Source: Clostridiales bacterium CCNA10 (GTDB lineage Bacteria > Bacillota > Clostridia > Oscillospirales > Oscillospiraceae). From it: DNA of 64,000 bases. Location of the stretch: assembly GCA_003573975.1 (NCBI GenBank), contig AP018533.1:2666319-2730318 (forward strand). The letters are read 5' to 3'. The position numbers and the translations under genes were made by a program. Position 1 is the stretch's first letter. Every line of letters starts with the position of its first letter. Below, piece after piece: positions 1 to 64,000 of the stretch. Under the pieces are notes generated by a model. The model was not told where the DNA came from. It worked only from the letters and a program-made list of their open reading frames with translations, and did not search any database.

Positions 1-2136
1 ACCCAGGAGCACTACCACGATTCCGCAGCCCTGTTCACCGTCTCCTTCGACGGTGAGGAGGATGACCCGGACACCGCCGCTGTCCTCCTCCAGGTGGAGC
101 AGCTTCTGGACGGCCACGACTACTATCCCTCCACCACCGTTGGCCGGGACGAGTCGGCCAGCCTCCAGCAGGAGATGACCGTGATCCTGGCTATCGCCGC
201 GGTGGTCATCGTGGTCGTTCTGCTGTTCACCTCCAAAAGCTACATGGAGGTCCCCGTCTACCTCATCGTCTTTTCCACCGCTGCAGTCCTGAACATGGGG
301 ACCAACTTCATCTTCGGGACCATCTCCTTCATCACCAACTCCATCGCCATCGTCCTTCAGCTGGCCATGGCCATCGACTACGCCATCATCTTCTGCCACC
401 GGTACATGGAGGAGCGGGACAACGGCCTGGACGCCCGGGAGGCTGACATCGCCGCCCTGAGCAAGGCCATCATCGAGATCTCCTCCTCCAGCCTCACCAC
501 CATCTCCGGACTGGTGGCCCTGATGATGATGCAGCTGCGCATCGGCTTTGATATGGGCATCGTGCTGACCAAGGGCATCATCTTCAGTATGCTGTGCGTC
601 TTTCTGCTGATGCCCGGCCTGCTGATGCTGTTCAGCGGCCCCATCGAAAGGACCCGCCACCGCAATCTGGTCCCCCACATCAACTGGTTCGGAAAGGGGG
701 TCATCCACCTCCGCTACATTCTCCCTCCCATCTTTCTGGTGGTGCTGGTGGTCTGCGCCGTGCTGTCCAACCGCTGCGACTATGTCTTCGACACCAACGA
801 CGCTGATTTCGGCAACAAGCCCGACTGGCAGCTGGCCGAGGAGAAGGTCAGCCGCACCTTCGGGCAGAAAAATACCATCGCCGTCCTGGTCCCCCGGGGC
901 AGCTATGAAAACGAGGGGAAGATCCTCCGGGAGGTGGCTGATCTGGAGCCCGTCACAACGGCCACCGGCCTTGCCAACATCGAGGTGGAGGATGGTCAAA
1001 TGCTCACCGACGAGATGACGCCCCGGCAGTTTGCGGAGCTGGCCGGCGTAGATCTGGAGCTGGCCCGGCTGCTCTATCAGGCCTACGGTCTGAGCGTAGA
1101 GGAATACGGCGCCATCTTCCAGAATCCGGACGACTACGCCGTTCCCCTGATCGACGTGTTTGAATTCCTTCTGGAGCAGCGGGACAAGGGTGTGGTCAAC
1201 CTGACTGGAGAACAGGCGGACAAGGTGGATGACCTGAAGGAACAGCTGGACATCGGTCTGGAACAGCTGCGTGGTGAAAACTGGACCCGCATGGTCTTTG
1301 TGGCCGACGTACCCACGGAGGGGGCGGAGACCCAGGCCCTTCTCAGCCAGATCCGCTCCATCGCCCAGAAGTACTATGGAGACGATGTGCTTCTGGTGGG
1401 CAACTCCACCAACGCCCTGGATCTGGCCAACTCCTTCACCCAGGACAATATGAAGATCAGTATCCTCACCGTCCTGTTCGTCATGGTCATCCTGCTGTTC
1501 ACCTTCAAGTCTGCCGGACTGCCCATCCTGCTGGTCCTGACCATCCAGGGCTCTATCTGGATCAACTTCACCGTCCCCGTGCTGACCCACACCAATCTCT
1601 ATTTCCTCAGCTATCTGGTGGTCAGTTCCATCCAGATGGGCGCCACCATCGACTACGCCATCGTCATCACCAACCGCTATCTGGATCTCAAGACCCAGAT
1701 GGATCACCGTCAGGCCGCGGTGGAGGCCCTGGACCAGAGCTTTTCCACCATCCTGACCTCCGGGACCATTATGTCGGTGGCCGGCTTCCTCATCGGAGGC
1801 ATCTCCACCAACGCCACCATCGGCTCGGTGGGCCTCACCCTGGGCCGCGGCACCGTCACCTCCATCGTGCTGGTCATGACCGTTCTGCCCCAGCTGCTTA
1901 TGCTGGGCGACGCGCTCATCGAACGCACTGCCATCACCCTCAACCGGGACCGAAAGCAGCGCTTCAACCAGGGCACCATGCGCCTGGACGGCCACATCCG
2001 GGGCCATGTGTCCGGCTTCGTGGACGGAGAATTCAAGGGCGTGCTCCACGGCAGCGTGGACGCACTGATCGAGAGCAAGTATCAGCAGCTGGACCTGCCT
2101 GACACCGGGAAGGAGGACCCCCATGAAACTGTATAA
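1..2136 (+). CDS. MMPL/RND-family exporter (5' end outside window)
   Basis: The reading frame is open from base 1, so the start lies upstream; 711 residues are visible. Two membrane clusters (about nt 175-640 and 1450-1920), each with several hydrophobic helices, flank a soluble loop, which is the second part of an MMPL-type duplicated RND transporter. Conserved acidic-Tyr motifs in the membrane helices are visible as AIDYAIIFCHRY and ATIDYAIVITNRY. Such proteins export lipids, siderophores or drugs using the proton gradient; the substrate here is unknown. After the last helix comes a tail of six G-x-hydrophobic-x tetrapeptides (nt 1990-2061), which is not a usual MMPL feature. It overlaps the next gene by 14 bp, indicating translational coupling. 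Confidence 0.9.
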   Translation, partial: TQEHYHDSAALFTVSFDGEEDDPDTAAVLLQVEQLLDGHDYYPSTTVGRDESASLQQEMTVILAIAAVVIVVVLLFTSKSYMEVPVYLIVFSTAAVLNMGTNFIFGTISFITNSIAIVLQLAMAIDYAIIFCHRYMEERDNGLDAREADIAALSKAIIEISSSSLTTISGLVALMMMQLRIGFDMGIVLTKGIIFSMLCVFLLMPGLLMLFSGPIERTRHRNLVPHINWFGKGVIHLRYILPPIFLVVLVVCAVLSNRCDYVFDTNDADFGNKPDWQLAEEKVSRTFGQKNTIAVLVPRGSYENEGKILREVADLEPVTTATGLANIEVEDGQMLTDEMTPRQFAELAGVDLELARLLYQAYGLSVEEYGAIFQNPDDYAVPLIDVFEFLLEQRDKGVVNLTGEQADKVDDLKEQLDIGLEQLRGENWTRMVFVADVPTEGAETQALLSQIRSIAQKYYGDDVLLVGNSTNALDLANSFTQDNMKISILTVLFVMVILLFTFKSAGLPILLVLTIQGSIWINFTVPVLTHTNLYFLSYLVVSSIQMGATIDYAIVITNRYLDLKTQMDHRQAAVEALDQSFSTILTSGTIMSVAGFLIGGISTNATIGSVGLTLGRGTVTSIVLVMTVLPQLLMLGDALIERTAITLNRDRKQRFNQGTMRLDGHIRGHVSGFVDGEFKGVLHGSVDALIESKYQQLDLPDTGKEDPHETV

Positions 2137-5100
2137 ACGGGCTGCGGCACTGATTCTGACAGCTGCAACGCTCCTCTCCCTGGCTCCCCCTGTTTCTGCC
2201 GAGGGCGACCGCGTCACCATCTCCAGCGCCAAAGAGTTTTATGCCCTGGTCCAGAACTGCACCCGGGACGTCTGGTCTCAGGGGGTCACCGTGGAGCTCA
2301 CCGCCGATTTGGATCTGAGCGGCTCTGATTTTCAGCCCATCCCCATTTTTCAGGGGACCTTCCACGGCAACGGCCACACCATCCGCGGCATCACCTATGA
2401 CCACAAGGGCTCCACCCTGGGTCTGTTCCGCACCCTGACGGAGAGCGCCGTGGTGGAGGGACTGTGCGTGGAGGGCCTGCTGGAGCCCCAGGGCTCCGCC
2501 AGCCAGCTGGGCCTGCTTGCCGGCGAAAATTACGGCGCCATCCGCTCCTGCTCCGCCAAAGGGACCGTCTCCGGCCAGGAGGACGTGGGCGGCCTGGTGG
2601 GAGTCAACGGAGAGACCGGCCGCATCGAAGGCTCCTCCAGCCAGGTCCAGATCTCCGGTGTGACCAATGTGGGCGGCATTGCCGGCCAGAATCTCGGCAC
2701 GCTGGACCGGTGCATCAACACCGGGGTCCTGAATCCTGACCCCGACCAGGAGATCCCCACCAGTGTGGGCGGCATCGCCGGACTGTCCCGGGGCACCATC
2801 CAGAGCTGCTCCAACAGCGGCGAGATCGGGTATCAGCACCTGGGCTATAACATGGGCGGCATTGTGGGCCTTCAGTCCGGAAGCGTCCTCCAGTGCTCCA
2901 ACACCGGGCAGGTGTGGGGCCGCAAGGACGTGGGCGGCATCGTGGGGCAGTTCGAGCCCAACGCCGAAGTGACCTATGGCGACTCCCCCATGGACCGGCT
3001 GAACGACAGCCTGGCCGCCCTGTTCGATGAGATGGAGGTCTTTGCCAATCAAGTCAATGAGATCGCCGGCCGGGGCGTGGAGGACGCTCAGGTGATCCAT
3101 GACGCCCTCTCCTCCATCCAGGACCGGACCTATGACGCCGGCAAGGAGGGGAAGGATGACTTCCAGGCTATGTCCGACGACCTCTACCAGTACACCAACG
3201 ACATCAGCGATGCGCTGGACAGCCTGCAGGACCATGTGGACCGCTTCAGCAACGACGCCTTTGATGACCTCAACGAGCTTTTAGACCAGGCCGACCGCCT
3301 CAGCCGGCGGCTCAACGACCTGCTGGACCACCTGGACGGCGGCCTTGGCGACGCAGTGCGGGCTCTGGACCGCACAGTGACTGGCATTCGGGATCAGGCC
3401 CGGGCCATTCAGACCCACATCACGCAGATGAAACAGGAGCTGGAGGCCCTGAAGCAGTACATTCTGGAGGTCGCGAAGCTGATCGCGGAAAAGGACTATG
3501 AAGGCGCGCTTCAGCTGCCCTTTCCCTCCCTGAATCCCAAGGAGCACATCCAGGGCATCCGCACCGCGCTGGACAAGATCTCTTCTCTGCTGCTCCAGCT
3601 GCCCAGCCAGTGGCGGGAGATCTTTGAGCAGCTCTCCGACGACCTGGGCGATGACCGGGACCGGATCCAGCGGGCCCTGGACGCACTGAATGACGCCGCC
3701 TCCCATCTGGTGGACGCCGGTGACCGGCTCATGGACCAGGTCTCCGGCGATCTGGACGGGGTGGATCTGGGGGCCGATCAGATCCGGAAGCTGTTGAAGG
3801 ACTACACCGACCAGCTAGGGGATAAGGCACAGGCCGCCGTGGACGACATCGACGCCCAGCTGGATGTGATCCAGGACCGGGTGGACCAGATGACCCAGTA
3901 CGCCGGTCAGGACACCCAGGAGCTGCACACCACCACCCTGAGCATGATCCAGCATCTTGATGTGGTCCGGCAGGCCATCTATGACCTGGGTAAAGAGCCG
4001 GAGATCACCATTACCGACCTCACTGATATTACCCAGGGCCCCGGCCTCATCTCCGGGTGCGCCGCCTCCTGCACCGTCAACGGCGACGCCAATGTGGGCG
4101 GCATTGCGGGCAATGTCTCCCCAGAGCTGGGAGACGACCCGGAGGAGACCCTGGAGCTGGACGATCTGAAGCTGCTGGCCGATGTGTACGCCACCATGCG
4201 CGCCGTCATCCGCAACTGCCGCTTCAACGGCGATGTGGTGGTCAAAAACGACTGCGGCGGCGGCATCGCGGGCCGGTGCGAGATGGGGGCCATCCTGGAC
4301 AGCGCCGCCCGGGGGACGGTGGAGACCGGCGCCGACTACTGCGGCGGCATCGCCGGCCGGACCAAAGGCTCTCTCATCCGCTGCTCCAGCCTGGTAGACC
4401 TCACCGGAGAGAGCTGGCTGGGCGGCGTGGTCGGCCTGGGCGAGGATCTTCTGGACTGCCGCGCCATGGTCCGCGCCCAGGGCGACGGGGAGTACTGGGG
4501 GGCCATCGCCGGACAGGCGGAGGGCGACCTGGCCGGAAACCGCTATCTGATGGAGGATCTGGCTGGTCTGGACGGCGTGGACTACGCCGAGCGGGCCCAG
4601 GGCCTCGATTTTGACTCCTTCCGCCAGCTGAATTATCTCCCGGAGGATTTTCTCACCTTCTCCTACCGCTTCACCGTCAACGGCTCTCTTCTGGCGGAGG
4701 TCCCCTTCTCTTACGGCGGGGATCTGGACCCGGAGCAGATCCCCGCTCCCCCGGAGCAGAACGGGCAGTACGGCCAGTGGCCCTTCTTCCCGACCAAGGA
4801 TCTCCGCCGCTCCATGGTGCTGGAGGCGGAATTTGAGGATCCCACCTCCACCCTGTCCAGCGGCGAGGACATCCCCACCCTGCTGGCCCAGGGGATCTTC
4901 TCCCCGGACGCCAAGCTGACCATCCGCGCCCAGTCCGTGGAGGAGGACACGGTGGAGGGCTGTGCCAGCGTGGGCGCGTGGACCTACTCCGTAACGGGCA
5001 GCAAGGAGGACACCGTGACCCTCCGCCTGCGGACGGAGGGGGCGGAGCACCCGGACGCCGCACTCTATCAGGACGGGCGCTGGTCCCGTGTGGAGGGAGA

Positions 5101-5311
5101 GCTGGACGGCAGCTATCTGGTCTTTCAGGCCCCGGTCCAGGGGCAGGTCATGCTGCTGGATCAGAGAGCGCTGCCTGTGCTGGCTGTCGCCCTGTGCGGC
5201 GGCGGCGTCCTCGCCCTGCTGCTGGCCCTGTTTCTCATCCGCCGCCGGCGGCAGAGAAAGTCGCTGGCAGCTGCTCCCCAGTCAGAGGACCTCTCCCAGC
5301 CCGTGGGCTGA
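2123..5311 (+). CDS. GLUG-repeat / coiled-coil surface protein with C-terminal membrane anchor
   Basis: This is a 1062-residue protein. Residues 1-27 are a Sec signal peptide ending near VSAEG. GLUG-type repeats (pattern VGGIAGxNxGxIxxCxNxG) fill roughly residues 80-275. A long charged, heptad-rich segment from about 285 to 630 (for example DDLYQYTNDISDALDSL) is probably an extended coiled coil. A second GLUG block follows at about 640-800, then an Ig-like-looking stretch and one C-terminal helix with an RRRRQRK stop-transfer at about 1016-1040. The protein should therefore sit outside the membrane and be anchored at its C-terminus. The 14-bp overlap with the MMPL exporter suggests it is an accessory or the secreted-face partner of that pump. 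GLUG proteins are usually adhesion or surface proteins; the exact role is not known. Confidence 0.8.
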   Translation: MKLYKRAAALILTAATLLSLAPPVSAEGDRVTISSAKEFYALVQNCTRDVWSQGVTVELTADLDLSGSDFQPIPIFQGTFHGNGHTIRGITYDHKGSTLGLFRTLTESAVVEGLCVEGLLEPQGSASQLGLLAGENYGAIRSCSAKGTVSGQEDVGGLVGVNGETGRIEGSSSQVQISGVTNVGGIAGQNLGTLDRCINTGVLNPDPDQEIPTSVGGIAGLSRGTIQSCSNSGEIGYQHLGYNMGGIVGLQSGSVLQCSNTGQVWGRKDVGGIVGQFEPNAEVTYGDSPMDRLNDSLAALFDEMEVFANQVNEIAGRGVEDAQVIHDALSSIQDRTYDAGKEGKDDFQAMSDDLYQYTNDISDALDSLQDHVDRFSNDAFDDLNELLDQADRLSRRLNDLLDHLDGGLGDAVRALDRTVTGIRDQARAIQTHITQMKQELEALKQYILEVAKLIAEKDYEGALQLPFPSLNPKEHIQGIRTALDKISSLLLQLPSQWREIFEQLSDDLGDDRDRIQRALDALNDAASHLVDAGDRLMDQVSGDLDGVDLGADQIRKLLKDYTDQLGDKAQAAVDDIDAQLDVIQDRVDQMTQYAGQDTQELHTTTLSMIQHLDVVRQAIYDLGKEPEITITDLTDITQGPGLISGCAASCTVNGDANVGGIAGNVSPELGDDPEETLELDDLKLLADVYATMRAVIRNCRFNGDVVVKNDCGGGIAGRCEMGAILDSAARGTVETGADYCGGIAGRTKGSLIRCSSLVDLTGESWLGGVVGLGEDLLDCRAMVRAQGDGEYWGAIAGQAEGDLAGNRYLMEDLAGLDGVDYAERAQGLDFDSFRQLNYLPEDFLTFSYRFTVNGSLLAEVPFSYGGDLDPEQIPAPPEQNGQYGQWPFFPTKDLRRSMVLEAEFEDPTSTLSSGEDIPTLLAQGIFSPDAKLTIRAQSVEEDTVEGCASVGAWTYSVTGSKEDTVTLRLRTEGAEHPDAALYQDGRWSRVEGELDGSYLVFQAPVQGQVMLLDQRALPVLAVALCGGGVLALLLALFLIRRRRQRKSLAAAPQSEDLSQPVG

Positions 5312-5336
5312 TTTGTACACAGCGCCCAACAGAAAA

Positions 5337-5369
5337 CAGGAGGACTGCCGCCACGGCAGTCCTCCTGTG
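5337..5369. terminator. Bidirectional intrinsic terminator
   Basis: A perfect 15-bp inverted repeat (ACAGGAGGACTGCCG / CGGCAGTCCTCCTGT, 3-nt loop) lies between the converging GLUG and nitroreductase genes. Confidence 0.75.
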
Positions 5370-5373
5370 TCAT

Positions 5374-5922
5374 TCACTCCACGATCTCAAGCAGCTGGGA
5401 GACTTCCTTCCGGGGAGGGGCGTTCTTGGCTCCCTCCAGCGGATAGCCCAGCGCGATCAGATTGGTGACCCGCTCATTGTCCGGCAGGGTGAGATATTGG
5501 CGGATCTTGTTCTCATCAAATACGCCCAGGATCACGCTCCCGACCCCCTTGCTGTGGGCCGCCAAACAGAACGTCTGATTTGCGATCCCAGCGTCAAACA
5601 TCTCCCAGCGGTCCTCCTGCGTGGTCGAATAGCTGCCGTCCGGTTCATAGCCGCTGACCTTCGTCACCACAGAGACGATCACCAGCGCGTTGCAGCGCAC
5701 GATCGTCTTGGCATTGAAGTCAAAGCCCAGCACACAGTTCTGCGCGATCTTCTCCTTGAGGTCCGCGTTTTTGACCACATGATACCGCACCACCTGGGTA
5801 TTTTTCCAGGATGGGGAAAACCGGGCCAGGTCCACGATCTCCCGCAGCGTATCTCCGCTGATGTCCTGATCGGAATACTTTCGGACGCTTCTTCTGGTTT
5901 GAATACATACATCGACCTGCAT
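5374..5922 (-). CDS. Nitroreductase-family flavoprotein
   Basis: This 182-residue protein has the typical size of a short, anaerobe-type nitroreductase. The FMN-phosphate motif RRSVRKYSD is near residue 10 and SPSWKNTQ, which contacts flavin, is near residue 38. The C-terminal part VTNLIALGYPLEGAKNAPPRKE matches the family ending. It should act as an FMN-dependent NAD(P)H oxidoreductase in the cytosol; the substrate cannot be predicted. It is a monocistronic gene ending at a shared terminator. Confidence 0.88.
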   Translation of the reverse strand: MQVDVCIQTRRSVRKYSDQDISGDTLREIVDLARFSPSWKNTQVVRYHVVKNADLKEKIAQNCVLGFDFNAKTIVRCNALVIVSVVTKVSGYEPDGSYSTTQEDRWEMFDAGIANQTFCLAAHSKGVGSVILGVFDENKIRQYLTLPDNERVTNLIALGYPLEGAKNAPPRKEVSQLLEIVE

Positions 5923-6039
5923 CAGGATCCCTCCGTAGCGTTTTGGATTTGAGCCATTCTATCACAGGGTCCATTTTATGTCAAATTATTCTCCCGCGGC
6001 GGGAGCCGCCCGTTTCATATCCCGGGCTTCTTCCCGCCT

Positions 6040-7371
6040 CTACCAATAGTGGTATCGCTTATGCAGCAACACCAGCGCGGACACCGCCGCCACAGCCCCC
6101 AGCCCCTCGGCGGCGATCACCGCGGACCAGATCCCGTCCAGCCCAAACAGCAGGGGCATCAGCAGCACCATCCCGCCCCGGAGCAGCAGAGAGCGCAGGA
6201 AGGAGAGCAGGGCCGACACCACCCCGTTGCACAGGGCGGTAAAGAAGGAGGAGGCATAAATATTGATACCGCAGAACAGATAGCCCAGCGCAAACAGGCG
6301 GAAGCCCTGCACGGTCATCTCCAGCAGCTCCGGGTGGTATCCCACAAAGGCAAAGGACAGGGGATAGCTCAAAACCTCCGAGACCACCACCATCGCAGCC
6401 GAGGTCACCCCGACGACCCACAGGCTCTTGCGGAACACGCTTTTCAGCTCGCTCTGATTGTCCGCGCCGTAGTGGTAGCTGACAATGGGCGCGCTGCCGA
6501 TGGAAAAGCCCAAAAATGCGGCCACAAAGACAAAATCCACATACATCATCACCGAGTAGGCCGCCACGCCCAGCTCACCTACCATGCGCATCAGCTGGAG
6601 ATTATACAAAATACTGATCACCGAGGAGGAGATGTTGCTCATCAGTTCGGATGAGCCGTTGCTGCACGCCTGAAGCAGCTGCCTGGGATAGAGCTGGCTC
6701 CTGGTCAGCCGCAGGCCGGAACGCTCCCCCGTGGCAAAGTAGAACAGCGGAATGATGCCGCCCACAACATACCCCAGCACGGTAGCGATGGCCGCCCCTG
6801 CAATCCCCAGATGGAACACCGCGATGAGCACATAGTCCAGCACCATATTGGTCACACCCGCCGCGATAGAGTACGCCAGCCCCAGCTGGGGCCGCTCCGC
6901 CACCACAAAAAAGCTTTGAAAGCAGACCTGGAGCATGAACGGAACGCTTCCCAGCAGAAGGATCCGCCCATATACCACGCAGTCCCGGATCAGCGCGTCG
7001 CTGGCCCCCGCCAGCCGGGCAATAGGCTCGGTGAGCCAGACGCTCACCACAGTCAGCACGCCCCCCAGCAGGATCACGGCGTAAATAATCATGGAGAAGT
7101 ACCGCTGAGCCAGCTCCCGGCGGCCCTCTCCCAGTGTGCGGGCCACGATCGCGCTGCCCCCCGTCCCCAGCATGAAGCCGAAGGCCCCGATGATCATAGC
7201 CACGGGGAAGATGATATTGACGGCCGAGAGGGCCATATCTCCCACCAGATTGGAGACGAACAGGCCGTCCACCACGCTGTAAATCGAGGCGATCACCATC
7301 ATCACCACCGACGGCAGGGTGAACCGCAGCAGCCGCCCGTATGTAAAATGGTCTGACAGCTTGATCTTCAT
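6040..7371 (-). CDS. MATE-family multidrug efflux protein
   Basis: This is a 443-residue polytopic protein with about 12 predicted helices, typical of MATE/DinF antiporters that export cationic drugs using Na+ or H+. The start chosen is the ATG at 7371 (MKIKLSDHFTYG), because it overlaps the stop of the upstream marR gene in an ATGA configuration. The frame stays open further upstream only as an artefact of antisense GC bias. The N-terminal segment LLRFTLPSVVMMVIASIYS and the motif GLFVSNLVGDMALSAVNI are characteristic. Being translationally coupled to a MarR repressor, it is probably induced when that regulator is released from its operators. Confidence 0.9.
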   Translation of the reverse strand: MKIKLSDHFTYGRLLRFTLPSVVMMVIASIYSVVDGLFVSNLVGDMALSAVNIIFPVAMIIGAFGFMLGTGGSAIVARTLGEGRRELAQRYFSMIIYAVILLGGVLTVVSVWLTEPIARLAGASDALIRDCVVYGRILLLGSVPFMLQVCFQSFFVVAERPQLGLAYSIAAGVTNMVLDYVLIAVFHLGIAGAAIATVLGYVVGGIIPLFYFATGERSGLRLTRSQLYPRQLLQACSNGSSELMSNISSSVISILYNLQLMRMVGELGVAAYSVMMYVDFVFVAAFLGFSIGSAPIVSYHYGADNQSELKSVFRKSLWVVGVTSAAMVVVSEVLSYPLSFAFVGYHPELLEMTVQGFRLFALGYLFCGINIYASSFFTALCNGVVSALLSFLRSLLLRGGMVLLMPLLFGLDGIWSAVIAAEGLGAVAAVSALVLLHKRYHYW

Positions 7372-7862
7372 ACTTCCTCCCACTCCTCCGGGGCAGGCTG
7401 GGCCAGCAGGGGCTCCGCCTCCTCCCGAATGGCGTTCAAATATCGATGGCTCAGGTCCAAAAAGGTCCGCCGCTCCTCCGGTGTCAGGCGCAGAAAGGCC
7501 CGCTCCTCCATGGACAGCGTGGGCTCCACCGCCAGGCGCAGCAGCTCCTCCCCACGGGCCGTCAGGGACAGCAGCTTGTTGCGCCGGTCGCCGGACATAC
7601 TCTCCATCCGCAGATACCCCCGGCTCTCCAGCTTTTTCAGTGCGGAGTTCACCGTCTGCTTGCTGAGGAACAGCGCACTGCACAGCTTGGTCTGAGTCAT
7701 GGGCCCCCGGGCCTCCCCCAGCAGATACAGCACCCAGAACACACTGTCCGACAGGCGGTAGTGCCGGGCCAGACGGTGGTAAATGATATTCATTTCCTTA
7801 TCCGCCTCATTGAACTCCCGGATGAACCGGGAAAAAGTCAGTTCTTCCATCACAGCCTCCAC
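7368..7862 (-). CDS. MarR-family transcriptional regulator
   Basis: A 164-residue winged-helix regulator. The recognition region is visible as GPMTQTKLCSALFLSKQTVNSALKKLE (recognition helix SKQTVNSALK), followed by a wing GYLRMESMSGDRRNKLLSLT. It is the first gene of a two-gene operon with the MATE exporter and starts just downstream of a consensus promoter carrying two matching palindromes, so autoregulation is likely. MarR dimers normally leave DNA when they bind small phenolic or drug-like ligands; the ligand here is unknown. Confidence 0.9.
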   Translation of the reverse strand: MEAVMEELTFSRFIREFNEADKEMNIIYHRLARHYRLSDSVFWVLYLLGEARGPMTQTKLCSALFLSKQTVNSALKKLESRGYLRMESMSGDRRNKLLSLTARGEELLRLAVEPTLSMEERAFLRLTPEERRTFLDLSHRYLNAIREEAEPLLAQPAPEEWEEV

Positions 7863-7865
7863 ATT

Positions 7866-7911
7866 GTCCGATTTCAGACCATATTATAGTCCGAAATCAG
7901 ACGGTTGTCAA
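7866..7911 (-). promoter_or_regulatory. marR-MATE promoter with two 14-bp operator palindromes
   Basis: On the minus strand there is TTGACA (7906-7911), a 17-bp spacer and TATAAT (7883-7888). Two imperfect palindromes of form GTCYGAnnTCRGAC occupy 7889-7902 (in the spacer) and 7866-7879 (just after the -10 box), centred 23 bp apart, about two helical turns. This is the expected layout for MarR repression. Confidence 0.75.
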
Positions 7912-7990
7912 CTCCCCGCTTTACAGTCACCTTTGAACGTGATATAGTTCATTACACAAGTGACAAACCAACGAACGAGGAGGGGATCAC

Positions 7991-8123
7991 ATGGGAACGC
8001 CCCCGGGGGACAGCCCCTGATCTATCTCCAGATCGCCCGGATGCTGGAGACGACATCCTCCGGGGCATCTATCAGGAGGAGCAGGTCCCCAGCACCAATG
8101 AGCTGGTCTGGCAGTTCCCGTAA
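7991..8123 (+). pseudogene. Truncated, frameshifted GntR-family regulator remnant
   Basis: A good ribosome site (GAGGAGGGG) precedes ATG 7991, but the GntR N-terminus is split across frames. PLIYLQIARMLE reads in one frame and DDILRGIYQEEQVPSTNEL in another, with a one-base loss at about 8050. The product stops at 8123, right after the winged-helix start, so the effector domain is missing. Together the two pieces spell the normal opening of YtrA/YhcF-type GntR proteins. The gene is non-functional. Confidence 0.7.
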
Positions 8124-8137
8124 CTCCACAGACAGAA

Positions 8138-8171
8138 AATGGCCCGCACACCTGACGGTGCGCGGGCCATT
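8138..8171. terminator. Intrinsic terminator-like hairpin downstream of htpG
   Basis: The inverted repeat AATGGCCCGC / GCGGGCCATT with a 14-nt loop lies about 20 bp after the htpG stop. It is followed on the minus strand by TTTTCTGT. Confidence 0.65.
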
Positions 8172-8192
8172 CTGTATATTTCAGCGATTTCC

Positions 8193-10106
8193 TTATGCCA
8201 TCAAGGAGCACACCAGCTGGGCGTACTCCGCCGGATCTTCCAGCGGCAGGTCAGCCAGCAGCAGGGCCTGACCGTAGAGCAGCTTGGCATACTTCTCCAC
8301 GGTGTCCTGATCCCCGGCATCCACCGCCCTCTTCAGGGCGGCATAGGGGGCGGAGTCGGCATTAAGCTCCAGCACCCGCTCGGCCTTCATGTGCTCGCCG
8401 CCCTCCATCTTCCGCATATAGCGCTCCATCTCCAGAGAGACAGGGCCGTCGGCGGACAGGCAGCAGGCGCCGGACTTCAGGATCTTGGACAGGCGAACCT
8501 CCTTGACCTGATCTCCCAGGGCGGCCTTTACAGCTTCCAGGACGGGCTTGCCCTCCTCAGCCTTCTCCTCGGCCGCCTTCTTCTCCTCCTCCGTCTGGGG
8601 CAGAGCGTCCTCGGCGGTGGCAGACTTGAACTTTTTGCCGTCGATCTCACCCAGGGCCTGCATAACAAAGTCGTCCACATCCTCGGTGCAGTAAAGGATT
8701 TCATACCCCTTGTCCAGGATGCGCTCCACCTGGGGCAGCTTGGCGATCTTGTCCACGCTCTCGCCGCAGGCGTAATAGTAGTAGGGCTGCTCCTCCGCCA
8801 TCCGGCCCTGATAGGCCTCCAGCGTGGTGTTCTTCCCCTCCTTGGAGGACCAGAACAGCAGCAGGTCCTTCAGATTGTCCTTGTGGGCGCCGTAGTCCGC
8901 CACCACGCCGTACTTGATCTGGCTGCCGAAGGCGGTCCAGAACTGCTCGTACTTCTCCGGGTCCTCCTTTTGCAGCTTGACCAGCTCACCCTTGATTTTC
9001 TTCTCCAGGGCGGAGGCGATCACCTTCAGCTGCCGGTCGTGCTGGAGGACCTCACGGCTGATGTTCAGCGAGAAGTCGGGGGAGTCCACCACGCCCTTGA
9101 CAAAGCGGAAGTAGTCGGGCAGCAGGTCGGCACACTTGTCCATGATGAGCACACCGGAGGAGTAGAGCTGCAATCCCTTCTGGTACTCCCGGGTATAGAA
9201 GTCATAGGGCGCCTTCTGGGGGATATACAGCATGGCCTTATAGGTCACCGCGCCCTCGGCGCTGGTGTGGACCACCGCCAGGGGGTCCTGCCAGTCCATG
9301 AACTTCTCCTTATAGAAGGCGTTGTACTCCTCGGCGGTCACCTTGGACTTCTGCCGCTGCCACAGGGGGACCATGGAGTTGATGGTCTTCCACTCCTTCA
9401 CCGTCTCCCACTCGGGCTTGTAGTCGTCCCCCGCGTCGGCGGGCTTCTCCTTCTGGCGGTAGTCCTCCACCTCCATCACGATGGGGTAGCGGATGTAATC
9501 GGAGTACTTTTTGATCAGTTCCTGGAGCTTATAGGTCTCCAGATACTGGTCATAATTCTCCTCATCGGCGTTTGCCTTGAGGTGCATGATCACATCGCTG
9601 CCGGGGGCGTCCTTCTCGCACTGGGTGACCGTATAGCCGTCCGCCCCGTCCGACTGCCACATCCAGGCCTCGTCGCTGCCATAGGCCCGGGAGACCACCG
9701 TCACATGGTCGGCCACCATAAAGGCGGAGTAGAAGCCCACGCCGAACTGACCGATGACGTCGATGTCCTCCCCCTTCTCCTCCTTAGCCAGGTCCTGCTT
9801 GAACTGGAAGGAGCCGCTCTTGGCGATGGTGCCCAGGTTGTTTTCCAGCTCCTCCCTGGTCATGCCCACGCCGTTGTCGGACACGGTCAGGGTACGCATC
9901 TCCTTGTCAGGCACAATGGTGATCTTCAGGTCCTTCCGGTCCACCGGCACCTGATCGTCGGTGAGGGCCTTGTAGGCCAGCTTGTCCTCCGCATCACTGG
10001 CGTTGGAGATCAGTTCCCGGAGGAAGATCTCCTTGTGGGTATAGATCGAGTTGATCATCAGGTCCAGCAGACGCTTGGATTCCGCCTTAAACTGCTTCTT
10101 TGCCAT
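8193..10106 (-). CDS. htpG: Hsp90-family chaperone HtpG
   Basis: A 637-residue ATP-dependent chaperone. The start is ATG 10106 (MAKKQFKAES), because GGAGGAA lies just upstream; an in-frame ATG 18 bp earlier would overlap that site. The N-terminal GHKL ATPase shows LRELISNASDAEDKL (Mg-ATP Asn), DNGVGMTREEL, GTIAKSG and GQFGVGFYSAFMV. The middle client domain and C-terminal dimerisation region are present, and the length matches the family. It helps fold or hold proteins during stress. A 49-bp CIRCE-like palindrome lies 48 bp upstream, so HrcA control is expected. Confidence 0.97.
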   Translation of the reverse strand: MAKKQFKAESKRLLDLMINSIYTHKEIFLRELISNASDAEDKLAYKALTDDQVPVDRKDLKITIVPDKEMRTLTVSDNGVGMTREELENNLGTIAKSGSFQFKQDLAKEEKGEDIDVIGQFGVGFYSAFMVADHVTVVSRAYGSDEAWMWQSDGADGYTVTQCEKDAPGSDVIMHLKANADEENYDQYLETYKLQELIKKYSDYIRYPIVMEVEDYRQKEKPADAGDDYKPEWETVKEWKTINSMVPLWQRQKSKVTAEEYNAFYKEKFMDWQDPLAVVHTSAEGAVTYKAMLYIPQKAPYDFYTREYQKGLQLYSSGVLIMDKCADLLPDYFRFVKGVVDSPDFSLNISREVLQHDRQLKVIASALEKKIKGELVKLQKEDPEKYEQFWTAFGSQIKYGVVADYGAHKDNLKDLLLFWSSKEGKNTTLEAYQGRMAEEQPYYYYACGESVDKIAKLPQVERILDKGYEILYCTEDVDDFVMQALGEIDGKKFKSATAEDALPQTEEEKKAAEEKAEEGKPVLEAVKAALGDQVKEVRLSKILKSGACCLSADGPVSLEMERYMRKMEGGEHMKAERVLELNADSAPYAALKRAVDAGDQDTVEKYAKLLYGQALLLADLPLEDPAEYAQLVCSLMA

Positions 10107-10153
10107 AGCATTTGATTCCTCCATGTATAGAAATATAATAAATCAACAAATCG

Positions 10154-10202
10154 GAGCGCTATCGTTAGCACTTATTCTCTTCAAGTGCTAATGATAGCGC
10201 TC
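10154..10202 (-). promoter_or_regulatory. CIRCE-type heat-shock operator with extended arms
   Basis: The core TTAGCACTT-N9-AAGTGCTAA (10165-10191) matches the HrcA operator consensus TTAGCACTC-N9-GAGTGCTAA with one change per arm. Complementarity continues outward (GAGCGCTATC / GATAGCGCTC), giving 20-bp arms with a single mismatch. It is positioned to repress htpG. Confidence 0.8.
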
Positions 10203-10276
10203 TTTACAGAAAAATTCAAGGGGGTTCACAGTTTTTTTACAGTTTTCCCGCACTGAAAATTTTCCTGTCAAGGGGC

Positions 10277-10335
10277 TTGACAATCTCCCCCATTTCCGTT
10301 ATTGTATTGTTGTACTAATCATCTAATACAATAAC
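10277..10335 (+). promoter_or_regulatory. Promoter and palindromic operator of the GntR-ABC operon
   Basis: TTGACA (10277-10282), a 17-bp spacer and TATTGT (10300-10305). A perfect 11-bp inverted repeat, GTTATTGTATT (10298-10308) and AATACAATAAC (10325-10335), overlaps the -10 box and start region. This suits autorepression by the YtrA-like GntR protein encoded next. Confidence 0.7.
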
Positions 10336-10355
10336 ACAAACAAGGAGGCACGTCT

Positions 10356-10715
10356 ATGGACTGGAGGTTCACCGACGACCGGCCCATCTGGCTCCAGCTA
10401 ACGGAGCAGCTCACCCGGCGAATCATCACCGGGGTCTATCCACCAGGGAGCCGCCTGCCCCCGGTGCGGGAACTGGCCGCTCAGGCAGGGGTCAACCCCA
10501 ACACCATGCAGCGGGCCCTGGCTCAGCTGGAACAGGACGGCCTGGCTTTCGCTGATCGAACCGCCGGCCGGCTGGTAACAGAGGACACCTCTGTGCTGGA
10601 CGCTGTGCGGAGGGCCCAGGCCAGGGTTCTCATCGAACACTACTATGACTCTATGGCCGAACTGGGCTACGCCCGGACCGAGGCCGCAGAGCTTTTAAAG
10701 GAGGAGCATCTATGA
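10356..10715 (+). CDS. GntR-family regulator, YtrA subfamily
   Basis: A 119-residue protein: an N-terminal winged helix (PIWLQLTEQLTRRIITGVY, then VRELAAQAGVNPNTMQRALA) and a short helical tail of about 45 residues. This is the YtrA layout, which lacks the large effector domain of other GntR groups. YtrA-type genes typically sit at the head of ABC transporter operons and repress them. Here the gene overlaps the ATPase gene by 4 bp and follows a palindromic operator. The inducing signal, often cell-envelope stress, is not visible. Confidence 0.88.
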   Translation: MDWRFTDDRPIWLQLTEQLTRRIITGVYPPGSRLPPVRELAAQAGVNPNTMQRALAQLEQDGLAFADRTAGRLVTEDTSVLDAVRRAQARVLIEHYYDSMAELGYARTEAAELLKEEHL

Positions 10716-11437
10716 GTGACAATCTAATCGTCTGCCAAGGTCTGGTCAAGTCCTATGGGCACAAAGCAGCCCTGACCGGCATCGATCTGGAGGTGGGCCG
10801 GGGCCGGATCGTGGGCCTGCTGGGCCCCAACGGCAGCGGAAAGACCACCCTGATCAAGCTGCTGTGCGGGCTGCTCCGGCCCACCGCCGGGAACCTCGCT
10901 GTGGCGGGGCTGCCCGTCGGGCCTGAGACGAAGGCCTTGGTGAGCTATCTGCCCGACCGGATGTACTTCGCCAGCTGGATGCGGGCGGTGGATCTGTTTG
11001 ATCTGTTCCGGGATTTTTATCAGGACTTTGATTATGACAAAGCCCTTGCTATGTGCAGGAGCCTGGGTGTGGAGCCGAAGGACCGGCTGAAATCCATGTC
11101 CAAGGGCACGAAGGAGAAGGTCCAACTGGTGCTGGTCATGGCCCGGAAGGCCCAGCTGTATCTGCTGGATGAACCCATCGCCGGAGTAGACCCGGCGGCC
11201 CGGGATTTTATCCTCCGCACCATTTTGACCAACTACAATGAGGAGGGCACTGTGCTCATCTCCACCCACCTGATCGCGGACATCGAAAAGGTGCTGGACG
11301 AGGTGATCCTGCTCAAGGACGGCGCGCTTATGCTCCATGAATCCGTGGACCATATCCGGGAAGAGCGGGGCAAGAGCGTGGACGCCCTGTTCCGCGAGAT
11401 CTTTCGCGCCATGCCCATGGAAGGAGGCGAGTTCTGA
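10712..11437 (+). CDS. ABC transporter ATP-binding protein
   Basis: A 241-residue nucleotide-binding subunit: Walker A GPNGSGKTT (about residue 38), signature MSKGTKEK, in which the usual LSGGQ is degenerate, Walker B LYLLDEPIAGVD and switch histidine in LISTHL. The degenerate signature with SKG is common in the YtrB/BcrA-like export group. It probably exports peptides, antibiotics or lipids together with the permease that follows. Its stop overlaps the permease start (TGATG). Confidence 0.9.
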   Translation: MSDNLIVCQGLVKSYGHKAALTGIDLEVGRGRIVGLLGPNGSGKTTLIKLLCGLLRPTAGNLAVAGLPVGPETKALVSYLPDRMYFASWMRAVDLFDLFRDFYQDFDYDKALAMCRSLGVEPKDRLKSMSKGTKEKVQLVLVMARKAQLYLLDEPIAGVDPAARDFILRTILTNYNEEGTVLISTHLIADIEKVLDEVILLKDGALMLHESVDHIREERGKSVDALFREIFRAMPMEGGEF

Positions 11438-12216
11438 TGCTGGGAAAGCTGTTAAAATATGACTTCCGCTCCATGTGGAAGCAGTTCTCCGTGATCTGGC
11501 CGGCGGCGCTGATCCTGGCCTTCCTCAACCGGTTCACCATGTTTGGAATGGACAACCCCGGAGGCAGTGCCTTTGGCGAGTGGATGGGCGTGATCTCCAT
11601 GGGTCTGTTCGGCGGCGTGTGCTTCACCATGGTCATCCTGTCCGCCGTGTTCGTACTCACCCGGTTTTATAAGGGTCTGCTGGGGGACGAGGGCTATCTG
11701 ATGCACACCCTGCCCGTCCGGTCCTGGCAGCTGGTGCTGTCCAAGCTGATCTGCGCCCTGGCCACCACGGTGGTCAACGGCATCGTGGGCATCCTAGCCA
11801 TGTTCCTGATGATGCCTCTGAATTGGGACGAGATCTTCGACACCCAGCTGTGGCAGGCGGTCTTCCGCAATCTGGTACAGCAGCCCGACATTATTCTCTA
11901 CTTCCTGGAGTTCCTCCTCCTGCTGCTGGTCATGTGCGCCGCAATGTTTATGAACTTCTATCTGGCTATGTCCATCGGCCACCTGTTCTCCAGACGGCGG
12001 ATCCTGATGAGTGTCGTGGCATTTTTCGGCCTCAATATCCTGGACAGCGTCATCACCAGCACTCTGCACAACATGGATATGATGAATTGGCTCTACGGGA
12101 TGGATCTGAGCGATCACGCGGGCTATTGGCTGGGCATTCTCCTGCTTCTCATCCCCACCGTCATCATGTTCCTCCTCACCAGCTGGATCCTGAAGCACAA
12201 GCTGAATCTGGAGTGA
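11437..12216 (+). CDS. ABC-2-type transporter permease
   Basis: A 259-residue membrane protein with about six hydrophobic segments (for example FSVIWPAALILAFL, GGVCFTMVILSAVFVL, LLLLLVMCAAMFMNFYLA). It is encoded directly after the ATPase with one-base overlap, so the two form the transporter. It has no large extracellular domain. The GntR-ATPase-permease set resembles envelope-stress exporters; the substrate is unknown. Confidence 0.85.
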   Translation: MLGKLLKYDFRSMWKQFSVIWPAALILAFLNRFTMFGMDNPGGSAFGEWMGVISMGLFGGVCFTMVILSAVFVLTRFYKGLLGDEGYLMHTLPVRSWQLVLSKLICALATTVVNGIVGILAMFLMMPLNWDEIFDTQLWQAVFRNLVQQPDIILYFLEFLLLLLVMCAAMFMNFYLAMSIGHLFSRRRILMSVVAFFGLNILDSVITSTLHNMDMMNWLYGMDLSDHAGYWLGILLLLIPTVIMFLLTSWILKHKLNLE

Positions 12217-12245
12217 CCCCCTGCCGCTGAAAGGAGCATACCGCT

Positions 12246-12524
12246 GTGAATTCCTGGTCTGTACTTTTTATCGCCCTGGCCGCTGTGGTGCTCCAGGCGT
12301 GGGTCAGCCGCAGGGGAGCCCCCGGCTGGTACATGGGCTGCATCATCCCCCTGCTCTATGGGGCGGCGGTGGCCTGGATGTTCATTGGTCAGGACTTCCT
12401 CCGCGCCCTGCGGGTCATCCTCCTTGGAACTGCCCTCCCTATTACCCTTCTGGTCTCCCTGGGCGGGCACGAGCCCCCGCCCCAGGATCCCCCCGCTCCC
12501 CCGCCGGAATCCGGCGCGGCATAA
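12246..12524 (+). CDS. Small membrane protein of the ABC operon
   Basis: A 92-residue product with a GTG start behind GAAAGGAGC. Three hydrophobic stretches (SVLFIALAAVVLQAWV, MGCIIPLLYGAAVAWMFIG, VILLGTALPITLLVSLGG) are followed by a Pro/Glu-rich cytosolic tail. It is probably cotranscribed with the ABC genes and may stabilise or modulate the permease. I do not recognise the family. Confidence 0.6.
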   Translation: MNSWSVLFIALAAVVLQAWVSRRGAPGWYMGCIIPLLYGAAVAWMFIGQDFLRALRVILLGTALPITLLVSLGGHEPPPQDPPAPPPESGAA

Positions 12525-12526
12525 CA

Positions 12527-12556
12527 AAACCGGTCCCTGAATTCAGGGGCCGGTCT
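12527..12556. terminator. Bidirectional intrinsic terminator
   Basis: The palindrome ACCGGTCCCTGA / ATTCAGGGGCCGGT lies between converging genes, with TTTTGTT on the minus-strand side. Confidence 0.65.
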
Positions 12557-12561
12557 GCGTT

Positions 12562-13128
12562 TCACTTCTGTTCCTCCATCACTCTAGGATCAGGAAGATC
12601 GATATAGATGGGGGAATGTCCCACTCCCTCCACATAGCGCAGCAGATCCTCCCGCGTCAGACGTACCGTGGAGGTGGAGATCCCTGGGTGTCCGCTGAGG
12701 AAGGCATCCGCCAGTAACTCCCGGTCGATGACCAGCTGCACCCGGCCCTCCTTGTCAAACAGAAGTTCCAGGGCGGAGACCGATCCGGGAATGGTGTTCA
12801 GACAGGCTGCCATGTGGCCGTCGTCAGCGAAGGACAGCCGGGAACAGCCCAACTGGGCGGACAGATATTTGGTCTTAAAGGGTTTTTCGCCCGGCATCAT
12901 CAGAAGATAAAATTCAGTCTGCTGCCGGTTGCACAAAAACAGGTTTTTGCAGATCTTTGCGTCCAGCACCTCCTCGATCTTCCGGCAGTCCTCCATCGTG
13001 TCGGCGTGGTCGTGGTCCACCCGTTCAAAGGAAATGCCCTGCCGCTCCAGCTCGTCATAAATGGCCATTTCCTGAGGGATGCGGTCATCTGTGGGACGTC
13101 CGGAGTGGCGGACGGGGTCGATATACAT
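12562..13128 (-). CDS. YbaK/ProX-type aminoacyl-tRNA deacylase
   Basis: A 188-residue stand-alone editing-domain protein of the ProX/PrdX group, which hydrolyses mischarged Ala-tRNA(Pro) or similar. Typical features are the opening YDELERQGISFERVDHDHA, the lysine-bearing CKNLFLCNRQQTEFYLLMM, and GSVSALELLFDKEGRVQLVI. It acts in trans in the cytosol to protect translation fidelity. It is monocistronic and transcribed towards the ABC operon with a shared terminator. Symbol withheld because several related names exist. Confidence 0.82.
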   Translation of the reverse strand: MYIDPVRHSGRPTDDRIPQEMAIYDELERQGISFERVDHDHADTMEDCRKIEEVLDAKICKNLFLCNRQQTEFYLLMMPGEKPFKTKYLSAQLGCSRLSFADDGHMAACLNTIPGSVSALELLFDKEGRVQLVIDRELLADAFLSGHPGISTSTVRLTREDLLRYVEGVGHSPIYIDLPDPRVMEEQK

Positions 13129-13307
13129 GGTCGTTCACCTTTTCTCCGCCGATGCGGTTTTTTCACAGCATACCACAGCTCAGGGGAAATGTACACCCCT
13201 GCTCCGGTCCGAGTTGCAGACCGGGGTGGGATCTGATATAATATGCCCCTGCACCTGCCGCCCGCTCCGGGTTGCGGGGAACACAATTTTGATTGGAGGG
13301 ATGTCAC

Positions 13308-13934
13308 ATGGTCCGCGAGATCATCCCAGAGCACTCTAGGCGCGCCGATGCCTTCGCCCTGTGGAACCGGGCCCCCATGCCTATGGTGACGCTGATGAAA
13401 ACTCTGGATGTTACCCACTTGGTCCGGTTCAGCCGCAGACACAGGTATAAGATCAATATGCTTCTCTGCTGGTGCGTTGGCCGGGCAGCAGCCCGGATGG
13501 AGGACTTTTATCTCCTTCCAGTGGGGGACAAGCTGATGGAGTACGACTGCCTGGCAGTCAACACGGTAGTCATGACCCAGAATGGAGACATCCAAACCTG
13601 TGACCTTCCGCTCTCTTCCAATCTGGAGCAGTTCAACCGAACCTATCTTGAGCTCACTGGACAGGTCGCCCAGACCGGCCAGCCCTATGACCTGAGCGGG
13701 GAAGCCATGGTCATCGGCACCTCTGCCCTGGCCAGATATGACATTGATGGGGCAGTGAACCTCTACGCTGGTTGCTACAACAATCCGTTCCTAATCTGGG
13801 GCAGATACCGCAGGCGCTGGTTTCGGGCCCTTCTGCCCATCTCCTTCCAGTTCCATCACGCCCAGCTGGACGGCATTCCGGCCGCACAATTTTTGGAATA
13901 TCTTCAGCAGGAGATCCACTCCCTGGGCACATGA
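13308..13934 (+). CDS. Chloramphenicol acetyltransferase-fold protein
   Basis: A 208-residue protein. ATG 13308 is chosen because GGAGGG lies 7 bp upstream. The C-terminal motif FHHAQLDGIPAAQFLEYL matches the catalytic HHxxxDG of trimeric CAT enzymes, and NMLLCWCVGRAAARM resembles the CAT N-terminal region. Homologs of this kind in gut Firmicutes often lack drug-resistance activity, so acetylation of chloramphenicol is not implied. It acts in the cytosol with acetyl-CoA as the probable donor. No operon partner is seen. Confidence 0.72.
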   Translation: MVREIIPEHSRRADAFALWNRAPMPMVTLMKTLDVTHLVRFSRRHRYKINMLLCWCVGRAAARMEDFYLLPVGDKLMEYDCLAVNTVVMTQNGDIQTCDLPLSSNLEQFNRTYLELTGQVAQTGQPYDLSGEAMVIGTSALARYDIDGAVNLYAGCYNNPFLIWGRYRRRWFRALLPISFQFHHAQLDGIPAAQFLEYLQQEIHSLGT

Positions 13935-13996
13935 TCCTCCATTCCATCAAATCCACTTCACATCCCGCCTCACTTTCTGGTATTCGGAAAATTTAT

Positions 13997-14025
13997 TTGC
14001 TTTTTATGAGTGGCTATGATATAGT
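13997..14025 (+). promoter_or_regulatory. Putative promoter of the CNNM gene
   Basis: TTGCTT (13997-14002), a 17-bp spacer and TATAGT (14020-14025), in an AT-rich patch about 75 bp ahead of the CNNM start. Confidence 0.5.
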
Positions 14026-14100
14026 GTATTACTAATCTGGTCCCTTGAACGGTATGGGACACAGAAATTTTTTGAAGAAAGTGGAGTTGATCCGTCCGTT

Positions 14101-15432
14101 ATGGACAGTACCAGTATCGCAATGCTCGTCGCCCTAGTGGCCTTGGTGGCCATGTCCGGGTATTTTTCCGCAACCGAAACCGCATTTACCTCTCTCAACC
14201 GTATCCGACTGAAAAACAAAGCGGACAACGGCGACCGCCGGGCCGCCCGCACACTGGAGCTGGCGGAGGACTATGACCGCCTGCTTTCCACCATCCTGAT
14301 CGGCAACAACATCGTCAACAACGTGGCCACCACCATCGGCGCGGTACTGTTTATCAAGCTGATCGACGATGTCCGCGGTCCCACCGTCTCCGCCATTGTC
14401 CTGACCGTGGTCATTCTGATCTTCGGCGAGGTCTCCCCCAAGAGCCTGGCCAAGGAAAACCCAGAGGGCTGGGCCATGATCGCCACCCCCCTGCTTCGCC
14501 TGCTGGTGGTCATCCTGACTCCGGCCAATTTCTTGTTCACACAGTGGAAGCGGCTGCTCTCCAAGGTGTTCCGCACCGCGCAGGGCGACGGCATCACCGA
14601 GGAGGAGCTGGTGGGCATGGTGGATCAAGCGGAAAACGAGGGCGGCCTAGACCAGCATGAGAGCGATCTGATTCGCAACGCCATCGAGTTCAACGACCTG
14701 GAGGTGTCCGAGATCCTCACCCCCCGCGTGGATCTGGTGGCTGTACCTGACACCGCCACCATGGAGCAGGCGGCCTCTCTCTTTGTGGAGAGCGGCTACT
14801 CCCGCCTCCCCATCTACCACGACAGCATCGACAACATCGTAGGCGTCATCCATGAAAAAGACTTCAATGCCGCCCGCTACCACGGCGAAACCAAGCTGGC
14901 CGACCTAAAAGCGCCGGTCCTGTACACCACTGGCAATACCAAGATTTCTGAGCTGCTGCGCATCCTCCAGAAAAACAAGGCCCACATGGCCGTGGTGGTG
15001 GATGAGTACGGCGGCACTGAGGGCGTCGCCACCATGGAGGACATCGTGGAAGAGCTGGTGGGAGAGATCTGGGATGAGCACGATGAGGTGATCGAGATCT
15101 TCCGCAAGCAGCCGGACGGCAGCTACCTCATCGCCTGCTCCGCCGATTTGGACGATATGTATGACCTCTTCCAGGTCAAAGGGACCTGTGACGCAGCCAC
15201 CGTCTCCGGCTGGGTCATGGAGGAGGTGGGCAAGGTCCCGGAGGTGGGCGATCACTTCCAGTCTGAGGGGCTGGATGTCACTGTCACCAAGGTGGAACAC
15301 CGCCGGGTGCTGGAGATCCAGGTCCGGGTCCTCCCCCATGATGAGGAGCCAAAACCCCGCGAGTGGGAGCTTCGCGGCCGGGAAAAGGACGCCGGCCGTT
15401 CCAAGCGCGCCCCTCAGAAGCCGGAACCCTGA
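14101..15432 (+). CDS. CNNM/CorC (HlyC-CorC) family membrane protein
   Basis: A 443-residue protein with three parts: a DUF21/CNNM transmembrane domain (about 1-180; [29 protein letters not shown]), a CBS pair (about 200-325; [39 protein letters not shown]), and a C-terminal CorC/HlyC domain (about 345-425). This family is associated with Mg2+/Co2+ transport or efflux, with CBS domains sensing Mg-ATP. The last 25 residues are a basic tail. It is monocistronic, with its own promoter and terminator. Confidence 0.9.
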
Positions 15433-15446
15433 TAGAAGATACAACA

Positions 15447-15494
15447 CCCCATGCCGTTGGAGCCGATCCAGACGGCATGGGGTACTCTATTCTT
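15447..15494 (+). terminator. Intrinsic terminator after the CNNM gene
   Basis: The inverted repeat CCCCATGCCGT (15447-15457) / ACGGCATGGGG (15472-15482) is followed by a T-rich stretch, TACTCTATTCTT. Confidence 0.6.
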
Positions 15495-15520
15495 CTGGAG
15501 GCTGTCCCAGGCAGAACACG

Positions 15521-15569
15521 AAAAACCCTCCGGATATGCGGATGAACCGCCTCTCCGGAGGGTTTTTTT
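15521..15569. terminator. Bidirectional terminator
   Basis: AAAAACCCTCCGGA / TCCGGAGGGTTTTTTT lies just after the stop of the minus-strand DUF6465 gene, with T-tracts on both strands. Confidence 0.8.
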
Positions 15570-15584
15570 CGTGGTTTGGATCGC

Positions 15585-15944
15585 TTACAGCTCGATCTTG
15601 CCGGTGCTCTCGCCATTGACCACATAGTACACGGCGTTGTCCTCAGGCTTGACGTACAGCGCCAGGGTCTTGATGTCCGCGCCGGTCCACTGGGCCTTAA
15701 CGGCCTCCACCATGGCCTCCTGAGTCAATTCCTTGCCCAGATACTGCAGGGTGAGGGATACCTTGGGGGCGTCAGTCTTCTTCGCCGCGGGGGCCTTCTT
15801 CGCAGAAGCCTTCCGGGTGGTCTTGGAGGCGGGCTTCTCCTCCTTCACGGCGGCAGGGGCCTGCTCCACTGCCGCAGACTTCACAGCAGCCTCGGCCACG
15901 GCCACAGCCTGCTCGGCCTTGGCAGTCTTTTTGAGAATCGCCAT
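15585..15944 (-). CDS. DUF6465 family protein (basic Ala/Lys-rich)
   Basis: A 119-residue protein. ATG 15944 (MAILKKTAKAEQ) is preferred over a GTG three codons upstream that sits inside the AAGGAG site. The first 65 residues are Ala/Lys-rich and disordered (KTTRKASAKKAPAAKKTD), reminiscent of DNA-binding tails. The folded C-terminal half (VSLTLQYLGKELTQEAMVEAV ... YYVVNGESTGKIEL) matches DUF6465, found in Clostridia. The family function is unknown; the basic tail suggests nucleic-acid or acidic-surface binding. Confidence 0.75.
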   Translation of the reverse strand: MAILKKTAKAEQAVAVAEAAVKSAAVEQAPAAVKEEKPASKTTRKASAKKAPAAKKTDAPKVSLTLQYLGKELTQEAMVEAVKAQWTGADIKTLALYVKPEDNAVYYVVNGESTGKIEL

Positions 15945-16125
15945 TGAATACACGCTCCTTTATTTGACAGCCGGGGCCATCGATTTCATAGGTACTCTTA
16001 TATTGTATCAGGATTCCCGTGAAGGAAAAGAGCAAAAACGACGATTCTTCTTCCCTTTCTTCTTCCTATCCCTGCCAATTTGTACATTTTCAAGGAATGA
16101 GCCGCTGTTTCCGGCCCACTTTCGC

Positions 16126-16163
16126 AAAAAAATCAGGGCCCCTCCCGATTGGGAGGAGCCCTG
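16126..16163 (-). terminator. gdhA terminator
   Basis: On the minus strand, AGGGCTCCTCCC and GGGAGGGGCCCT pair around a 4-nt loop and are followed by TGATTTTTTT. Confidence 0.8.
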
Positions 16164-16195
16164 TAAGGGACGTACTCTGCCTGAGGGGGTCTCGA

Positions 16196-17548
16196 TTAGA
16201 AGATACCCTGAGCCATCATGGCGTCGGCGACCTTCTGGAAGCCAACGATGTTGGCACCAGCAACCAGGTCGTAGCCCAGGCCATAGCGCTCGGCAACCTC
16301 GACGGAGGAATGATAGATGTTCTTCATGATGCCCTTCAGCTTGGCATCGACTTCCTCGGCAGTCCAGTACAGGCGCTCAGCGTTCTGAGCCATCTCCAGC
16401 TCGGAGACGGACACGCCGCCGGCGTTAACAGCCTTGGAGGGAGCCACAACCATGTGCTTCTGCTCCTTCAGGAACTCCAGAGCATCGTTGGTGGTGGGCA
16501 TATTGGCGACCTCGATGTAGTACTTCACGCCGGACTCAGCGATCTTCTTGGCCCAGTCCATGTTGACGTCGTTCTGAGTGGCAGCGGGCATATAGATGTC
16601 CACGTCCTTGACGCCCCAGCACTTGGTGTTGGGCACGAACTCGCAGTCAAAGCGCTCAGCATAGGGCTGGCAGTGCATGGGATCCTTGGCGCGCATCTCG
16701 AGGATGTAGTTCAGCTTCTCGTCGGTGCTCACGCCGTCGGGATCGTGGATGTAGCCGTCGGGGCCGGCAAAGTAGGTGACCTTGGCGCCCAGCTCAGCGG
16801 CCTTCTTCATGATGCCCCAGCCCACGTTGCCGTAGCCGGACATGGCGATGCGCTTACCCTCGATGGACTCGCCGTCGTGGGCCAGAGCCTCAACCAGATA
16901 GTACACGGCGCCGAAGCCAGTGGCCTCAGGACGCATGATGGAGCCGCCGGTGGTAACAGCCTTGCCGGACAGAGCGCCGAACTCGGCAGCGCCCACGATG
17001 CGGCGGTACTGGCCGTACATATAGCCGATCTCACGGCCGCCGCAGCCCAGGTCGCCGGCGGGGCAGTCGATGTCCTGACCAATGTGGCGATACAGCTCGG
17101 TGATGAAGGCCTGGCAGAAACGCATGACCTCGGCGTCGCTCTTGCCGCGAGGATCGAAGTCAGAGCCGCCCTTGGCGCCGCCGATGGGCAGACCAGTCAT
17201 GGCGTCCTTAAAGACCTGCTCAAAGCCCAGGAACTTGACGATGGAGAGGTTCACGGAAGGATCAAAGCGGATGCCTCCCTTATAGGGGCCGAGGGCCGCG
17301 TTGTACTGAACGCGGTAGCCGCGGTTGACGTGCCAAACATGGTTGTCGTCCTCCCAAGTGACGCGGAACTCGATCACGCGCTCGGGCTCGACCATACGCT
17401 CCAGAAGAGCGGCCTTCTCATACTCAGGATGGGCGGCGATCACGGGCTCCAGAGAGCTCAGGACCTCCTCGACAGTCTGCAGGAACTCAGGCTCGTTGGC
17501 ATTCTTGGCCTTGGTCTCAGCCAGAACTCTCTCGATGTACTGATTCAT
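16196..17548 (-). CDS. gdhA: Glutamate dehydrogenase, NADP-type
   Basis: A 450-residue hexameric-type enzyme interconverting 2-oxoglutarate + ammonia and glutamate. Diagnostic segments are YKGGIRFDPSVNLS (substrate lysine), GLPIGGAKGGSDFDPRGKS, DCPAGDLGCGGREIGYMYGQ with the catalytic aspartate, and the Rossmann motif SGYGNVGWG. The length and sequence resemble the assimilatory NADPH-dependent class, though coenzyme choice is inferred. It has its own promoter and terminator. It supplies glutamate, the main amino donor, in an ammonia-rich gut. Confidence 0.95.
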   Translation of the reverse strand: MNQYIERVLAETKAKNANEPEFLQTVEEVLSSLEPVIAAHPEYEKAALLERMVEPERVIEFRVTWEDDNHVWHVNRGYRVQYNAALGPYKGGIRFDPSVNLSIVKFLGFEQVFKDAMTGLPIGGAKGGSDFDPRGKSDAEVMRFCQAFITELYRHIGQDIDCPAGDLGCGGREIGYMYGQYRRIVGAAEFGALSGKAVTTGGSIMRPEATGFGAVYYLVEALAHDGESIEGKRIAMSGYGNVGWGIMKKAAELGAKVTYFAGPDGYIHDPDGVSTDEKLNYILEMRAKDPMHCQPYAERFDCEFVPNTKCWGVKDVDIYMPAATQNDVNMDWAKKIAESGVKYYIEVANMPTTNDALEFLKEQKHMVVAPSKAVNAGGVSVSELEMAQNAERLYWTAEEVDAKLKGIMKNIYHSSVEVAERYGLGYDLVAGANIVGFQKVADAMMAQGIF

Positions 17549-17675
17549 GATGACATTCCTCCTACGTTATATTTTTGTGGCGATTTGTTGAAAAACTGAC
17601 AGAACTCCTTCACTTTTCGCCTTTGGACAGGTGTTTCGGAGAAAAAAGGAACTCTATCGCTCGTCCCTATGTACA

Positions 17676-17703
17676 AGTATACCATAAAGGCTTCGGATGT
17701 AAA
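17676..17703 (-). promoter_or_regulatory. gdhA promoter
   Basis: On the minus strand, TTTACA (17698-17703), a 16-bp spacer and TATACT (17676-17681). It gives a leader of about 120 nt. The rest of the 320-bp gap to 17872 is AT-rich and holds no gene. Confidence 0.65.
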
Positions 17704-17802
17704 GCAAATTTTTTGTGGGTGTTACCACAACGAAATAACTGTGGGTTCTTTTCAATTTTGGTTTTTTTCATAGAAAATCCGCTCTTCTCCTGTCTAAACG
17801 GC

Positions 17803-17842
17803 CAAAAAATGGCTGGATTCCAAAACAGAAATCCAGCCATTC
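17803..17842 (-). terminator. Terminator of the GNAT gene
   Basis: The inverted repeat AATGGCTGGATT / AATCCAGCCATT is followed on the minus strand by TTTTTTGG. Confidence 0.75.
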
Positions 17843-17872
17843 ACAATTATTATGCAGGAATGATGTCGGTTT

Positions 17873-18730
17873 TCAGTCAAATGCGAGCCCCAAATAGGCG
17901 GTGGAGTCCCAGTCCCAGGACCGCTCCAGCTCCGGGTCCAGCCACTTGAGCATCCCGAAGGGGTGGGAGCCCCCGGGGGTGCGCCAGGCAAAGGACCACC
18001 GGGGCAGCAGGCCGGGGAGGCGTTCCAGCACCCAGTCCAGATCCTCCGGCGGGCACAGCAGCTCCTTCACCAGCAGCCCACCACATTCCATCCCCTCGGC
18101 GCAGAGGGCGGCCCGTCCGTGGGGTGTCCGCAGGGCATACAATCCGCCACCGGGGGCCAGTGCGCAGGCCCCCGCCTGATAGGCCAGGGCCTCCTGGGGC
18201 AGGTCGATGTGGGCCGTCCCGGCCAGGAGCCCCTCCCGCAGGTCCCGGTACTCCTCTGGCGTCAAACGCTTCAGGACCGCAGACACCGTGCGTATGCCAT
18301 GGCCTTCCCGGGGGGCAGAAAACTGTCCATCCACAAAGCACTCCCGGAACCCATTCCACCCAAAAAAGCGGTGGAGGGAGGGCTCCGCCGGGACGGTGGT
18401 CACCGCCGGAATGTCCCACTCCCGGAAGATGCGGTCCGCGCCGGCCAGCAGCTGCCCTGCCAGCCCCCGGCCCCGGGCCTCCGGGTGGGTGGCCACCGCG
18501 TACAGGTAGGCGGCCCGGTACCTCCCCTGCCCCGGTACCGCAAAGGTGGTTTCAAACCAGGCAGTCATGGCCTGGACCACGCCGTCCTCCTCCAGCAGGA
18601 GCACCCGCTCCGGTTGATAATAGGCGTTGTAGAAGTTGTCCACATAGGCCCCGTCATCCCCGAAGGCCAACTGCCACAGTTCCCGCTGCCGGGGTATGTC
18701 CTCCGGCCGGGATATTCTGATCTGGATCAT
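17873..18730 (-). CDS. GNAT-family N-acetyltransferase with Eis-like extension
   Basis: A 285-residue protein. The N-terminal GNAT domain (about 1-135) carries the acetyl-CoA loop ATHPEARGRGLAGQLL. A second, larger domain follows, as in Eis-type acetyltransferases, which are about 400 residues, so this is a shorter relative. It is expected to transfer an acetyl group to an amine, possibly an aminoglycoside-like or lysine substrate; none can be named. It is monocistronic. Confidence 0.82.
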   Translation of the reverse strand: MIQIRISRPEDIPRQRELWQLAFGDDGAYVDNFYNAYYQPERVLLLEEDGVVQAMTAWFETTFAVPGQGRYRAAYLYAVATHPEARGRGLAGQLLAGADRIFREWDIPAVTTVPAEPSLHRFFGWNGFRECFVDGQFSAPREGHGIRTVSAVLKRLTPEEYRDLREGLLAGTAHIDLPQEALAYQAGACALAPGGGLYALRTPHGRAALCAEGMECGGLLVKELLCPPEDLDWVLERLPGLLPRWSFAWRTPGGSHPFGMLKWLDPELERSWDWDSTAYLGLAFD

Positions 18731-18772
18731 CGCTTAGTCCCCCTCTCTCCCTGGATCTCATAGGAAATGACA

Positions 18773-18803
18773 GGACAAAAGGCGGCTGGGCCGCCTTTTG
18801 TCC
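18773..18803. terminator. Bidirectional terminator
   Basis: A perfect 14-bp inverted repeat (GGACAAAAGGCGGC / GCCGCCTTTTGTCC, 3-nt loop) lies downstream of the PspC-domain gene. Confidence 0.75.
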
Positions 18804-18830
18804 TGCCCGTTCGAAGCATCTTCCGCGGTC

Positions 18831-19046
18831 TCAGCAGCCGGGATACACGCTGCTTTTTGTTGGGATCACGACCGCTGCGATAATATAGAGGATCAGGCCG
18901 CCAAAGAGGGCGCTGAACAGGCTGAGGGCCGCCCAGCCCAAACGGACCAGGGTGGGATCGATGTCAAAATATTCCGCGATCCCGCCGCACACACCGCAGA
19001 CCATCTTAAACTGGCCCTCCGTTCGGTACAGTCTCTTTTTGTCCAT
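18831..19046 (-). CDS. Small PspC-domain membrane protein
   Basis: A 71-residue protein. ATG 19046 (MDKKRLYRTEGQ) is chosen because AAGGAG precedes it. The motif CGVCGGIAEYFDIDPTLVR followed by one hydrophobic helix (FGGLILYIIAAVVIP) is the PspC signature. PspC proteins sense or buffer membrane stress in the phage-shock system; no pspA homolog is in view. It may be cotranscribed with the upstream membrane protein at 19153-19752. Confidence 0.88.
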   Translation of the reverse strand: MDKKRLYRTEGQFKMVCGVCGGIAEYFDIDPTLVRLGWAALSLFSALFGGLILYIIAAVVIPTKSSVYPGC

Positions 19047-19152
19047 AGCTGACACACTCCTTTTCCCAGCCTTTCCGCTGGGCAAACTATTTGAACAGAA
19101 TCATCATAGCGCAAAGGGAGTAAAAAAATCATAGGAAAAGAATTAAAAGTTT

Positions 19153-19752
19153 CTAAAATTTCTCCTGTCGTTCCCCAGCTGTGAGCCAGATCCGCCGGGT
19201 CAGCAGGGCTGCCGTAAGGGTGAAGAACACCTCCAGTGCAGAGGACACCATCCCCGCCAGCAGGAACAGCAGGCCGGAGCCCCCCGCGATCAGCCCCCAG
19301 CGGACCAGCAGGGGGCGTCGCTCCGGCCCCCGCCGGTACAGGAACAGCAGCACCAGCAGCAGGGCCAGCATCAGCAGCACACAGGCTCCGGCCGCCAGCA
19401 CCACATGGAGAGAGGCAAACCCCGGAAAATCGTCCGGCAGATAGGGGATCGCCAGGGCATAGCCCAGGGCCAGACAGGCCAGCAGGGTCAACAGGCAGAC
19501 CACAACACGCTGCCACAGCCGGGGCAGGATCAGCGCCAGCTTCGTGAGCATCACAGCAAAATATCCCCCCGCCAGCACTCCCCAGTAGACAAATCCCCAG
19601 TAGTGGTCCTCTCCGGTGACGGCGATCACCGAAAAATTGGTGCCGAACCACTCCACGCTCCCGGCAAACAGCAGCGTATAGGCGGGGATCAAAAAGCAGG
19701 CGAACAGATCCAGCCAAAAGCTCCGCCGCCGGTGGAACCGGGCGGGCCTCAC
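19153..19752 (-). CDS. Polytopic membrane protein of unknown function
   Basis: A 199-residue protein with about six hydrophobic helices (DLFACFLIPAYTLLFAG, VVVCLLTLLACLALGYALAI, VLLMLALLLVLLFLYRRG). The GTG start at 19752 overlaps the stop of the DEAD-box helicase (GTGA), so it is translationally coupled to the helicase gene. I do not recognise the family. The coupling with an RNA helicase is probably positional rather than functional. Confidence 0.75.
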   Translation of the reverse strand: MRPARFHRRRSFWLDLFACFLIPAYTLLFAGSVEWFGTNFSVIAVTGEDHYWGFVYWGVLAGGYFAVMLTKLALILPRLWQRVVVCLLTLLACLALGYALAIPYLPDDFPGFASLHVVLAAGACVLLMLALLLVLLFLYRRGPERRPLLVRWGLIAGGSGLLFLLAGMVSSALEVFFTLTAALLTRRIWLTAGERQEKF

Positions 19753-20927
19753 TGCTTCTCCACGTCGGTCAGCTCCCCATGCGCATCCAGCTTCACGGTG
19801 CGGATCTCGTTGCCCGTATTTTTCCGGATGTCGTCCAGCCGGATGCCCTCGGTAATGCTTGACACCAGGGAGTAGGCCACCCCGTGGCGGCGGGCCCGGC
19901 CCGTACGGCCGATGCGGTGGATATAATACTCGTTCTCATCTGGAACGTCATAGTTGAACACTGCGTCCACATCATCAATGTCCAGCCCCCGGGCGGCCAC
20001 ATCGGTGGCGGCCAGCACCCGCAGCTTGCCCTCCCGGAACTTCTGGAGGGTCTTTTCCCGCACCCGCTGCTGGATGTCGCCGTGGATGGCCTCGCAGGAG
20101 ATGTTCCGCATCCGTAGCAGGCCGGAGAGGCGGTCGGTCATATTTTTTGTGTTGCAGAAGGCGATCACCCGGTCATAGCCCCCGATCTCCATCAGCCGGA
20201 CCATGGTGTCCACCTTCTCGTTCCGGTCCACATCCAGGCGGTACTGGGTGATGTCCGGCTTGTTCTGTTCGTCGGCCCGGACGGTGATCTCCACCGGGTC
20301 CCGCTGGTACACCCAGGAGATGTCCATGACCTCCCGGGAGATTGTGGCGGAAAACAGGCCCAGGTTGCGCCGCTGGGGCATCAGGTCCAGGATCCGGGTC
20401 ACGTCCCGGATAAAGCCCATATCCAGCATCCGGTCGGCCTCGTCCAGCACCACCGTCTCCACCTTGTCCAGGCGGAGGGTGCGGCGCTTCACATGGTCCA
20501 TCAGCCGCCCCGGTGTGGCCACCACGATCTGGGGCCGCTTCTTCAGCTGGGTGATCTGCTTGTCAATGGGCTGTCCGCCGTACAGGCAGACGGAGCGCAC
20601 CCCCTCTTTGAAGGCGCACAGGTCCCGCAGCTCGTCCCGGATCTGGATGGCCAGTTCCCGGGTGGGGGCCAGCACCAGCCCCAGCACATCGGTGGACTCC
20701 GGATCGATGTGCTCCACCATGGGGATGCCGAAGGCAAAGGTCTTTCCCGTCCCGGTGGGCGCCTTGGCGATCACATCCCGGTACTCCATAAAATAGGGGA
20801 TCGCGCCCCCCTGGACCGGGGTCGCCTGAACATACCCCTTCTTTTGAATGGCCTGCATCAGGGCCTGGGACAGGCCCAGGTCTGCATACCGCACTTCTTC
20901 GTTGACAAGCTCGCCGTTGATCTCCAT
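19749..20927 (-). CDS. DEAD-box RNA helicase
   Basis: A 392-residue ATP-dependent RNA helicase core without the long C-terminal RNA-binding tail of CshA/DeaD. ATG 20927 (MEINGELVNEEVR) has AGGAAGA just upstream; the open frame further upstream is not coding. Motifs in order: FADLGLS-like Q motif (here YADLGLSQALM), APTGTGKTFAF, PTRELAIQ, VATPGRLMDH, VLDEADRMLDMGF, LFSATI, TDVAARGLDIDDVD and HRIGRTGRARRHG. It likely remodels rRNA or mRNA structure, especially in the cold. The transcript has a leader of about 180 nt. Confidence 0.92.
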   Translation of the reverse strand: MEINGELVNEEVRYADLGLSQALMQAIQKKGYVQATPVQGGAIPYFMEYRDVIAKAPTGTGKTFAFGIPMVEHIDPESTDVLGLVLAPTRELAIQIRDELRDLCAFKEGVRSVCLYGGQPIDKQITQLKKRPQIVVATPGRLMDHVKRRTLRLDKVETVVLDEADRMLDMGFIRDVTRILDLMPQRRNLGLFSATISREVMDISWVYQRDPVEITVRADEQNKPDITQYRLDVDRNEKVDTMVRLMEIGGYDRVIAFCNTKNMTDRLSGLLRMRNISCEAIHGDIQQRVREKTLQKFREGKLRVLAATDVAARGLDIDDVDAVFNYDVPDENEYYIHRIGRTGRARRHGVAYSLVSSITEGIRLDDIRKNTGNEIRTVKLDAHGELTDVEKQ

Positions 20928-21115
20928 CGATGTTCTTCCTTTCATTCTGTTCTGTATCCGGCGTGATCCAAGGCCTTCCCAACCGACACAGAGATGTGAA
21001 GAACGCCGTTTCCCCGGCGCGGCCCCGAATCCGGCAGAGACCTTCCGGTCCCCGCCCGCTGCCTCCGCGCCTCCCTGTCCAGGGCGGCACGGGGCCACAT
21101 ATTTATACAGATTGC

Positions 21116-21144
21116 ATTATACTGGCTTTTCCCGCCTCTGTCCA
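21116..21144 (-). promoter_or_regulatory. Promoter of the DEAD-box helicase, long leader
   Basis: On the minus strand, TGGACA (21139-21144), a 17-bp spacer and a perfect TATAAT (21116-21121). It starts a GC-rich leader of about 180 nt before the helicase ATG; long leaders are common on cold-shock helicase genes. No gene is seen between 20928 and 21226. Confidence 0.65.
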
Positions 21145-21226
21145 CCATATTTTCCACATTTTCGTTCTCATTTGTGGAAAACCATGCCCCAGCTAAAGTT
21201 TTTCCTCCCGCCACCAAAAAAATAAG

Positions 21227-21255
21227 TTGCTAATTTTAAGGAAGTATAGTAAAAT
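21227..21255 (+). promoter_or_regulatory. SRP RNA promoter
   Basis: TTGCTA (21227-21232), a 17-bp spacer and TAAAAT (21250-21255), about 7 bp before the inferred 5' end of the SRP RNA. Confidence 0.6.
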
Positions 21256-21261
21256 ATATGC

Positions 21262-21588
21262 CAGTCTTGTTCCGGCTTCGGCGGGAAGCAAGGCCGCACT
21301 AGTTGGGGAGATAGCGGTGCCCTGTACCTGCAACCCGCTAAAGCAGGGATGAATCCCGGTCCCCGGACGTGCGATGTGTCGTCTGACCTGAATAAGCAGT
21401 GATGATAGGCCGGTCCCGCGCAACGCGGCTCCGTGAACCGTGTCAGGCGGGGAACCGAGCAGCACTAAGCGGCCCGCCGCGTGTGCCGCGGGGTTACTGT
21501 CCTTGAGCCGGCTGTTCAGGTAACGGGCATACCGCGCGCTTCAAAGGCCGGTGTGCGGCCTTGCCTTCCGCCGAAGCCCGTTTCTTTA
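21262..21588 (+). ncRNA. ffs: Signal recognition particle RNA, long Bacillus-type
   Basis: The 5' half carries CTAGTTGGGGAGATAGCGG and TGCCCTGTACCTGCAA, matching the Alu domain of B. subtilis scRNA. The S domain shows GTCAGG, GGGGAAC and GAGCAGCACTAAG, which are helix 8 elements that bind Ffh. The two ends pair over nearly 28 bp (21272-21299 with 21551-21579), longer than in Bacillus. The RNA scaffolds the SRP that targets nascent membrane proteins. Position just upstream of dnaX is common in Firmicutes. The exact ends are estimated from the pairing and promoter. Confidence 0.9.
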
Positions 21589-21657
21589 TCCCGGTCCCTT
21601 CCCGCCCGGCGGAGCGCCGATGGGAGCCGGGAGTTTTCTTTCGAGGTGAACGTGTCC

Positions 21658-23379
21658 ATGTATCAGGCCCTATACCGCAAGTGGCGGCCCCGCACCTTTG
21701 ACGACGTGGTGGGGCAGAGCCACATTACCGACACCCTCAAGCAGCAGGTGGCGGGGGACCGCCTCTCCCACGCCTACCTGTTCACCGGTACCCGGGGCAC
21801 CGGCAAGACCACCTGCGCCAAGATCCTGTCCCGGGCGGTGAACTGTCAGGCTCCTGTGGACGGCAACCCCTGCAACCAGTGCCCCGCCTGCCTGGGCATT
21901 GAAAACGGCTCCATTCTGGATGTACTGGAACTGGACGCCGCCTCCAACAACGGCGTGGACCAGGTCCGCGCCCTGCGGGACGAGGCGGTGTACACCCCCG
22001 CCGCCGTGCGGAAGCGGGTGTACATCGTGGACGAGGTCCATATGCTGTCCACCCCTGCCTTCAACGCCCTGCTGAAGATCCTGGAGGAGCCCCCCGCCCA
22101 CCTGATGTTCATTTTGGCCACCACCGAGCTGCACAAGGTCCCGGCCACCATCAAATCCCGGTGCCAGCAGTTTTCCTTCAAGCGGATCCTCCCTGGACAG
22201 ATCGCCCAGCGCCTGGGCTATGTGGCCCAGCAGGAGGGGATCGACCTGACCCGTGAGGGCGCCGCCCTGCTGGCCCGCCTGGCCGACGGCGGCCTGCGGG
22301 ACGCCCTCTCCCTTCTGGACCAGTGCGCCGGGGGAGGCAAGCGGGTGGATGAGCAGGACATTCTGGACATGCTGGGCCTGGCCGGCAATTTGGAGACCGC
22401 CAAGCTGATGGGTCTGATCGCCGGGCACGACACGGCGGGGGCCCTGGATACCCTGGCCCGCCTGTACGGGAACGGCAAGGATGTGGGCGCGGTGCTGGAG
22501 GAGTTATCCTCCCTGGCCCGGGACCTGCTGCTCCGCAAGACCGCGCCCCAGGGCGGGGCCGCCCTGCTCACCGGCGGCTATGACGAGGCGACCATGCGGA
22601 CTCTGGGGGAACAGCTCACCGCCCCCCGGCTCCTCCAGATGCTGAAGCTCCTCCAAAACGCCCTCCCTGATCTGGCCCGGAGCACCAACCGCCGCACCGA
22701 CGCGGAGCTGTGCCTGATCCGCCTCAGCGATGAGCGTCTGGACGATTCCTTTGCCGGGCTGGCCGCCCGGGTCGCCCGGCTGGAGGAACAGCTGGCCGGA
22801 GGCGCGCCCGTTCCAGCCCCCGTCCCGGCCCAAACCGCACCAGCCCCGGCGGCTCCCGCGCCCCAGGCCGTCTCTGTGTCTGACGCCCCGCCCTGGGAAG
22901 AGGAGCGTCCCCCCCTGCCCCCTGAGCCGGAGGAGGAACCCTCCTGGACAGCCCCGCAGCCGGAGCGCCCCGCGCCTCCGCCTGCCCCGGCCGCTCCGGA
23001 GGCGGCGGCGGAAAACTCCGCCTTCTGGCCCTCCTTCGTGGCCGGGCTGCGTGGAAAGGTGCCCCCCTCTGTCCTCCCCTATCTGAACAACTCCGCCAAG
23101 GTGGCGGGGGTGTGGAAGAACGGAGCCCTCACCCTCTGGGTGGACACGGAGTTCACCCGGGCTATGCTCAACAAGCCCGCTATCCTCCAGGCGCTGTCCC
23201 AGGCGGCCTCCACCTGTTTCGGCGTGCCGGAGGCCCGCGTGTCCGTAGTAGTGGGGCAGCCCCCTGCCTCCCAGAGCACTGCCCAGGAACCTGCGGCCCA
23301 GCCTCAGGCTGGCGTGAAGGATGCGCTGGACGAGCTGCTGGCCTTTGGCGCGCAGTTTGACAACATTAAAATTCAATAA
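21658..23379 (+). CDS. dnaX: DNA polymerase III subunits gamma/tau
   Basis: A 573-residue clamp-loader ATPase. ATG 21658 (MYQALYRKWRPRTFDDVVGQ) is the true start; the frame extends upstream into the SRP RNA without coding. Walker A is GTRGTGKTT, a zinc site CNQCPAC lies near residue 75, and DEVHMLS and ILEEPPAHLMFILATTE follow. Residues about 395-470 form a Pro/Ala/Glu linker leading to a C-terminal domain. It loads the beta clamp at replication forks. It is followed after 31 bp by ybaB. Confidence 0.96.
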   Translation: MYQALYRKWRPRTFDDVVGQSHITDTLKQQVAGDRLSHAYLFTGTRGTGKTTCAKILSRAVNCQAPVDGNPCNQCPACLGIENGSILDVLELDAASNNGVDQVRALRDEAVYTPAAVRKRVYIVDEVHMLSTPAFNALLKILEEPPAHLMFILATTELHKVPATIKSRCQQFSFKRILPGQIAQRLGYVAQQEGIDLTREGAALLARLADGGLRDALSLLDQCAGGGKRVDEQDILDMLGLAGNLETAKLMGLIAGHDTAGALDTLARLYGNGKDVGAVLEELSSLARDLLLRKTAPQGGAALLTGGYDEATMRTLGEQLTAPRLLQMLKLLQNALPDLARSTNRRTDAELCLIRLSDERLDDSFAGLAARVARLEEQLAGGAPVPAPVPAQTAPAPAAPAPQAVSVSDAPPWEEERPPLPPEPEEEPSWTAPQPERPAPPPAPAAPEAAAENSAFWPSFVAGLRGKVPPSVLPYLNNSAKVAGVWKNGALTLWVDTEFTRAMLNKPAILQALSQAASTCFGVPEARVSVVVGQPPASQSTAQEPAAQPQAGVKDALDELLAFGAQFDNIKIQ

Positions 23380-23410
23380 GATCCCCCAAGGATCGGAAGG
23401 AGAATCGACT

Positions 23411-23758
23411 ATGGCAAAAGGATTCGGAAGCCGCGGTATGGGCGGCATGGGCGGCGGCATGAATATGAACATGATCAAGCAGGCCCAGAAAATGCAGCAG
23501 GACATGATGCGGATGCAGCAGGAGCTGGAGGAAAAGACCTATGAGGCCAGTGCCGGCGGCGGCGTGGTCACCGCCACAGTCTCCGGCAAGCGGGAACTGA
23601 AGTCCCTGAAGATCGACCCCGACGCGGTGGACCCTGACGATGTGGAGATGCTGGAGGATCTCATCGTGGCCGCTGTCAACGAGGCCATGCGCGCCGCCGA
23701 GGGCGACGCCGCCTCCACCATGCAGAAGCTCACCGGCGGCCTTGGTCTCCCCTTCTGA
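23411..23758 (+). CDS. YbaB/EbfC nucleoid-associated protein
   Basis: A 115-residue protein. ATG 23411 follows AAGGAG. A Gly/Met-rich N-terminus (RGMGGMGGGMNMNM) leads into the YbaB fold (IKQAQKMQQDMMRMQQELEE, then GGGVVTATVSGKRELKSLKI). Homologs bind DNA as dimers and are usually coupled to dnaX and recR. Here ybaB is followed by terminator-like hairpins and recR is not adjacent. Confidence 0.93.
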   Translation: MAKGFGSRGMGGMGGGMNMNMIKQAQKMQQDMMRMQQELEEKTYEASAGGGVVTATVSGKRELKSLKIDPDAVDPDDVEMLEDLIVAAVNEAMRAAEGDAASTMQKLTGGLGLPF

Positions 23759-24020
23759 CCTACTTTTTCTTGAAAGAAAAAGTAGGCAAAAAGAACTTTA
23801 TATTGCTGGTTCCGAAGGCCGCGGCGCTCGCATGGCCTTCTGCAGCTCCGGAACTTTTCTGCCGCCCAGGGCCCTCATCCTTGGGCGGCTTTTTCTCGCG
23901 CCCCAGGCAAAAGAACTTGACGCCGCCGGTTTCGGAAGCTGCGGTGGTCACATAGCCATCTCCGGTCCCGGAACTTTTCCGCCGCTCTGGTATTCTCTGA
24001 TACCGGGGCGGATTTTTCTG
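23759..24020. repeat. Three tandem hairpins and a 120-bp imperfect direct repeat
   Basis: The ybaB stop runs into CCTACTTTTTC / GAAAAAGTAGG (23759-23786). Two related units of about 115-120 bp follow (start 23784 and 23905). Both read approximately aggcaaaagaactt, then ggtttcggaag, then ccggaacttttcc, and end in a GC hairpin (GCCGCCCAGGG / CTTGGGCGGC; CCGCTCTGGTAT / ATACCGGGGCGG) followed by TTTTTCT. The array probably terminates dnaX-ybaB transcription and is a diverged tandem duplication. No gene is seen up to 24186. Confidence 0.6.
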
Positions 24021-24070
24021 TCTGATACGGAACACAAACATTAAGAAATGATAAAAATTTTGGTTCTGTT

Positions 24071-24099
24071 TTGACTTTTGTCACAAAGCAAGGTACAAT
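24071..24099 (+). promoter_or_regulatory. Promoter of the S-layer-homology gene
   Basis: TTGACT (24071-24076), a 17-bp spacer and TACAAT (24094-24099), about 88 bp ahead of the start codon. Confidence 0.65.
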
Positions 24100-24186
24100 T
24101 AAACATACTCCAGCTGGCAGGGCTTCTCTGGCTTCCGTCAGCTCGGCCCATCATCATCTGTGTTCATAAAAGGAGGAGATTTTAAT

Positions 24187-25683
24187 ATGAAATCAGGCTT
24201 GCGGCGCTCGCTCGCGCTGGCCCTCGGCTTGTGTACCCTGACGGTCGGAGCTTCCGCCGCCTCTGTCACCTTCCGGGATGTCCCTTCAAGCTACTGGGGA
24301 TATTCCCACATCACCAAGGCCGCCTCCAACGGGCTGGTCTCCGGCCTGGGAGACGGGCGGTACGGCCCTGAGTAAAAGCTGTCCAACGCCCACTTTGTCA
24401 CCATGATCTGCGGGATGTTCTATGAGGACGAGGTATCCGCCCAGGGCAGCTCTTCGGACTGGTGGCGGCCCTATCTCAACGCGGCCTATTCCGCCGGCAT
24501 CCTGAAGGGCACTCAGGCCTCCCAGCAGCGGGCTTCCGCCGGAGATTGGAGCGCCTCCGTTGCCGAGGCCCAGATCAGCCGCTATGATATGGCCCAGATC
24601 ATGTATCATGTGGCTGTGGACCAGGGCTTTGAGGATCCCTCCGCCGCATCCCTGGCTTACGCCAGCGCCCGGATCCAGGATTTCTCCTCCATTCCCTCCA
24701 ATTACCAGTATGCGGTGCTCTACTCCTATGCCAAGGGCTTCCTCAGCGGCGGCCAGAACGGCCGCTTCAACGGCGGAAACAGCACCACCCGGGCGGAGGC
24801 CGCGGTGGTCCTCTGCTCCCTGTTCGAGGAGCAGGAGTCTCTCCTGTCCCCCACCTACAACAACTCCAACCGCCTGACGGACAACTCCGCCGTCACGGAG
24901 GAGAACGTCTCCGATCTGCTGCGGGAGCTGGAGGCCGAATACCCCTCCTTTGACCAGTGGAACACCGACCGGGTCTATACCTCCAAGGTCCTGGGCCGCG
25001 GCTCCGGTGAGGCAGGCTTCGCCTATATGCTCAGCGACCGGGTATTCGGTGCCATCTCCTCCTATGAGCTGGACGACCCCGAGGACCTGCGGGTGGGCGA
25101 CCTGATCTACGATGACTATGAGGAGAAGTATGGCCTGATCCTGTCTGTGGACACCCGGAATGAGACGGTGGACTATGCCACGGTAGACGATGACAACGAG
25201 ATTGACTGGGATGGCTGGTGTGACTTTGATGACCTCTCTGATATGACCACCCGCTACCCCGATGAGGACGAGGATAACGACCAGGGGGATGAAGAGCTGA
25301 CCAACGGCAAGCCCACTACAGAGCGCAACGTCTCCAATCTGCTGGACGACCTCATAGAGGACTACGAGCAGGGCGACTCCTGGGACGAGGATGACAAGTA
25401 CACCTCCGACGTCCTGGGCTCCGGCTATGGGGACGAGGCCTTTGCCTACTTTATCAGCGACGAGATCTTCGGCGATCTGGAGGACTCCTCCGTCCGGGAG
25501 CCTGAGGACCTGAAGGCGGGCGACGTGGTCTATGACGACAATATGGAGCGCTATGGCGTAGTCCTTCAGGTCGATACCAGCGACGACACTGTGCAGTACG
25601 CCACCGTGGAGGACGAGGAGATCAACTGGAGCTATTGGTGCGACTTTGACGATCTCTCTGACATGACCACCCGCTACCCCTGA
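24187..25683 (+). pseudogene. S-layer-homology (SLH) protein with internal stop codon
   Basis: ATG 24187 follows AAAGGAGGAGA. A signal peptide (ALALGLCTLTVGASAAS) is followed by an SLH repeat (VTFRDVPSSYWGYSHITKAA). At residue 63 a TAA codon (24373-24375) interrupts that motif in mid-repeat, exactly where an SLH repeat should continue as KLSNAHFVTM in the same frame. Downstream, two more SLH-like repeats and two tandem copies of a roughly 125-residue acidic domain, each ending DFDDLSDMTTRYP, stay intact to 25683. If translated it would be a cell-wall-anchored surface protein. The rest of the frame is undamaged, so the nonsense change is recent, or readthrough or a sequence error is involved. 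Confidence 0.75.
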
Positions 25684-25694
25684 TGGGAACACAG

Positions 25695-25739
25695 ATAAGG
25701 GCCGGGCAGACCGCAAAATGCGGTCCGCCCGGCCCTTAT
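25695..25739. terminator. Bidirectional terminator
   Basis: The long inverted repeat ATAAGGGCCGGGC ... GCCCGGCCCTTAT includes the inner arms GACCGCA / TGCGGTC. It lies between the converging SLH and lrgB genes. Confidence 0.75.
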
Positions 25740-25745
25740 CTTATT

Positions 25746-26435
25746 TTACAGGAACAGCGCGATCAGAGAGGTGAAGATCCCGCACACGCAGATGGCGATG
25801 GAGCTCATGGCGCCCTGGAGCTCACCGATCTCCAGGGCCTTAGTGGTCCCCAGGGCGTGACTGCACGCGCCGATGGCCAGCCCCTCCGCCACCGGGTCGG
25901 TGATGTGGAACCACTTGGCAAACAGGGGAGCGCATACCGCGCCGGTGATACCGGCCACTGCCACAGCGGCGGCGGCAATCCCCTGGACGCCGCCGCGGCT
26001 CTCCGCGATGCCCACCGCGATGGCGGTGGTGACGCTTTTGGGCAGCAGGGAGGCGGTCAGCAGGTCCTCCATTTGGAACACCTGGCACAAGGCCAGCACG
26101 CTGAACAGGCTGACCGCGCTCCCTGCCAGGCAGCCCGCCAGCACAGGAAGAAAATGCTCCCGCAGGATCTCCCTCTGGCGGTAGATATTCAGGGCCAGCA
26201 CTGCCGTTACCGGGCCCAGCATCAGCTTGATCATGTCTCCCCCGATGTTATACTGCTCCAACGGAATGTGAAAGGCCGCCAGGAAGGCGATGATCAGCAG
26301 TCCGGCAATCAGCAGCGGGTTGCACAGCACCCATCCGGTTTTTTTCTGGACCCACAGGCCGGCACACCAGGCTGCCGCCGAGAGACCCAGCCCGAAAAAC
26401 GGGGAATTCAGCAGCCCCTCTGTCAGTTCAGCCAT
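25746..26435 (-). CDS. LrgB-family holin-associated membrane protein
   Basis: A 229-residue protein with about seven hydrophobic segments, matching LrgB/CidB in size. Conserved segments visible are LLTASLLPKSVTTAIAVGIA and GACSHALGTTKALEIGELQG. LrgB and LrgA form a membrane pair linked to autolysin control and to uptake or export of small organic acids (pyruvate in Bacillus PftAB). Its start overlaps the lrgA-like gene by 8 bp. Confidence 0.9.
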   Translation of the reverse strand: MAELTEGLLNSPFFGLGLSAAAWCAGLWVQKKTGWVLCNPLLIAGLLIIAFLAAFHIPLEQYNIGGDMIKLMLGPVTAVLALNIYRQREILREHFLPVLAGCLAGSAVSLFSVLALCQVFQMEDLLTASLLPKSVTTAIAVGIAESRGGVQGIAAAAVAVAGITGAVCAPLFAKWFHITDPVAEGLAIGACSHALGTTKALEIGELQGAMSSIAICVCGIFTSLIALFL

Positions 26436-26805
26436 GATTCTCCTCCCCTTTTCTCCGGAACAGCCGCAGCATCAGCTGCACCGTCCAGCTGGTGGCCAGA
26501 TAGACCACCGGCGTGGTCAGACCCACAATGACCAGCAGGGGCACCACCTGGCTTTTTAACATCGCCCCGTGCTCCATGGTGCCCACCAGGGATGGGATAA
26601 AGAAGAACGCCATATTGGCGATCAGGAAGTGTGAGACCGACTGGATCTGCCGCTCCTTGACCGCTCCGGTCAACAGCAGGACCATCAGCAGGATCATACT
26701 AATCACACTGGCCGGAAAAGACACCGGGAGCAGCGCCGCCACGCCCTCTCCCACCAAGCTGATCCCAAAGATCAGGGCCAGCTCTCCCATAACATTAACA
26801 TTCAT
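26428..26805 (-). CDS. LrgA/CidA-family holin-like membrane protein
   Basis: A 125-residue protein with four hydrophobic helices. ATG 26805 (MNVNVMGELALIFG) has GGAAGGG upstream; the longer open frame beyond it runs into repeat DNA. PASVISMILLMVLLLTGAVK and FFIPSLVGTMEHGAML match the LrgA family. It is partner to the LrgB-like gene that follows. The pair lies downstream of lysA and the structured repeat, so expression may depend on readthrough or an unseen promoter. Confidence 0.88.
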   Translation of the reverse strand: MNVNVMGELALIFGISLVGEGVAALLPVSFPASVISMILLMVLLLTGAVKERQIQSVSHFLIANMAFFFIPSLVGTMEHGAMLKSQVVPLLVIVGLTTPVVYLATSWTVQLMLRLFRRKGEENHG

Positions 26806-26836
26806 TGATCCGCTTCCCTTCCTGTCAAATCGCCCA

Positions 26837-27110
26837 GTCCCTCTGACTCCCAGATCGCTGTGGCGAAATAGTCTTCCGGCGTTGCCCGGAAATGGACCCG
26901 TCCATTCCCGGGGACCCGTTTTTTCATTGCTCGGCGGAACTGAATTCCGCCTCCGCCAAGGTTTTGCCTCTGGCAAAACGCTTGTACGGCGCTTACGCGC
27001 CGCTCCATCTGCGATGGGGCCCCCGCCGAAACGCCGGGGAACTGCCTGCTCAGACTGCCCTGGTCCCTCTTACTCCCAAATCGCCGTGGCGAAGTAATCC
27101 TCTGGCGTTT
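26837..27110. repeat. Structured mobile repeat, copy A, with duplicated lysA 3' end
   Basis: A 178-bp element (26885-27062) is bracketed by a 48-bp direct repeat (26837-26884 and 27063-27110; 40 of 48 identical by eye). The right copy is the 3' end of lysA, including its stop; the left copy repeats that coding tail. Inside are hairpins AATGGAC/GTCCATT, GGCGGAA/TTCCGCC, GTTTTGCC/GGCAAAAC, CGGCGC/GCGCCG and CCATC/GATGG. The same element, same length and orientation, occurs at 52548-52727. Confidence 0.8.
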
Positions 27111-28335
27111 CGGCGCGCCGGATCAGGCGGGCGGAGCCGTCCTCCTGGAGCAGCACCTCCGCCGAGCGCAGGCGGCCGTTGTACTGATAGCCCATGGCGT
27201 GGCCGTGGGCCCCGGTGTCGTGAATGACCAGCAGATCGCCGATCTCCACCTCCGGGAGCATCCGGTCGATGGCAAACTTGTCGCTGTTCTCACACAGGGA
27301 GCCGGTCACATCGTACTTGTGGTCGCAGGGGACGTCCTCCTTCCCCATGACCGTAATGTGGTGATAGGCCCCATAGATGGCCGGCCGCATCAGGTTGGAG
27401 GCGCAGGCATCCACCCCCACATACTCCTTGTAGGTGTGCTTCTGGTGGAGCACCCGGGTCACCAAGTGCCCGTATGGGGCCAGCATGAAGCGCCCCAGCT
27501 CGGTACACAGAGACACGTCCCCCATGCCCGCGGGGACCAGGATCTCCTCGTAGGCCTTCCGCACCCCCGCCCCGATGGCGGCGATGTCGTTGGCCGGCTG
27601 CTCCGGGCGGTAGGGCACCCCCACGCCGCCGGACAGGTTGATGAAGGTGATGTGGCAGCCGGTCTCCTCCTTCAGCTCCGCCGCCAGCTGGAACAGCACC
27701 CGGGCCAGGGCCGGATAGTACTCGTTGGACAGGGTGTTGGAGGCCAGGAAGGCGTGGATGCCGAACTCCTCCGCCCCCAGCTCCTTCAGACGGCGGAAGG
27801 CCTGGGCGATCTGGGGCCGGGTCATGCCGTACTTGGCCTCCCCCGGGTTGTCCATGACCTGAAAGCCCTCTTCGCTCTCTCCGACCTGGAATACTCCACC
27901 TGGATTATACCGGCAGGAGATCTTTTTGGGGATATAACCCAGGGTGCTCTTCAGAAATTCCACATGGGTGATGTCATCCAGATTGATGGTCGCCCCCAGC
28001 TTCTCCGCCAGGACGAACTCCTCCGCCGGGGTATCGTTGGAGGAGAACATGATCTCCCCGCCCCGGAAGCCGCAGCGGTCGGACATCATCAGCTCGCACA
28101 GGGAGGAGCAGTCCACCCCGCAGCCCTCCTCCCGCAGGATCTTCAGGATCTGGGGATTGGGGGTGGCCTTCACCGCGAAGTACTCCGTATAGCCGGGGTT
28201 CCATGCAAAGGCCGCTTTCAGCGCCCGGGCGTTCTCCCGGATGCCCCGCTCATCATACAGGTGGAAAGGGGTAGGGTATTGACGGGTGATATCCTGGAGC
28301 TGTTCCAGGGTGACAAACGGTTTTTTCACATCCAT
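27070..28335 (-). CDS. lysA: Diaminopimelate decarboxylase
   Basis: A 421-residue PLP-dependent, alanine-racemase-fold enzyme making lysine from meso-diaminopimelate. The Schiff-base lysine lies in YTEYFAVKATPNPQ (near residue 53). The glycine-rich phosphate loop is FINLSGGVGVPYRPE, and substrate residues lie in TGSLCENSDKFAIDR. It ends with TPEDYFATAIWE, whose coding sequence is duplicated downstream. A related possibility is carboxynorspermidine decarboxylase, but the CENSD motif favours LysA. Confidence 0.85.
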   Translation of the reverse strand: MDVKKPFVTLEQLQDITRQYPTPFHLYDERGIRENARALKAAFAWNPGYTEYFAVKATPNPQILKILREEGCGVDCSSLCELMMSDRCGFRGGEIMFSSNDTPAEEFVLAEKLGATINLDDITHVEFLKSTLGYIPKKISCRYNPGGVFQVGESEEGFQVMDNPGEAKYGMTRPQIAQAFRRLKELGAEEFGIHAFLASNTLSNEYYPALARVLFQLAAELKEETGCHITFINLSGGVGVPYRPEQPANDIAAIGAGVRKAYEEILVPAGMGDVSLCTELGRFMLAPYGHLVTRVLHQKHTYKEYVGVDACASNLMRPAIYGAYHHITVMGKEDVPCDHKYDVTGSLCENSDKFAIDRMLPEVEIGDLLVIHDTGAHGHAMGYQYNGRLRSAEVLLQEDGSARLIRRAETPEDYFATAIWE

Positions 28336-28400
28336 CGCTCCTTGTCTCTCTTTACAGTCTGGTCCGCGCCCCCTGCTGGGGCGGAGAAAAAATCAAATTT

Positions 28401-28429
28401 AGTTTATCCATTTTTACGGTCAAAGTCAA
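28401..28429 (-). promoter_or_regulatory. lysA promoter
   Basis: On the minus strand, TTGACT (28424-28429), a 17-bp spacer and TAAACT (28401-28406). The leader of roughly 60 nt is too short for a lysine riboswitch. Confidence 0.6.
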
Positions 28430-28512
28430 CCATTACGAGTGCCAAGGTCTGCACCGGCCGCCCCCTCTCTTTTGCCGTTTCAGAAAAAAGGGGAAAAAGC
28501 CCGATTTTCCTC

Positions 28513-28541
28513 TTGCGCTTTTCCCCTCTGTCTGATACAAT
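28513..28541 (+). promoter_or_regulatory. Uracil permease promoter
   Basis: TTGCGC (28513-28518), a 17-bp spacer and TACAAT (28536-28541). It starts a leader of about 150 nt that contains an intrinsic terminator. Confidence 0.65.
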
Positions 28542-28556
28542 GGTTCGAGATTTAGA

Positions 28557-28656
28557 GCAAAGGATGGTGCCTGTCATGGAAAACCGGCTGTTTGTCACCC
28601 ATGCCCCTTTGCTTCCTCTCTGTGTGTGGACAATCACCTGTTGATTGTCTTTTTTT
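28557..28656 (+). promoter_or_regulatory. Transcription attenuator in the uracil permease leader
   Basis: The terminator GACAATCA (28629-28636) / TGATTGTC (28642-28649) is followed by seven T. A competing helix can form between TGTTTGTC (28589-28596) and the terminator 5' arm (7 of 8 pairs). An upstream helix GCAAAGG (28557-28563) / CCTTTGC (28606-28612) would hide that antiterminator strand in its loop. A pyrimidine-rich stretch lies just before the terminator. No PyrR-binding sequence was recognised. Confidence 0.6.
28564..28644 (+). CDS. Possible leader peptide of the uracil permease attenuator
   Basis: A short frame, starting at ATG 28564 or the in-frame ATG 28576 with AAAGG upstream, encodes MENRLFVTHAPLLPLCVWT followed by ITC. 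It stops at UGA 28642-28644, the first bases of the terminator 3' arm. A ribosome following closely behind RNA polymerase would cover the terminator stem, as in E. coli pyrBI attenuation. Translation is not proven. Confidence 0.35.
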   Translation: MVPVMENRLFVTHAPLLPLCVWTITC

Positions 28657-28699
28657 CTGCGCCAAATACCACCAAAAGCTGAGAAGGGAGAACGAAAGA

Positions 28700-30076
28700 A
28701 TGAATCCAAACCAAGGCATCTATGATGCCCGCCAGCTGGGCCGCCCCAAAATGCTGATCTTGGGCGTCCAGCACATGTTCGCCATGTTCGGAGCCACCGT
28801 GCTGGTCCCCGCCCTCACCGGGCTGTCCGTGTCCGCCACCCTGCTCTTCGCCGGGCTGGGCACTCTGCTGTTCCACTTTCTGACCAAGGGGATGGTCCCC
28901 GCCTTCCTGGGCTCCTCCTTCGCCTTCATCGGCGGCTATCAGGCCATCGCCCCCATGCTCACCGACAGCAATGGCAACGCAGTCGCCAACACGGAGATGC
29001 TGCCCTACGCCTGCTTCGGCGTCACGCTTGCCGGATTGATGTATGTCCTGCTTTCCGCCCTGTTCCGCATCTTTGGCACCAAAAGGGTCATGCGTTACTT
29101 CCCTCCCATCGTCACCGGCCCCATCATCATCTGCATCGGCCTGACCCTCAGCTCCACTGCCATCTCCAACTGCCGAACCAACTGGGCCATCGCCCTCATC
29201 GCCATCGCCATTGTGGTGGGCTGCAACATCTGGGGCAAGGGAATGATCAAAATCATCCCCATCCTGCTGGGCGTGGTGGGTTCCTACGCAGTGGCCGCCA
29301 TCTGCCAGATCAACGGGATGCAGGTCATGGACCCGGTCAAGGTCCAGGCCCTGATCGACGCCCCCTGGATCGGTCTGCCCTTCCAGTTCCAGAATACGCT
29401 GTTTGGTCTGTTCAGCCGGCCCGACCTGGACCACGGGATGCTCCTCACCGCGGCGGTGACCATCATGCCCCTGGCCCTGGCCACCATGGTGGAGCACATC
29501 GGCGATATGTGCGCCATCTCCTCCACCTGTGAGCGCAACTACCTGGAAAACCCCGGCTTCCACCGCACCCTCCTGGGCGACGGCCTGGCCACCTCTCTGG
29601 CCTCCCTGTTCGGCGCCCCGGCCAATACCACCTACGGCGAGAACACCGGTGTGCTGGCCCTCTCCAAGGTCTATGACCCCCGGGTGATCCGCATTGCCGC
29701 CAGCCTGGCCATCCTGCTCTCCTTCTCCCCCAAGTTCGCGGCCCTGGTGTCCGCCATGCCCACCGCCACCATGGGCGGTGTGTCCATGGTGCTGTACGGC
29801 ATGATCTCCGCCGTGGGTGTGCGCAACGTGGTGGAAAACCAGGTGGACTTCACCAACAGCCGCAACGTCATCGTGGCCGCCATCATCATGGTGCTGGCCA
29901 TCGGTGTGAACTACTCCGGCGCCGTCACCTTCACTGTGGGCACTGCCACCATCAGCCTGTCCGGTCTGGCCGTGGCCGCCATCACCGGCATCGCCCTCAA
30001 CGCCATCCTCCCCGGCAAGGACTACGAGTTCGGCCACGACCAGAAGGGTGACACCGCCGTCAACTTCAAGGTCTGA
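28700..30076 (+). CDS. uraA: Uracil permease, NCS2 family
   Basis: A 458-residue membrane protein with about 14 helices. ATG 28700 follows GAAGGGAG. Family motifs are GVQHMFAMFGATVLVPALTG (N-terminus), GSSFAFIGGYQAIAP and the substrate-site region MVEHIGDMCAISST (Glu in transmembrane segment 8), with NTTYGENTGVLALSKVYDPR (segment 10). It is expected to import uracil with protons. Leader attenuation suggests control by pyrimidine level. UraA is the closest match; xanthine permeases are related. Confidence 0.92.
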   Translation: MNPNQGIYDARQLGRPKMLILGVQHMFAMFGATVLVPALTGLSVSATLLFAGLGTLLFHFLTKGMVPAFLGSSFAFIGGYQAIAPMLTDSNGNAVANTEMLPYACFGVTLAGLMYVLLSALFRIFGTKRVMRYFPPIVTGPIIICIGLTLSSTAISNCRTNWAIALIAIAIVVGCNIWGKGMIKIIPILLGVVGSYAVAAICQINGMQVMDPVKVQALIDAPWIGLPFQFQNTLFGLFSRPDLDHGMLLTAAVTIMPLALATMVEHIGDMCAISSTCERNYLENPGFHRTLLGDGLATSLASLFGAPANTTYGENTGVLALSKVYDPRVIRIAASLAILLSFSPKFAALVSAMPTATMGGVSMVLYGMISAVGVRNVVENQVDFTNSRNVIVAAIIMVLAIGVNYSGAVTFTVGTATISLSGLAVAAITGIALNAILPGKDYEFGHDQKGDTAVNFKV

Positions 30077-30097
30077 TCCACAGGATCCGGCCCGCTC

Positions 30098-30132
30098 CTC
30101 CCGCCGCCCCGCCCGGGCGGCGGGAGCTTTTT
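30098..30132 (+). terminator. uraA terminator
   Basis: A perfect 12-bp GC stem, CTCCCGCCGCCC / GGGCGGCGGGAG, followed by CTTTTTA. Confidence 0.85.
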
Positions 30133-30218
30133 ATCCCCCTGTGCCTTACCGCTCTGAGAGAAAGATGAAGGTTCTATGGAAGAAATTTAAAAAAACCATT
30201 AAATCCACCCCAAAGTCC

Positions 30219-30247
30219 TTGCGCCCACCAGAAAAATCGGTTAGAAT
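30219..30247 (+). promoter_or_regulatory. Promoter of the small helical protein gene
   Basis: TTGCGC (30219-30224), a 17-bp spacer and TAGAAT (30242-30247), 45 bp ahead of the start codon. Confidence 0.6.
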
Positions 30248-30291
30248 GGAGCCAGTCCAGAGGAAACTGTATCAATCAGGAGGTACCTATT

Positions 30292-30747
30292 ATGGGGTTT
30301 TTGGATAATCTGACTGAAATCGCCACCGATCTGGCTCAGAGCGGCGCCGCCGCCTCCAAGCATCTGGCAGAGACCAGCATCGCCACGTCCAAGCGCCTGG
30401 CGGAGATCGCCAAGCTGAAAACATCCAATCTGGCTGAGGAGGGCAGTATCAAGAAGGCCTACGCGGAGCTGGGCCGTCTCTACTACGCCGAGCACGGGAA
30501 CACCCCCGAGGGCGCCTACGCCGCCGCCTGTGAGCGGATCACCGTCTCCAGGGAACTGATCCAGGCCAACAACGACCGCATCGCTGAGCTGAAATCCGCC
30601 GCCGAGGCAGAGGGCGAGGTCATCGTGGACGCAGACTTCCAGGATGTTCCCGAGGAGGCCGCTCCCGCTGAGGAAGCCGCCCCTGTCGAAGAGGCCGCTT
30701 CCGCTGAGGAGACGGTTCCCGCTGAGGAGACCAAGCCCGAGGCTTAA
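30292..30747 (+). CDS. Helical protein with acidic Ala/Glu repeat tail
   Basis: A 151-residue cytosolic protein; ATG 30292 follows GGAGG. Residues 1-75 are strongly helical with heptads (LAETSIATSKRLAEIAKL, GSIKKAYAELGRLYYAEHG) and resemble short proteins with a zinc-ribbon partner seen in Clostridia, but no cysteine pair is present here. The last 40 residues are repeats of the form EEAAPxEE. Monocistronic. I do not recognise a named family or function. Confidence 0.7.
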   Translation: MGFLDNLTEIATDLAQSGAAASKHLAETSIATSKRLAEIAKLKTSNLAEEGSIKKAYAELGRLYYAEHGNTPEGAYAAACERITVSRELIQANNDRIAELKSAAEAEGEVIVDADFQDVPEEAAPAEEAAPVEEAASAEETVPAEETKPEA

Positions 30748-30764
30748 TTCAATCAGATACAGAG

Positions 30765-30799
30765 ACGGACGGAGTCATGATGGCTCCGTCCGCTTTTTT
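30765..30799 (+). terminator. Intrinsic terminator
   Basis: GGACGGAG / CTCCGTCC with a 9-nt loop, followed by GCTTTTTTG, just after the helical protein gene. Confidence 0.8.
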
Positions 30800-30847
30800 G
30801 TATGCTTTTCCCTCTCTCCGTCCAAACTGAGGGCGGAGGTGTTTGAT

Positions 30848-31033
30848 TTGAAGCAGTATTTCCGCCTGCCCCAGGATGTGGTGGGGCACGACGCCCAGCT
30901 GCTCTCCTATTGGGACACCCTCCCGCCCAGTGTACAGCTCCGCCTGCTGGAGAGCACTATCTCCGTGTCCACGCTGGGCGAGCTGAAGCTGCTGGAGGAG
31001 GGGTTCCGCCGGGAACCGCCATCCCCCACATAG
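30848..31033 (+). CDS. Small hypothetical protein (TTG start)
   Basis: A 61-residue frame beginning KQYFRLPQDVVGHDAQ. The TTG at 30848 has GGGCGGAGG 8 bp upstream; a GTG at 30839 falls inside that site. The sequence VQLRLLESTISVSTLGELKLLEEG is helical and lacks membrane or zinc motifs. It lies between a terminator and insertion-sequence debris, so it could be an old gene end, but base use is consistent with coding. Confidence 0.5.
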   Translation: MKQYFRLPQDVVGHDAQLLSYWDTLPPSVQLRLLESTISVSTLGELKLLEEGFRREPPSPT

Positions 31034-31051
31034 GGAAAGGCCCGCCGCGGA

Positions 31052-31406
31052 TGCGGTGGGTCACAGCCTGTCGAGAAACCCGGTCTACCTTTCATGTGTA
31101 GACCGGGTCTCTGGCGTATATAGGCCAAAGCAGGATCAGGATGAACGGAGCAAGCTCCTCCATCCATATCCAAATGGCCAGTTTTTTCAGATTCATGGCA
31201 GCAAATTTAAGCTTCACCCGTTGGATACCCGGGCCAGGCCTCTGTACGGCCTTTGCGCAGTCTTTGGAATGGGTGCACAGATGGCGGGTGGGACAGTTGG
31301 CACAAATCTTGGGATCACTTTTATATTCCCGGTATCCGTCCCGGTTGGTGGTATGATAGGTTAATAGCTGGTACTCCGGACAGATCACACAGTCGTAGTA
31401 TTGCAA
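31052..31406 (-). mobile_element. IS1182-family transposase remnant (3' end)
   Basis: The minus strand encodes 104 residues of the C-terminal zinc region of an IS1182-type transposase (VICPEYQLLTYHTTNRDGY, then ICANCPTRHLCTHSKDC) and the usual LKFAAMNLKKLA ending. The N-terminal catalytic part is gone. Downstream, an 11-bp inverted repeat ACCCGGTCTAC / GTAGACCGGGT (31080-31110) and CTGTCGAGAAACCC may mark the element end. Confidence 0.75.
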
Positions 31407-31853
31407 GAAGTGGTATCACGAATCCAGGCAGGAGAAAGCCAGCGTGCATTGTGCCGGGAGTATGGAATCAGTCGGTGGGCCATTCAGTGCTGGCTAAAGG
31501 AACCGTTTTTTCCAAAGACACGAGGGCGTAAACCTGCAGAAGCACCGGCAGAGTACAAGTATGAGAATCTACTCAACAGGGAGTTCCATGCGGAAAGGCC
31601 CAACAGCAAATGGGTAACGGATATTTCTTACATCCACACGAAGCAAGGCGTACTATATCTGTCCATAATTCGTGATCTTCATGATAGCAGCATCGTTGCC
31701 TCCAAGACTGGCACAAAGCAGACCGTCAACCTGGTGTTGGACACCATTCGCCTGGCCATGCGTTAAAGAGAAAAAGAGGGCCGCCGCGGAGTTGCAGCTC
31801 CACAGCGACCAAGGGGTCCAGTATACCTAACAAGCATACTTTGACCTGACAAA
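31401..31853 (+). mobile_element. IS3-family transposase remnant (internal deletion, frameshift)
   Basis: An OrfA-like helix-turn-helix piece (SQRALCREYGISRWAIQCWL) is joined directly to the middle of an OrfB integrase (NSKWVTDISYIHTKQGVLYL, then SIIRDLHDSSIVA). The frame ends at 31766. The following LQLHSDQGVQYT continues in another frame and then hits a stop where SQAYFDLT should follow. So this is a dead, twice-damaged IS3/IS150-like element abutting the IS1182 remnant. Confidence 0.8.
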
Positions 31854-31993
31854 ATCTCAAGAAAAGCGTCCCCTCCCTCCTTAAACTGTTCACAAACTAA
31901 GGATAACAGTCTTTCAAACCAATCCGCATTCAACGCTTAGTCGAAATGACTAAAATTCACCAACAAAAACATATATATCTAACGAAAAAATGA

Positions 31994-32050
31994 AACCTTA
32001 ACAAGTTTTAAGGTTTATAACGAAGTGAGTTAAGGTTCATCCCCTATACT
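31994..32050 (+). promoter_or_regulatory. TTAAGGTT operator cluster and -10 box ahead of the citrate genes
   Basis: AACCTTAA (31994-32001), TTAAGGTT (32008-32015) and TTAAGGTT (32030-32037) make one palindrome plus a direct repeat 22 bp away. TATACT (32045-32050) is a good -10 box with no recognisable -35 box, which suggests an activator. The surrounding 31854-32112 is unusually AT-rich and holds no gene. Confidence 0.5.
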
Positions 32051-32116
32051 GGCGCCAGAAACACCGGTGTCCGAACCGCTGCTGCGGGTCGGAGAAAAAG
32101 GAAAGGGGAAAAATGT

Positions 32117-33424
32117 ATGTACCTTGCTCTGCTTGGCTTTGGTATGATCGTGGTCTTTATGGCTCTGATCATGGCCAAAAAACTTAGTCCATTCACCTCG
32201 CTGATTTTGATTCCGATTCTATTTGGCTTGCTGGCCGGATATGGCTGGGACACCCTGAGTTATGCTATGGACGGCATTAAAGACGTAGCCAGCACCTTTG
32301 CCATGATGACCTTCGCCATCCTCTACTTCGGCATCATGCTCACTGCGGGCATGTTCGATCCCATGGTGGACAAGGTGGTGTCCTGGTGCAAGGGCGATCC
32401 GCTGAAGGTGCTGGTGGGCACCGCCGTGCTGGCCGCCTTCGTCTCGCTGGACGGGGACGGAACCACTACAGTCATGATCTGCTGCACCGCCATGCTCCCC
32501 ATCTATGAGCGGCTGCATATCAAGAAGATCTATCTGGCCACTCTCATCATCCTGCAGAACTGCATCATGAACCTGATCCCCTGGGGCGGTCCCACCGCCC
32601 GGGTCATGTCGGTGATGCAGCTGGACGCCGGCGAGATCCTGGCTCCTCTGGTCCCTGGCATGGTACTGGGCGCTCTCTACTCGGTAGGCGTCAGCTACTA
32701 TCTGGGCCTGAAAGAACGCAAGCGCCTGGGCGTCACCAAGTGCGTGGAGAATATTGTGTCCAAGGTGGAGCTCTCTGAGGAGGAGGCCGCCTGGAAGCGC
32801 CCCAAGCTGATCTTCTTTAACCTCATCCTCACCGCCGCCGTTATCGTGGCCCTGGTGATGGGCCTGGCCTCCTCCGCCATTCTCTTTGGCGTGGGCACCG
32901 CCATCGCCCTGCTGGTCAACTACCCCAATCAGAAGACCCAGCGGCAGGTCATCAGCTCGGTGGCCCCCGACATGATCAACGTGGTCATGATGGTGCTGGG
33001 CGCCGGCGTGCTCATGGGCGTGCTCAACGGCCCGGAGGGTGCGGGCATGTCCAACGCCATCGCAGAGCTGCTGGTCTCTATCATTCCCGAGTCCCTGGGC
33101 AGCTACTTCGCCGTTATCATCGCCTTCATCAGCGCCCCCGGCACCTACCTGCTCAACAACGACGCGTTCTACTACGGGGTGCTGCCTCCCCTGGCCGCCA
33201 CGGCTCAGGCCTACGGGTTTACCAACCTGCAGATTGGCTTTGCCGCCCTTATGGGCCAGGCCTTCCATTTCCTGAGCCCCCTGGTTCCCTTCATCTACCT
33301 GCTGATGGACAAGACCGAGATCACTCTGGCTCAGTATCAGGGCTACATCTTCAAATGGTGCATCGGCATCTTCGTGATCTTCATGGCCATGGGCTTTGTC
33401 ACTGGAAGCTTGGCGATTCTATAA
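32117..33424 (+). CDS. CitMHS-family citrate transporter
   Basis: A 435-residue polytopic protein with about 12 helices. ATG 32117 follows AGGAAAGGGG. LDGDGTTTVMICCTAMLPIY and IPWGGPTARVMSVMQLD match the CitM/CitH metal-citrate transporters. It heads the citrate lyase cluster, so import of citrate, probably as a Mg2+ or Ca2+ complex with protons, is the expected role. A hairpin separates it from citD 165 bp downstream. Confidence 0.9.
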   Translation: MYLALLGFGMIVVFMALIMAKKLSPFTSLILIPILFGLLAGYGWDTLSYAMDGIKDVASTFAMMTFAILYFGIMLTAGMFDPMVDKVVSWCKGDPLKVLVGTAVLAAFVSLDGDGTTTVMICCTAMLPIYERLHIKKIYLATLIILQNCIMNLIPWGGPTARVMSVMQLDAGEILAPLVPGMVLGALYSVGVSYYLGLKERKRLGVTKCVENIVSKVELSEEEAAWKRPKLIFFNLILTAAVIVALVMGLASSAILFGVGTAIALLVNYPNQKTQRQVISSVAPDMINVVMMVLGAGVLMGVLNGPEGAGMSNAIAELLVSIIPESLGSYFAVIIAFISAPGTYLLNNDAFYYGVLPPLAATAQAYGFTNLQIGFAALMGQAFHFLSPLVPFIYLLMDKTEITLAQYQGYIFKWCIGIFVIFMAMGFVTGSLAIL

Positions 33425-33464
33425 CATGACAACCTCCTTCCACACTCTCCTATATCCCTGACCG

Positions 33465-33502
33465 AGCAGCCGGCGGGAGGCACCGTCCTTCCGCCGGCTG
33501 CT
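33465..33502 (+). promoter_or_regulatory. Intercistronic hairpin between transporter and citD
   Basis: A perfect 12-bp stem AGCAGCCGGCGG / CCGCCGGCTGCT with a 14-nt loop but no T-tract after it. It may stabilise or process the mRNA rather than terminate it. Confidence 0.45.
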
Positions 33503-33589
33503 TATAGAGGAGAAGCCATCCATCAATCCAGCAGGTCAAGACGAGTTTCAACACAACATATCGCAGGAACAACGACAGGAGGAATATAT

Positions 33590-33892
33590 ATGGAGATCCA
33601 AAAAGCTGCCGTGGCAGGCACTCTGGAATCCAGCGACGCCCAGGTGACGGTAGAGCCTGGGGCCGGCGGGGTCCAGCTGGAGCTGAGCAGCAGCGTGATG
33701 AACCAGTACGGCCGCCAGATCCGGGCCACGGTGCTGGAGACGCTGGAGCGGCTGGGCGTCACCGACGCCCAGGTGACCGTGGTGGACAAGGGGGCCCTGG
33801 ACTGCACCCTGAAGGCCCGTGTGGAGTGCGCGGTGTTCCGCTCCTGCGGGCAGTCCGCCCAAAATATTCCCTGGGGAGGTGTGGTGCGATGA
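33590..33892 (+). CDS. citD: Citrate lyase acyl carrier protein (gamma subunit)
   Basis: A 100-residue carrier. VAGTLESSDAQVTVEP carries the serine (residue 14) that receives the phosphoribosyl-dephospho-CoA prosthetic group. It holds the acetyl/citryl thioester during lyase turnover. The stop overlaps the citE start (ATGA), so carrier and lyase subunits are translationally coupled. Confidence 0.95.
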   Translation: MEIQKAAVAGTLESSDAQVTVEPGAGGVQLELSSSVMNQYGRQIRATVLETLERLGVTDAQVTVVDKGALDCTLKARVECAVFRSCGQSAQNIPWGGVVR

Positions 33893-34803
33893 TCCCTCGT
33901 CCCAGACCGGAGCGGTTCCGGCTGCGCCGGACCATGATGTTTATGAATGCCCAGAAGCCGGGCCTGATCAAGGACGCCTATATCTACGGCTGCGACTCCA
34001 TTATGCTGGACCTGGAGGACGCGGTGGCGGAGAACCAGAAGGACGCCGCCCGCTTCTCCCTGTACCACGCTCTGAAGACCATCGACTACGGCGATACCGA
34101 GGTCATCGTGCGCATCAACGGCCTGGACACCCCCCACTGGCAGGAGGACGTCCGGGTGTGCGTGGCCGGCGGAGCCGACGGCATCCGCATCGCCAAGTGC
34201 GAGAGCGCCCAGGACGTGCTGACCGTGGAGCGCGCCGTGGAGGCCGCCGAGGAGGAGTTCGGCGTGGAGAAGGGCCGCACCCTGCTCATGGCCGCCCTGG
34301 AGAGCCCCAAGGGCATTTTGAACGCCTATGAGATCTGCGCGGCCTCGGACCGGATGTTCGGCGTGGCCATCTCCGGCGGCGACTTCCGCAAGTGTATGCA
34401 GACCGTGCCCCAGCCCGACGGCGTGGATATGCTGGCCGCCCGGGGACAGATGCTGCTGGCCGCCCGTGCCGCCGGGATCCAGTGCTTTGACACGGTGTTC
34501 ACCAACCTGGACGATGAGGAGGGCTTCCGGGCCGAGGTCCTGCAAAACAAGGCCATGGGCTTTGACGGCAAGAGCCTCATCAACCCCAAGCAGATCCGCT
34601 TCGTCCACCAGGTATTCGCCCCCACGGAGAAGGAGGTCCGCCAGGCGGAGAAGATCATCCGGGCCTACCGGGAGCAGTCCGCCGCCGGTGTGGGCGTGTT
34701 CACCGTGGACGGCAAGATGATCGACATCGCATTCATTCCCGGGGCGGAGCGCACCCTGAAGCTGGCCCGGGCCTGCGGTATGTACGAGGGGGATTTGGTA
34801 TGA
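33889..34803 (+). CDS. citE: Citrate lyase beta subunit (citryl-ACP lyase)
   Basis: A 304-residue subunit with ATG 33889 in the ATGA overlap with citD. RRTMMFMNAQKPGLIKDAY and DSIMLDLEDAVAENQKDAA are the CitE TIM-barrel signatures, and the Mg2+-binding region ALESPKGILNAYEICAAS follows. It cleaves citryl-ACP to oxaloacetate and acetyl-ACP. Overlaps citF by 4 bp. Confidence 0.96.
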   Translation: MIPRPRPERFRLRRTMMFMNAQKPGLIKDAYIYGCDSIMLDLEDAVAENQKDAARFSLYHALKTIDYGDTEVIVRINGLDTPHWQEDVRVCVAGGADGIRIAKCESAQDVLTVERAVEAAEEEFGVEKGRTLLMAALESPKGILNAYEICAASDRMFGVAISGGDFRKCMQTVPQPDGVDMLAARGQMLLAARAAGIQCFDTVFTNLDDEEGFRAEVLQNKAMGFDGKSLINPKQIRFVHQVFAPTEKEVRQAEKIIRAYREQSAAGVGVFTVDGKMIDIAFIPGAERTLKLARACGMYEGDLV

Positions 34804-36365
34804 AAAACGCAGTAGGACGTGAGATCCCGGATTACCTCCTGACCGAAGGCCGGGAGGTCTATCAGGGCAAAAACTATATGGACGGCAAATATATTCAGAA
34901 GGCCTCTCCCCGCACCCGGCGGTATGAAAAGCCCCAGGAGAGCAAGCTGGTGGACAGTCTGGCGCAGGCCCTGCGCCAGTGCGGCGCCCGGAGCGGCATG
35001 ACCTTCTCCTTCCACCACCACCTGCGCGACGGGGACTATGTGGTCAACCTGGTGATGGCCGCCGCCATCGAGGAGCTGGGCCTGAAAGATTTGACCATCG
35101 CGGCCACCAGCCTGGGCTCCGCCCACGATCCCATCGCCGGCTACATCGAGCAGGGCAAGGTGGTCGGCATCCAGACCTCGGGCATCCGGGGCAGAATGGG
35201 CGAGGTGGTGTCCGCGGGCAAGCTCAAGACCCCCGCCGTCATCCGCAGCCACGGCGGACGCCCCCGGGCCATTGAGGCCGGAGAGGTCCACATCGACATC
35301 GCTTTCGTGGCCGCCCCCACCAGCGACTGCGTAGGCAACTGCCGGGGCGTGGGCGGCAAGAGCGACTGCGGCTCCCTGGGCTACGCCATGACCGACGCCA
35401 AGTACGCCGACCATGTGGTGGTGGTCACCGACTGCCTGGTGGACTTTCCCAACTTCCCGGCCAGCGTAGAGGCCATCGACGTGGACGCCGTGGTGGTGGT
35501 GGACTCCATCGGCAATCCCAAGAAGATCGCATCCGCCGCCGCCCGCATCTCCCAGAATCCCCGGGATCTGATGATGGCGGAGAACGTGGCCAAGGTCATC
35601 GCCTCCACCCCCTATTTCAAGGACGGCTTCTCCTTCCAGACCGGCGTGGGAGGCCCCTCCCTGGCCGCCAACCTGTTCCTGGAGCAGTATATGGATGAGC
35701 GGAACATCAAAATGGGCTGGGCCATCGGCGGCATCTGCGGCCCCATGGTGGAACTGCTGAAAAAGGGCAAGGTGGGCAAGGTCATCGATGTGCAGGACTT
35801 TGACCTGGACGCGGTGAACTCCATCCACCAGACCCCCAACCACTTTGAAATGAGCGCCAGCCAGTACGCCAATCCCGCCAACAAGGGGGCGTTTGTCAAC
35901 AAGCTGGACTTTGTGGTGCTGGCCGCCCTGGAGGTGGACACGGACTTCAATGTCAACGTGCTCACCGGCTCGGACGGCGTCCTGCGGGGCGCGCCCGGCG
36001 GACACCCGGACACGGCGGCGGGCAGCAAGTGCTGCATCATCGTCACCCCCCTGACCCGCGGCCGGATGGCCACCGTGTGCGAGCACGTGGTCACCGTCAC
36101 CACCCCCGGCGACTGCGTGGATGTGCTGGTCACTGACTACGGCATCGCGGTCAATCCCCTGCGTCCTGACCTGATCGCCTGCCTGGATCAGGCCGGCATC
36201 CCCCATGTGCCCATCGAGACACTGAAGGAGAAGGCCTACTCCCTGGTGGGTCGCCCGGAGGATTTGCAGTGGGAGGACCAGGTGGTCGCCGTGCTGGAGG
36301 CCCGGGACGGCACCATCCTGGACGTGGTGCGAAAAATCAAGCCCTACGATCCGGAAAACAGCTGA
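34800..36365 (+). CDS. citF: Citrate lyase alpha subunit (citrate CoA-transferase)
   Basis: A 521-residue acetyl-ACP:citrate ACP-transferase. FSFHHHLRDGDYVVNLVM and GVGGPSLAANLFLEQYMDE match CitF, and the length is right. It swaps acetyl for citryl on CitD, starting each catalytic round. It completes the D-E-F core of the lyase. A hairpin follows the gene before citC. Confidence 0.96.
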   Translation: MKNAVGREIPDYLLTEGREVYQGKNYMDGKYIQKASPRTRRYEKPQESKLVDSLAQALRQCGARSGMTFSFHHHLRDGDYVVNLVMAAAIEELGLKDLTIAATSLGSAHDPIAGYIEQGKVVGIQTSGIRGRMGEVVSAGKLKTPAVIRSHGGRPRAIEAGEVHIDIAFVAAPTSDCVGNCRGVGGKSDCGSLGYAMTDAKYADHVVVVTDCLVDFPNFPASVEAIDVDAVVVVDSIGNPKKIASAAARISQNPRDLMMAENVAKVIASTPYFKDGFSFQTGVGGPSLAANLFLEQYMDERNIKMGWAIGGICGPMVELLKKGKVGKVIDVQDFDLDAVNSIHQTPNHFEMSASQYANPANKGAFVNKLDFVVLAALEVDTDFNVNVLTGSDGVLRGAPGGHPDTAAGSKCCIIVTPLTRGRMATVCEHVVTVTTPGDCVDVLVTDYGIAVNPLRPDLIACLDQAGIPHVPIETLKEKAYSLVGRPEDLQWEDQVVAVLEARDGTILDVVRKIKPYDPENS

Positions 36366-36409
36366 TTTTGTTTCCTATTTGCTCTCATCTGTGATACCAT
36401 AGCGTCAAC

Positions 36410-36437
36410 GGGGCCGCCGCGGCTGCGGCGGCCCCTG
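36410..36437 (+). terminator. Hairpin after citF (weak or partial terminator)
   Basis: A perfect 11-bp stem GGGGCCGCCGC / GCGGCGGCCCC with a 4-nt loop, then TGACTGTATTTT. It may lower expression of citC and citXG relative to the lyase core. Confidence 0.55.
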
Positions 36438-36459
36438 ACTGTATTTTGGAGGTACCCCC

Positions 36460-37503
36460 ATGTCCTACACCCTGTCTGAGATCCATCCGGACGACCACCG
36501 CGGTATGGCCCAAGTCCGCAACCTGCTGGAGCAGGAGGGCATCCGCCGGGACGGGAACCTGGACTATACCTGCGGCATCTTTAACGATGACTGGGAGTTG
36601 GCCGCCACCGGGAGCTGCTTCGGCAATACCATCCGCTGTCTGGCCGTCTCCGGCCGCCACCGGGGGGAGGGGCTGCTCAATCAGATCGTCAGCCACCTGG
36701 TGGAGGTGCAGCTGGCCCGGGGCAACGCCCACCTGTTCCTCTATACCAAGCCGGACAGCGCCCAATACCTGTCCGACCTGGGCTTTTATGAGATCGTCCG
36801 CGTGCCCGGCTCCCTGGTGTTCATGGAGAACCGGCGGGGCGGCTTTGACCGGTACTGCGCGTCCCTGTCCCCAAAGCCCCAGGAGGGGCAGTCCACCGCC
36901 GGCGTGGTGATGAACGCCAACCCCTTCACCCTGGGGCACCGGCATCTGGTGGAGCGGGCGGCCCGTGAAAACGACGTTGTCCACCTCTTCGTTCTCTCCG
37001 AGGAGGCCGGTCCCATCCCCTCCGCCGTCCGGCGTGAGCTGGTGGAACAGGGCGTTCGGGACCTGCCCAACGTGTTCTGCCACGCCACCGGCCCCTACCT
37101 CATCAGCTCCGCCACCTTCCCCAGCTACTTTCTGAAGGACTCCGATACAGTCATTCGGACCCAGGCGGAGCTGGACCTGAGGATCTTCTGTCAGATCGCC
37201 CGGCGGCTGGGGATCCAAAGGCGCTATGTGGGGCAGGAGCGCAGCAGCCATGTCACCCGTCTCTATAACGAGGTCATGTGCCAAAAGTTGCCTGAAGCGG
37301 GGATCCAGTGCGTCGAGATCCCCCGCCTGACCCGGGACGGGGCCGCCGTCAGCGCCAGCGCGGTGCGCCAGGCCATCCACGACGGCCAGCCGGAGCGCAT
37401 CCGGGACTGGGTGCCCGCAAGCACCTATGACTTCTTCACCGGCCCCCGGGGCGCGTCCGTCTGCGCCGCCATCCAGCGGGAGGCAGAGGTGATCCACCAT
37501 TGA
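36460..37503 (+). CDS. citC: Citrate (pro-3S)-lyase ligase
   Basis: A 347-residue enzyme that acetylates the prosthetic thiol of CitD using ATP and acetate, switching the lyase on. An N-terminal GNAT-like region (CLAVSGRHRGEGLLNQIVSH) precedes the nucleotidyltransferase domain with MNANPFTLGHRHLVERAA (TxGH motif) and ASAVRQAIHDG. ATG 36460 follows GGAGG. It comes after citF rather than before citD as in Klebsiella. Confidence 0.93.
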   Translation: MSYTLSEIHPDDHRGMAQVRNLLEQEGIRRDGNLDYTCGIFNDDWELAATGSCFGNTIRCLAVSGRHRGEGLLNQIVSHLVEVQLARGNAHLFLYTKPDSAQYLSDLGFYEIVRVPGSLVFMENRRGGFDRYCASLSPKPQEGQSTAGVVMNANPFTLGHRHLVERAARENDVVHLFVLSEEAGPIPSAVRRELVEQGVRDLPNVFCHATGPYLISSATFPSYFLKDSDTVIRTQAELDLRIFCQIARRLGIQRRYVGQERSSHVTRLYNEVMCQKLPEAGIQCVEIPRLTRDGAAVSASAVRQAIHDGQPERIRDWVPASTYDFFTGPRGASVCAAIQREAEVIHH

Positions 37504-37543
37504 AACGGAGGTGCTTCCCGCCATGGAGCAGGAGGTCACGTTG

Positions 37544-38881
37544 ATGGAGATGCTGGAGGCCCGGGAGGCCAGAGCCCGCCGCCAGCGGGAGCTGCTGGAC
37601 TGCCTGAGCTGTCCAGTGGTCTCCTTCACCATGAATATCCCAGGCCCGGTGAAAAACGGACCGGTGATCCGGCGCGCCTTCCGGGAGGGACTGCTCCGCC
37701 TGGACGCCGCCCTGGACGCCCCCGGCCTGGGCGTCGTCTCCCGGGAAGAGATCGACCTCCCCACGGGCTGCGAAGCCCTGTGGGCCGTCTCCGGACCGGG
37801 CCGGACCATCAAGGAGCTGTGCGCCGCCATTGAGGACCGGGATCCCCTTGGGCGGCTGTTCGACCTGGATGTGCTGGACCCGGAGCGGGGCGGGTGGAGC
37901 CGGGAGGACCTGGGGCTGTCTCCCCGGCGCTGCCTGGTCTGCGGCAGGGAGGGAAAAGGCTGCGCCTCCCGGCGGCTCCACTCGGTGGAGGAGCTCCAGG
38001 AGAAGACCCGTGAGATTTTAACGGGCTTCTTTGCCCGGCAGGACCGGGAGGCCCTGGCCGGACAGGCCGCCCGCGCCCTGATGTACGAGGTGTGCACCAC
38101 CCCCAAGCCCGGGCTGGTGGACCGGCACAACAACGGCAGCCACAGGGATATGGACCTGTTCACCTTCCTGGACAGCACCACCGCCCTGCTCCCCTATTGG
38201 CATCAGGCGGTCTCCATCGGCCAGGAGACCGCCGGCCTCCTCCCGGAGGAAACCTTTGCCCGCCTCCGGGAGGCCGGGCTGGCGGCGGAGCGGGCCATGT
38301 TCCGTGCCACCGGCGGGGTAAACACCCACAAGGGGGCCGTTTTCTCTCTGGGCTGCGTCCTGGGGGCCGCCGGGCGGCTGTGGACCCTGGAGGGGCCCTG
38401 CCGGGACGCCGCGCGCCTGCTGGCGGAGTGCGCCCTGATGTCCGCCAGTGCAGCAGAGGAGGCCTTCTCCGCCCTCACCCCGGAAACCGCCCGCACCTTC
38501 GGGGCCCGGCTGTATTTGGAAACCGGACTGCGGGGGATCCGGGGCGAGGTGGCCGGCGGTTTCCCCTCCGTCCTGGAAACCGGTCTGCCCACCCTCCGCG
38601 CCCTGCTGCGGGAGGGCGTCAGCCTGGAGCGGGCCGGTATCTCCGTCCTCCTGGCCCTGATGGCCCGGACGTCGGATACCAACCTCATCGCCCGGGGCGG
38701 GCCGGAGGGACAGCGCTGGGCCGCGGCACAGGCGGCGGAGCTGCTGGCCCAGAGCCCCCTCCCCGCTCTGGAGGCGGTGGAGGCCCTGGACCGGGAGATG
38801 ATCCGAAGGAACCTCTCCCCCGGCGGATGCGCCGACCTGCTGGCTGTCACCTACTTCCTCCACGCCGTCACAGACGGCTGA
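37544..38881 (+). CDS. citXG: CitX-CitG fusion: holo-citrate lyase synthase and prosthetic-group precursor synthase
   Basis: About 445 residues. ATG 37544 has AGGAGG 8 bp upstream; in-frame starts at 37523 and 37511 are also possible. Residues about 1-165 match CitX (SFTMNIPGPVKNGPVIRRAF, then RCLVCGREGKGCASRR), which transfers the prosthetic group to CitD. Residues about 180-445 match CitG (TTPKPGLVDRHNNGSHRDMD, then GGVNTHKGAVFSLG), which makes triphosphoribosyl-dephospho-CoA. The fusion puts synthesis and attachment on one chain, as in the Haemophilus citXG gene. Confidence 0.92.
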   Translation: MEMLEAREARARRQRELLDCLSCPVVSFTMNIPGPVKNGPVIRRAFREGLLRLDAALDAPGLGVVSREEIDLPTGCEALWAVSGPGRTIKELCAAIEDRDPLGRLFDLDVLDPERGGWSREDLGLSPRRCLVCGREGKGCASRRLHSVEELQEKTREILTGFFARQDREALAGQAARALMYEVCTTPKPGLVDRHNNGSHRDMDLFTFLDSTTALLPYWHQAVSIGQETAGLLPEETFARLREAGLAAERAMFRATGGVNTHKGAVFSLGCVLGAAGRLWTLEGPCRDAARLLAECALMSASAAEEAFSALTPETARTFGARLYLETGLRGIRGEVAGGFPSVLETGLPTLRALLREGVSLERAGISVLLALMARTSDTNLIARGGPEGQRWAAAQAAELLAQSPLPALEAVEALDREMIRRNLSPGGCADLLAVTYFLHAVTDG

Positions 38882-38899
38882 CAGCTCCCCGGCAGGCGG

Positions 38900-39541
38900 C
38901 TAGCCGCCCCGGGTTACGTCCTGCCTCTGATACCACCGGAGGGCCTGTTCAAAGTCCTCCGGCTGAAAGTCGGGCCAGAGGCGGTCCACCACGAAAAAGT
39001 CCGCATAGACCGACTGGACCGGCAGAAAGCCAGACAACCGCCGCATCCCGCCCCACCGGATCACCATGTCCACCCGGGAGACGTCGCGGGAGCGGAGCTG
39101 CCCACAGATTTTCCTGCGGCTCCCGCCGGGGACCCGGAGGCCGGCCAGGTCCCACTCCCAGCCGTAATTCACCAGGAAATTCACCCGCAGCCCACCGCCG
39201 TTCAGATCCCTGCGCTCCCCATATGGCAGAAGCGCCCGGGGAAACACAGGGGAATCCCGGTCCCCCACCACCAGAAGGGACACCGGCTCCGATGCGATCT
39301 GCTCCACGGCCTGGACGCAGGCGGCGGAAAAGGCCCGGACCTGTTCCGAAGGCCGTCCGCAGTTGTCGGTGGTAAAGCCGTAATATGTGATCTCCCGGAC
39401 TCCCGCGTCCCGCGCCAGCCGGAGCAGCTCCAGCCCCGGCGCCAGCCCGTACGCATAGCCCGCCTCTTTGGCAAGGCCCGCCTGTCTGGCCCAGCGCCTG
39501 TTTCCATCCGGGATGATTCCGATATGTTCTGGGATTCTCAT
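38900..39541 (-). CDS. Divergent cis-prenyltransferase (UppS-like)
   Basis: A 213-residue protein starting at ATG 39541 after AGGAAGG. HIGIIPDGNRRWAR holds the catalytic aspartate and RLWPDFQPEDFEQALRWYQR is the usual ending. Positions normally fixed in undecaprenyl diphosphate synthase differ: FTTDNCGRPSEQV replaces SENWKRPxxEV, IRWGGMRRLSGF replaces IRTGGExRxSNF, and the late Mg2+ glutamate is aspartate (VYADFF). It may be a second, specialised prenyltransferase. No partner gene in the same direction is adjacent. Confidence 0.75.
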   Translation of the reverse strand: MRIPEHIGIIPDGNRRWARQAGLAKEAGYAYGLAPGLELLRLARDAGVREITYYGFTTDNCGRPSEQVRAFSAACVQAVEQIASEPVSLLVVGDRDSPVFPRALLPYGERRDLNGGGLRVNFLVNYGWEWDLAGLRVPGGSRRKICGQLRSRDVSRVDMVIRWGGMRRLSGFLPVQSVYADFFVVDRLWPDFQPEDFEQALRWYQRQDVTRGG

Positions 39542-39616
39542 TGCATCACCTTCCTCCCCATCAGTATGGGTTTTCCTTCCAGTTTTTATGCACGGACACA
39601 TCAGTTCCATTTCCCA

Positions 39617-39650
39617 GACAGGGCGGCGCGCGTGGGCGCGCCGCCCTGTC
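39617..39650. other. GC-rich hairpin between divergent genes
   Basis: A 15-bp stem GACAGGGCGGCGCGC / GCGCGCCGCCCTGTC lies in the 222-bp gap between the UppS-like gene and the methyltransferase. No T-tract; role unknown. Confidence 0.45.
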
Positions 39651-39694
39651 TCTTCTCTGATTCCCCGGAAGTCCGCCGGATGTCCTCCAAATGA

Positions 39695-39723
39695 TTGACG
39701 GCCCACTGCTGAAATGATATACT
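39695..39723 (+). promoter_or_regulatory. Methyltransferase promoter
   Basis: TTGACG (39695-39700), a 17-bp spacer and TATACT (39718-39723). Confidence 0.7.
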
Positions 39724-39763
39724 ATATTAGTTTAATTCGTATGACAGGAGAGGAGTAGCCGAT

Positions 39764-40630
39764 ATGTGGCGTTCCGACCAATGGAAAGATTATGAACTCA
39801 TCGACTGTGGCCGGGGGGAGAAGCTGGAGCGCTGGGGTGACCAGCTGCTGGTCCGGCCCGATCCCCAGGCCATCTGGAACACCCCCCGCACCCACCGGGG
39901 CTGGAAGCAGAATGCGGGCCGGTACGCCCGCTCCTCCAGCGGCGGCGGGCAGTGGCAGAACAAGTCCATGCCGGAGCGCTGGACGGTGTCCTATGGCAGC
40001 CTCACCTTCAATATCAAGCCCATGAACTTCAAGCACACCGGGCTGTTTCCTGAGCAGGCGGCCAACTGGGACTTTGCCCAGGAGCAGATCCGCCGGGCCG
40101 GCCGGCCCATCTCTGTGCTGAACCTGTTCGCCTACACCGGCGGGGCCACCGTGGCCTGCGCCGCCGCCGGGGCCAGCGTCTGCCATGTGGACGCCGCCCG
40201 GGGCATGGTGTCCTGGGCCAGAGAAAACGCCCGTTCCTCCCACCTGGAGGACGCCCCCATCCGCTGGATCGTGGACGACTGCGCCAAATTCGTGGAGCGG
40301 GAGATCCGCCGGGGCCGGAGGTACGACGCCATCATCATGGATCCCCCCAGCTACGGCCGGGGCCCCTCCGGCGAGGTGTGGCGGCTGGAGGAAAACCTGT
40401 ACCCCTTCGTGGAGCTGGTATCCGGGGTGCTGTCTGACGACCCTCTCTTCATCGTCCTCAACTCCTACACCACCGGGCTGGCCCCCTCCGTGCTCACCTA
40501 TATCCTCGAAACTCTGATCTCCAAACGGTTCGGCGGCCACACTGTCAGCGACGAGCTGGGCCTCCCCGTCACTCAGAGCGGGCTGGTCCTCCCCTGCGGC
40601 GCGACCGGACGCTGGACCTCATCCAATTAG
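39764..40630 (+). CDS. Class I SAM-dependent methyltransferase, RlmI/RlmK-like
   Basis: A 288-residue protein. The SAM-binding motif is SVLNLFAYTGGATVACAAAGA, an acidic end of strand 2 follows (CHVDAARGM), and the catalytic loop is IIMDPPSYGRGPSG, as in rRNA (cytosine-C5 or guanine) methyltransferases that carry xDPPxY. Upstream, GLFPEQAANWDF also matches this group. It probably modifies 23S rRNA. It lacks the PUA domain of full-length RlmI. Confidence 0.85.
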   Translation: MWRSDQWKDYELIDCGRGEKLERWGDQLLVRPDPQAIWNTPRTHRGWKQNAGRYARSSSGGGQWQNKSMPERWTVSYGSLTFNIKPMNFKHTGLFPEQAANWDFAQEQIRRAGRPISVLNLFAYTGGATVACAAAGASVCHVDAARGMVSWARENARSSHLEDAPIRWIVDDCAKFVEREIRRGRRYDAIIMDPPSYGRGPSGEVWRLEENLYPFVELVSGVLSDDPLFIVLNSYTTGLAPSVLTYILETLISKRFGGHTVSDELGLPVTQSGLVLPCGATGRWTSSN

Positions 40631-40735
40631 GAATGAGGAATTAGAAATTAGGAATTGCGGCGTTCCGCCGCCGCGCCCAATTTCCAACTCCCAGCTTCTA
40701 ATTTCTAACTCCTAATTCCTAACTCCCCCAAAGGT
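40625..40735. repeat. AT-rich inverted repeat (AATTAGGAATTAG family)
   Basis: The left arm reads approximately aattaggaatgaggaattagaaattag; the right arm about ttctaatttctaactcctaattcctaactcc. Together they form a long imperfect hairpin around a GC core GCGGCG/CGCCGC. A one-armed relative lies at 52408-52485. It separates the methyltransferase from ecfA1. Confidence 0.65.
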
Positions 40736-40744
40736 GGTTTTGTT

Positions 40745-41590
40745 ATGAAAGATGTGATTATCAACGCGGAGGACGTCCGCTTCTCCTATGTCACCGCCGA
40801 GGGCGTGGCTCCCATCGTGCTGGACGGGGTCTCTCTGAGCATTGAGGAGGGCTCCTTCGTGGCGGTGCTGGGCCACAACGGCAGCGGTAAGTCCACCCTG
40901 GCCAAGCATTTCAATTCCATCCTTCTGCCCACCGGAGGCAGGGTCTATGTGGATGGGATGGACACCGCCGACGAGGAACTTCTCCTGGCGATCCGCCGCA
41001 CCGTTGGCATGGTGTTCCAGAACCCGGACAACCAGATCGTGGCCAACGTGGTGGAGGAGGATGTGGCCTTCGCGCCGGAGAACCTGGGCGTCCCTCCCGA
41101 GGAGATCCGCCGCCGGGTGGACGACGCCCTGAAGGCCGTTGGAATGTATGAGTTCCGGGAACACGCCCCCCATCTGCTGTCCGGCGGTCAAAAACAGCGC
41201 ATCGCCATCGCCGGCGTCATTGCCATGCAGCCCCGGTGCATCGTTCTGGACGAGCCTACCGCCATGCTGGACCCCATCGGCCGAGCGGACGTGCTGCGCA
41301 CCATCAAGGCGCTCAACCGCCAGCGGGGCGTCACCGTGGTCCTCATCACCCACCACATGGACGAGGCCGCCCAGGCCGACCGCCTGGTGGTCATGGCCAA
41401 GGGCCGGGTCATCGCCGACGGCGCGCCGAAGGAGATCTTCCAGGATGTGGAGGGTCTGAAGGCGGTGGGCCTCACCGTTCCGGAGACCACCCAGCTGCTT
41501 TGGGAGCTGCGCCGGGAGGGCCTGGACGTCCCTCTGGACGCCCTCAGCGACGAGGAGTGCGCACAGGCGCTGAAGGAACTGTTGGCTTGA
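40745..41590 (+). CDS. ecfA1: ECF transporter ATP-binding protein EcfA1
   Basis: A 281-residue ATPase: Walker A GHNGSGKST, Q-loop MVFQNPDNQIV, signature LLSGGQKQR, Walker B CIVLDEPTAMLD and TVVLITHHMDEAA. FQNPDNQ is typical of EcfA1. With EcfA2 and EcfT it forms the energising module shared by many vitamin-binding S components (riboflavin, folate, biotin and others). No S component is encoded nearby, which is normal for group II ECF systems. Confidence 0.94.
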   Translation: MKDVIINAEDVRFSYVTAEGVAPIVLDGVSLSIEEGSFVAVLGHNGSGKSTLAKHFNSILLPTGGRVYVDGMDTADEELLLAIRRTVGMVFQNPDNQIVANVVEEDVAFAPENLGVPPEEIRRRVDDALKAVGMYEFREHAPHLLSGGQKQRIAIAGVIAMQPRCIVLDEPTAMLDPIGRADVLRTIKALNRQRGVTVVLITHHMDEAAQADRLVVMAKGRVIADGAPKEIFQDVEGLKAVGLTVPETTQLLWELRREGLDVPLDALSDEECAQALKELLA

Positions 41591-41595
41591 CTGGA

Positions 41596-41770
41596 CTGGC
41601 CGCCGCAGGCGGCCTGCCCACACACAACCCAGCAAAGCGGTTGTGTGTGGGAGAGGACGAGCAGCGAAATGAGTGAGCGTTCCCATACGCGGGGACGCGA
41701 ATGATATGGAGCTTGCGAGGACGAGGGCGCGACCTCTCCGAGAGGCGTGCACCACTTTACACAAAGGACG
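41596..41770. repeat. Hairpin array between ecfA1 and ecfA2
   Basis: Consecutive stems: GGCCGCC/GGCGGCC, CCCACACACAACC/GGTTGTGTGTGGG (41618-41652), CGTTCCC/GGGGACG, and an imperfect CGCGACCTCT/AGAGGCGTG. They occupy most of the 190-bp gap inside an operon. GACGAGCAGCG and GACGAGGGCGC are near-repeats of each other. It looks like an inserted intergenic repeat rather than coding sequence. Confidence 0.55.
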
Positions 41771-41781
41771 GAACACACTTC

Positions 41782-42642
41782 ATGGAAGCAATTCTCGAGA
41801 CAAAGAAGCTCTCCCACATCTACTCCGCCGGCACTCCCTTTGAGCGCGGGGCCCTGCTGGATGTGGACTTTACCGCCTATCAGGGCGAATACCTGGGGAT
41901 CATCGGCCACACCGGGTCGGGCAAGTCCACCCTGATCCAGCACCTCAACGGACTGCTCAAGCCCACCTCCGGCCAGGTCCTCTTCCAGGGGACCGATATC
42001 TGGAGCGACCCCAAGACCACCCGGCAGACCCGGTTCCAGGTGGGACTGGTATTCCAGTACCCGGAGTACCAGCTGTTTGAGGAGACCGTCTATCAGGACA
42101 TCTCCTTCGGCCCCAAGAACATGGGGCTGGACGAGGCCGAGGTGGACCGCCGGGTGCGGGAGGCTGCGCATTTCGTGGGCCTGCGGGATGAACAGCTGGA
42201 GAAGTCCCCCTTTGAGCTGTCCGGCGGCCAGAAGCGCCGGGTGGCCATCGCCGGCGTCATCGCCATGGAGCCCAAGGTGCTCATCCTGGACGAGCCCACC
42301 GCCGGCCTGGACCCGGTGGGGGTGGAGTCCATCCTGGGCAACATCCGGGACTATCACCAGGCCCACAACGCCACCATCATCCTGGTCTCCCACTCCATGG
42401 AGGAGGTGGCCCGGACGGTGGACCGCCTGGTGGTGGTCAACGACGGACGCATCCCCTTCCACGGCGCCCCCAGTGAGGTGTTCCAGCACGGCCCGGAGCT
42501 GGAGGCCATGGGCCTGGGCGTGCCCCAGATGACCCGGGTATTCAACCGTCTCCGGGCCATGGGTGTGGACATTGGACCATCGGTGTACACGATCGAACAG
42601 GCCAAGGCGGCTGTCCTGGCCAAGCTGAAGGGGGTGGGCTGA
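41782..42642 (+). CDS. ecfA2: ECF transporter ATP-binding protein EcfA2
   Basis: A 286-residue partner ATPase. ATG 41782 (MEAILETKKLSHIYSAGTPF) is preferred over an upstream frame that runs through the hairpin array. Walker A GHTGSGKST, Q-loop LVFQYPEYQLFEETV, signature LSGGQKRR and Walker B LILDEPTAGLDP; FQYPEYQLF is diagnostic of EcfA2. Its stop abuts the ecfT start. Confidence 0.94.
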   Translation: MEAILETKKLSHIYSAGTPFERGALLDVDFTAYQGEYLGIIGHTGSGKSTLIQHLNGLLKPTSGQVLFQGTDIWSDPKTTRQTRFQVGLVFQYPEYQLFEETVYQDISFGPKNMGLDEAEVDRRVREAAHFVGLRDEQLEKSPFELSGGQKRRVAIAGVIAMEPKVLILDEPTAGLDPVGVESILGNIRDYHQAHNATIILVSHSMEEVARTVDRLVVVNDGRIPFHGAPSEVFQHGPELEAMGLGVPQMTRVFNRLRAMGVDIGPSVYTIEQAKAAVLAKLKGVG

Positions 42643-43452
42643 ATGGCGCTGAAGGACATCACCCTGGGGCAGTATTTCCCCGGGAACTCCCTGCTCCACC
42701 GGCTGGACCCCCGGACCAAGATCCTGGCTGTGGTGCTGTACATCGTGGCCCTGTTCCTGGCCAAGCACTTCTTCACCTACGCCATCATGTTCTGTGTGCT
42801 GGCCCTGTCCATCTCCCTCTCCCATGTCCCGCTGAAGTCTCTCTTCCGGGGCATGAAGCCGGTGGTATTCATCCTGATCTTCACCGCGGTGCTAAACCTG
42901 TTCTACACCCCGGGCGAGCATGTTCTGTTCCATTTCTGGATCCTCACAGTCACCATGGAGGGCGTGGTCAACGCCTTCTTTATGGTCATTCGGATCCTGA
43001 TGCTCATCGCGGGCACCTTTCTGCTGACCTATACCACCTCACCCATCCTGCTTACCGACGGGCTGGAGTCCCTGCTGGGGCCCCTGAAGAAGATCAAGGT
43101 CCCCGTCCATGAGCTGTCCATGATGATGTCCATTGCCCTGCGCTTCATCCCCACCCTCATCGAGGAGACGGACAAGATCATGTCCGCCCAGCGGGCCCGC
43201 GGGGCCGACTTTGAGAGTGGGAACCTGCTCCAGCGGGCAAAATCCCTCATCCCGTTGCTGGTCCCCCTGTTCATTTCCGCCTTCCGCCGGGCCGACGAGC
43301 TGGCCGTGGCTATGGAGTGCCGCTGCTACCACGGCGGCGAGGGCCGCACCCGCCTGCGCCAGCTGCGCTATGCCACCCGTGACTGGGCCGTGCTGGCCTT
43401 CTTCCTGGCGGTGGCTCTTCTGGTATGGGTGCTGGGCCGCTTCGGCCTCTAA
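42643..43452 (+). CDS. ecfT: ECF transporter membrane component EcfT
   Basis: A 269-residue membrane protein with about five to six helices. The two Ala-Arg-Gly-type coupling-helix motifs are AQRARGADFES and ALAVAMECRCY-like (here ELAVAMECRCYHG), which bind the ATPases. It starts on the base after the ecfA2 stop. It links ATP hydrolysis to toppling of S components. truA, the usual next gene in Firmicutes, is absent. Confidence 0.94.
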   Translation: MALKDITLGQYFPGNSLLHRLDPRTKILAVVLYIVALFLAKHFFTYAIMFCVLALSISLSHVPLKSLFRGMKPVVFILIFTAVLNLFYTPGEHVLFHFWILTVTMEGVVNAFFMVIRILMLIAGTFLLTYTTSPILLTDGLESLLGPLKKIKVPVHELSMMMSIALRFIPTLIEETDKIMSAQRARGADFESGNLLQRAKSLIPLLVPLFISAFRRADELAVAMECRCYHGGEGRTRLRQLRYATRDWAVLAFFLAVALLVWVLGRFGL

Positions 43453-43495
43453 GTCCGCCTCCACCCCCGTTTCTCCGTGAGAAAGGAGGTCCACA

Positions 43496-44668
43496 ATGTT
43501 CCACCACAAGCTGCTCCGCCGCCTGCTGGCGCTGATTTGTGCCCTGGCGCTGTGCCTGGGGCTGTCCGGCCCTGTCTCCGCGGCGGGAGACGTCTACTTC
43601 TCCGTGGTCAACGACAGCATGATCACCCTTAGTGACAGCACCATGCCGGTCTGGTCCGGCGGCGTACTTTATGTCCCCCACTCCGTCTTTGACGGGACCA
43701 ACTCCACCGGCATCGGCTTCGGCCTCAACTTCAGCTATAACCGGGACACCGGGATCGCCTCTCTTTTCACCACCCAGCAGATCCTGACCTTCGACCTCAA
43801 CCGCGGCATCAGCTATGACTATATCTCCGGTACGCCGCTCAAAGGACGAGCTATCCTGCGCAACGGCCGTCCTTACCTGCCAGTCGGCCAGGTTTGCAGC
43901 TTTTTCGGCCTGTCCTACTCTGTCATCGCCATCCCGGAAGGGCACATCGTCCGGGTTAAAAACAGTGCTGTCAGTCTCTCTGACGCAGCCTTTGTGGATG
44001 CTGCCAGCAACCTCATCAGCCGCTACCTCCGGGAGTACAGCCAGTCCCAACAGAGTCCGCCTACCCCCGGCATCCGCCCGCCCACCAGCTCCGGGACCGA
44101 CGCACCGCTTCAGGAGGAGCCCGAGGACACCGGTAATACGCTGGTCTATCTTGGCTTCCGCTGTGACGACACCCAGGGATTGGCCCAGGTGCTGGACGCT
44201 CTGGACGCAAACAACAAAACAGGCGTGTTTTTCTTCCCTGCTGATGGGCTGGAGCGGGAGGATGACCTGCTCTACCGCATCTTAGGCAGCGGCCACAGTG
44301 TGGGGCTGCTGGCCGAGGGAGAGACCGCCGCCGCCACCCGCCGGCTTCTGGAGAAAGGCAGCCGGACCTTGGAGCGGATCGGCTATGTCCGCACCACCCT
44401 TGCCCTGGTACCAGACGGCCAGCGAAGCGCCCTTCAGGAGGAGGGCTGGGTCTGCTGGAACGAGACGGTAAACGCCGTCCCCGCAGGCAGCCAGACCTCA
44501 GCCTCCACCCACGCCAATGCGGTGATCCGCAAGATCGGCAGCCAGCGGAACAGCGCCTATTTGACTTTGGACGCCGGCACAGACTCGGCCCGGGTCCTGC
44601 CCATCCTGCTCCAGCGGCTGGGCTCCCGGTCCTACCCCATCAGCGTCCCACTAGAGACCAGACTATGA
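43496..44668 (+). CDS. Secreted protein with copper-amine-oxidase-like and degenerate NodB domains
   Basis: A 390-residue protein; ATG 43496 follows AAAGGAGG. A signal peptide (LLALICALALCLGLSGPVSA) and a copper-amine-oxidase N-terminal-like beta domain (about 30-165; GRPYLPVGQVCSFFGLSY) are followed by a Pro/Ser linker and a region aligning with polysaccharide deacetylases (about 205-385). The NodB metal motifs are lost: FRCDDTQ replaces TFDDGP, and GHSVGLLAEG lacks the second histidine of GHxxxxH. It is thus likely a non-catalytic wall- or glycan-binding protein. Overlaps the next gene by 4 bp. Confidence 0.7.
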   Translation: MFHHKLLRRLLALICALALCLGLSGPVSAAGDVYFSVVNDSMITLSDSTMPVWSGGVLYVPHSVFDGTNSTGIGFGLNFSYNRDTGIASLFTTQQILTFDLNRGISYDYISGTPLKGRAILRNGRPYLPVGQVCSFFGLSYSVIAIPEGHIVRVKNSAVSLSDAAFVDAASNLISRYLREYSQSQQSPPTPGIRPPTSSGTDAPLQEEPEDTGNTLVYLGFRCDDTQGLAQVLDALDANNKTGVFFFPADGLEREDDLLYRILGSGHSVGLLAEGETAAATRRLLEKGSRTLERIGYVRTTLALVPDGQRSALQEEGWVCWNETVNAVPAGSQTSASTHANAVIRKIGSQRNSAYLTLDAGTDSARVLPILLQRLGSRSYPISVPLETRL

Positions 44669-44985
44669 GACAGATCGACCTGACCCATCCCAACCGCGTC
44701 CCGGGCTCCGAAGCCCGTGTCGCCCGCCTGACCCGCCACCTCCGGGCCCGGCTGCTGGACTTCGGCCCCGGCGGGCCGGAGGTCCTCTCCGCCGATGAGG
44801 CCGCCGGGGCAGTCCGTGCCCGTTTCCCTGGGCACGATGCCGCCAAAATACTGGACCGGCTGGCCGCCTCAGCGGGTGTCCGCGCCCGCCTGGACGGGGA
44901 CTGCGCCCTGTTCCTTCTGTCCCCGGACACTCGTTTCGAGGACCTGGACTATCTGTGGGGCAGTCTGTTTGACCTCCTCGCCTAA
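44665..44985 (+). CDS. Hypothetical protein coupled to the NodB-like gene
   Basis: A 106-residue cytosolic-looking protein whose ATG overlaps the preceding stop (ATGA). LTRHLRARLLDFGPGGPEVL and RFPGHDAAKILDRLAASAGV suggest a small helix-rich fold resembling the C-terminal portion of PLP aminotransferases. No lysine or PLP motif is present, so no function is proposed. Confidence 0.6.
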   Translation: MRQIDLTHPNRVPGSEARVARLTRHLRARLLDFGPGGPEVLSADEAAGAVRARFPGHDAAKILDRLAASAGVRARLDGDCALFLLSPDTRFEDLDYLWGSLFDLLA

Positions 44986-44994
44986 AGATACCAA

Positions 44995-45041
44995 GCACGC
45001 CCTCTGTCTCCGAATCCCGGGGACAGAGGGCGTGCTTTTTT
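44995..45041 (+). terminator. Intrinsic terminator
   Basis: GCACGCCCTCTGTC / GGACAGAGGGCGTGC (nearly perfect stem), then TTTTTTT. The following 180 bp to 45223 holds no gene. Confidence 0.85.
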
Positions 45042-45223
45042 CATCCCGTCCCAACAGGGACTGGGATCGTTTGATTGAAAAGTCTGACAGGAAAGTCTTA
45101 TCTTCGAGGTATATGCCCCCGGAAACGGCAGATTTGAGCTGAACCGCCCCGCCGGCGGACGGTGGAGCTTCTCTCTGGCGGATTTTTGATCCGCTGTGAG
45201 GGTGCTTTCAGCCTGTCCCTCTT

Positions 45224-45574
45224 TTATAACACCACCACGGTGATCCCATTGTTGTGCCGCTCCAGATCCGGGTCCTTCCGCAGATCGGGGCACCGCTGAA
45301 AGGCCGCCAGAGTCCGGGGTTCAAAGATGGTGAACTCCTCCCCCGGGATCACATCCCGCAGTTCCCCCCGCTCCTTCATCCGAGCCAGGCAGGCCCGGGC
45401 CTCCACCCGGATGCGCCCTCCCTTGCCGGAGGAGCCGTAACCGTGAATCAGCTTCACGGCGGCACAGCCCAGGCTGCGGCCCCGCCGCAGCTCAAAGCTC
45501 AGCTGCTGAAGGGCGGCCCGCATGGTGGGCATCCCCCGCTCCAGATCCACCTCCCGCAGCCTATTCGTCGTCAC
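45224..45574 (-). CDS. Smr-domain protein
   Basis: A 116-residue stand-alone Smr domain. VDLERGMPTMRAALQQLSFEL and KLIHGYGSSGKGGRIRVEA (the HGxGxG nuclease-like motif) are visible. Smr domains nick DNA or cleave collided-ribosome mRNA; small ones without MutS2 are of uncertain role. It overlaps the membrane protein upstream by 14 bp. Confidence 0.85.
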   Translation of the reverse strand: MTTNRLREVDLERGMPTMRAALQQLSFELRRGRSLGCAAVKLIHGYGSSGKGGRIRVEARACLARMKERGELRDVIPGEEFTIFEPRTLAAFQRCPDLRKDPDLERHNNGITVVVL

Positions 45575-46154
45575 GGCTCCAGCCCTCCGTCTCGATCACA
45601 TCTCCGCGGCGCTCCGCCTCCCGGAAAGCCCGGCTCAGCCGGTGGATCAGCACCAGATCGCTGATTCCGTCATACACCAGGGACAGACCGATGAGGATCG
45701 TGAGAGCCTCCATGGTGCCAAAAGGATTGAACAGCACCACACCCCCCAGCACCAGGGTCAGGGCGGCCAGAGCCAGATCGATCCACCACCGGGGCCAGCC
45801 CTCCCGCATGAGGCTCAGCGCGCTCTGAAGGTCGATCACACCATGAAACAGCAAGACCGCCGCAAAGCTGAACTGGATCAGGACGATCACGGACGCCGGT
45901 CTGCTCAGCAGCCACAGCCCCAGCGCCGCCAGCAGAAGCCCCGGGATCAGAAACCACACAGGGAACCCGTCCCGCCGCTTGGCGAACCAACCCAGAATAT
46001 AGATCAGCCCCGTCACCATCAGGGCGGTCCCCAGCAGACCGCACAAAAACCGGATGGACCGGTTGGGCACCAGCACCAGCATCAGCCCCAGCAGGATGGT
46101 GACTGCCGCGGCGACGATGCTGCTTCTCCGCTGCTCCCGCAAAATACTCTTCAT
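45561..46154 (-). CDS. DUF308-type membrane protein
   Basis: A 197-residue protein with six hydrophobic helices in pairs (SSIVAAAVTILLGLMLVLVPN, IRFLCGLLGTALMVTGLIYI, ALAALTLVLGGVVLFNPFGT). Paired helices with NPFGTMEALTILIGLSLVYDG match the HdeD/DUF308 repeat. The role is uncertain, often linked to acid or envelope stress. It forms a two-gene operon with the Smr protein. Confidence 0.82.
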   Translation of the reverse strand: MKSILREQRRSSIVAAAVTILLGLMLVLVPNRSIRFLCGLLGTALMVTGLIYILGWFAKRRDGFPVWFLIPGLLLAALGLWLLSRPASVIVLIQFSFAAVLLFHGVIDLQSALSLMREGWPRWWIDLALAALTLVLGGVVLFNPFGTMEALTILIGLSLVYDGISDLVLIHRLSRAFREAERRGDVIETEGWSRDDE

Positions 46155-46254
46155 GGTCTCCTCCTATCTCCGGCTTTTGCCGGATCTTCCATCTGTCTTT
46201 TCTTTGATTGTACCATTCTTCCCCCATCCAGGCAATCAAAACCGCTTCATTTTA

Positions 46255-46296
46255 TGAAAATACCCTCCCACAGCTCTGTCTCCGTGGGAGGGTATC
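46255..46296 (-). terminator. pyk terminator
   Basis: TACCCTCCCAC / GTGGGAGGGTA with a 12-nt loop, followed on the minus strand by TTTTCAT. Confidence 0.8.
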
Positions 46297-46310
46297 CGGT
46301 TTGTGATGGA

Positions 46311-47747
46311 TCACATCAACTCTTCGTTTACGATCGCCGCCTTGATCAGGTTGGTGGAACCGCTCTTGCCCAGCGGGACCCCGGCGGTAATGACCACCGT
46401 GTCCCCATTCTGTACCAGCCGCTCCTTCAGCGCCACCTCTGCGGAGAGGGAGAAGATCCGGTCGGTGGAGGTGACCTCTCCGGTGAGGAAGGGGATGACG
46501 CCCCAGCAGATGGCCAGCTGGCGGCGCACCTTTTCGTGCATGGTCAGGGCGGCCACCGGGCAGGCGGGGCGGAAGCGGCAGATCATCCGGGCAGTCCGGC
46601 CGGAGTTGGTGGCCGCCAGAATGGCCTTGGCCTCCAGATCCTTGGCTGTCAGGCAGCAGGTGTGGGTGATGGCGTCGTTGATGTTGGAGGCGGGGATCAC
46701 GCGGCGCTTTTCAAACTGCCTCCAGTAGTGGATGGACTGCTCCGCCTCCTCCACGATGTTCACCATGGCGGTCAGGGCCTCCAGAGGGTACTTGCCGCCG
46801 GCGGTCTCGCCGGAGAGCATGACGCAGCTGGTGCCGTCGAACACTGCGTTGGCTACGTCGGACACCTCCGCCCGGGTGGGCCGGGGATTGCGCATCATGG
46901 AATCCAGCATCTGGGTGGCGGTGATCACAGGCTTGCCGGCCTGAAGCCCCTTGCGGATGATCTGCTTCTGGAGGATAGGCACCTTGGCGGCGGGGATCTC
47001 CACCCCCAGGTCGCCCCGTGCCACCATGATGCCGTCGGCTGCCTCCAGGATCTCGTCAATATTGTCCACGCCCTCCTGATTCTCGATCTTGGCGATGATG
47101 CGGATCTCCTGGCCGCCGAAGCGGTCCAGCACCTCCCGCACCGCCTGGACATCAGCCGCCCGGCGGACAAAGGAGGCGGCAATGAAGTCAAAATCGTTCT
47201 CCACACCAAACTGGATGTCGCTCACATCCTTCTCTGTCAGGGCAGGCAGATGGATATGTACGCCGGGGATATTGATGCTCTTGTTGGCAGAGAGGGTCCC
47301 GCCGTTCTCCACGGTGCAGCGGATGTCCTGGCCGTCGATCTCCTCTACCTTCAGCGCCACCAGGCCGTCATCAATGAGGATCTCCTGTCCCACAGACACC
47401 TCTTTGTGGAGTTCCGGATAGGTGACAGAGACCAGGTTCCCGTTCCCCTGCACCTCACGGGTAGTCAGGGTGAAGGCGTCCCCCGCCTCCAGAGAGATGG
47501 ACTTGGTCTCAAAGCTCCGGATGCGGATCTCCGGGCCCTTGGTATCCAGGATGGACGCCACCGGGCGGCCCATGGAATCCCGCACCGACTTGAGCAGGTT
47601 CAGGCGGTTCAGATGCTCCTCATGGCTGCCATGGGAAAAGTTGAAACGGGCCGCGTTCATGCCGGTGCGGATCAGGGCGCGGATCATATCCTCGTTGTCC
47701 ACGGCGGGGCCCAGGGTGCAGATAATTTTCGTTTTTCTTAACATCAT
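46311..47747 (-). CDS. pyk: Pyruvate kinase
   Basis: A 478-residue glycolytic enzyme. KTKIICTLGPAVDNEDM, RFNFSHGSHEEH, KIENQEGVDNIDEIL and MVARGDLGVEIPAAK are the classic motifs; the last holds catalytic Mg2+/K+ residues. It lacks the extra C-terminal PEP-utiliser-like domain found in many Firmicutes, giving the short form. ATG ATG at 47747/47744 follows GGAGG. Makes pyruvate and ATP from PEP. Confidence 0.96.
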   Translation of the reverse strand: MMLRKTKIICTLGPAVDNEDMIRALIRTGMNAARFNFSHGSHEEHLNRLNLLKSVRDSMGRPVASILDTKGPEIRIRSFETKSISLEAGDAFTLTTREVQGNGNLVSVTYPELHKEVSVGQEILIDDGLVALKVEEIDGQDIRCTVENGGTLSANKSINIPGVHIHLPALTEKDVSDIQFGVENDFDFIAASFVRRAADVQAVREVLDRFGGQEIRIIAKIENQEGVDNIDEILEAADGIMVARGDLGVEIPAAKVPILQKQIIRKGLQAGKPVITATQMLDSMMRNPRPTRAEVSDVANAVFDGTSCVMLSGETAGGKYPLEALTAMVNIVEEAEQSIHYWRQFEKRRVIPASNINDAITHTCCLTAKDLEAKAILAATNSGRTARMICRFRPACPVAALTMHEKVRRQLAICWGVIPFLTGEVTSTDRIFSLSAEVALKERLVQNGDTVVITAGVPLGKSGSTNLIKAAIVNEELM

Positions 47748-47900
47748 ATTTCATTCCTCCTACGGGAAAGCTCTTTGATTCTTTCTTCTTTCACACTTTA
47801 ATCATACTCGTACAGGCCCCATTTTGCTAGATGGGAAAGTGATGAAAAATACCGGGCGGGAAGGCGGGTTTTCTGGACAAAGCGGCCCTCCGGAGCAGAT

Positions 47901-47940
47901 TTGAGCCAGCCGCCCGCTCCCTGGCAGGCGGCTGGCTCAA
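47901..47940 (-). terminator. Hairpin downstream of the lipoprotein gene
   Basis: A 14-bp stem TTGAGCCAGCCGCC / GGCGGCTGGCTCAA with only a weak T-tract on the minus strand. Confidence 0.5.
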
Positions 47941-47970
47941 AAGCGCTGCTGCACCCTGATCCGGCGCAGG

Positions 47971-48375
47971 TTACTTTCCGGTCAGATCCCGGCCGGCCTC
48001 CTTCAGGCCCCGCCCAGCGTCCTCCGCCGCATCCTTGGCGCCCTGGCCCGCCCGTTTCGCGGCCCGTCCGGTCTGGTCCACAGCCTCTTCCGTTCCGTTC
48101 ATCAAATGGTCCCAGCCGTCCCGCAGGTCTCGGCCCAGCTTTTCCCACTCACTCTCATGCTCTGGCCGGACGCGGTCCACCGCGCCGTCTGTTCCGGCGT
48201 AGTAGCTCCCATCCTCCAGCATGGTCCGGCCGTTCCGGACCATGTCCTGCTCCGCCTGGCTGCTCCGCAGCCGGCCTGTCTCCGTCCCCCGGTCCGCCTC
48301 ACTGCGGACCCCACAGGACGTCAGTGTCAGGGTCAGGACTGCCGCCAGGCCCAGCACAGCTGTTCTCCCTTGCAT
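47971..48375 (-). CDS. Small lipoprotein
   Basis: A 134-residue protein. ATG 48375 (MQGRTAVLGLAAVL) follows GGGAGGAG; the open frame upstream is not coding. The lipobox LTLTLTSCG gives lipidation near Cys 21. The mature part is charged and helical (YYAGTDGAVDRV, then a KRAGQGAKDAAEDAGRGLK tail resembling low-complexity membrane-associated helices). Function unknown. Confidence 0.75.
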   Translation of the reverse strand: MQGRTAVLGLAAVLTLTLTSCGVRSEADRGTETGRLRSSQAEQDMVRNGRTMLEDGSYYAGTDGAVDRVRPEHESEWEKLGRDLRDGWDHLMNGTEEAVDQTGRAAKRAGQGAKDAAEDAGRGLKEAGRDLTGK

Positions 48376-48525
48376 CGCGTTCTCCTCCCACTCTCTATAT
48401 TCTCTGTGCGGACGTCCCATCCGCCGCTTAGTATGGAGCGTCTCTCCAACCGTCATACGGAGAAAGAGCGGCCAAGTCTGCCAGTTTCTGCCCCCGCACA
48501 GAAGATTCCAGGGAGTTTCCAGCGC

Positions 48526-48554
48526 TTGCAAATGGTATGAAAAGCAGGTACAAT
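48526..48554 (+). promoter_or_regulatory. Promoter of the CDF transporter
   Basis: TTGCAA (48526-48531), a 17-bp spacer and TACAAT (48549-48554). The rest of the 287-bp gap from 48376 shows no gene. Confidence 0.65.
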
Positions 48555-48662
48555 GTTCATAGCTTGATAAACCGCTCCGCCGCCGGTACAGCAGAACAGG
48601 CAGTTTTTTCATCTGCATGACGGTCGATGCGGTTTGAAATCAATCGAAAGGCAGAACCATCT

Positions 48663-49571
48663 ATGACTGAACGCAGCGAAAAACGGATCCTGCTCATCTC
48701 GTTTCTCTCCGGCCTGGCCTTCGCCATCGCCGAATTTATTTTTTCCATATACAGCCGTTCCCATTCCGCCCTCACCGACGCGGTGTACGATATGTCGGAG
48801 CTGGTTTTCATTGCGCTGCTGCTCTTTCTGACGCCGCTGTTTCACAAGCCCATGTCGGAAAAGCACCCGTACGGCTATTTTCAGGTGGAGTCCATCTTTG
48901 TCATCATCAAGGGCGTGATGATGCTGTCTGTCACCATGGGGATCTCCGCCGATGTGATCGGCTCCGCCCTGGCCGGCGGAAACCCGGTGAACAACCTCCA
49001 GGTCGCCCTTTTTCAGCTCTCTCTTGGGGCTGTGAGCATTGTGATCTTCATTGTGATGAAGCGGTTCAGCAAAAACGCGCTCTCCCCCACCATTACCACA
49101 GAGCTTCTGGGCTGGAAGCTGGACATCCTTTACAGCCTGGGGATGTCCCTCGCGTTCCTTCTGTCCCTCACGCTGGAGCGCACCCCACTGGCCGTTCTCT
49201 CCCCCTATTTTGACCCTGTTGTCGCCGTTCTGGTCATGGCATTTATGCTGCCGGAGAGCGTCAAGGTCCTCTGGAGCGCCATCCGGGACATTTTCCTCTT
49301 CTCCCCCGACGAGGCACTGATGGACGAGATCAAGGCCCTGTGTGAGCCGATTTTAGCAGAGCACCGGTTTCTCCCCGTTTTTTTCGACATTACCCGGACG
49401 GGCCGCCACCTCTGGATCGCCGTCTATTTTCAGATCGAGGGCGGCAGTTTGGGCGTGAGCGACCTCTCCCGCGCATCGGCGGCCATCAATGATGCGGCCC
49501 AGGAGCGGTATCAGGACTGCACCTGCGAGCTGATCCTGGCACCCGAAGTTTCTCCTTACCTGGACTGCTGA
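48663..49571 (+). CDS. Cation diffusion facilitator-type transporter
   Basis: About 302 residues from ATG 48663, which has GAAAGG upstream; an ATG at 48627 lacks a ribosome site. Six helices are present. SALTDAVYDMSELVFIALLL and TTELLGWKLDILYSLGMS carry Asp residues of the metal site, but the canonical HxxxD pair is changed, so the metal (Zn, Mn, Fe) is uncertain. A cytosolic C-terminal domain (about 215-300) follows. Exports divalent cations against protons. Confidence 0.82.
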   Translation: MTERSEKRILLISFLSGLAFAIAEFIFSIYSRSHSALTDAVYDMSELVFIALLLFLTPLFHKPMSEKHPYGYFQVESIFVIIKGVMMLSVTMGISADVIGSALAGGNPVNNLQVALFQLSLGAVSIVIFIVMKRFSKNALSPTITTELLGWKLDILYSLGMSLAFLLSLTLERTPLAVLSPYFDPVVAVLVMAFMLPESVKVLWSAIRDIFLFSPDEALMDEIKALCEPILAEHRFLPVFFDITRTGRHLWIAVYFQIEGGSLGVSDLSRASAAINDAAQERYQDCTCELILAPEVSPYLDC

Positions 49572-49589
49572 AGTGCTGAGACATAAAAA

Positions 49590-49617
49590 CTCCCCCGGCA
49601 CAGCTGTGCCGGGGGAG
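49590..49617. terminator. Bidirectional terminator
   Basis: The perfect 28-bp palindrome CTCCCCCGGCACAG / CTGTGCCGGGGGAG lies between converging genes; T-tracts occur on both sides. Confidence 0.85.
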
Positions 49618-49647
49618 CATTTTCTTATGCTTGGAGGCCGTATGGGA

Positions 49648-50043
49648 TCACTCCGCGTCCTCGTCGGCGTCCACCGTGTCATCGCTCAGGTCCAGGGCAA
49701 AGCGGGTCTCACAGTTGGGGCACTGTACCTCGCCGGCCGCCAGGGCCTCATCGTCGATGAGAATGGGCTCCTCACAGTTGGGACATTCCACCTCGAAGTA
49801 GTCCCCGTCATCCTCGTCCTCGTCGAACACCACGGACTCCACATCTGCCAGGTCATCGGAGAGAACGTCGATCTCCTCGCCCAGAGCCAGAGCGTTCTCC
49901 TCCAGATCCTCGATGGACAGACCGATCTCCTCCAGGATCCCGATCATGACGGAGATGAGTTTGCCCTCCTTGGACTTGTCCACGTCCAGATTCAGGCCCT
50001 CTGCCAGGCCCTTCAAATAGGCGACTTTCTCGGAAATGGTCAT
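49648..50043 (-). CDS. CD1247-like zinc-ribbon protein
   Basis: A 131-residue protein; ATG 50043 (MTISEKVAYLKGLAEGL) follows AAAGGAGC. The helical N-terminal half (LGLSIEDLEENALALGEEID) matches the CD1247 N-terminal domain of Clostridia. An acidic linker leads to a rubredoxin-like zinc ribbon with CPNCEEP and CPNCETR. The function is unknown; the fold suggests protein-protein or nucleic-acid contacts. Confidence 0.8.
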   Translation of the reverse strand: MTISEKVAYLKGLAEGLNLDVDKSKEGKLISVMIGILEEIGLSIEDLEENALALGEEIDVLSDDLADVESVVFDEDEDDGDYFEVECPNCEEPILIDDEALAAGEVQCPNCETRFALDLSDDTVDADEDAE

Positions 50044-50054
50044 AACTTGCTCCT

Positions 50055-50150
50055 TTCTGAGGCGAAGCCTCTCTAACAAACAGCGTTTCTCCCCGCTTTC
50101 CTGCAAGAAAGCGGGACAAAGAACTTTACGCGAAACTTTGTTTCGCTTCG
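50055..50150. repeat. Intergenic hairpin repeat between efp and the zinc-ribbon gene
   Basis: Three stems: GAGGC/GCCTC, CCCGCTTTC/GAAAGCGGG and GCGAAAC/GTTTCGC. The middle stem is followed by acaaagaactttA, like the stem after ybaB (23759-23800), where caaaaagaactttA follows. The two look like one repeat type with compensated stems. Confidence 0.55.
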
Positions 50151-50238
50151 ACAGCTTCGGATGCCATAGAGCAGAGACCAGCCAGGCTGTATCCCGCCGG
50201 TCCCCGCCCTCCCGAAGGAAACGGGATTCAAGCGGAGA

Positions 50239-50808
50239 TCAGCCCTTGCAGCGCTCCAGGTACTCTCCGGTACGGGTGTCGATCTTGATCTTGTCGCCGG
50301 GATTGATGAACAGGGGGACCTTGATCTCGGCCCCGGTCTCCACGATGGCGGGCTTGGTCACATTGGTAGCGGTATCACCCTTGAAGCCGGGATCGGTCTC
50401 AGTGACCTCCAGATCCACAAAGTTGGGGGGCTCCACGCCGAACACGCTGCCCTTGTAGGACATGACCTTGCAGCTCATGTTCTCCTTCACAAAGCGGAAA
50501 GGGTCACCCAGCAGATCCTTACTGATGGGGAGCATATCGAAGGTTTCCATATCCATGAAGTAGTACAGATCGCCGTCGTTATAGCTGTACTCCATGTCCT
50601 TGCGCTCCACGAAGGCCTGCTCGAACTTGGCAGTGGGGTTGAAGGAGGTCTCCGTCACACCGCCGGTGATGATGTTCTTCATCTTGGTGCGGACGAAGGC
50701 GGCGCCCTTGCCGGGCTTGACGTGCTGGAACTCGACGACCTGCATGACCTTACCATCCATCTCAAAGGTCACGCCGTTGCGGAAATCACTGGCGGAAATC
50801 ATTGCCAT
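50239..50808 (-). CDS. efp: Translation elongation factor P
   Basis: A 189-residue EF-P that rescues ribosomes stalled at polyproline. ATG 50808 follows [25 protein letters not shown] and the tip loop [12 protein letters not shown], with the lysine that may be modified, are standard. [18 protein letters not shown] ends the protein. It has its own promoter and follows the aminopeptidase gene, a common pairing. Confidence 0.97.
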
Positions 50809-50844
50809 AGGAATCATCCTCCATTGTTTTTAATGAACTGATTT

Positions 50845-50873
50845 ATTTTACCCTTTTTTCCCCCGTTTGACAA
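50845..50873 (-). promoter_or_regulatory. efp promoter
   Basis: On the minus strand, TTGTCA (50868-50873), a 17-bp spacer and TAAAAT (50845-50850). Confidence 0.65.
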
Positions 50874-50899
50874 GGGGGTTTCGGAAAATATACGGGAAA

Positions 50900-51964
50900 T
50901 CAGAGCACGATCAGATTTTTCGGCGCCTGGGTGATGTCCTCACAGCCCCCCTCGCGCAGGACCAGAACGTCCTCGATCCGCACTCCGAAATGTCCGGGCA
51001 GATAGATCCCCGGCTCGGCGGAGATCACCGCCCCGGCGGGAAACACCGTCTGCTCGCTGGGAGAGGCATTGGGGGACTCGTGGATCTCCAGGCCCAGGGA
51101 GTGGCCGAAGCTGTGGGAGAAGAAGGACCCATAGCCCGCCTGCTGGATCGCCTGCCGGGCGGCCCGGTCCACCTCGCTGCCCGTGACGCCGGCCCGGGCG
51201 GCGGCGATCCCCGCCCGCTGGGCCTCCAGCACCGTGTGGTAGACCCGCTCCATCTCATCAGTAGGCTGGCCCACCGCCACCGTCCTGGTCATATCAGAGC
51301 AGTAGCCCTCATAGACACAGCCGAAGTCCATGGTCACAAACATCCCAGGCTGGATCACCGTCTCCCCCGGCACCGCGTGGGGCATGGAGCCGTTGGCGCC
51401 CGCGGCTACGATGGGGTCAAAGGACACCCTCCGCCCGCCCCGGCGCAGCAGCTCATACACCAGCCGGGCGGCGACCTCCTGCTCCGTCAGCCCAGGGCGG
51501 ATGAAGTTCAGGATCTCCCGAAACGCCTCGTCGGTGATGCGCTGGGCCTGGCGCATCCGGGCCAGCTCCTCCTCGTCCTTGGCGGCCCGCAGCCCGTCCA
51601 GCAGGCCCTGAGCCGCCACCAGCTCACAGGGGAGGCTGTCTTTCCAGCGTCCCAGCTCATCCGCACTCACCCGGCCGCTCTCAAAGCCCACCCGCTTCAG
51701 CCCCCGGCGCCGGATCTCCTCCCGCGCCAGGGCCAGATGGCTCTGCCCCCGCTCTGTCAGCACGATTTCTGCCCCTGTCACCTGCTGCCGGGCCGCCTCG
51801 ATGTACCGGCCGTCAGTGGAGTAGCGGGCCCCGTCCCGGCTCACCAGGACCCAGCCCTCCCCCTCAAAGCCCACAGCGTAGCGCTCGCCGGGGGCGCTGG
51901 TGACCAGCATGGCGTCCAGGCCGTGCTCCGGCAGCTGTGCGGTGATTTTTGCAATATGATCCAT
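50900..51964 (-). CDS. Xaa-Pro aminopeptidase (M24B)
   Basis: A 354-residue metallopeptidase from ATG 51964 (MDHIAKITAQLPEHGLDAML). The creatinase N-domain (about 1-130) is followed by a pita-bread fold with dinuclear metal ligands in FVTMDFGCVYEGYCSDMTRT (two Asp), SHSFGHSLGLEIHESP (His), VISAEPGIYLPG (Glu) and VRIEDVLVL (Glu). It removes N-terminal residues before proline in peptides. Sits just upstream of efp, as in many Firmicutes. Confidence 0.94.
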   Translation of the reverse strand: MDHIAKITAQLPEHGLDAMLVTSAPGERYAVGFEGEGWVLVSRDGARYSTDGRYIEAARQQVTGAEIVLTERGQSHLALAREEIRRRGLKRVGFESGRVSADELGRWKDSLPCELVAAQGLLDGLRAAKDEEELARMRQAQRITDEAFREILNFIRPGLTEQEVAARLVYELLRRGGRRVSFDPIVAAGANGSMPHAVPGETVIQPGMFVTMDFGCVYEGYCSDMTRTVAVGQPTDEMERVYHTVLEAQRAGIAAARAGVTGSEVDRAARQAIQQAGYGSFFSHSFGHSLGLEIHESPNASPSEQTVFPAGAVISAEPGIYLPGHFGVRIEDVLVLREGGCEDITQAPKNLIVL

Positions 51965-51980
51965 CGTGATCCTCTCCTCT

Positions 51981-52403
51981 CTAAAACCACAGGCTCGGCC
52001 GCTCCTGAAACTTGGGGTCCGGTCCGTCTGCATAGGGATCATACCTGTCCCGCTGGCAACCAAATTCCTGAAGCCGGCGGATCCTCCCGTCTCCGCTCCA
52101 GTGGATCAGGGAGAGCCCGTCAAATTCCTCCATCCTGCCATCCACCGTATTTTTGAAGTACCACTCCGCCACAGAGCGGTCCCCGTCGTGCAGGATGCTC
52201 CGAAGTTCCCAGACCAGGACCCGCCCGCGGGTGTTCCACTCCTGGAACCAGTGCCGGACCTGGGACACACCGCGGTACTCCGGCCCCCAGCTCTCGATAT
52301 ACTGCACATCTGGAGTAAACAGTGCCGTCAGATCTCCCGCCTTGCCCTCCAGCCACATGGAAAACCAACTGCGGATCGCCCGCTCCTGCCAGACTCTGTC
52401 CAT
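51981..52403 (-). CDS. SnoaL/NTF2-like protein
   Basis: About 140 residues from ATG 52403 (MDRVWQERAIRSWFSMWLEG); an ATG 21 bp earlier is possible. LTALFTPDVQYIESWGPEYRG and SVAEWYFKNTVDGRMEEFDG match the cone-shaped NTF2/SnoaL fold. Such domains bind small hydrophobic ligands or act as isomerases. It precedes the aminopeptidase gene by 16 bp and may be cotranscribed. Confidence 0.8.
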   Translation of the reverse strand: MDRVWQERAIRSWFSMWLEGKAGDLTALFTPDVQYIESWGPEYRGVSQVRHWFQEWNTRGRVLVWELRSILHDGDRSVAEWYFKNTVDGRMEEFDGLSLIHWSGDGRIRRLQEFGCQRDRYDPYADGPDPKFQERPSLWF

Positions 52404-52407
52404 CTCT

Positions 52408-52485
52408 GCACTCCCCATCTCCAATTCCTAACTCCTAATTCCTAACTCCTAGCTCTTAATTCCTAACTCCTAATTCCTAATTCCC
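52408..52485. repeat. AT-rich repeat, one-armed copy
   Basis: Seven or so near-tandem units of about taattcctaactcc run from 52420 to 52485. They match the right arm of the inverted repeat at 40625-40735. Confidence 0.65.
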
Positions 52486-52498
52486 ACAAAACGCCTGG

Positions 52499-52776
52499 TA
52501 GATCCGTTTCATCTCCAGTGCATCCTCCGCCTGCGTCCCCGCGCTTTTTCCCATTCGATGGGCCATCGAATGGGGACCCGTTTTTTCACTGCTCGGCGGA
52601 AATCAATTCCGCCTCCGCCAAGATTTTTGCTCCGCAAAAATGCTTGTTCGGCGCAGACGCGCCGCCCCATCTTGAGATGGGGCCCCTGCGAAAGCGCCTC
52701 TATTCTTGGGCGGCCAGCGCCTCCTGATAGATCTTCTTCATCTCCAGTGCATCCTCCGCCTGCGTCCCGGCGCTTT
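52499..52776. repeat. Structured mobile repeat, copy B, with duplicated gene 3' end
   Basis: A 180-bp element (52548-52727) is flanked by a 49-bp direct repeat (52499-52547 and 52728-52776; 45 of 49 identical). The right copy is the coding tail of the TIM-barrel gene. The left copy encodes AGTQAEDALEMKRIYQAF plus a stop, apparently the old C-terminus. Stems: CCATTCGATGG/CCATCGAATGG, GGCGGAA/TTCCGCC, ATTTTTGC/GCAAAAAT, CGGCGC/GCGCCG and CCCCATC/GATGGGG. Matches copy A at 26885-27062. Confidence 0.82.
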
Positions 52777-53566
52777 CGCAGATGAAAGTAGGGCTCCAGC
52801 CCCGTCGGGCGATCTCCGCCGCCAGAGGAGCCCAGTCCGGACCGAAGCCCCCGTCGTCGGCGAAGGTGCGGTGGCACTTTTCGCCCCCCTTGGGGGTGAA
52901 TTCGATGTGGGAGAAGTGGCTGTGGAAACGGCTGGCCCGCTCCGTCCCCAGCACCTCCTCCACCCGGTCCAGCATCCGAACAAACGCCTTCTGCCCGTCG
53001 TCCGCCCCCAAAGAGCGGGCGTACAGGTGGCCGAAGTCGATACAGGGGATCAGGCGCTCATCCAGGGTGCACAGCTCCAGCACTTCGTCCAGATCCCCCA
53101 GCTGGTTGATCTTTCCCATGGTCTCCGGGCACAGGGCGATGTGCCCGAAGCCTGCTCCGTCACAGGCGGCGATGACCTCCCGCAGGGACGCTCTGGCGGT
53201 CTCCAGGGCCTCCTGCCGGCTGCGCTTCATCAGCGCCCCGGAGTGGATCACCACCCGCTCCGCTCCCATCCAGGAGGCCGCCAGACAGGCCCCCGTGATA
53301 TAGCCGACGGTCTTTTTCAGGGCCTCCGGGTCCGGGTTGGCCAGGTTGATAAAGTAAGGTGCGTGGAGAGACAGGGAGATCCCCGCCTCCACGGCGTTCT
53401 CTCCCACCTTCCGCGCGGTGTCCTCCCCCACATGGACCCCCTTTCCGCACTGGTATTCATAGCAGTCCAGCCCCCGCCCCGCAATCCAGCCGGGCGCGGC
53501 CAGGGAGGATCGGTGGACCCTGGAAAAGCTGTCGCTGTTGCCCGCCGGGCCGAACCGCGCGCTCAC
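52700..53566 (-). CDS. Endonuclease-IV-like TIM-barrel protein
   Basis: A 288-residue protein with a GTG start at 53566 that overlaps the preceding stop (GTGA) and has AAGGAGG 8 bp upstream. Metal-site motifs of the AP-endonuclease-2 fold are LHAPYFINLANPDP, VIHSGAL, ALCPETMGK, CIDFGHLYAR and FHSHFSHIEFT. It could repair abasic sites (Nfo-like) or be a sugar isomerase relative. Its last seven residues (EALAAQE) are supplied by the mobile repeat inserted at its end. Confidence 0.83.
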   Translation of the reverse strand: MSARFGPAGNSDSFSRVHRSSLAAPGWIAGRGLDCYEYQCGKGVHVGEDTARKVGENAVEAGISLSLHAPYFINLANPDPEALKKTVGYITGACLAASWMGAERVVIHSGALMKRSRQEALETARASLREVIAACDGAGFGHIALCPETMGKINQLGDLDEVLELCTLDERLIPCIDFGHLYARSLGADDGQKAFVRMLDRVEEVLGTERASRFHSHFSHIEFTPKGGEKCHRTFADDGGFGPDWAPLAAEIARRGWSPTFICESAGTQAEDALEMKKIYQEALAAQE

Positions 53567-54069
53567 AGGAAGGGCCTCCTTTTTCCCAGCAGGCGGAAGG
53601 GAGTCTCCGCCGCATAGCGCAGATAGCGCCCCGGGTTCCCCGCCAGCCGGATAGGCTCCACCAGCATGGGGACCACCCCGGCGTTGTTGGCCCCCAGGGT
53701 GTCGGTGAAGATCTGGTCGCCCACCATGACGGTCTCCTCCGGCCTGCGCCCCATGCGCTCCATGGCCCGGAGATAGCCCGCCCGCCTGGGCTTGCCGGAG
53801 TGCCCCTGATAGGGGATGCCCAGCCGCTGGGCGAAGCCCTGGGCCCGGCCGGGCCTGCGGCTGTTGGACAGCAGAAACAGCTGGATTCCCTGGGCCTCCA
53901 GTGCCTGCTTCCAGGCCACGATCTCCTCCGGCGGCTCGGTCACGCCATAGGGGACCAGGGTGTTGTCCAGGTCGGCCAGCACTAGGGTGATCCCCCTGGC
54001 CCGCAGGGCCTTTGGATCCAGGGCGGTGACAGAGGGGTAGACCCCTCTTGGAATTGGTGAAACGGGCAC
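53563..54069 (-). CDS. YqeG-family HAD-IIIA phosphatase
   Basis: A 168-residue protein. GTG 54069 has AAGGAGG 8 bp upstream, better than the more distal ATG. LVLADLDNTLVPYG carries the HAD DxDxT nucleophile and acid; LFLLSNSRR and MVGDQIFTDTLGANNAGV are motifs II and III/IV. YqeG proteins are phosphatases with unclear substrates (phosphatidylglycerophosphate in plants and cyanobacteria). Translationally coupled to the TIM-barrel gene. Confidence 0.9.
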   Translation of the reverse strand: MPVSPIPRGVYPSVTALDPKALRARGITLVLADLDNTLVPYGVTEPPEEIVAWKQALEAQGIQLFLLSNSRRPGRAQGFAQRLGIPYQGHSGKPRRAGYLRAMERMGRRPEETVMVGDQIFTDTLGANNAGVVPMLVEPIRLAGNPGRYLRYAAETPFRLLGKRRPFL

Positions 54070-54207
54070 GGATGTGTCCTCCTTTTGTTCTAACCGGTCT
54101 GTCCCGGCCATACAGTGGAACAGACGTCGCCTGGTGCGGGCAAGGGCCGCCCGGCTCTCTGCCCCAGTATATCACGTCAGAAAAATTTGGACAAGGGGGA
54201 CCCTGTC

Positions 54208-55020
54208 ATGTCATTGGAATCCATCATCGTGACCATCACGCCCGACCGCCTGCGGGAGATCCAGCGCCTGCCCGTGATCCCCGCCCACGCGGTCTACCGC
54301 ATGGGGCGCGGGCCTCACCTGTTCCGGGCCAATGGGAGCTCCGCCCCACGGGGCGGGATGATGCTGCTGGACTGCCGCACCTTCGATGGACTGGGGGCCG
54401 CGCCTCCCTTCTGTCAGGAGGTCATCCAGGAGTGCTCCGCCCGGGGCTTTACCGGGGTGGTCTGCGACTTTGAGGCAGGCAGGCTCCCGCCCCTGGAGCA
54501 GGTGGTGCGGGAGCTGGGCGGCCAGTGCCGCCGCCGGAACTGGACCCTTATCGTGCCCGAGCAGTACGGCCACTGCTCCGAGCACGCCCTGGTGATGATC
54601 TCCTCCGCCCTGTCCGGCGGCTCCCTCCGGCAGCGCCTGCAAGAGGCCCAGGAGCGCTTCGGCCGGGACCGGGTGGCCCTGGCCCTCCAACGGGTGGCGG
54701 AGGACTTTTTTCTTCCCTCCCCCTCCGGAAGCGGCACCCCGCTCTCCCAGGACGAGCTGCACCGCCGCATCCATCAGCTCTCTCCCTCCATCTTCTTCTC
54801 CCAGGAGCTGTGCGCCCGGTACTTCACCTACATGAGCCGGGAGTCCGGGGCCCACTTCGTCCTCTTTGATGACGGGGCCACCCTGCGCCGCAAGCTGGAG
54901 GCCGCTCAGAGCCTGGACATCCGCACTGTGCTGGCCCCCTGGCCGGAGATCGCCGACGTCACCGTGGCCCTGGGCCTGTACCCCGCAGAGCGGACCCGCA
55001 CCGGACAAGTTCTCCGTTGA
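54208..55020 (+). CDS. Hypothetical protein, TIM-barrel-like
   Basis: A 270-residue protein; ATG 54208 follows AAGGGGG. FTGVVCDFEAGRLPPLEQVVREL resembles the strand-4 region of GH18-like glycosidases with a possible acid pair DFE. RRNWTLIVPEQYGH is followed by a helical middle and SGAHFVLFDDGATLRR. No signal peptide is present. It is most likely a non-secreted TIM barrel; catalytic function is not established. Confidence 0.65.
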   Translation: MSLESIIVTITPDRLREIQRLPVIPAHAVYRMGRGPHLFRANGSSAPRGGMMLLDCRTFDGLGAAPPFCQEVIQECSARGFTGVVCDFEAGRLPPLEQVVRELGGQCRRRNWTLIVPEQYGHCSEHALVMISSALSGGSLRQRLQEAQERFGRDRVALALQRVAEDFFLPSPSGSGTPLSQDELHRRIHQLSPSIFFSQELCARYFTYMSRESGAHFVLFDDGATLRRKLEAAQSLDIRTVLAPWPEIADVTVALGLYPAERTRTGQVLR

Positions 55021-55076
55021 CGAAAGCCCCCTTCCCCGCTACAATAGGAGTATCACGCAAGAAGGAGGAATGTTCG

Positions 55077-55376
55077 ATGGTCCGTCATATCGTCTCTTGG
55101 AATTTCAAGCCTGAGCTCACCGAGGAGCAGCGCCAGGCCGTCCGGGAGGAGATCGTCCCCCGCATCAACGCGCTGAAGGATCTGGTCCCCTGCGCCCTGG
55201 AGGTGAAGGCCAGCTGCCCGCCTCTGAGCAGCAGCAACTGCGACCTGGTCCTCTACTCCGAGGTCGCCCAGGCCGATGACCTGCCGCTCTATCAGAACCA
55301 CCCGGAGCACCAGGCTGTGCTGCCCCTGATCCGGGAGTATTTCTGTGACCGCCGCTGCTGCGACATCCAGGACTGA
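55077..55376 (+). CDS. Dabb (stress-responsive A/B barrel) protein
   Basis: A 99-residue protein from ATG 55077 after AAGGAGG. MVRHIVSWNFKPELTEEQRQ is the common start, and NCDLVLYSEVAQADDL and YQNHPEHQAVLPLIREYF are Dabb-fold strands. Family members dimerise and bind small molecules or act in stress; the ligand here is not known. It lies 56 bp after the TIM-barrel-like gene. Confidence 0.88.
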   Translation: MVRHIVSWNFKPELTEEQRQAVREEIVPRINALKDLVPCALEVKASCPPLSSSNCDLVLYSEVAQADDLPLYQNHPEHQAVLPLIREYFCDRRCCDIQD

Positions 55377-55399
55377 GCCGCCGCGTCCAGCCAGCACCC

Positions 55400-55430
55400 G
55401 CGCCCCGGAGCCTGCTCCGGGGCGCTTTTC
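55400..55430 (+). terminator. Terminator of the Dabb gene
   Basis: GCGCCCCGGAGC / GCTCCGGGGCGC, then TTTTCCC. Confidence 0.75.
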
Positions 55431-55471
55431 CCGTTTCGCTCCCGTCGTGCCGCCTTCTCGGAAGTCAGGAG

Positions 55472-55499
55472 TTGTTTTTTCCCAAAACTGTGGTATGAT
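55472..55499 (+). promoter_or_regulatory. Promoter of the sodium symporter
   Basis: TTGTTT (55472-55477), a 16-bp spacer and TATGAT (55494-55499). Confidence 0.55.
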
Positions 55500-55551
55500 A
55501 AAGCATACCGAATCCGGTCCGCCTCCGCGGGCCAGCAAAGGACGTGACTCC

Positions 55552-56880
55552 ATGCTGCAAGGTACAAAACGCGACTCCTGGGGCTCCAAATGGGGCTTCA
55601 TTCTGGCCTGTATCGGCTCGGCGGTAGGAATGGGCAATATCTGGCTGTTCCCCGCCCGGGTATCCGCCTATGGCGGGGCCACCTTTCTGATCCCCTATCT
55701 GATCTTCGTGGTCATCATCGGCTCCACCGGCGTCATTGGAGAGATGTCCTTCGGCCGCGCCACCCGCTCCGGTCCGGTCCACGCCTTCGGCGAGGCCACC
55801 CGGATGCGCTTTGGCAGCGACAGGCCGGGCAAGCTGCTGGGACTGATCCCGGTGCTGGGCTCCCTGGCTCTGGCCATCGGCTACTCTGTGGTCACCGGCT
55901 GGATCTTTAAGTACACCTTCCAGTCCTTCACCGGCAGCCTGTCCCAGATGCAGGGCGTGGCCGCCTTTGACGCCAACTTCGGCGCCACTGCCGGAGGCAA
56001 TATCTTTTGGCAGCTGGTAGGGATGGCGGTGACGGTGGTCATCATGGCCTTCGGCATCGGCAGGGGCATCGAAAAGGCAAATAAGGTGATGACCCCCCTG
56101 TTCTATCTGCTGTTCATCGGGCTGGCCGTCTATCTGGCCACCCTCCCCGGGGCCGCTGAGGGCTACCGGTACATTTTCGTCCTCAAGCCCGAGGGCCTGC
56201 TGGACCCTATGGTATGGGTCTTTGCCCTGGGGCAGGCGTTTTTCTCCCTGTCCATCGCGGGCAACGGGACGCTGATCTATGGCTCCTACCTGGGCCGGGA
56301 CTCCGACGTACCGGCTGACGCCAAGATGGTCGCCCTGTTTGACACCCTGGCCGCCATGCTGGCCTCCTTGGTCATCATCCCCGCCATGGCGGTGGCCGGG
56401 GAGCAGCTGAACAACAGCGGCCCGGGCCTGATGTTCATTTTCCTGCCCAATGTGATCAGCCGCCTGCCTGGCGGGCCCATCCTGCTGGTGGTGTTCTTCC
56501 TGGCGGTGCTCTTCGCCGCACTGACCTCTCTGGTCAACCTGTTCGAGGCACCCACCGCCACCCTTCAGGAGCTGTTCCACCTGAAGCGTCCCGCGGCTGT
56601 GGCCATCATCGGCGCGGTCGGTGTGGGCGTTGGGCTGGCCATCGCTCCCATCGTGTCCGACTGGATGGACGTGTGCTCCATCTACATCTGCCCCATCGGC
56701 GCCCTGCTGGCCGGGGTAATGTTCTTCTGGGTGTGTGGAAAGGACTATGTGCTGGAGCAGGTCAATCTGTCCCGAAGCAAGCCCCTGGGCCGCTGGTTTT
56801 ACCCCATGGCCAAATATCTGTTCTGCGGCGTCACCCTGCTGGTACTGATCTTGGGCGCCATCAAGGGCGGCATTGGCTGA
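55552..56880 (+). CDS. Neurotransmitter:sodium symporter family transporter
   Basis: A 442-residue LeuT-fold protein with about 11-12 helices, starting at ATG 55552 after AAAGGACG. The Na+ and substrate region GSAVGMGNIWLFP (helix 1) is conserved, as are GAAEGYRYIF and FSLSIAGNGTLIYGSYLGR (helix 6/7 region). It imports an amino acid or amine with sodium; the exact substrate cannot be read. A trailing tail carries no extra domain. Confidence 0.92.
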   Translation: MLQGTKRDSWGSKWGFILACIGSAVGMGNIWLFPARVSAYGGATFLIPYLIFVVIIGSTGVIGEMSFGRATRSGPVHAFGEATRMRFGSDRPGKLLGLIPVLGSLALAIGYSVVTGWIFKYTFQSFTGSLSQMQGVAAFDANFGATAGGNIFWQLVGMAVTVVIMAFGIGRGIEKANKVMTPLFYLLFIGLAVYLATLPGAAEGYRYIFVLKPEGLLDPMVWVFALGQAFFSLSIAGNGTLIYGSYLGRDSDVPADAKMVALFDTLAAMLASLVIIPAMAVAGEQLNNSGPGLMFIFLPNVISRLPGGPILLVVFFLAVLFAALTSLVNLFEAPTATLQELFHLKRPAAVAIIGAVGVGVGLAIAPIVSDWMDVCSIYICPIGALLAGVMFFWVCGKDYVLEQVNLSRSKPLGRWFYPMAKYLFCGVTLLVLILGAIKGGIG

Positions 56881-56900
56881 ATCTGATCCATATACGACCT

Positions 56901-56927
56901 GCGGGCCGCCCAAACTGGGCGGCCCGC
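56901..56927. terminator. Bidirectional terminator
   Basis: GCGGGCCGCCC / GGGCGGCCCGC with a 5-nt loop, between converging transporter genes. Confidence 0.75.
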
Positions 56928-56934
56928 AGACGTT

Positions 56935-57318
56935 TCATGAAGAGGGTTCCTGGCTGCCCCGCTCCTTCCCAAACAGTTCCATCCCCCCGATGATGATTAA
57001 AAATCCACCGAAGCACCGGCGCAGCAGCTCCACCTCCACCACCGTGGCCACCCAGGCGGTCACACCCGCCGTCAGCAGACCGGCCAGAATGGCAGGCAGC
57101 AGGACGGGCCGAACCACAGAGCCGTTCCTCCAGTGGGCTGGCAGAGCCATGGCGGCGGAGGGAAGAAAATACAGCAGGTTGATCCCCTGGGCCAGGCGCT
57201 GATCCAGGCCGGCGAAGGCGGTCATATACACCAGAAGCAGCGTTCCGCCTCCCACTCCAAAGCCGGACAGCACCCCGGCCGCCCCGCCCGCCAGCAGGGG
57301 GAGCAGCCACTCCCTCAC
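56935..57318 (-). CDS. TauE/SafE (TSUP) half-transporter, second subunit
   Basis: About 127 residues with four hydrophobic helices. GTG 57318 overlaps the previous stop (GTGA); a GTG three codons earlier is also possible. GGAAGVLSGFGVGGGTLLLVYM is the TSUP half-repeat signature, and RLAQGINLLYFLPSAAMALPAH follows. Full TSUP exporters are about 250 residues with two such halves. Here each half is its own gene, so a heterodimer is likely; sulfite, sulfonate or another organic anion is the usual substrate. Confidence 0.82.
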   Translation of the reverse strand: MREWLLPLLAGGAAGVLSGFGVGGGTLLLVYMTAFAGLDQRLAQGINLLYFLPSAAMALPAHWRNGSVVRPVLLPAILAGLLTAGVTAWVATVVEVELLRRCFGGFLIIIGGMELFGKERGSQEPSS

Positions 57319-57671
57319 AGCAGACACCTCGCTCCCCCATACAGCAGCAGAAGCCCGAAAGCCCTCCGGAGCCACACCACCCGCACCCCTCGGAACCACC
57401 TGCCCCCCAGCCAGCCGCCCACCGTTCCGCCGATCAGGTAGGGCAGGGCCGCCATCAGGTCCAGGCCGCCCCGAACCAGATAAACTGCCGCAGACAGGAC
57501 GCACAGGGGCAGTATGACCGCCAGAGAGGTAGAAAATGCCTGCCGCTGCTCCAGCCCGCAGAAGCGGGTGAGCAGGGAGACCAGCACCGATTCGCCGCCT
57601 CCGCCGAACAGTCCGTTTGCCGCTCCGGCCGCCGCCCCGGAGACAGCGAAACGCCAGGTAGTCTTTTTCAT
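57315..57671 (-). CDS. TauE/SafE (TSUP) half-transporter, first subunit
   Basis: About 118 residues from ATG 57671 (MKKTTWRFAVSGAAAGAANG) with AAGGAG upstream. GLFGGGGESVLVSLLTRF is the TSUP glycine motif, and TSLAVILPLCVLSAAVYLVRG and LIGGTVGGWLGGRWFRGV are membrane helices. Coupled to the second half through a 4-bp overlap. Confidence 0.82.
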   Translation of the reverse strand: MKKTTWRFAVSGAAAGAANGLFGGGGESVLVSLLTRFCGLEQRQAFSTSLAVILPLCVLSAAVYLVRGGLDLMAALPYLIGGTVGGWLGGRWFRGVRVVWLRRAFGLLLLYGGARCLL

Positions 57672-57781
57672 GCCAGACACACTCCTTTTCCACAGTGTTC
57701 CTGCCCTGGGCCCTGTTTATGCGCACTCTCCCGCCGTTCAAAGCGGCAAAAAAGAAAATGACAGGATCCCGCAAAAAAAGC

Positions 57782-57810
57782 TTGACACCCGCTCTCGGAT
57801 ATGGTAATAT
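57782..57810 (+). promoter_or_regulatory. tRNA-Leu promoter
   Basis: TTGACA (57782-57787), a 17-bp spacer and TAATAT (57805-57810), 42 bp before the tRNA. Confidence 0.75.
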
Positions 57811-57852
57811 GATGCCTGCACTGAGCAATACAACTGCTCAACCTCCCCATTC

Positions 57853-57939
57853 GCGCGAGTGGTGGAATTGGTAGACTCGCTGGCTTCAGGTGCCAGTGCT
57901 CGCAAGGGCGTGCGGGTTCGACTCCCGCCTCGCGCACCA
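57853..57939 (+). tRNA. tRNA-Leu (anticodon CAG)
   Basis: An 87-nt class II tRNA with encoded CCA. Acceptor pairs GCGCGAG / CTCGCGC, anticodon loop TTCAGGT (CAG at 57887-57889), long variable arm and T-loop GGTTCGACTCC. It reads CUG, the main leucine codon of this GC-rich genome. Confidence 0.98.
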
Positions 57940-57940
57940 G

Positions 57941-58001
57941 CTCGTCGCAAGCGGCATATCGTTTGCGACGAGTTTTTTATGCTTCGCATCAAAAACTCAT
58001 C
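57941..58001. terminator. tRNA-Leu terminator and adjoining palindrome
   Basis: CTCGTCGCAA / TTGCGACGAG followed by TTTTTT terminates the tRNA. Directly after it, GAGTTTTTTATGC / GCATCAAAAACTC forms a second stem (57972-58001). Confidence 0.75.
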
Positions 58002-58127
58002 GCGCACCCATTCCGCTGCTCTTCGCTTCCGAATCGGATTCGCTTGCGCTGGATTCCGATTCGGGGCCGCCGCTCTGCGGCGTTTTTGTTTTATTTCGAG
58101 AAAATATCGATCTTAACCGCCCTTTGC

Positions 58128-58168
58128 AAAAAAGAAAGACATGACCACAGGTCATGTCTTTCTTTTTT
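58128..58168. terminator. Perfect 19-bp bidirectional terminator
   Basis: AAAAAAGAAAGACATGACC / GGTCATGTCTTTCTTTTTT around a 3-nt loop. No gene lies between tRNA-Leu and 58512; this gap holds hairpins and repeat copy C. Confidence 0.75.
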
Positions 58169-58209
58169 GGTTTCGGCCGCCGGAGGCGGCCTCCAGTCTT
58201 CGGTATTTG

Positions 58210-58300
58210 GATGCTCGGGGTAAATAAATTGCCTCTGCGCAAGGTTTTACTTGCGGCAAAACACTTGTGCGGCGCATAAGCGCCGCCGCCCGGAAGGCCA
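58210..58300. repeat. Remote copy C of the structured repeat
   Basis: The segment attgcctctgcgcaaggt, then GTTTT...AAAAC and GCGGCGC/GCGCCGC stems, aligns with the core of copies A and B (about three-quarters identical over 60 bp by eye). The outer stems and flanking duplications are not recognisable. Confidence 0.5.
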
Positions 58301-58512
58301 ATGGAATATCTCGAACTTAGAATATCAAGCGCAAAAACACCAGAGCGGCAGCATCCCCTCGACCAGGGTGCTGCCGCTTTCCGACTGACCCGCTGCTTTC
58401 CACTCCGCTTGGATCTCTGATGCAAAAGCCGTGTTCCATCATGCGTCAGACTGGCTTCTGGACATATAGGTTTGGACACGCCGAACATGAGGGGCAAACC
58501 GCTCCTCAGTTC

Positions 58513-58992
58513 TCATCCTTCCTCGAGGCTCCCTTTTCCCGCCTTGTCCTCGTTCTCCTGTCCGCCGTCTGCCCGGTCCGTTCTCAGGATAGATTCCAGC
58601 CAACCGATACACTCGGCAGCACACTGTTTCAGCTCCGGCTGTGTGGCCCCCCGGCGGAGCACTCCGGACATGGCCTCAATGCACTGAAGCAGACAGGCGG
58701 AAGCAGCCTGTGTACAGTCCGGCTCCCGGTCCTTCTCCCGGAGAAGACCGGACAGCGGCACCTGATAGCTCTCCGCCAGAAGCATCACCGTACGCAGGGT
58801 GGGATTTCCCTCGCCCCGCTCGTATGCGGAGAGGCTGCTGGTGGAGACCCCGGAGCGCGCCTCTGCCTCCTCCAGCGTCATCCTGCGCTGTTCCCGAAGC
58901 CACCGTAGCTGCACGCCAAAATCATGCAGGAGAGCTTCCTCCCGCTTGTCATCCCGACGTTCCACCCTCCACCTCGCTTTGCACTTTCCCAT
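58513..58992 (-). CDS. XRE-family transcriptional regulator
   Basis: A 159-residue protein. The N-terminal helix-turn-helix is clear: QLRWLREQRRMTLEEAEARS, GVSTSSLSAYERGEGNPTL, and TVMLLAESYQVPLSGLL. The C-terminal half holds three cysteines in a helical region (CLLQCIEAMSGVL, QCAAECIGWLESIL) of unknown role. It is monocistronic and divergent from the rpmG operon, whose expression it could affect. Confidence 0.85.
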   Translation of the reverse strand: MGKCKARWRVERRDDKREEALLHDFGVQLRWLREQRRMTLEEAEARSGVSTSSLSAYERGEGNPTLRTVMLLAESYQVPLSGLLREKDREPDCTQAASACLLQCIEAMSGVLRRGATQPELKQCAAECIGWLESILRTDRADGGQENEDKAGKGSLEEG

Positions 58993-59126
58993 GTCTGTCC
59001 GGCATGGCTAAGCATCCGTTTCAACAACAGGATACTGAATTCTGGTTCCCCTGTCAACTCGTGAAAGCTTAAAACACACCGTTCTCCTCCTGCTCACTCC
59101 AATTCGCCACAAAAATAATTTTTTTC

Positions 59127-59155
59127 TTGACGTACTGCACTGTTTGTGGTACATT
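59127..59155 (+). promoter_or_regulatory. Promoter of the rpmG-secE-nusG operon, long leader
   Basis: TTGACG (59127-59132), a 17-bp spacer and TACATT (59150-59155). The leader is about 240 nt and ends in GGAGGGCTTCCTCC and an AAGGAGG site; otherwise no gene is seen from 58993 to 59402. Confidence 0.7.
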
Positions 59156-59402
59156 AGTAGGTACCTGTGAAAAGGGGCTTTTTGTCGTGCGCATTTTTAC
59201 GGTGTAATGCCGCCCGACCCCCTTCTCCGGACTCCGGAACACAGGGAGGCAATCGCCGGATCCCACCGTAACGTCTCGGCGCAGTTCCATCTGCGCCTGT
59301 ACGTCGCTGGATTCGGCATCAGTCCGCATCCGGCGTTTTTCGTCTATGCGGGATTTAAAGTGGAGGGCTTCCTCCACAAAACACTAAGGAGGTGCCGAAC
59401 CT

Positions 59403-59570
59403 ATGGCAAGCAAAGCCGGCGCGCGCATCAAGATCACCCTGCGGTGCTCTGAGTGCAAGCAGAGAAACTACAACACCATGAAGAACAAGAAGAATACCCC
59501 TGACCGTCTGGAGCTCAACAAGTACTGCCCCTTCTGCAGAAAGCACACCGTCCACAATGAGACGAAGTAA
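59403..59570 (+). CDS. rpmG: 50S ribosomal protein L33
   Basis: A 55-residue protein: [20 protein letters not shown], then [16 protein letters not shown]. Two CxxC pairs (CSEC, CPFC) mark the zinc-containing form of L33. AAGGAGG precedes ATG 59403. It heads the rpmG-secE-nusG-rplK-rplA string, the standard arrangement in Firmicutes. Confidence 0.96.
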
Positions 59571-59609
59571 TTCCTCTGGGATGGCTGAAAGGAAAGAAGG
59601 GTAACAAAG

Positions 59610-59906
59610 ATGGCTGAGAACGAAAAGGTGGAGCAGAGCGTTCCCTCCGCTCCCAAGGCCGATAAGGCCAAGAAGGACAAGAAGTCCGACAAAAAGTCCA
59701 AGCCCGGCGTCTTTGCCCGCATCGGCCGTTGGTTCCGGGAACTGAAGATCGAGTTGAAGAAGGTCGTGTGGCCCACCGGCAAGCAGACCGTCAACAACAC
59801 CCTGATCGTCATCGCCTGTGTTATCGTTGTGGGCATTTTCATCTGGCTGTTTGATGCGGTGGCCGGCGGCCTGATCCAGGCCCTGTTCCACCTCGTGAAT
59901 GGGTGA
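59610..59906 (+). CDS. secE: Preprotein translocase subunit SecE
   Basis: A 98-residue protein. The Lys-rich N-terminus (KADKAKKDKKSDKKSKPG) is an extension. RWFRELKIELKKVVWPTGKQ is the SecE signature, followed by one membrane helix (LIVIACVIVVGIFIWLF). It clamps SecY in the translocon. nusG follows 5 bp downstream. Confidence 0.95.
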   Translation: MAENEKVEQSVPSAPKADKAKKDKKSDKKSKPGVFARIGRWFRELKIELKKVVWPTGKQTVNNTLIVIACVIVVGIFIWLFDAVAGGLIQALFHLVNG

Positions 59907-59911
59907 GCGGC

Positions 59912-60436
59912 ATGGCTGACAATGTGAATTGGTATGTGGTCCATACCTACTCCGGGTATGAGAACACGGTCAAGGCCACCATTGAAAAGTATGTCGAGAA
60001 CCGCCACCTGCAGGATGTGATCCATGAGATCAGCATCCCGCTGGAAACTGTCACCGAGATCACAGACAACGGTCCCAAGGAAGTGGAGCGCAAGGTGTTC
60101 CCCGGCTATGTGCTGGTCAAGATGGTCATGAATGACGAGACCTGGCATGTGGTGCGGAACATCCGCGGCGTCACCGGCTTCCTAGGCGAAGGCAACAAGC
60201 CCATCCCCCTGTCTGAAGATGACGTCGCCGCCCTCGGCGTAGAGAAGCGCGAGATCGTGGTGGGCTATCAGGTGGGAGACAGCGTCAAGATCACCGACGG
60301 CGCCCTGGAGTCCTTCCTGGGCACTGTGGAAGAGCTGGACCTGGAGCGCGGCAAGGTCCGCGTGATGGTCTCCATGTTCGGACGGGAGACCCCTGTGGAA
60401 CTGGAGCTGGATCAGGTCGAGCCCATGGACCGGTAA
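59912..60436 (+). CDS. nusG: Transcription termination/antitermination factor NusG
   Basis: A 174-residue NusG from ATG 59912 ([17 protein letters not shown]). NGN domain residues about 1-110 include [14 protein letters not shown] and [14 protein letters not shown]. The KOW domain near the end ([22 protein letters not shown]) binds ribosomes or Rho. It links RNA polymerase with translation. Confidence 0.97.
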
Positions 60437-60572
60437 GTCCCCGCCGCCAGCAACGGACATTTCTCTCTGCGGCATCGGGCCGCAGAACGTGGGAGGGACG
60501 GTTCAGTCCGTCCCGCCAAATGGGCGCGTAACGCCCAACACAACCACATTTTCATTATGGAGGTGCTCTTTC

Positions 60573-60998
<426 letters not shown>

Positions 60999-61012
60999 GG
61001 AGGGTGTAAACA

Positions 61013-61705
61013 ATGTTTAGAGGCAAGAAATATCAGGAGAGCGCCAAGCAGATCGACAAGAACGCTCTGTACGATACCAACGAGGCCATGGAGCTGCTGG
61101 TCAAGACCGCTCCCGCCAAGTTCGACGAGACCGTTGAGCTCCATGTGAAGCTGGGCGTTGACTCCCGCCACGCTGACCAGCAGGTCCGCGGCGCCATCGT
61201 CCTCCCCCACGGCACCGGTAAGACCCAGCGCGTGCTGGTCTTTGCCAAGGCCGCCAAGGCCGACGAGGCCCGTGCCGCCGGTGCCGACTTCGTGGGTGAC
61301 ATGGACCTGGTGGAGAAGATCCAGAAGGAGAACTGGTTCGACTTCGACGTGGTCGTGGCTACCCCCGACATGATGGGCGTTGTGGGCCGTCTGGGTAAGG
61401 TCCTGGGCCCCAAGGGCCTGATGCCCTCCCCCAAGGCCGGCACCGTCACCATGGACGTGACCAAGGCCATCAACGAGATTAAGGCCGGTAAGGTGGAGTA
61501 CCGTCTGGATAAGACCAACATCATCCACTGCCCCATCGGCAAGGTCTCCTTCGGTGCGGAGAAGCTGGCTGAGAACTTCAACGCCATCATGGGCGCGATC
61601 GTCAAGGCCAAGCCCGCCGCCGCCAAGGGCCAGTATATCAAGAGCTGCGTGGTGGCTTCCACCATGGGCCCCGGCGTTAAGGTCAATGGCGCCAAGCTGG
61701 TGTGA
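61013..61705 (+). CDS. rplA: 50S ribosomal protein L1
   Basis: A 230-residue protein. [20 protein letters not shown] and [19 protein letters not shown] are L1 signatures. L1 forms the mobile stalk and can bind its own mRNA. A terminator follows immediately, so rplJ-rplL are not in this operon. Confidence 0.97.
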
Positions 61706-61730
61706 TCTGATTCCAATACGCTCAAAATAC

Positions 61731-61764
61731 ATCCCCAGTCCAAACGGACTGGGGATTATTGTTT
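61731..61764 (+). terminator. Terminator after rplA
   Basis: A perfect 11-bp stem ATCCCCAGTCC / GGACTGGGGAT, then TATTGTTT. Confidence 0.8.
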
Positions 61765-61855
61765 CGGAACATTTCCACAAACCCAAGTATTTTCTTCTAC
61801 AATCGCCGGAGGTTCAAAAGAGCAGTCCCAGCCCGTAAGTTCCAACATATTTTGA

Positions 61856-61884
61856 TTGACGAAGTTCTCCGTTTCTGCTATGGT
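61856..61884 (+). promoter_or_regulatory. Promoter of the siroheme/4Fe-4S gene
   Basis: TTGACG (61856-61861), a 17-bp spacer and TATGGT (61879-61884). The leader then holds a GAAGGCT/AGCCTTC hairpin (61911-61939). Confidence 0.65.
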
Positions 61885-61968
61885 AGATACAGAAAAGAAA
61901 GCGTCTGATATGGAAGGCTGACCGCACTGCGGAGCCTTCGTAACGCAGCCATTTAGGGAGGTAACGAT

Positions 61969-62916
61969 ATGAACGAACCCAATACCAAAGCGGCCCCGAT
62001 CCCGCAAAGTGAGGTCACCCGGGTCAAGGCCCTGGGATTTCTCTGGGACAAGCGCACCCAGGATCGATTCAACGGCCGTGTCATCACCCGCAACGGAAAG
62101 ATCACTGCGGAGGAGTGCCATATCATCGCGGAGGCAGCCAAGCGCTTCGGCAGCGGCGAGGTAGCCATGACCACCCGCCTGACCATGGAGATCCAAGGCG
62201 TTCCCTTTGAAAATATCGAGCCCCTTCGGACTTTTCTCCGGGAGCAGGCTGGTCTGGAGACCGGCGGCACCGGCGCCAAGGTCCGCCCAGTGGTCTCCTG
62301 TAAGGGTACCACCTGCCAGTACGGCCTGATCGATACCAACGCCCTGTCCCTTGCGATCCACGAACGCTTCTTCAAGGGCTACGCCGGAGTCAAGCTGCCC
62401 CACAAGTTCAAGATCGCGGTGGGCGGCTGCCCCAATAACTGTGTGAAGCCCGACCTGAACGACGTGGGCATTGTGGGACAGCGCATCCCCCGCGTCATCC
62501 CTGAACTGTGCAAGGGATGCAAGCTGTGTGAAAAATCCTGCCCCCTCCATGTTGCCAAGGTAGTGGATGGCAAGGCCGTCATCGACCCCTCTCAGTGCAA
62601 CAACTGCGGCCGCTGTATCCCCAAGTGCCCCTTCCATGCCATCGAGGCCCAGGCCACCGGCTACCAAGTCTACATTGGCGGCCGCTGGGGCAAGCGCACC
62701 GCCATGGGCCGTCCCCTGAGCGCGATCTTCACCGATCAGGAGGAGCTCCTGACTCTGATCGAAAAATGTCTGCTGCTCTTCCGCGCCTACGGCCAGCCCA
62801 AGGAGCGCTTCGCCGACACCATCACCCGTTTGGGCTTCGACCAGGTCCAGGCCATGCTGCTGTCCGACGAGCTGCTCCAGCGTAAGGAGGAGATCCTGTC
62901 CCAGCCCGCCAGCTGA
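61969..62916 (+). CDS. Siroheme sulfite/nitrite-reductase-like protein with two 4Fe-4S clusters
   Basis: A 315-residue single-chain protein; ATG 61969 follows GGGAGG. A ferredoxin-like nitrite/sulfite reductase half-domain (about 30-100) leads to the siroheme/4Fe-4S region with SCKGTTCQYG and GGCPNNCVKPDL. A bacterial ferredoxin insert (about 180-225) has CKGCKLCEKSCP and CNNCGRCIPKCP. This is the AsrC/DsrAB-like layout, but alone, without AsrA/B. It could reduce sulfite or a related small anion; the electron donor is not encoded here. Confidence 0.85.
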   Translation: MNEPNTKAAPIPQSEVTRVKALGFLWDKRTQDRFNGRVITRNGKITAEECHIIAEAAKRFGSGEVAMTTRLTMEIQGVPFENIEPLRTFLREQAGLETGGTGAKVRPVVSCKGTTCQYGLIDTNALSLAIHERFFKGYAGVKLPHKFKIAVGGCPNNCVKPDLNDVGIVGQRIPRVIPELCKGCKLCEKSCPLHVAKVVDGKAVIDPSQCNNCGRCIPKCPFHAIEAQATGYQVYIGGRWGKRTAMGRPLSAIFTDQEELLTLIEKCLLLFRAYGQPKERFADTITRLGFDQVQAMLLSDELLQRKEEILSQPAS

Positions 62917-62941
62917 TCCTCACAGGATTCGCATCGCTCCC

Positions 62942-62999
62942 AATGGCCGCCCGCCCGGGCGGCCATTCTTGATCTATGGGGCGCGCTACACCCCATAGA
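62942..62999 (+). terminator. Terminator-like hairpins
   Basis: AATGGCCGCCC / GGGCGGCCATT (62942-62967) and CTATGGGG / CCCCATAG (62974-62999) separate the siroheme protein gene from the last gene. Confidence 0.6.
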
Positions 63000-63026
63000 A
63001 ACTTTAGAAAGGCGGTCTGCTGTCTC

Positions 63027-64000
63027 ATGTCAGATCTGTTCGATTACCTCGCCTGGAGGGGGGATATCCCCCTGTCCCAGGTCCCCTTCGGCCCTGTGGA
63101 CGGCCTGATTCTCTCCACCCTGTCCTATGTCCGGTTTCAGGAGCTGGTCCCGGACTCCCCCAGCCTGTCCGTCCCCCTTCAGCAGGCGGCGGAGGCCTTC
63201 CTCGCCCTGCCGGAGCAGGAGGCAGAGGACCGGGTGCGGTGCAGGCATGATCTTCCCCTGCTGAAGGCTCTCCTCTCCGCTCCCCGCTTCGCCTCCCTGC
63301 CCCTCACGTTCTATCAGGACTGCCTGGACCCGGAGCGGGAAATGCAGTTTTCCGCCCTCACCGTGCTGCTGGACACCGGAGAGGCCCTGCTGGTCTTTCG
63401 CGGAACAGACAACACTCTGGTGGGCTGGAAGGAGGACTTTAATCTGAGCTTTCTGGAGGTCGTCCCAGCCCAGTCCGCCGCCCTGAACTATACCGCCCGG
63501 CTGGCTGCCGCCCGCCCCGGCCCTCTGCTGCTGGCTGGACACTCCAAAGGGGGCAACCTGGCTGTTTTTTCCGCCTCCCTCTCTCCCCCGGAGCTGCGGG
63601 ACCGGATTGGCGCGGTATACAGCTACGACAGCCCCGGCTTCACTCAGCGGGTGCTCTCCGCTACCGGGTATCAGGAGCTGCTCCCCCGCATCCGCAGCTA
63701 TGTTCCCCAGTCCTCTGTGGTGGGGATGCTTCTGGAGCACGAGGAGCCGTATACCGTGGTCAAAAGCCGCCACCTTGGCATTTTCCAGCATGACCCATAC
63801 ACCTGGGCGGTGCGGGGAGGCAGCTTCATCTGTCTAGAGGAACTCAGCAGCGGCAGCCGGAATCTGGATCTCACACTGAAAAACTGGCTGGCCGGTCTCA
63901 CGCCCCAGGACCGTGAGCGCTTTCTGGACAGCCTGTATCAGGCCTTTGAGGACACCCAGGCCCAGGAGCTGGAGGACCTGGCCCAGCCCAGGCGGCTGTA
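63027..64000 (+). CDS. DUF2974-type alpha/beta-hydrolase (3' end outside window)
   Basis: ATG 63027 opens a frame to the window end with no stop, 324 residues visible. SDLFDYLAWRGDIPLSQVPF is typical of DUF2974 (Mbeg1-like) proteins. LLVFRGTDNTLVGWKEDFN and LLLAGHSKGGNLAVFSASL contain the oxyanion region and the GxSxG-like nucleophile serine; YSYDSPGF is also conserved. Family members are lipase-fold, cytosolic and of unknown substrate. The upstream site AAAGGCGG is 12 bp away. Confidence 0.85.
   Translation, partial: MSDLFDYLAWRGDIPLSQVPFGPVDGLILSTLSYVRFQELVPDSPSLSVPLQQAAEAFLALPEQEAEDRVRCRHDLPLLKALLSAPRFASLPLTFYQDCLDPEREMQFSALTVLLDTGEALLVFRGTDNTLVGWKEDFNLSFLEVVPAQSAALNYTARLAAARPGPLLLAGHSKGGNLAVFSASLSPPELRDRIGAVYSYDSPGFTQRVLSATGYQELLPRIRSYVPQSSVVGMLLEHEEPYTVVKSRHLGIFQHDPYTWAVRGGSFICLEELSSGSRNLDLTLKNWLAGLTPQDRERFLDSLYQAFEDTQAQELEDLAQPRRL

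Follow-up and report, generated by a model that had tools for sequence, protein, structure and literature searches.

A family of small hairpin elements lying between two coding-like copies of a host gene's 3′ end in Clostridiales bacterium CCNA10 and its relatives

The lysA locus and the element family

Why would the 3′ end of a gene be present twice, with a structured repeat between the two copies? The question is raised by a locus in the window, that is, the whole 64-kb stretch (64,000 nt) of the Clostridiales bacterium CCNA10 genome that was analysed. There, a minus-strand ORF (27070–28335, stop codon 27070–27072) carries the Pfam domains PF02784 (Orn_Arg_deC_N) and PF00278 (Orn_DAP_Arg_deC) of a decarboxylase of the diaminopimelate type, which we take, as did the preliminary description of this DNA, to be lysA. 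A direct count on the raw sequence confirms what had been described before, namely that the 3′ end of this gene with its TAA stop (27063–27110, minus strand) is repeated at 26837–26884 (minus strand), with 40 of 48 positions identical; local alignment of the flanks gives 54 identical positions among 66 aligned. This repeat is missed by a seeded search, since the seed is 9 bases long and the longest run common to both copies is 8. The gene-proximal copy, the working 3′ end, will be called the inner tail and the other the outer tail. The two differ in seven codons, of which six are synonymous and the remaining one is the stop, changed to TCA in the outer tail, where the frame extends for 14 more codons (sequence, local alignment and frame analysis).

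The 178 bp between the tails, formerly read as a single unit, resolve into a hairpin element at 26885–27032, read 5′ to 3′ on the minus strand (genome positions 2693203–2693350, minus; covariance-model hit of 125.1 bits, E 3.5e-35), and a separate inverted copy of the target site, V′, at 27024–27035 (minus), which the model match overlaps. The target site itself, V, lies within lysA and spans the insertion point (27104–27115, minus), as placed by the exact inverted repeat and by the rule that holds for the family. V′, a putative guide, is an exact 12-bp inverted copy of it at a distance of 68 nt, and the helix score of the two is 30.6, against 19.6 for the 95th percentile of the null (locus L076). 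In gene direction and all on the minus strand, V′ is adjoined by hairpin hpA (27005–27017), whose pairing was read by eye over the copies and is absent from the RNAalifold consensus. Then come hp1 (26988–27001), seen in the alignment, in pairs changed on both sides and in fixed columns, and followed by the conserved linker GTACAAGCG; hp2 (26957–26984), seen in the alignment, the RNAalifold consensus and fixed columns; hp3 (26933–26951), with fixed columns and both-side changes in up to four of nine sequences per pair, followed by GAGCA and an A-rich stretch; and, by eye, the terminal hairpin K (26885–26913), which is the tail end of the element and the point where the outer tail begins. Genes of the LrgA and LrgB families (Pfam) lie downstream, and a consensus scan of 26700–27300 found neither an intrinsic terminator nor a sigma-70-like promoter. 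Further on, between the end of a plus-strand ORF (24403–25683) and that of lrgB, there is a 23-bp inverted repeat (25693–25741, 96% complementary, 3-nt loop), possibly a two-way terminator.

The lysA unit belongs to a family of non-coding hairpin elements of about 140–150 nt found in gut bacteria. BLAST with the element gives 15 matches in its own genome, and a covariance model built from nine copies gives 24 hits there at E up to 0.1, as well as hits at E up to 1e-4 in 35 of 61 genus genomes (its own included), with up to 52 per genome. Named carriers include, among the matches listed, records of Flavonifractor, Pseudoflavonifractor, Intestinimonas, Oscillibacter and Dysosmobacter. The order of parts in gene direction, established largely by eye, is V′, hpA, hp1, GTACAAGCG, hp2, CCTTGGCG(C/G)AG, hp3, GAGCA, the A-rich stretch, GGGGTCCCC and K, a variable stem that ends, by eye, in GGG or GGGG. 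No Rfam 15 family matches at gathering score in 11 element loci, where the two matches below it are mir-4854 (L001, off the element) and ncS54 (L013 1397–1481, 24.4 bits against a gathering score of 43), the latter overlapping the element start by about 35 nt. A limited search of the open-licence PMC literature found no description of this element. The core pattern is also present in two IMG/VR contigs filed as viral (L385 and L386), twice in one of them, and partial matches (80% and 88% identity over 38–43% of the query) occur in NZ_AP023421.1 and NZ_AP023416.1, large replicons filed as plasmids (Pusillibacter faecalis, Vescimonas fastidiosa).

Three family copies lie within the window according to the model. 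The second (52550–52695, minus; 117.5 bits) is found where a TIM-barrel gene resembling xylose isomerase (PF01261) ends; the tail of this gene (52723–52776, minus) is identical at 49 of 54 positions to an outer tail at 52494–52547 (minus; flank alignment and sequence). The third (58178–58310, minus; 71.0 bits) has no detectable tail duplication and is flanked at its tail end by a terminator-like hairpin. Together with L084, L104, L106, L111, L132 and others, it forms a subclass of copies without tail duplication that have an initial hairpin such as CCGGCCTTCTGGCCGG and whose end adjoins a strong terminator-like hairpin (AAAAAGAAAGAC...GTCTTTCTTTTT); some of them adjoin an apparent tRNA sequence.

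Duplicated gene ends and an inverted copy of the target

Is the duplicated gene end peculiar to lysA? The preliminary description proposed to test whether each copy duplicates 40–50 bp of the adjacent gene end, and duplication is indeed the rule. We compared the flanks of 118 oriented copies, made up of 99 of the 101 genus hits (two repeats dropped) and 19 copies from the genome itself (the four weakest hits left out), of which 115 were usable after removal of three with too little flank. Left and right flanks score 60 or more in 80 of the 115 and below 40 in 31, against 23 scores of 60 or more among 705 mismatched flank pairs, these 23 being, we think, mainly the same gene in other genomes. 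Within the CCNA10 genome, 14 of 24 copies score 48 to 194 and the 99th percentile of 552 mismatched flank pairs is 27, which rules out a chance repeat; the two top mismatched pairs (63 and 240) score above some real pairs and are taken to be the overlapping tandem copies L079/L085. A second set, consisting of contigs found by pattern (86 hits entered, partial hits excluded; 6 already seen and dropped; 78 usable), yielded unique loci with clean duplications in 49 of the 78, and 46 of these 49 are sense gene ends. In the cultured commensal Flavonifractor plautii ATCC 29863, one of the three copies examined has a duplicated tail. The outer tail begins 0 to 4 nt past the end of the model in 54 of the 80 high-scoring copies.

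Removal of repeats and the requirement for a clean start of the duplication left 66 unique loci in the first set, in which the aligned tails measure 34–132 nt (median 75). A sense ORF ends at the element in 62 of the 66, the other four being unassigned, and none of the 62 assigned loci is a gene start. In these 62, stops are found between 80 nt upstream and 2 nt downstream of where the element starts, a range little narrower than the choice of loci allowed, and ORF frames, chosen automatically, look wrong in a few loci (L101, L144 and L299, for example). The loci represent 31 clusters of different gene tails. Many belong to housekeeping genes, which include, by NCBIfam, uvrB, aspS, lepA, infB, argG, gpmI, tsaD (below the cut-off of one model and above that of another), ftsY and groES, and Pfam adds genes with EF-G, HIT, response-regulator and rubrerythrin domains; the decarboxylase (lysA), LrgA, LrgB and TIM-barrel labels are likewise Pfam-based, and the remaining ones rest on motifs. 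The change of the stop to TCA, to which the preliminary description had drawn attention, is real at lysA but atypical, the stop being retained in the outer tail in 35 of the 37 loci where it falls within the alignment.

Some loci hold tandem arrays in which tail and element recur together in head-to-tail order (L079/L085 in aspS; L120, L126 and L059 with two hits each), as expected from recombination between tails. At gpmI of the CCNA10 genome (L082 1501–1641), V′ is present (18 bp, loop 67) and the outer tail absent, and the K end of that element seems to be replaced by another GC-rich sequence.

A second feature, not noticed in the preliminary description, is V′, which lies between the stop codon and the hairpins, adjoining hpA. 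Helix searches took the best match, with shuffles searched identically as the null, and in 60 of 66 loci the V/V′ helix scores above 95% of shuffles (the medians being 26 for the loci and 13.5 for the shuffles). V comprises about 5–6 nt of the gene before the insertion point and 6 or more nt beyond it. When wobble pairs are not rewarded, the helices are 7–24 bp long (median 14; 64 loci), and the loop between V and V′ measures 65–75 nt in 48 of these 64, with a smaller group at 85–105. Similarly, in the second set the inverted copy scores above ten shuffles in 42 of 49 loci, with a spacing of 65–75 nt in 25 of the 42. This usual spacing of about 70 nt, together with the inverted copy of the target, points to a dedicated geometry, and it may be that V′ serves as a base-pairing guide. 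V′ fits local variants of the gene. A first count at positions where the tails differ within V (14 matches to the inner tail, 3 to the outer and 1 to neither) suggested that V′ travels with the inner tail, but it was biased by helix placement; the masked recount (24 positions) gives 10 matches to the inner tail, 8 to the outer and 6 to neither, so there is no sign of such travelling.

Both tails evolve as coding sequence

If the second tail were a plain copy, as had been supposed, it should bear the marks of a dead duplicate. However, the inner and outer tails of the 62 loci differ with a dS of 0.351 and a dN of 0.026, that is, a dN/dS of 0.074 (95% bootstrap interval 0.052–0.107). Amino acids differ at 55 of 1243 codons, and simulations of a neutral outer tail, in which the gene was allowed synonymous changes only, gave a mean of 340 differences and a minimum of 291 in 100 runs, which rules out neutral decay. 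Codon differences are synonymous in 215 cases and non-synonymous in 59 (58 loci), where neutrality predicts 22.7% synonymous, and the second set has 124 synonymous and 48 non-synonymous differences. In 51 of the 62 loci the outer frame and the gene stop at the same codon; in 5 the two ends are within three codons of each other, and in 6 the outer frame ends later, running 5 or more codons past the position of the gene's stop. The average dS of 0.35 seems high for variation within a species.

The gene uvrB gives a view of each tail separately. Of 59 genomes that match uvrB, 52 were read, and 13 of these 52 loci have two tails. When polarised by the nearest single-tail relative, 19 differences fall on the inner tail, 19 on the outer and 3 are undecided; this equality speaks against a replacement of the gene end by foreign DNA in which the inner tail alone would have changed. 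Over 16 codons, only 1 of 208 outer-tail residues is unseen in 39 single tails, and inner tails have none; the exception belongs to L235, whose element looks, by eye, partly deleted. A seemingly redundant second gene end is thus under strong purifying selection, for which the known elements that we compared offer no explanation.

The history of lysA itself can be followed in its relatives, where 27 of the 31 loci examined have a readable end. An element with a second tail is present in 3 of the 27 (G000, G018 and G069), and a single tail within 700 nt in 23. Thus, 23 of the 24 readable relatives without the element have one lysA tail. Neither of the two outcomes that would have refuted the preliminary description has come about, namely a lack of flanking duplications in most copies and the presence of both lysA tails in relatives without the element. 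The remaining one, in G008, has a V′ and a worn tail that look scar-like by eye, with a score of 17 that is within background, and it is probably a scar. The lysA element of G018 has a different downstream gene and, by eye, no hairpin K.

Candidate mechanisms and known relatives

Which process could leave a gene end, an inverted copy of its target and a hairpin element in this order? We give most weight, though not by much over the intron and the long target duplication considered below, to a small, non-autonomous mobile element of single-stranded DNA with a base-pairing guide, resembling IS200/IS605 but outside the families tested; this is a tentative preference. In its favour are the family rule and the guide-like V′ described above, the grouping of cores by gene, the coding-like evolution of both tails and the single lysA tail in element-free relatives; against it count the 31 of 115 copies with flank scores below 40, the high dS, the closeness of the two tails of one genome, the even match of V′ to inner and outer tails and the distribution of RAYT genes given below. 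Such an element would enter a target of about 14 nt within the last 75 nt or so of a gene and would point the same way as that gene. Read in gene direction, the result would be the part of the gene that precedes the insertion point, then a duplicate of its remainder including the stop (median about 75 nt), V′, four hairpins, K and lastly the original remainder, and the insertion would do little harm since the first copy would restore frame and stop. The tail and the target would be copied at the first arrival in a new gene, with an enzyme acting in trans. If the element were repeatedly lost and regained on alleles of one gene, each tail would at times be the sole gene end, and we propose that the old tail evolves as coding sequence because of this. 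A bolder version, which we consider doubtful, is a naturally programmable DNA-guided element that stores the reverse complement of its target beside the first hairpin, copies about 77 nt as a new gene end and thereafter homes to that gene only. The earlier proposal that the element copies the end of its host gene holds as regards the duplicated end and the intact gene. The routes that it named (template switching, retro-copying or unequal repair) are conjectural. The geometry appears to be a dedicated one, and RVT_1 reverse transcriptases, which match in 27 of the 61 genomes, do not track the element: it is present in 14 of these 27 and in 21 of the 34 without, and G010, with 45 copies, has no RVT_1, so that a reverse transcriptase as driver was discarded.

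The closest likeness is to the IS200/IS605 family (IS608, ISDra2), which shares hairpin ends, a single orientation and a set distance between site and guide. IS608 selects the sites that it cleaves and enters by base pairing with a tetranucleotide guide located 5′ of each hairpin, and engineered versions recognise 12 and 17 nt (excerpt of PMC5934647). Similarly, V′ stands just 5′ of the first hairpin and pairs with the flank of the left site (60 of 66 loci); the pairing is shared, and its use as a guide may be. On the other hand, V′ is about 14 nt long (7–24) instead of 4, the spacing of usually some 70 nt is filled with a copied host gene end, no transposase gene lies inside the element, and the target varies by gene, with no common flanking tetranucleotide by eye and a duplicated tail of 34–132 nt. 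REPs, of 21–65 nt with a tetranucleotide guide, resemble the ends of IS608-type elements (excerpt of PMC6006769), and the spread of REP-like hairpin repeats is described as poorly understood (excerpt of PMC8266576). The present element, like REPs and REPINs with their RAYTs, is small, repeated hairpin DNA beside genes, and a RAYT-like gene near uvrB shares its site in 6 of 30 loci; it differs in its size of about 140–150 nt, its five hairpins, its long and variable V′ and the gene-tail copies.

Which enzyme might act in trans? Y1 transposase domains occur in 30 of the 61 genus genomes at E up to 0.001. In the CCNA10 genome, the uvrB element is closely followed downstream by a RAYT-like gene, which has a weak match to PF01797 (E 0.00094, below cut-off). 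RAYT homologues were found in 33 of the 61 genomes (22 of 35 element-bearing and 11 of 26 element-free ones), and the element in 22 of these 33 and in 13 of the other 28; no homologue was found in the well-covered element-bearing genomes G011, G066 and G068. Element-rich genomes cluster in the RAYT tree, from which species kinship is not separated out. The six RAYT loci that hold an element (G000, G014, G022, G025, G031 and G080) all have it beside uvrB or its outer tail. However, RAYT also sits downstream of uvrB where the element is absent (in G010, G016 and G029, for example), so that the adjacency is partly a matter of place, and RAYT was set aside as a demonstrated driver and is a lead only. 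In many genus genomes a RAYT-like gene lies downstream of uvrB as if vertically inherited (L046 1711–2250; L190, L193, L195).

Does the element act as DNA or as RNA? Searching 116 distinct copies for stems yielded 4002 Watson-Crick, 50 G-T, 14 A-C and 33 other pairs, with 36 of the G-T in K. Such scarcity of G-T was first read as proof of DNA action, G-U pairs numbering 93 of 1253 (7.4%) in tRNA structures, but the same stem finder applied to 59 tRNAs returned even fewer (2 G-U of 725). It therefore hides wobble pairs and the comparison is invalid; this failure of the like-for-like control lowered the weight of the DNA model and raised that of the intron. In the fixed columns of hp1, hp2 and hp3, which are strongly conserved, there are 2419 Watson-Crick, 24 G-T (1%) and 7 A-C pairs, the outermost column pair of hp1 (76 of 97 G-T) being excluded from the count. 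G-T exceeds A-C in both counts (50 to 14; 24 to 7), as a functional RNA strand would also give. Overall, the evidence leans slightly towards single-stranded DNA.

An RNA intron is, in our estimate, unlikely. According to it, the element and the first tail would be spliced out of the transcript, so that the gene is joined to the outer tail, and V′ would be an internal guide pairing with the two exons where they meet. Both tails would stay coding because spliced and unspliced messages would give the same protein. V′ is complementary across the insertion point in a topology like that of P1/P10, a feature of group I introns. All assigned loci (62 of 66) are in sense orientation, and expression of both tails in one cell would directly explain the equal constraint on them; the excess of G-T over A-C in the hairpins also agrees with an intron. 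Like group I introns and IStrons, moreover, the element has an internal-guide topology in V′ and its insertion is harmless to the host gene. Against this, no intron family is among the Rfam matches at E up to 1 in the 11 loci, nor is a catalytic core recognised there by Rfam; a stop codon precedes the element; and V/V′ mismatches have no wobble preference (14 G-T, 14 A-C). Furthermore, the fixed stem columns have only 1% G-T against 7.4% in tRNA structures, albeit in strongly conserved columns, and the outer frame passes the gene's stop by 5 or more codons in 6 of 62 loci. In group I introns, the internal guide sequence comes with a U-G pair that is critical and highly conserved (excerpt of PMC4227781), and inspection by eye of the junctions found no constant U-G pair.

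A long target-site duplication appears equally unlikely. Nicks about 77 nt apart would be duplicated by repair, V′ would arise by fold-back synthesis, and the outer tail would be refreshed from element-free alleles. This agrees with how well V′ fits local gene variants and with the distances between tails. Two tails of one genome differ by 0.077, against 0.15 for gene bodies and tails across genomes and 0.19 for element cores across genomes, and for 44 of 63 pairs each of the two within-genome distances is smaller than every between-genome one, so that local copying or homogenisation fits better than an import of tails. Some tail pairs are identical (85 of 85 positions in L052), and the uvrB tails of a genome share, by eye, clade-specific amino acids. 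What stands against a long duplication is that a neutral outer tail is excluded (55 differences, where 340 would be expected), so an extra exchange has to be assumed. In addition, of the 13 uvrB loci, 6 and 7 have a tail that lies nearer to some other genome than to its partner, in a noisy comparison of 60 nt.

The cores group by gene, with 27 of the 50 named copies nearest to another one of that gene and 30 of all 116 copies nearest to one of their own genome; together with the distances above, this indicates that elements are old within each gene lineage and that tails are younger or homogenised. An old vertical repeat that no longer moves, with frequent loss and with tails homogenised by unequal recombination or gene conversion, would suit core divergence of about that of genes (0.19 and 0.15), these gene-specific lineages, the tandem arrays (L079/L085; two hits each in L126 and L120) and the probable scar at G008 lysA (by eye), but it is improbable, as it leaves unexplained why the same element, spacing and inverted copy recur at 31 different gene tails and why an outer tail that would be neutral after each conversion is under purifying selection.

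Two further groups of known elements may be set beside the guided single-stranded-DNA element that we prefer. Phage 21 and e14 restore the 3′ end of icd on integration; they are large elements with one target each and an integrase of their own. As in such systems, the element-side copy keeps the gene whole, the old end is pushed outward and the differences are mostly synonymous; here, however, one element of about 150 nt is found at 31 different gene tails. MITEs, which have terminal inverted repeats and short target duplications, are likewise short, non-coding, multi-copy and presumably moved in trans; the present element differs in its duplicated tail (34–132 aligned nt, median 75), its position at gene ends in the 62 assigned loci and its inverted copy of the target. 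None of the known mobile elements compared explains gene-end copies in which both tails are coding-like.

Most copies record both the target, as the inverted copy, and the event, as the two tails, so that the mechanism can be read locus by locus. Should the element turn out to be an intron, it would be of a kind absent from Rfam. If, instead, V′ is a guide, the family would be a natural counterpart of the 12- and 17-nt recognition that has been engineered in IS608 (excerpt of PMC5934647), and an example of how an element may insert at the ends of housekeeping genes and leave them functional.
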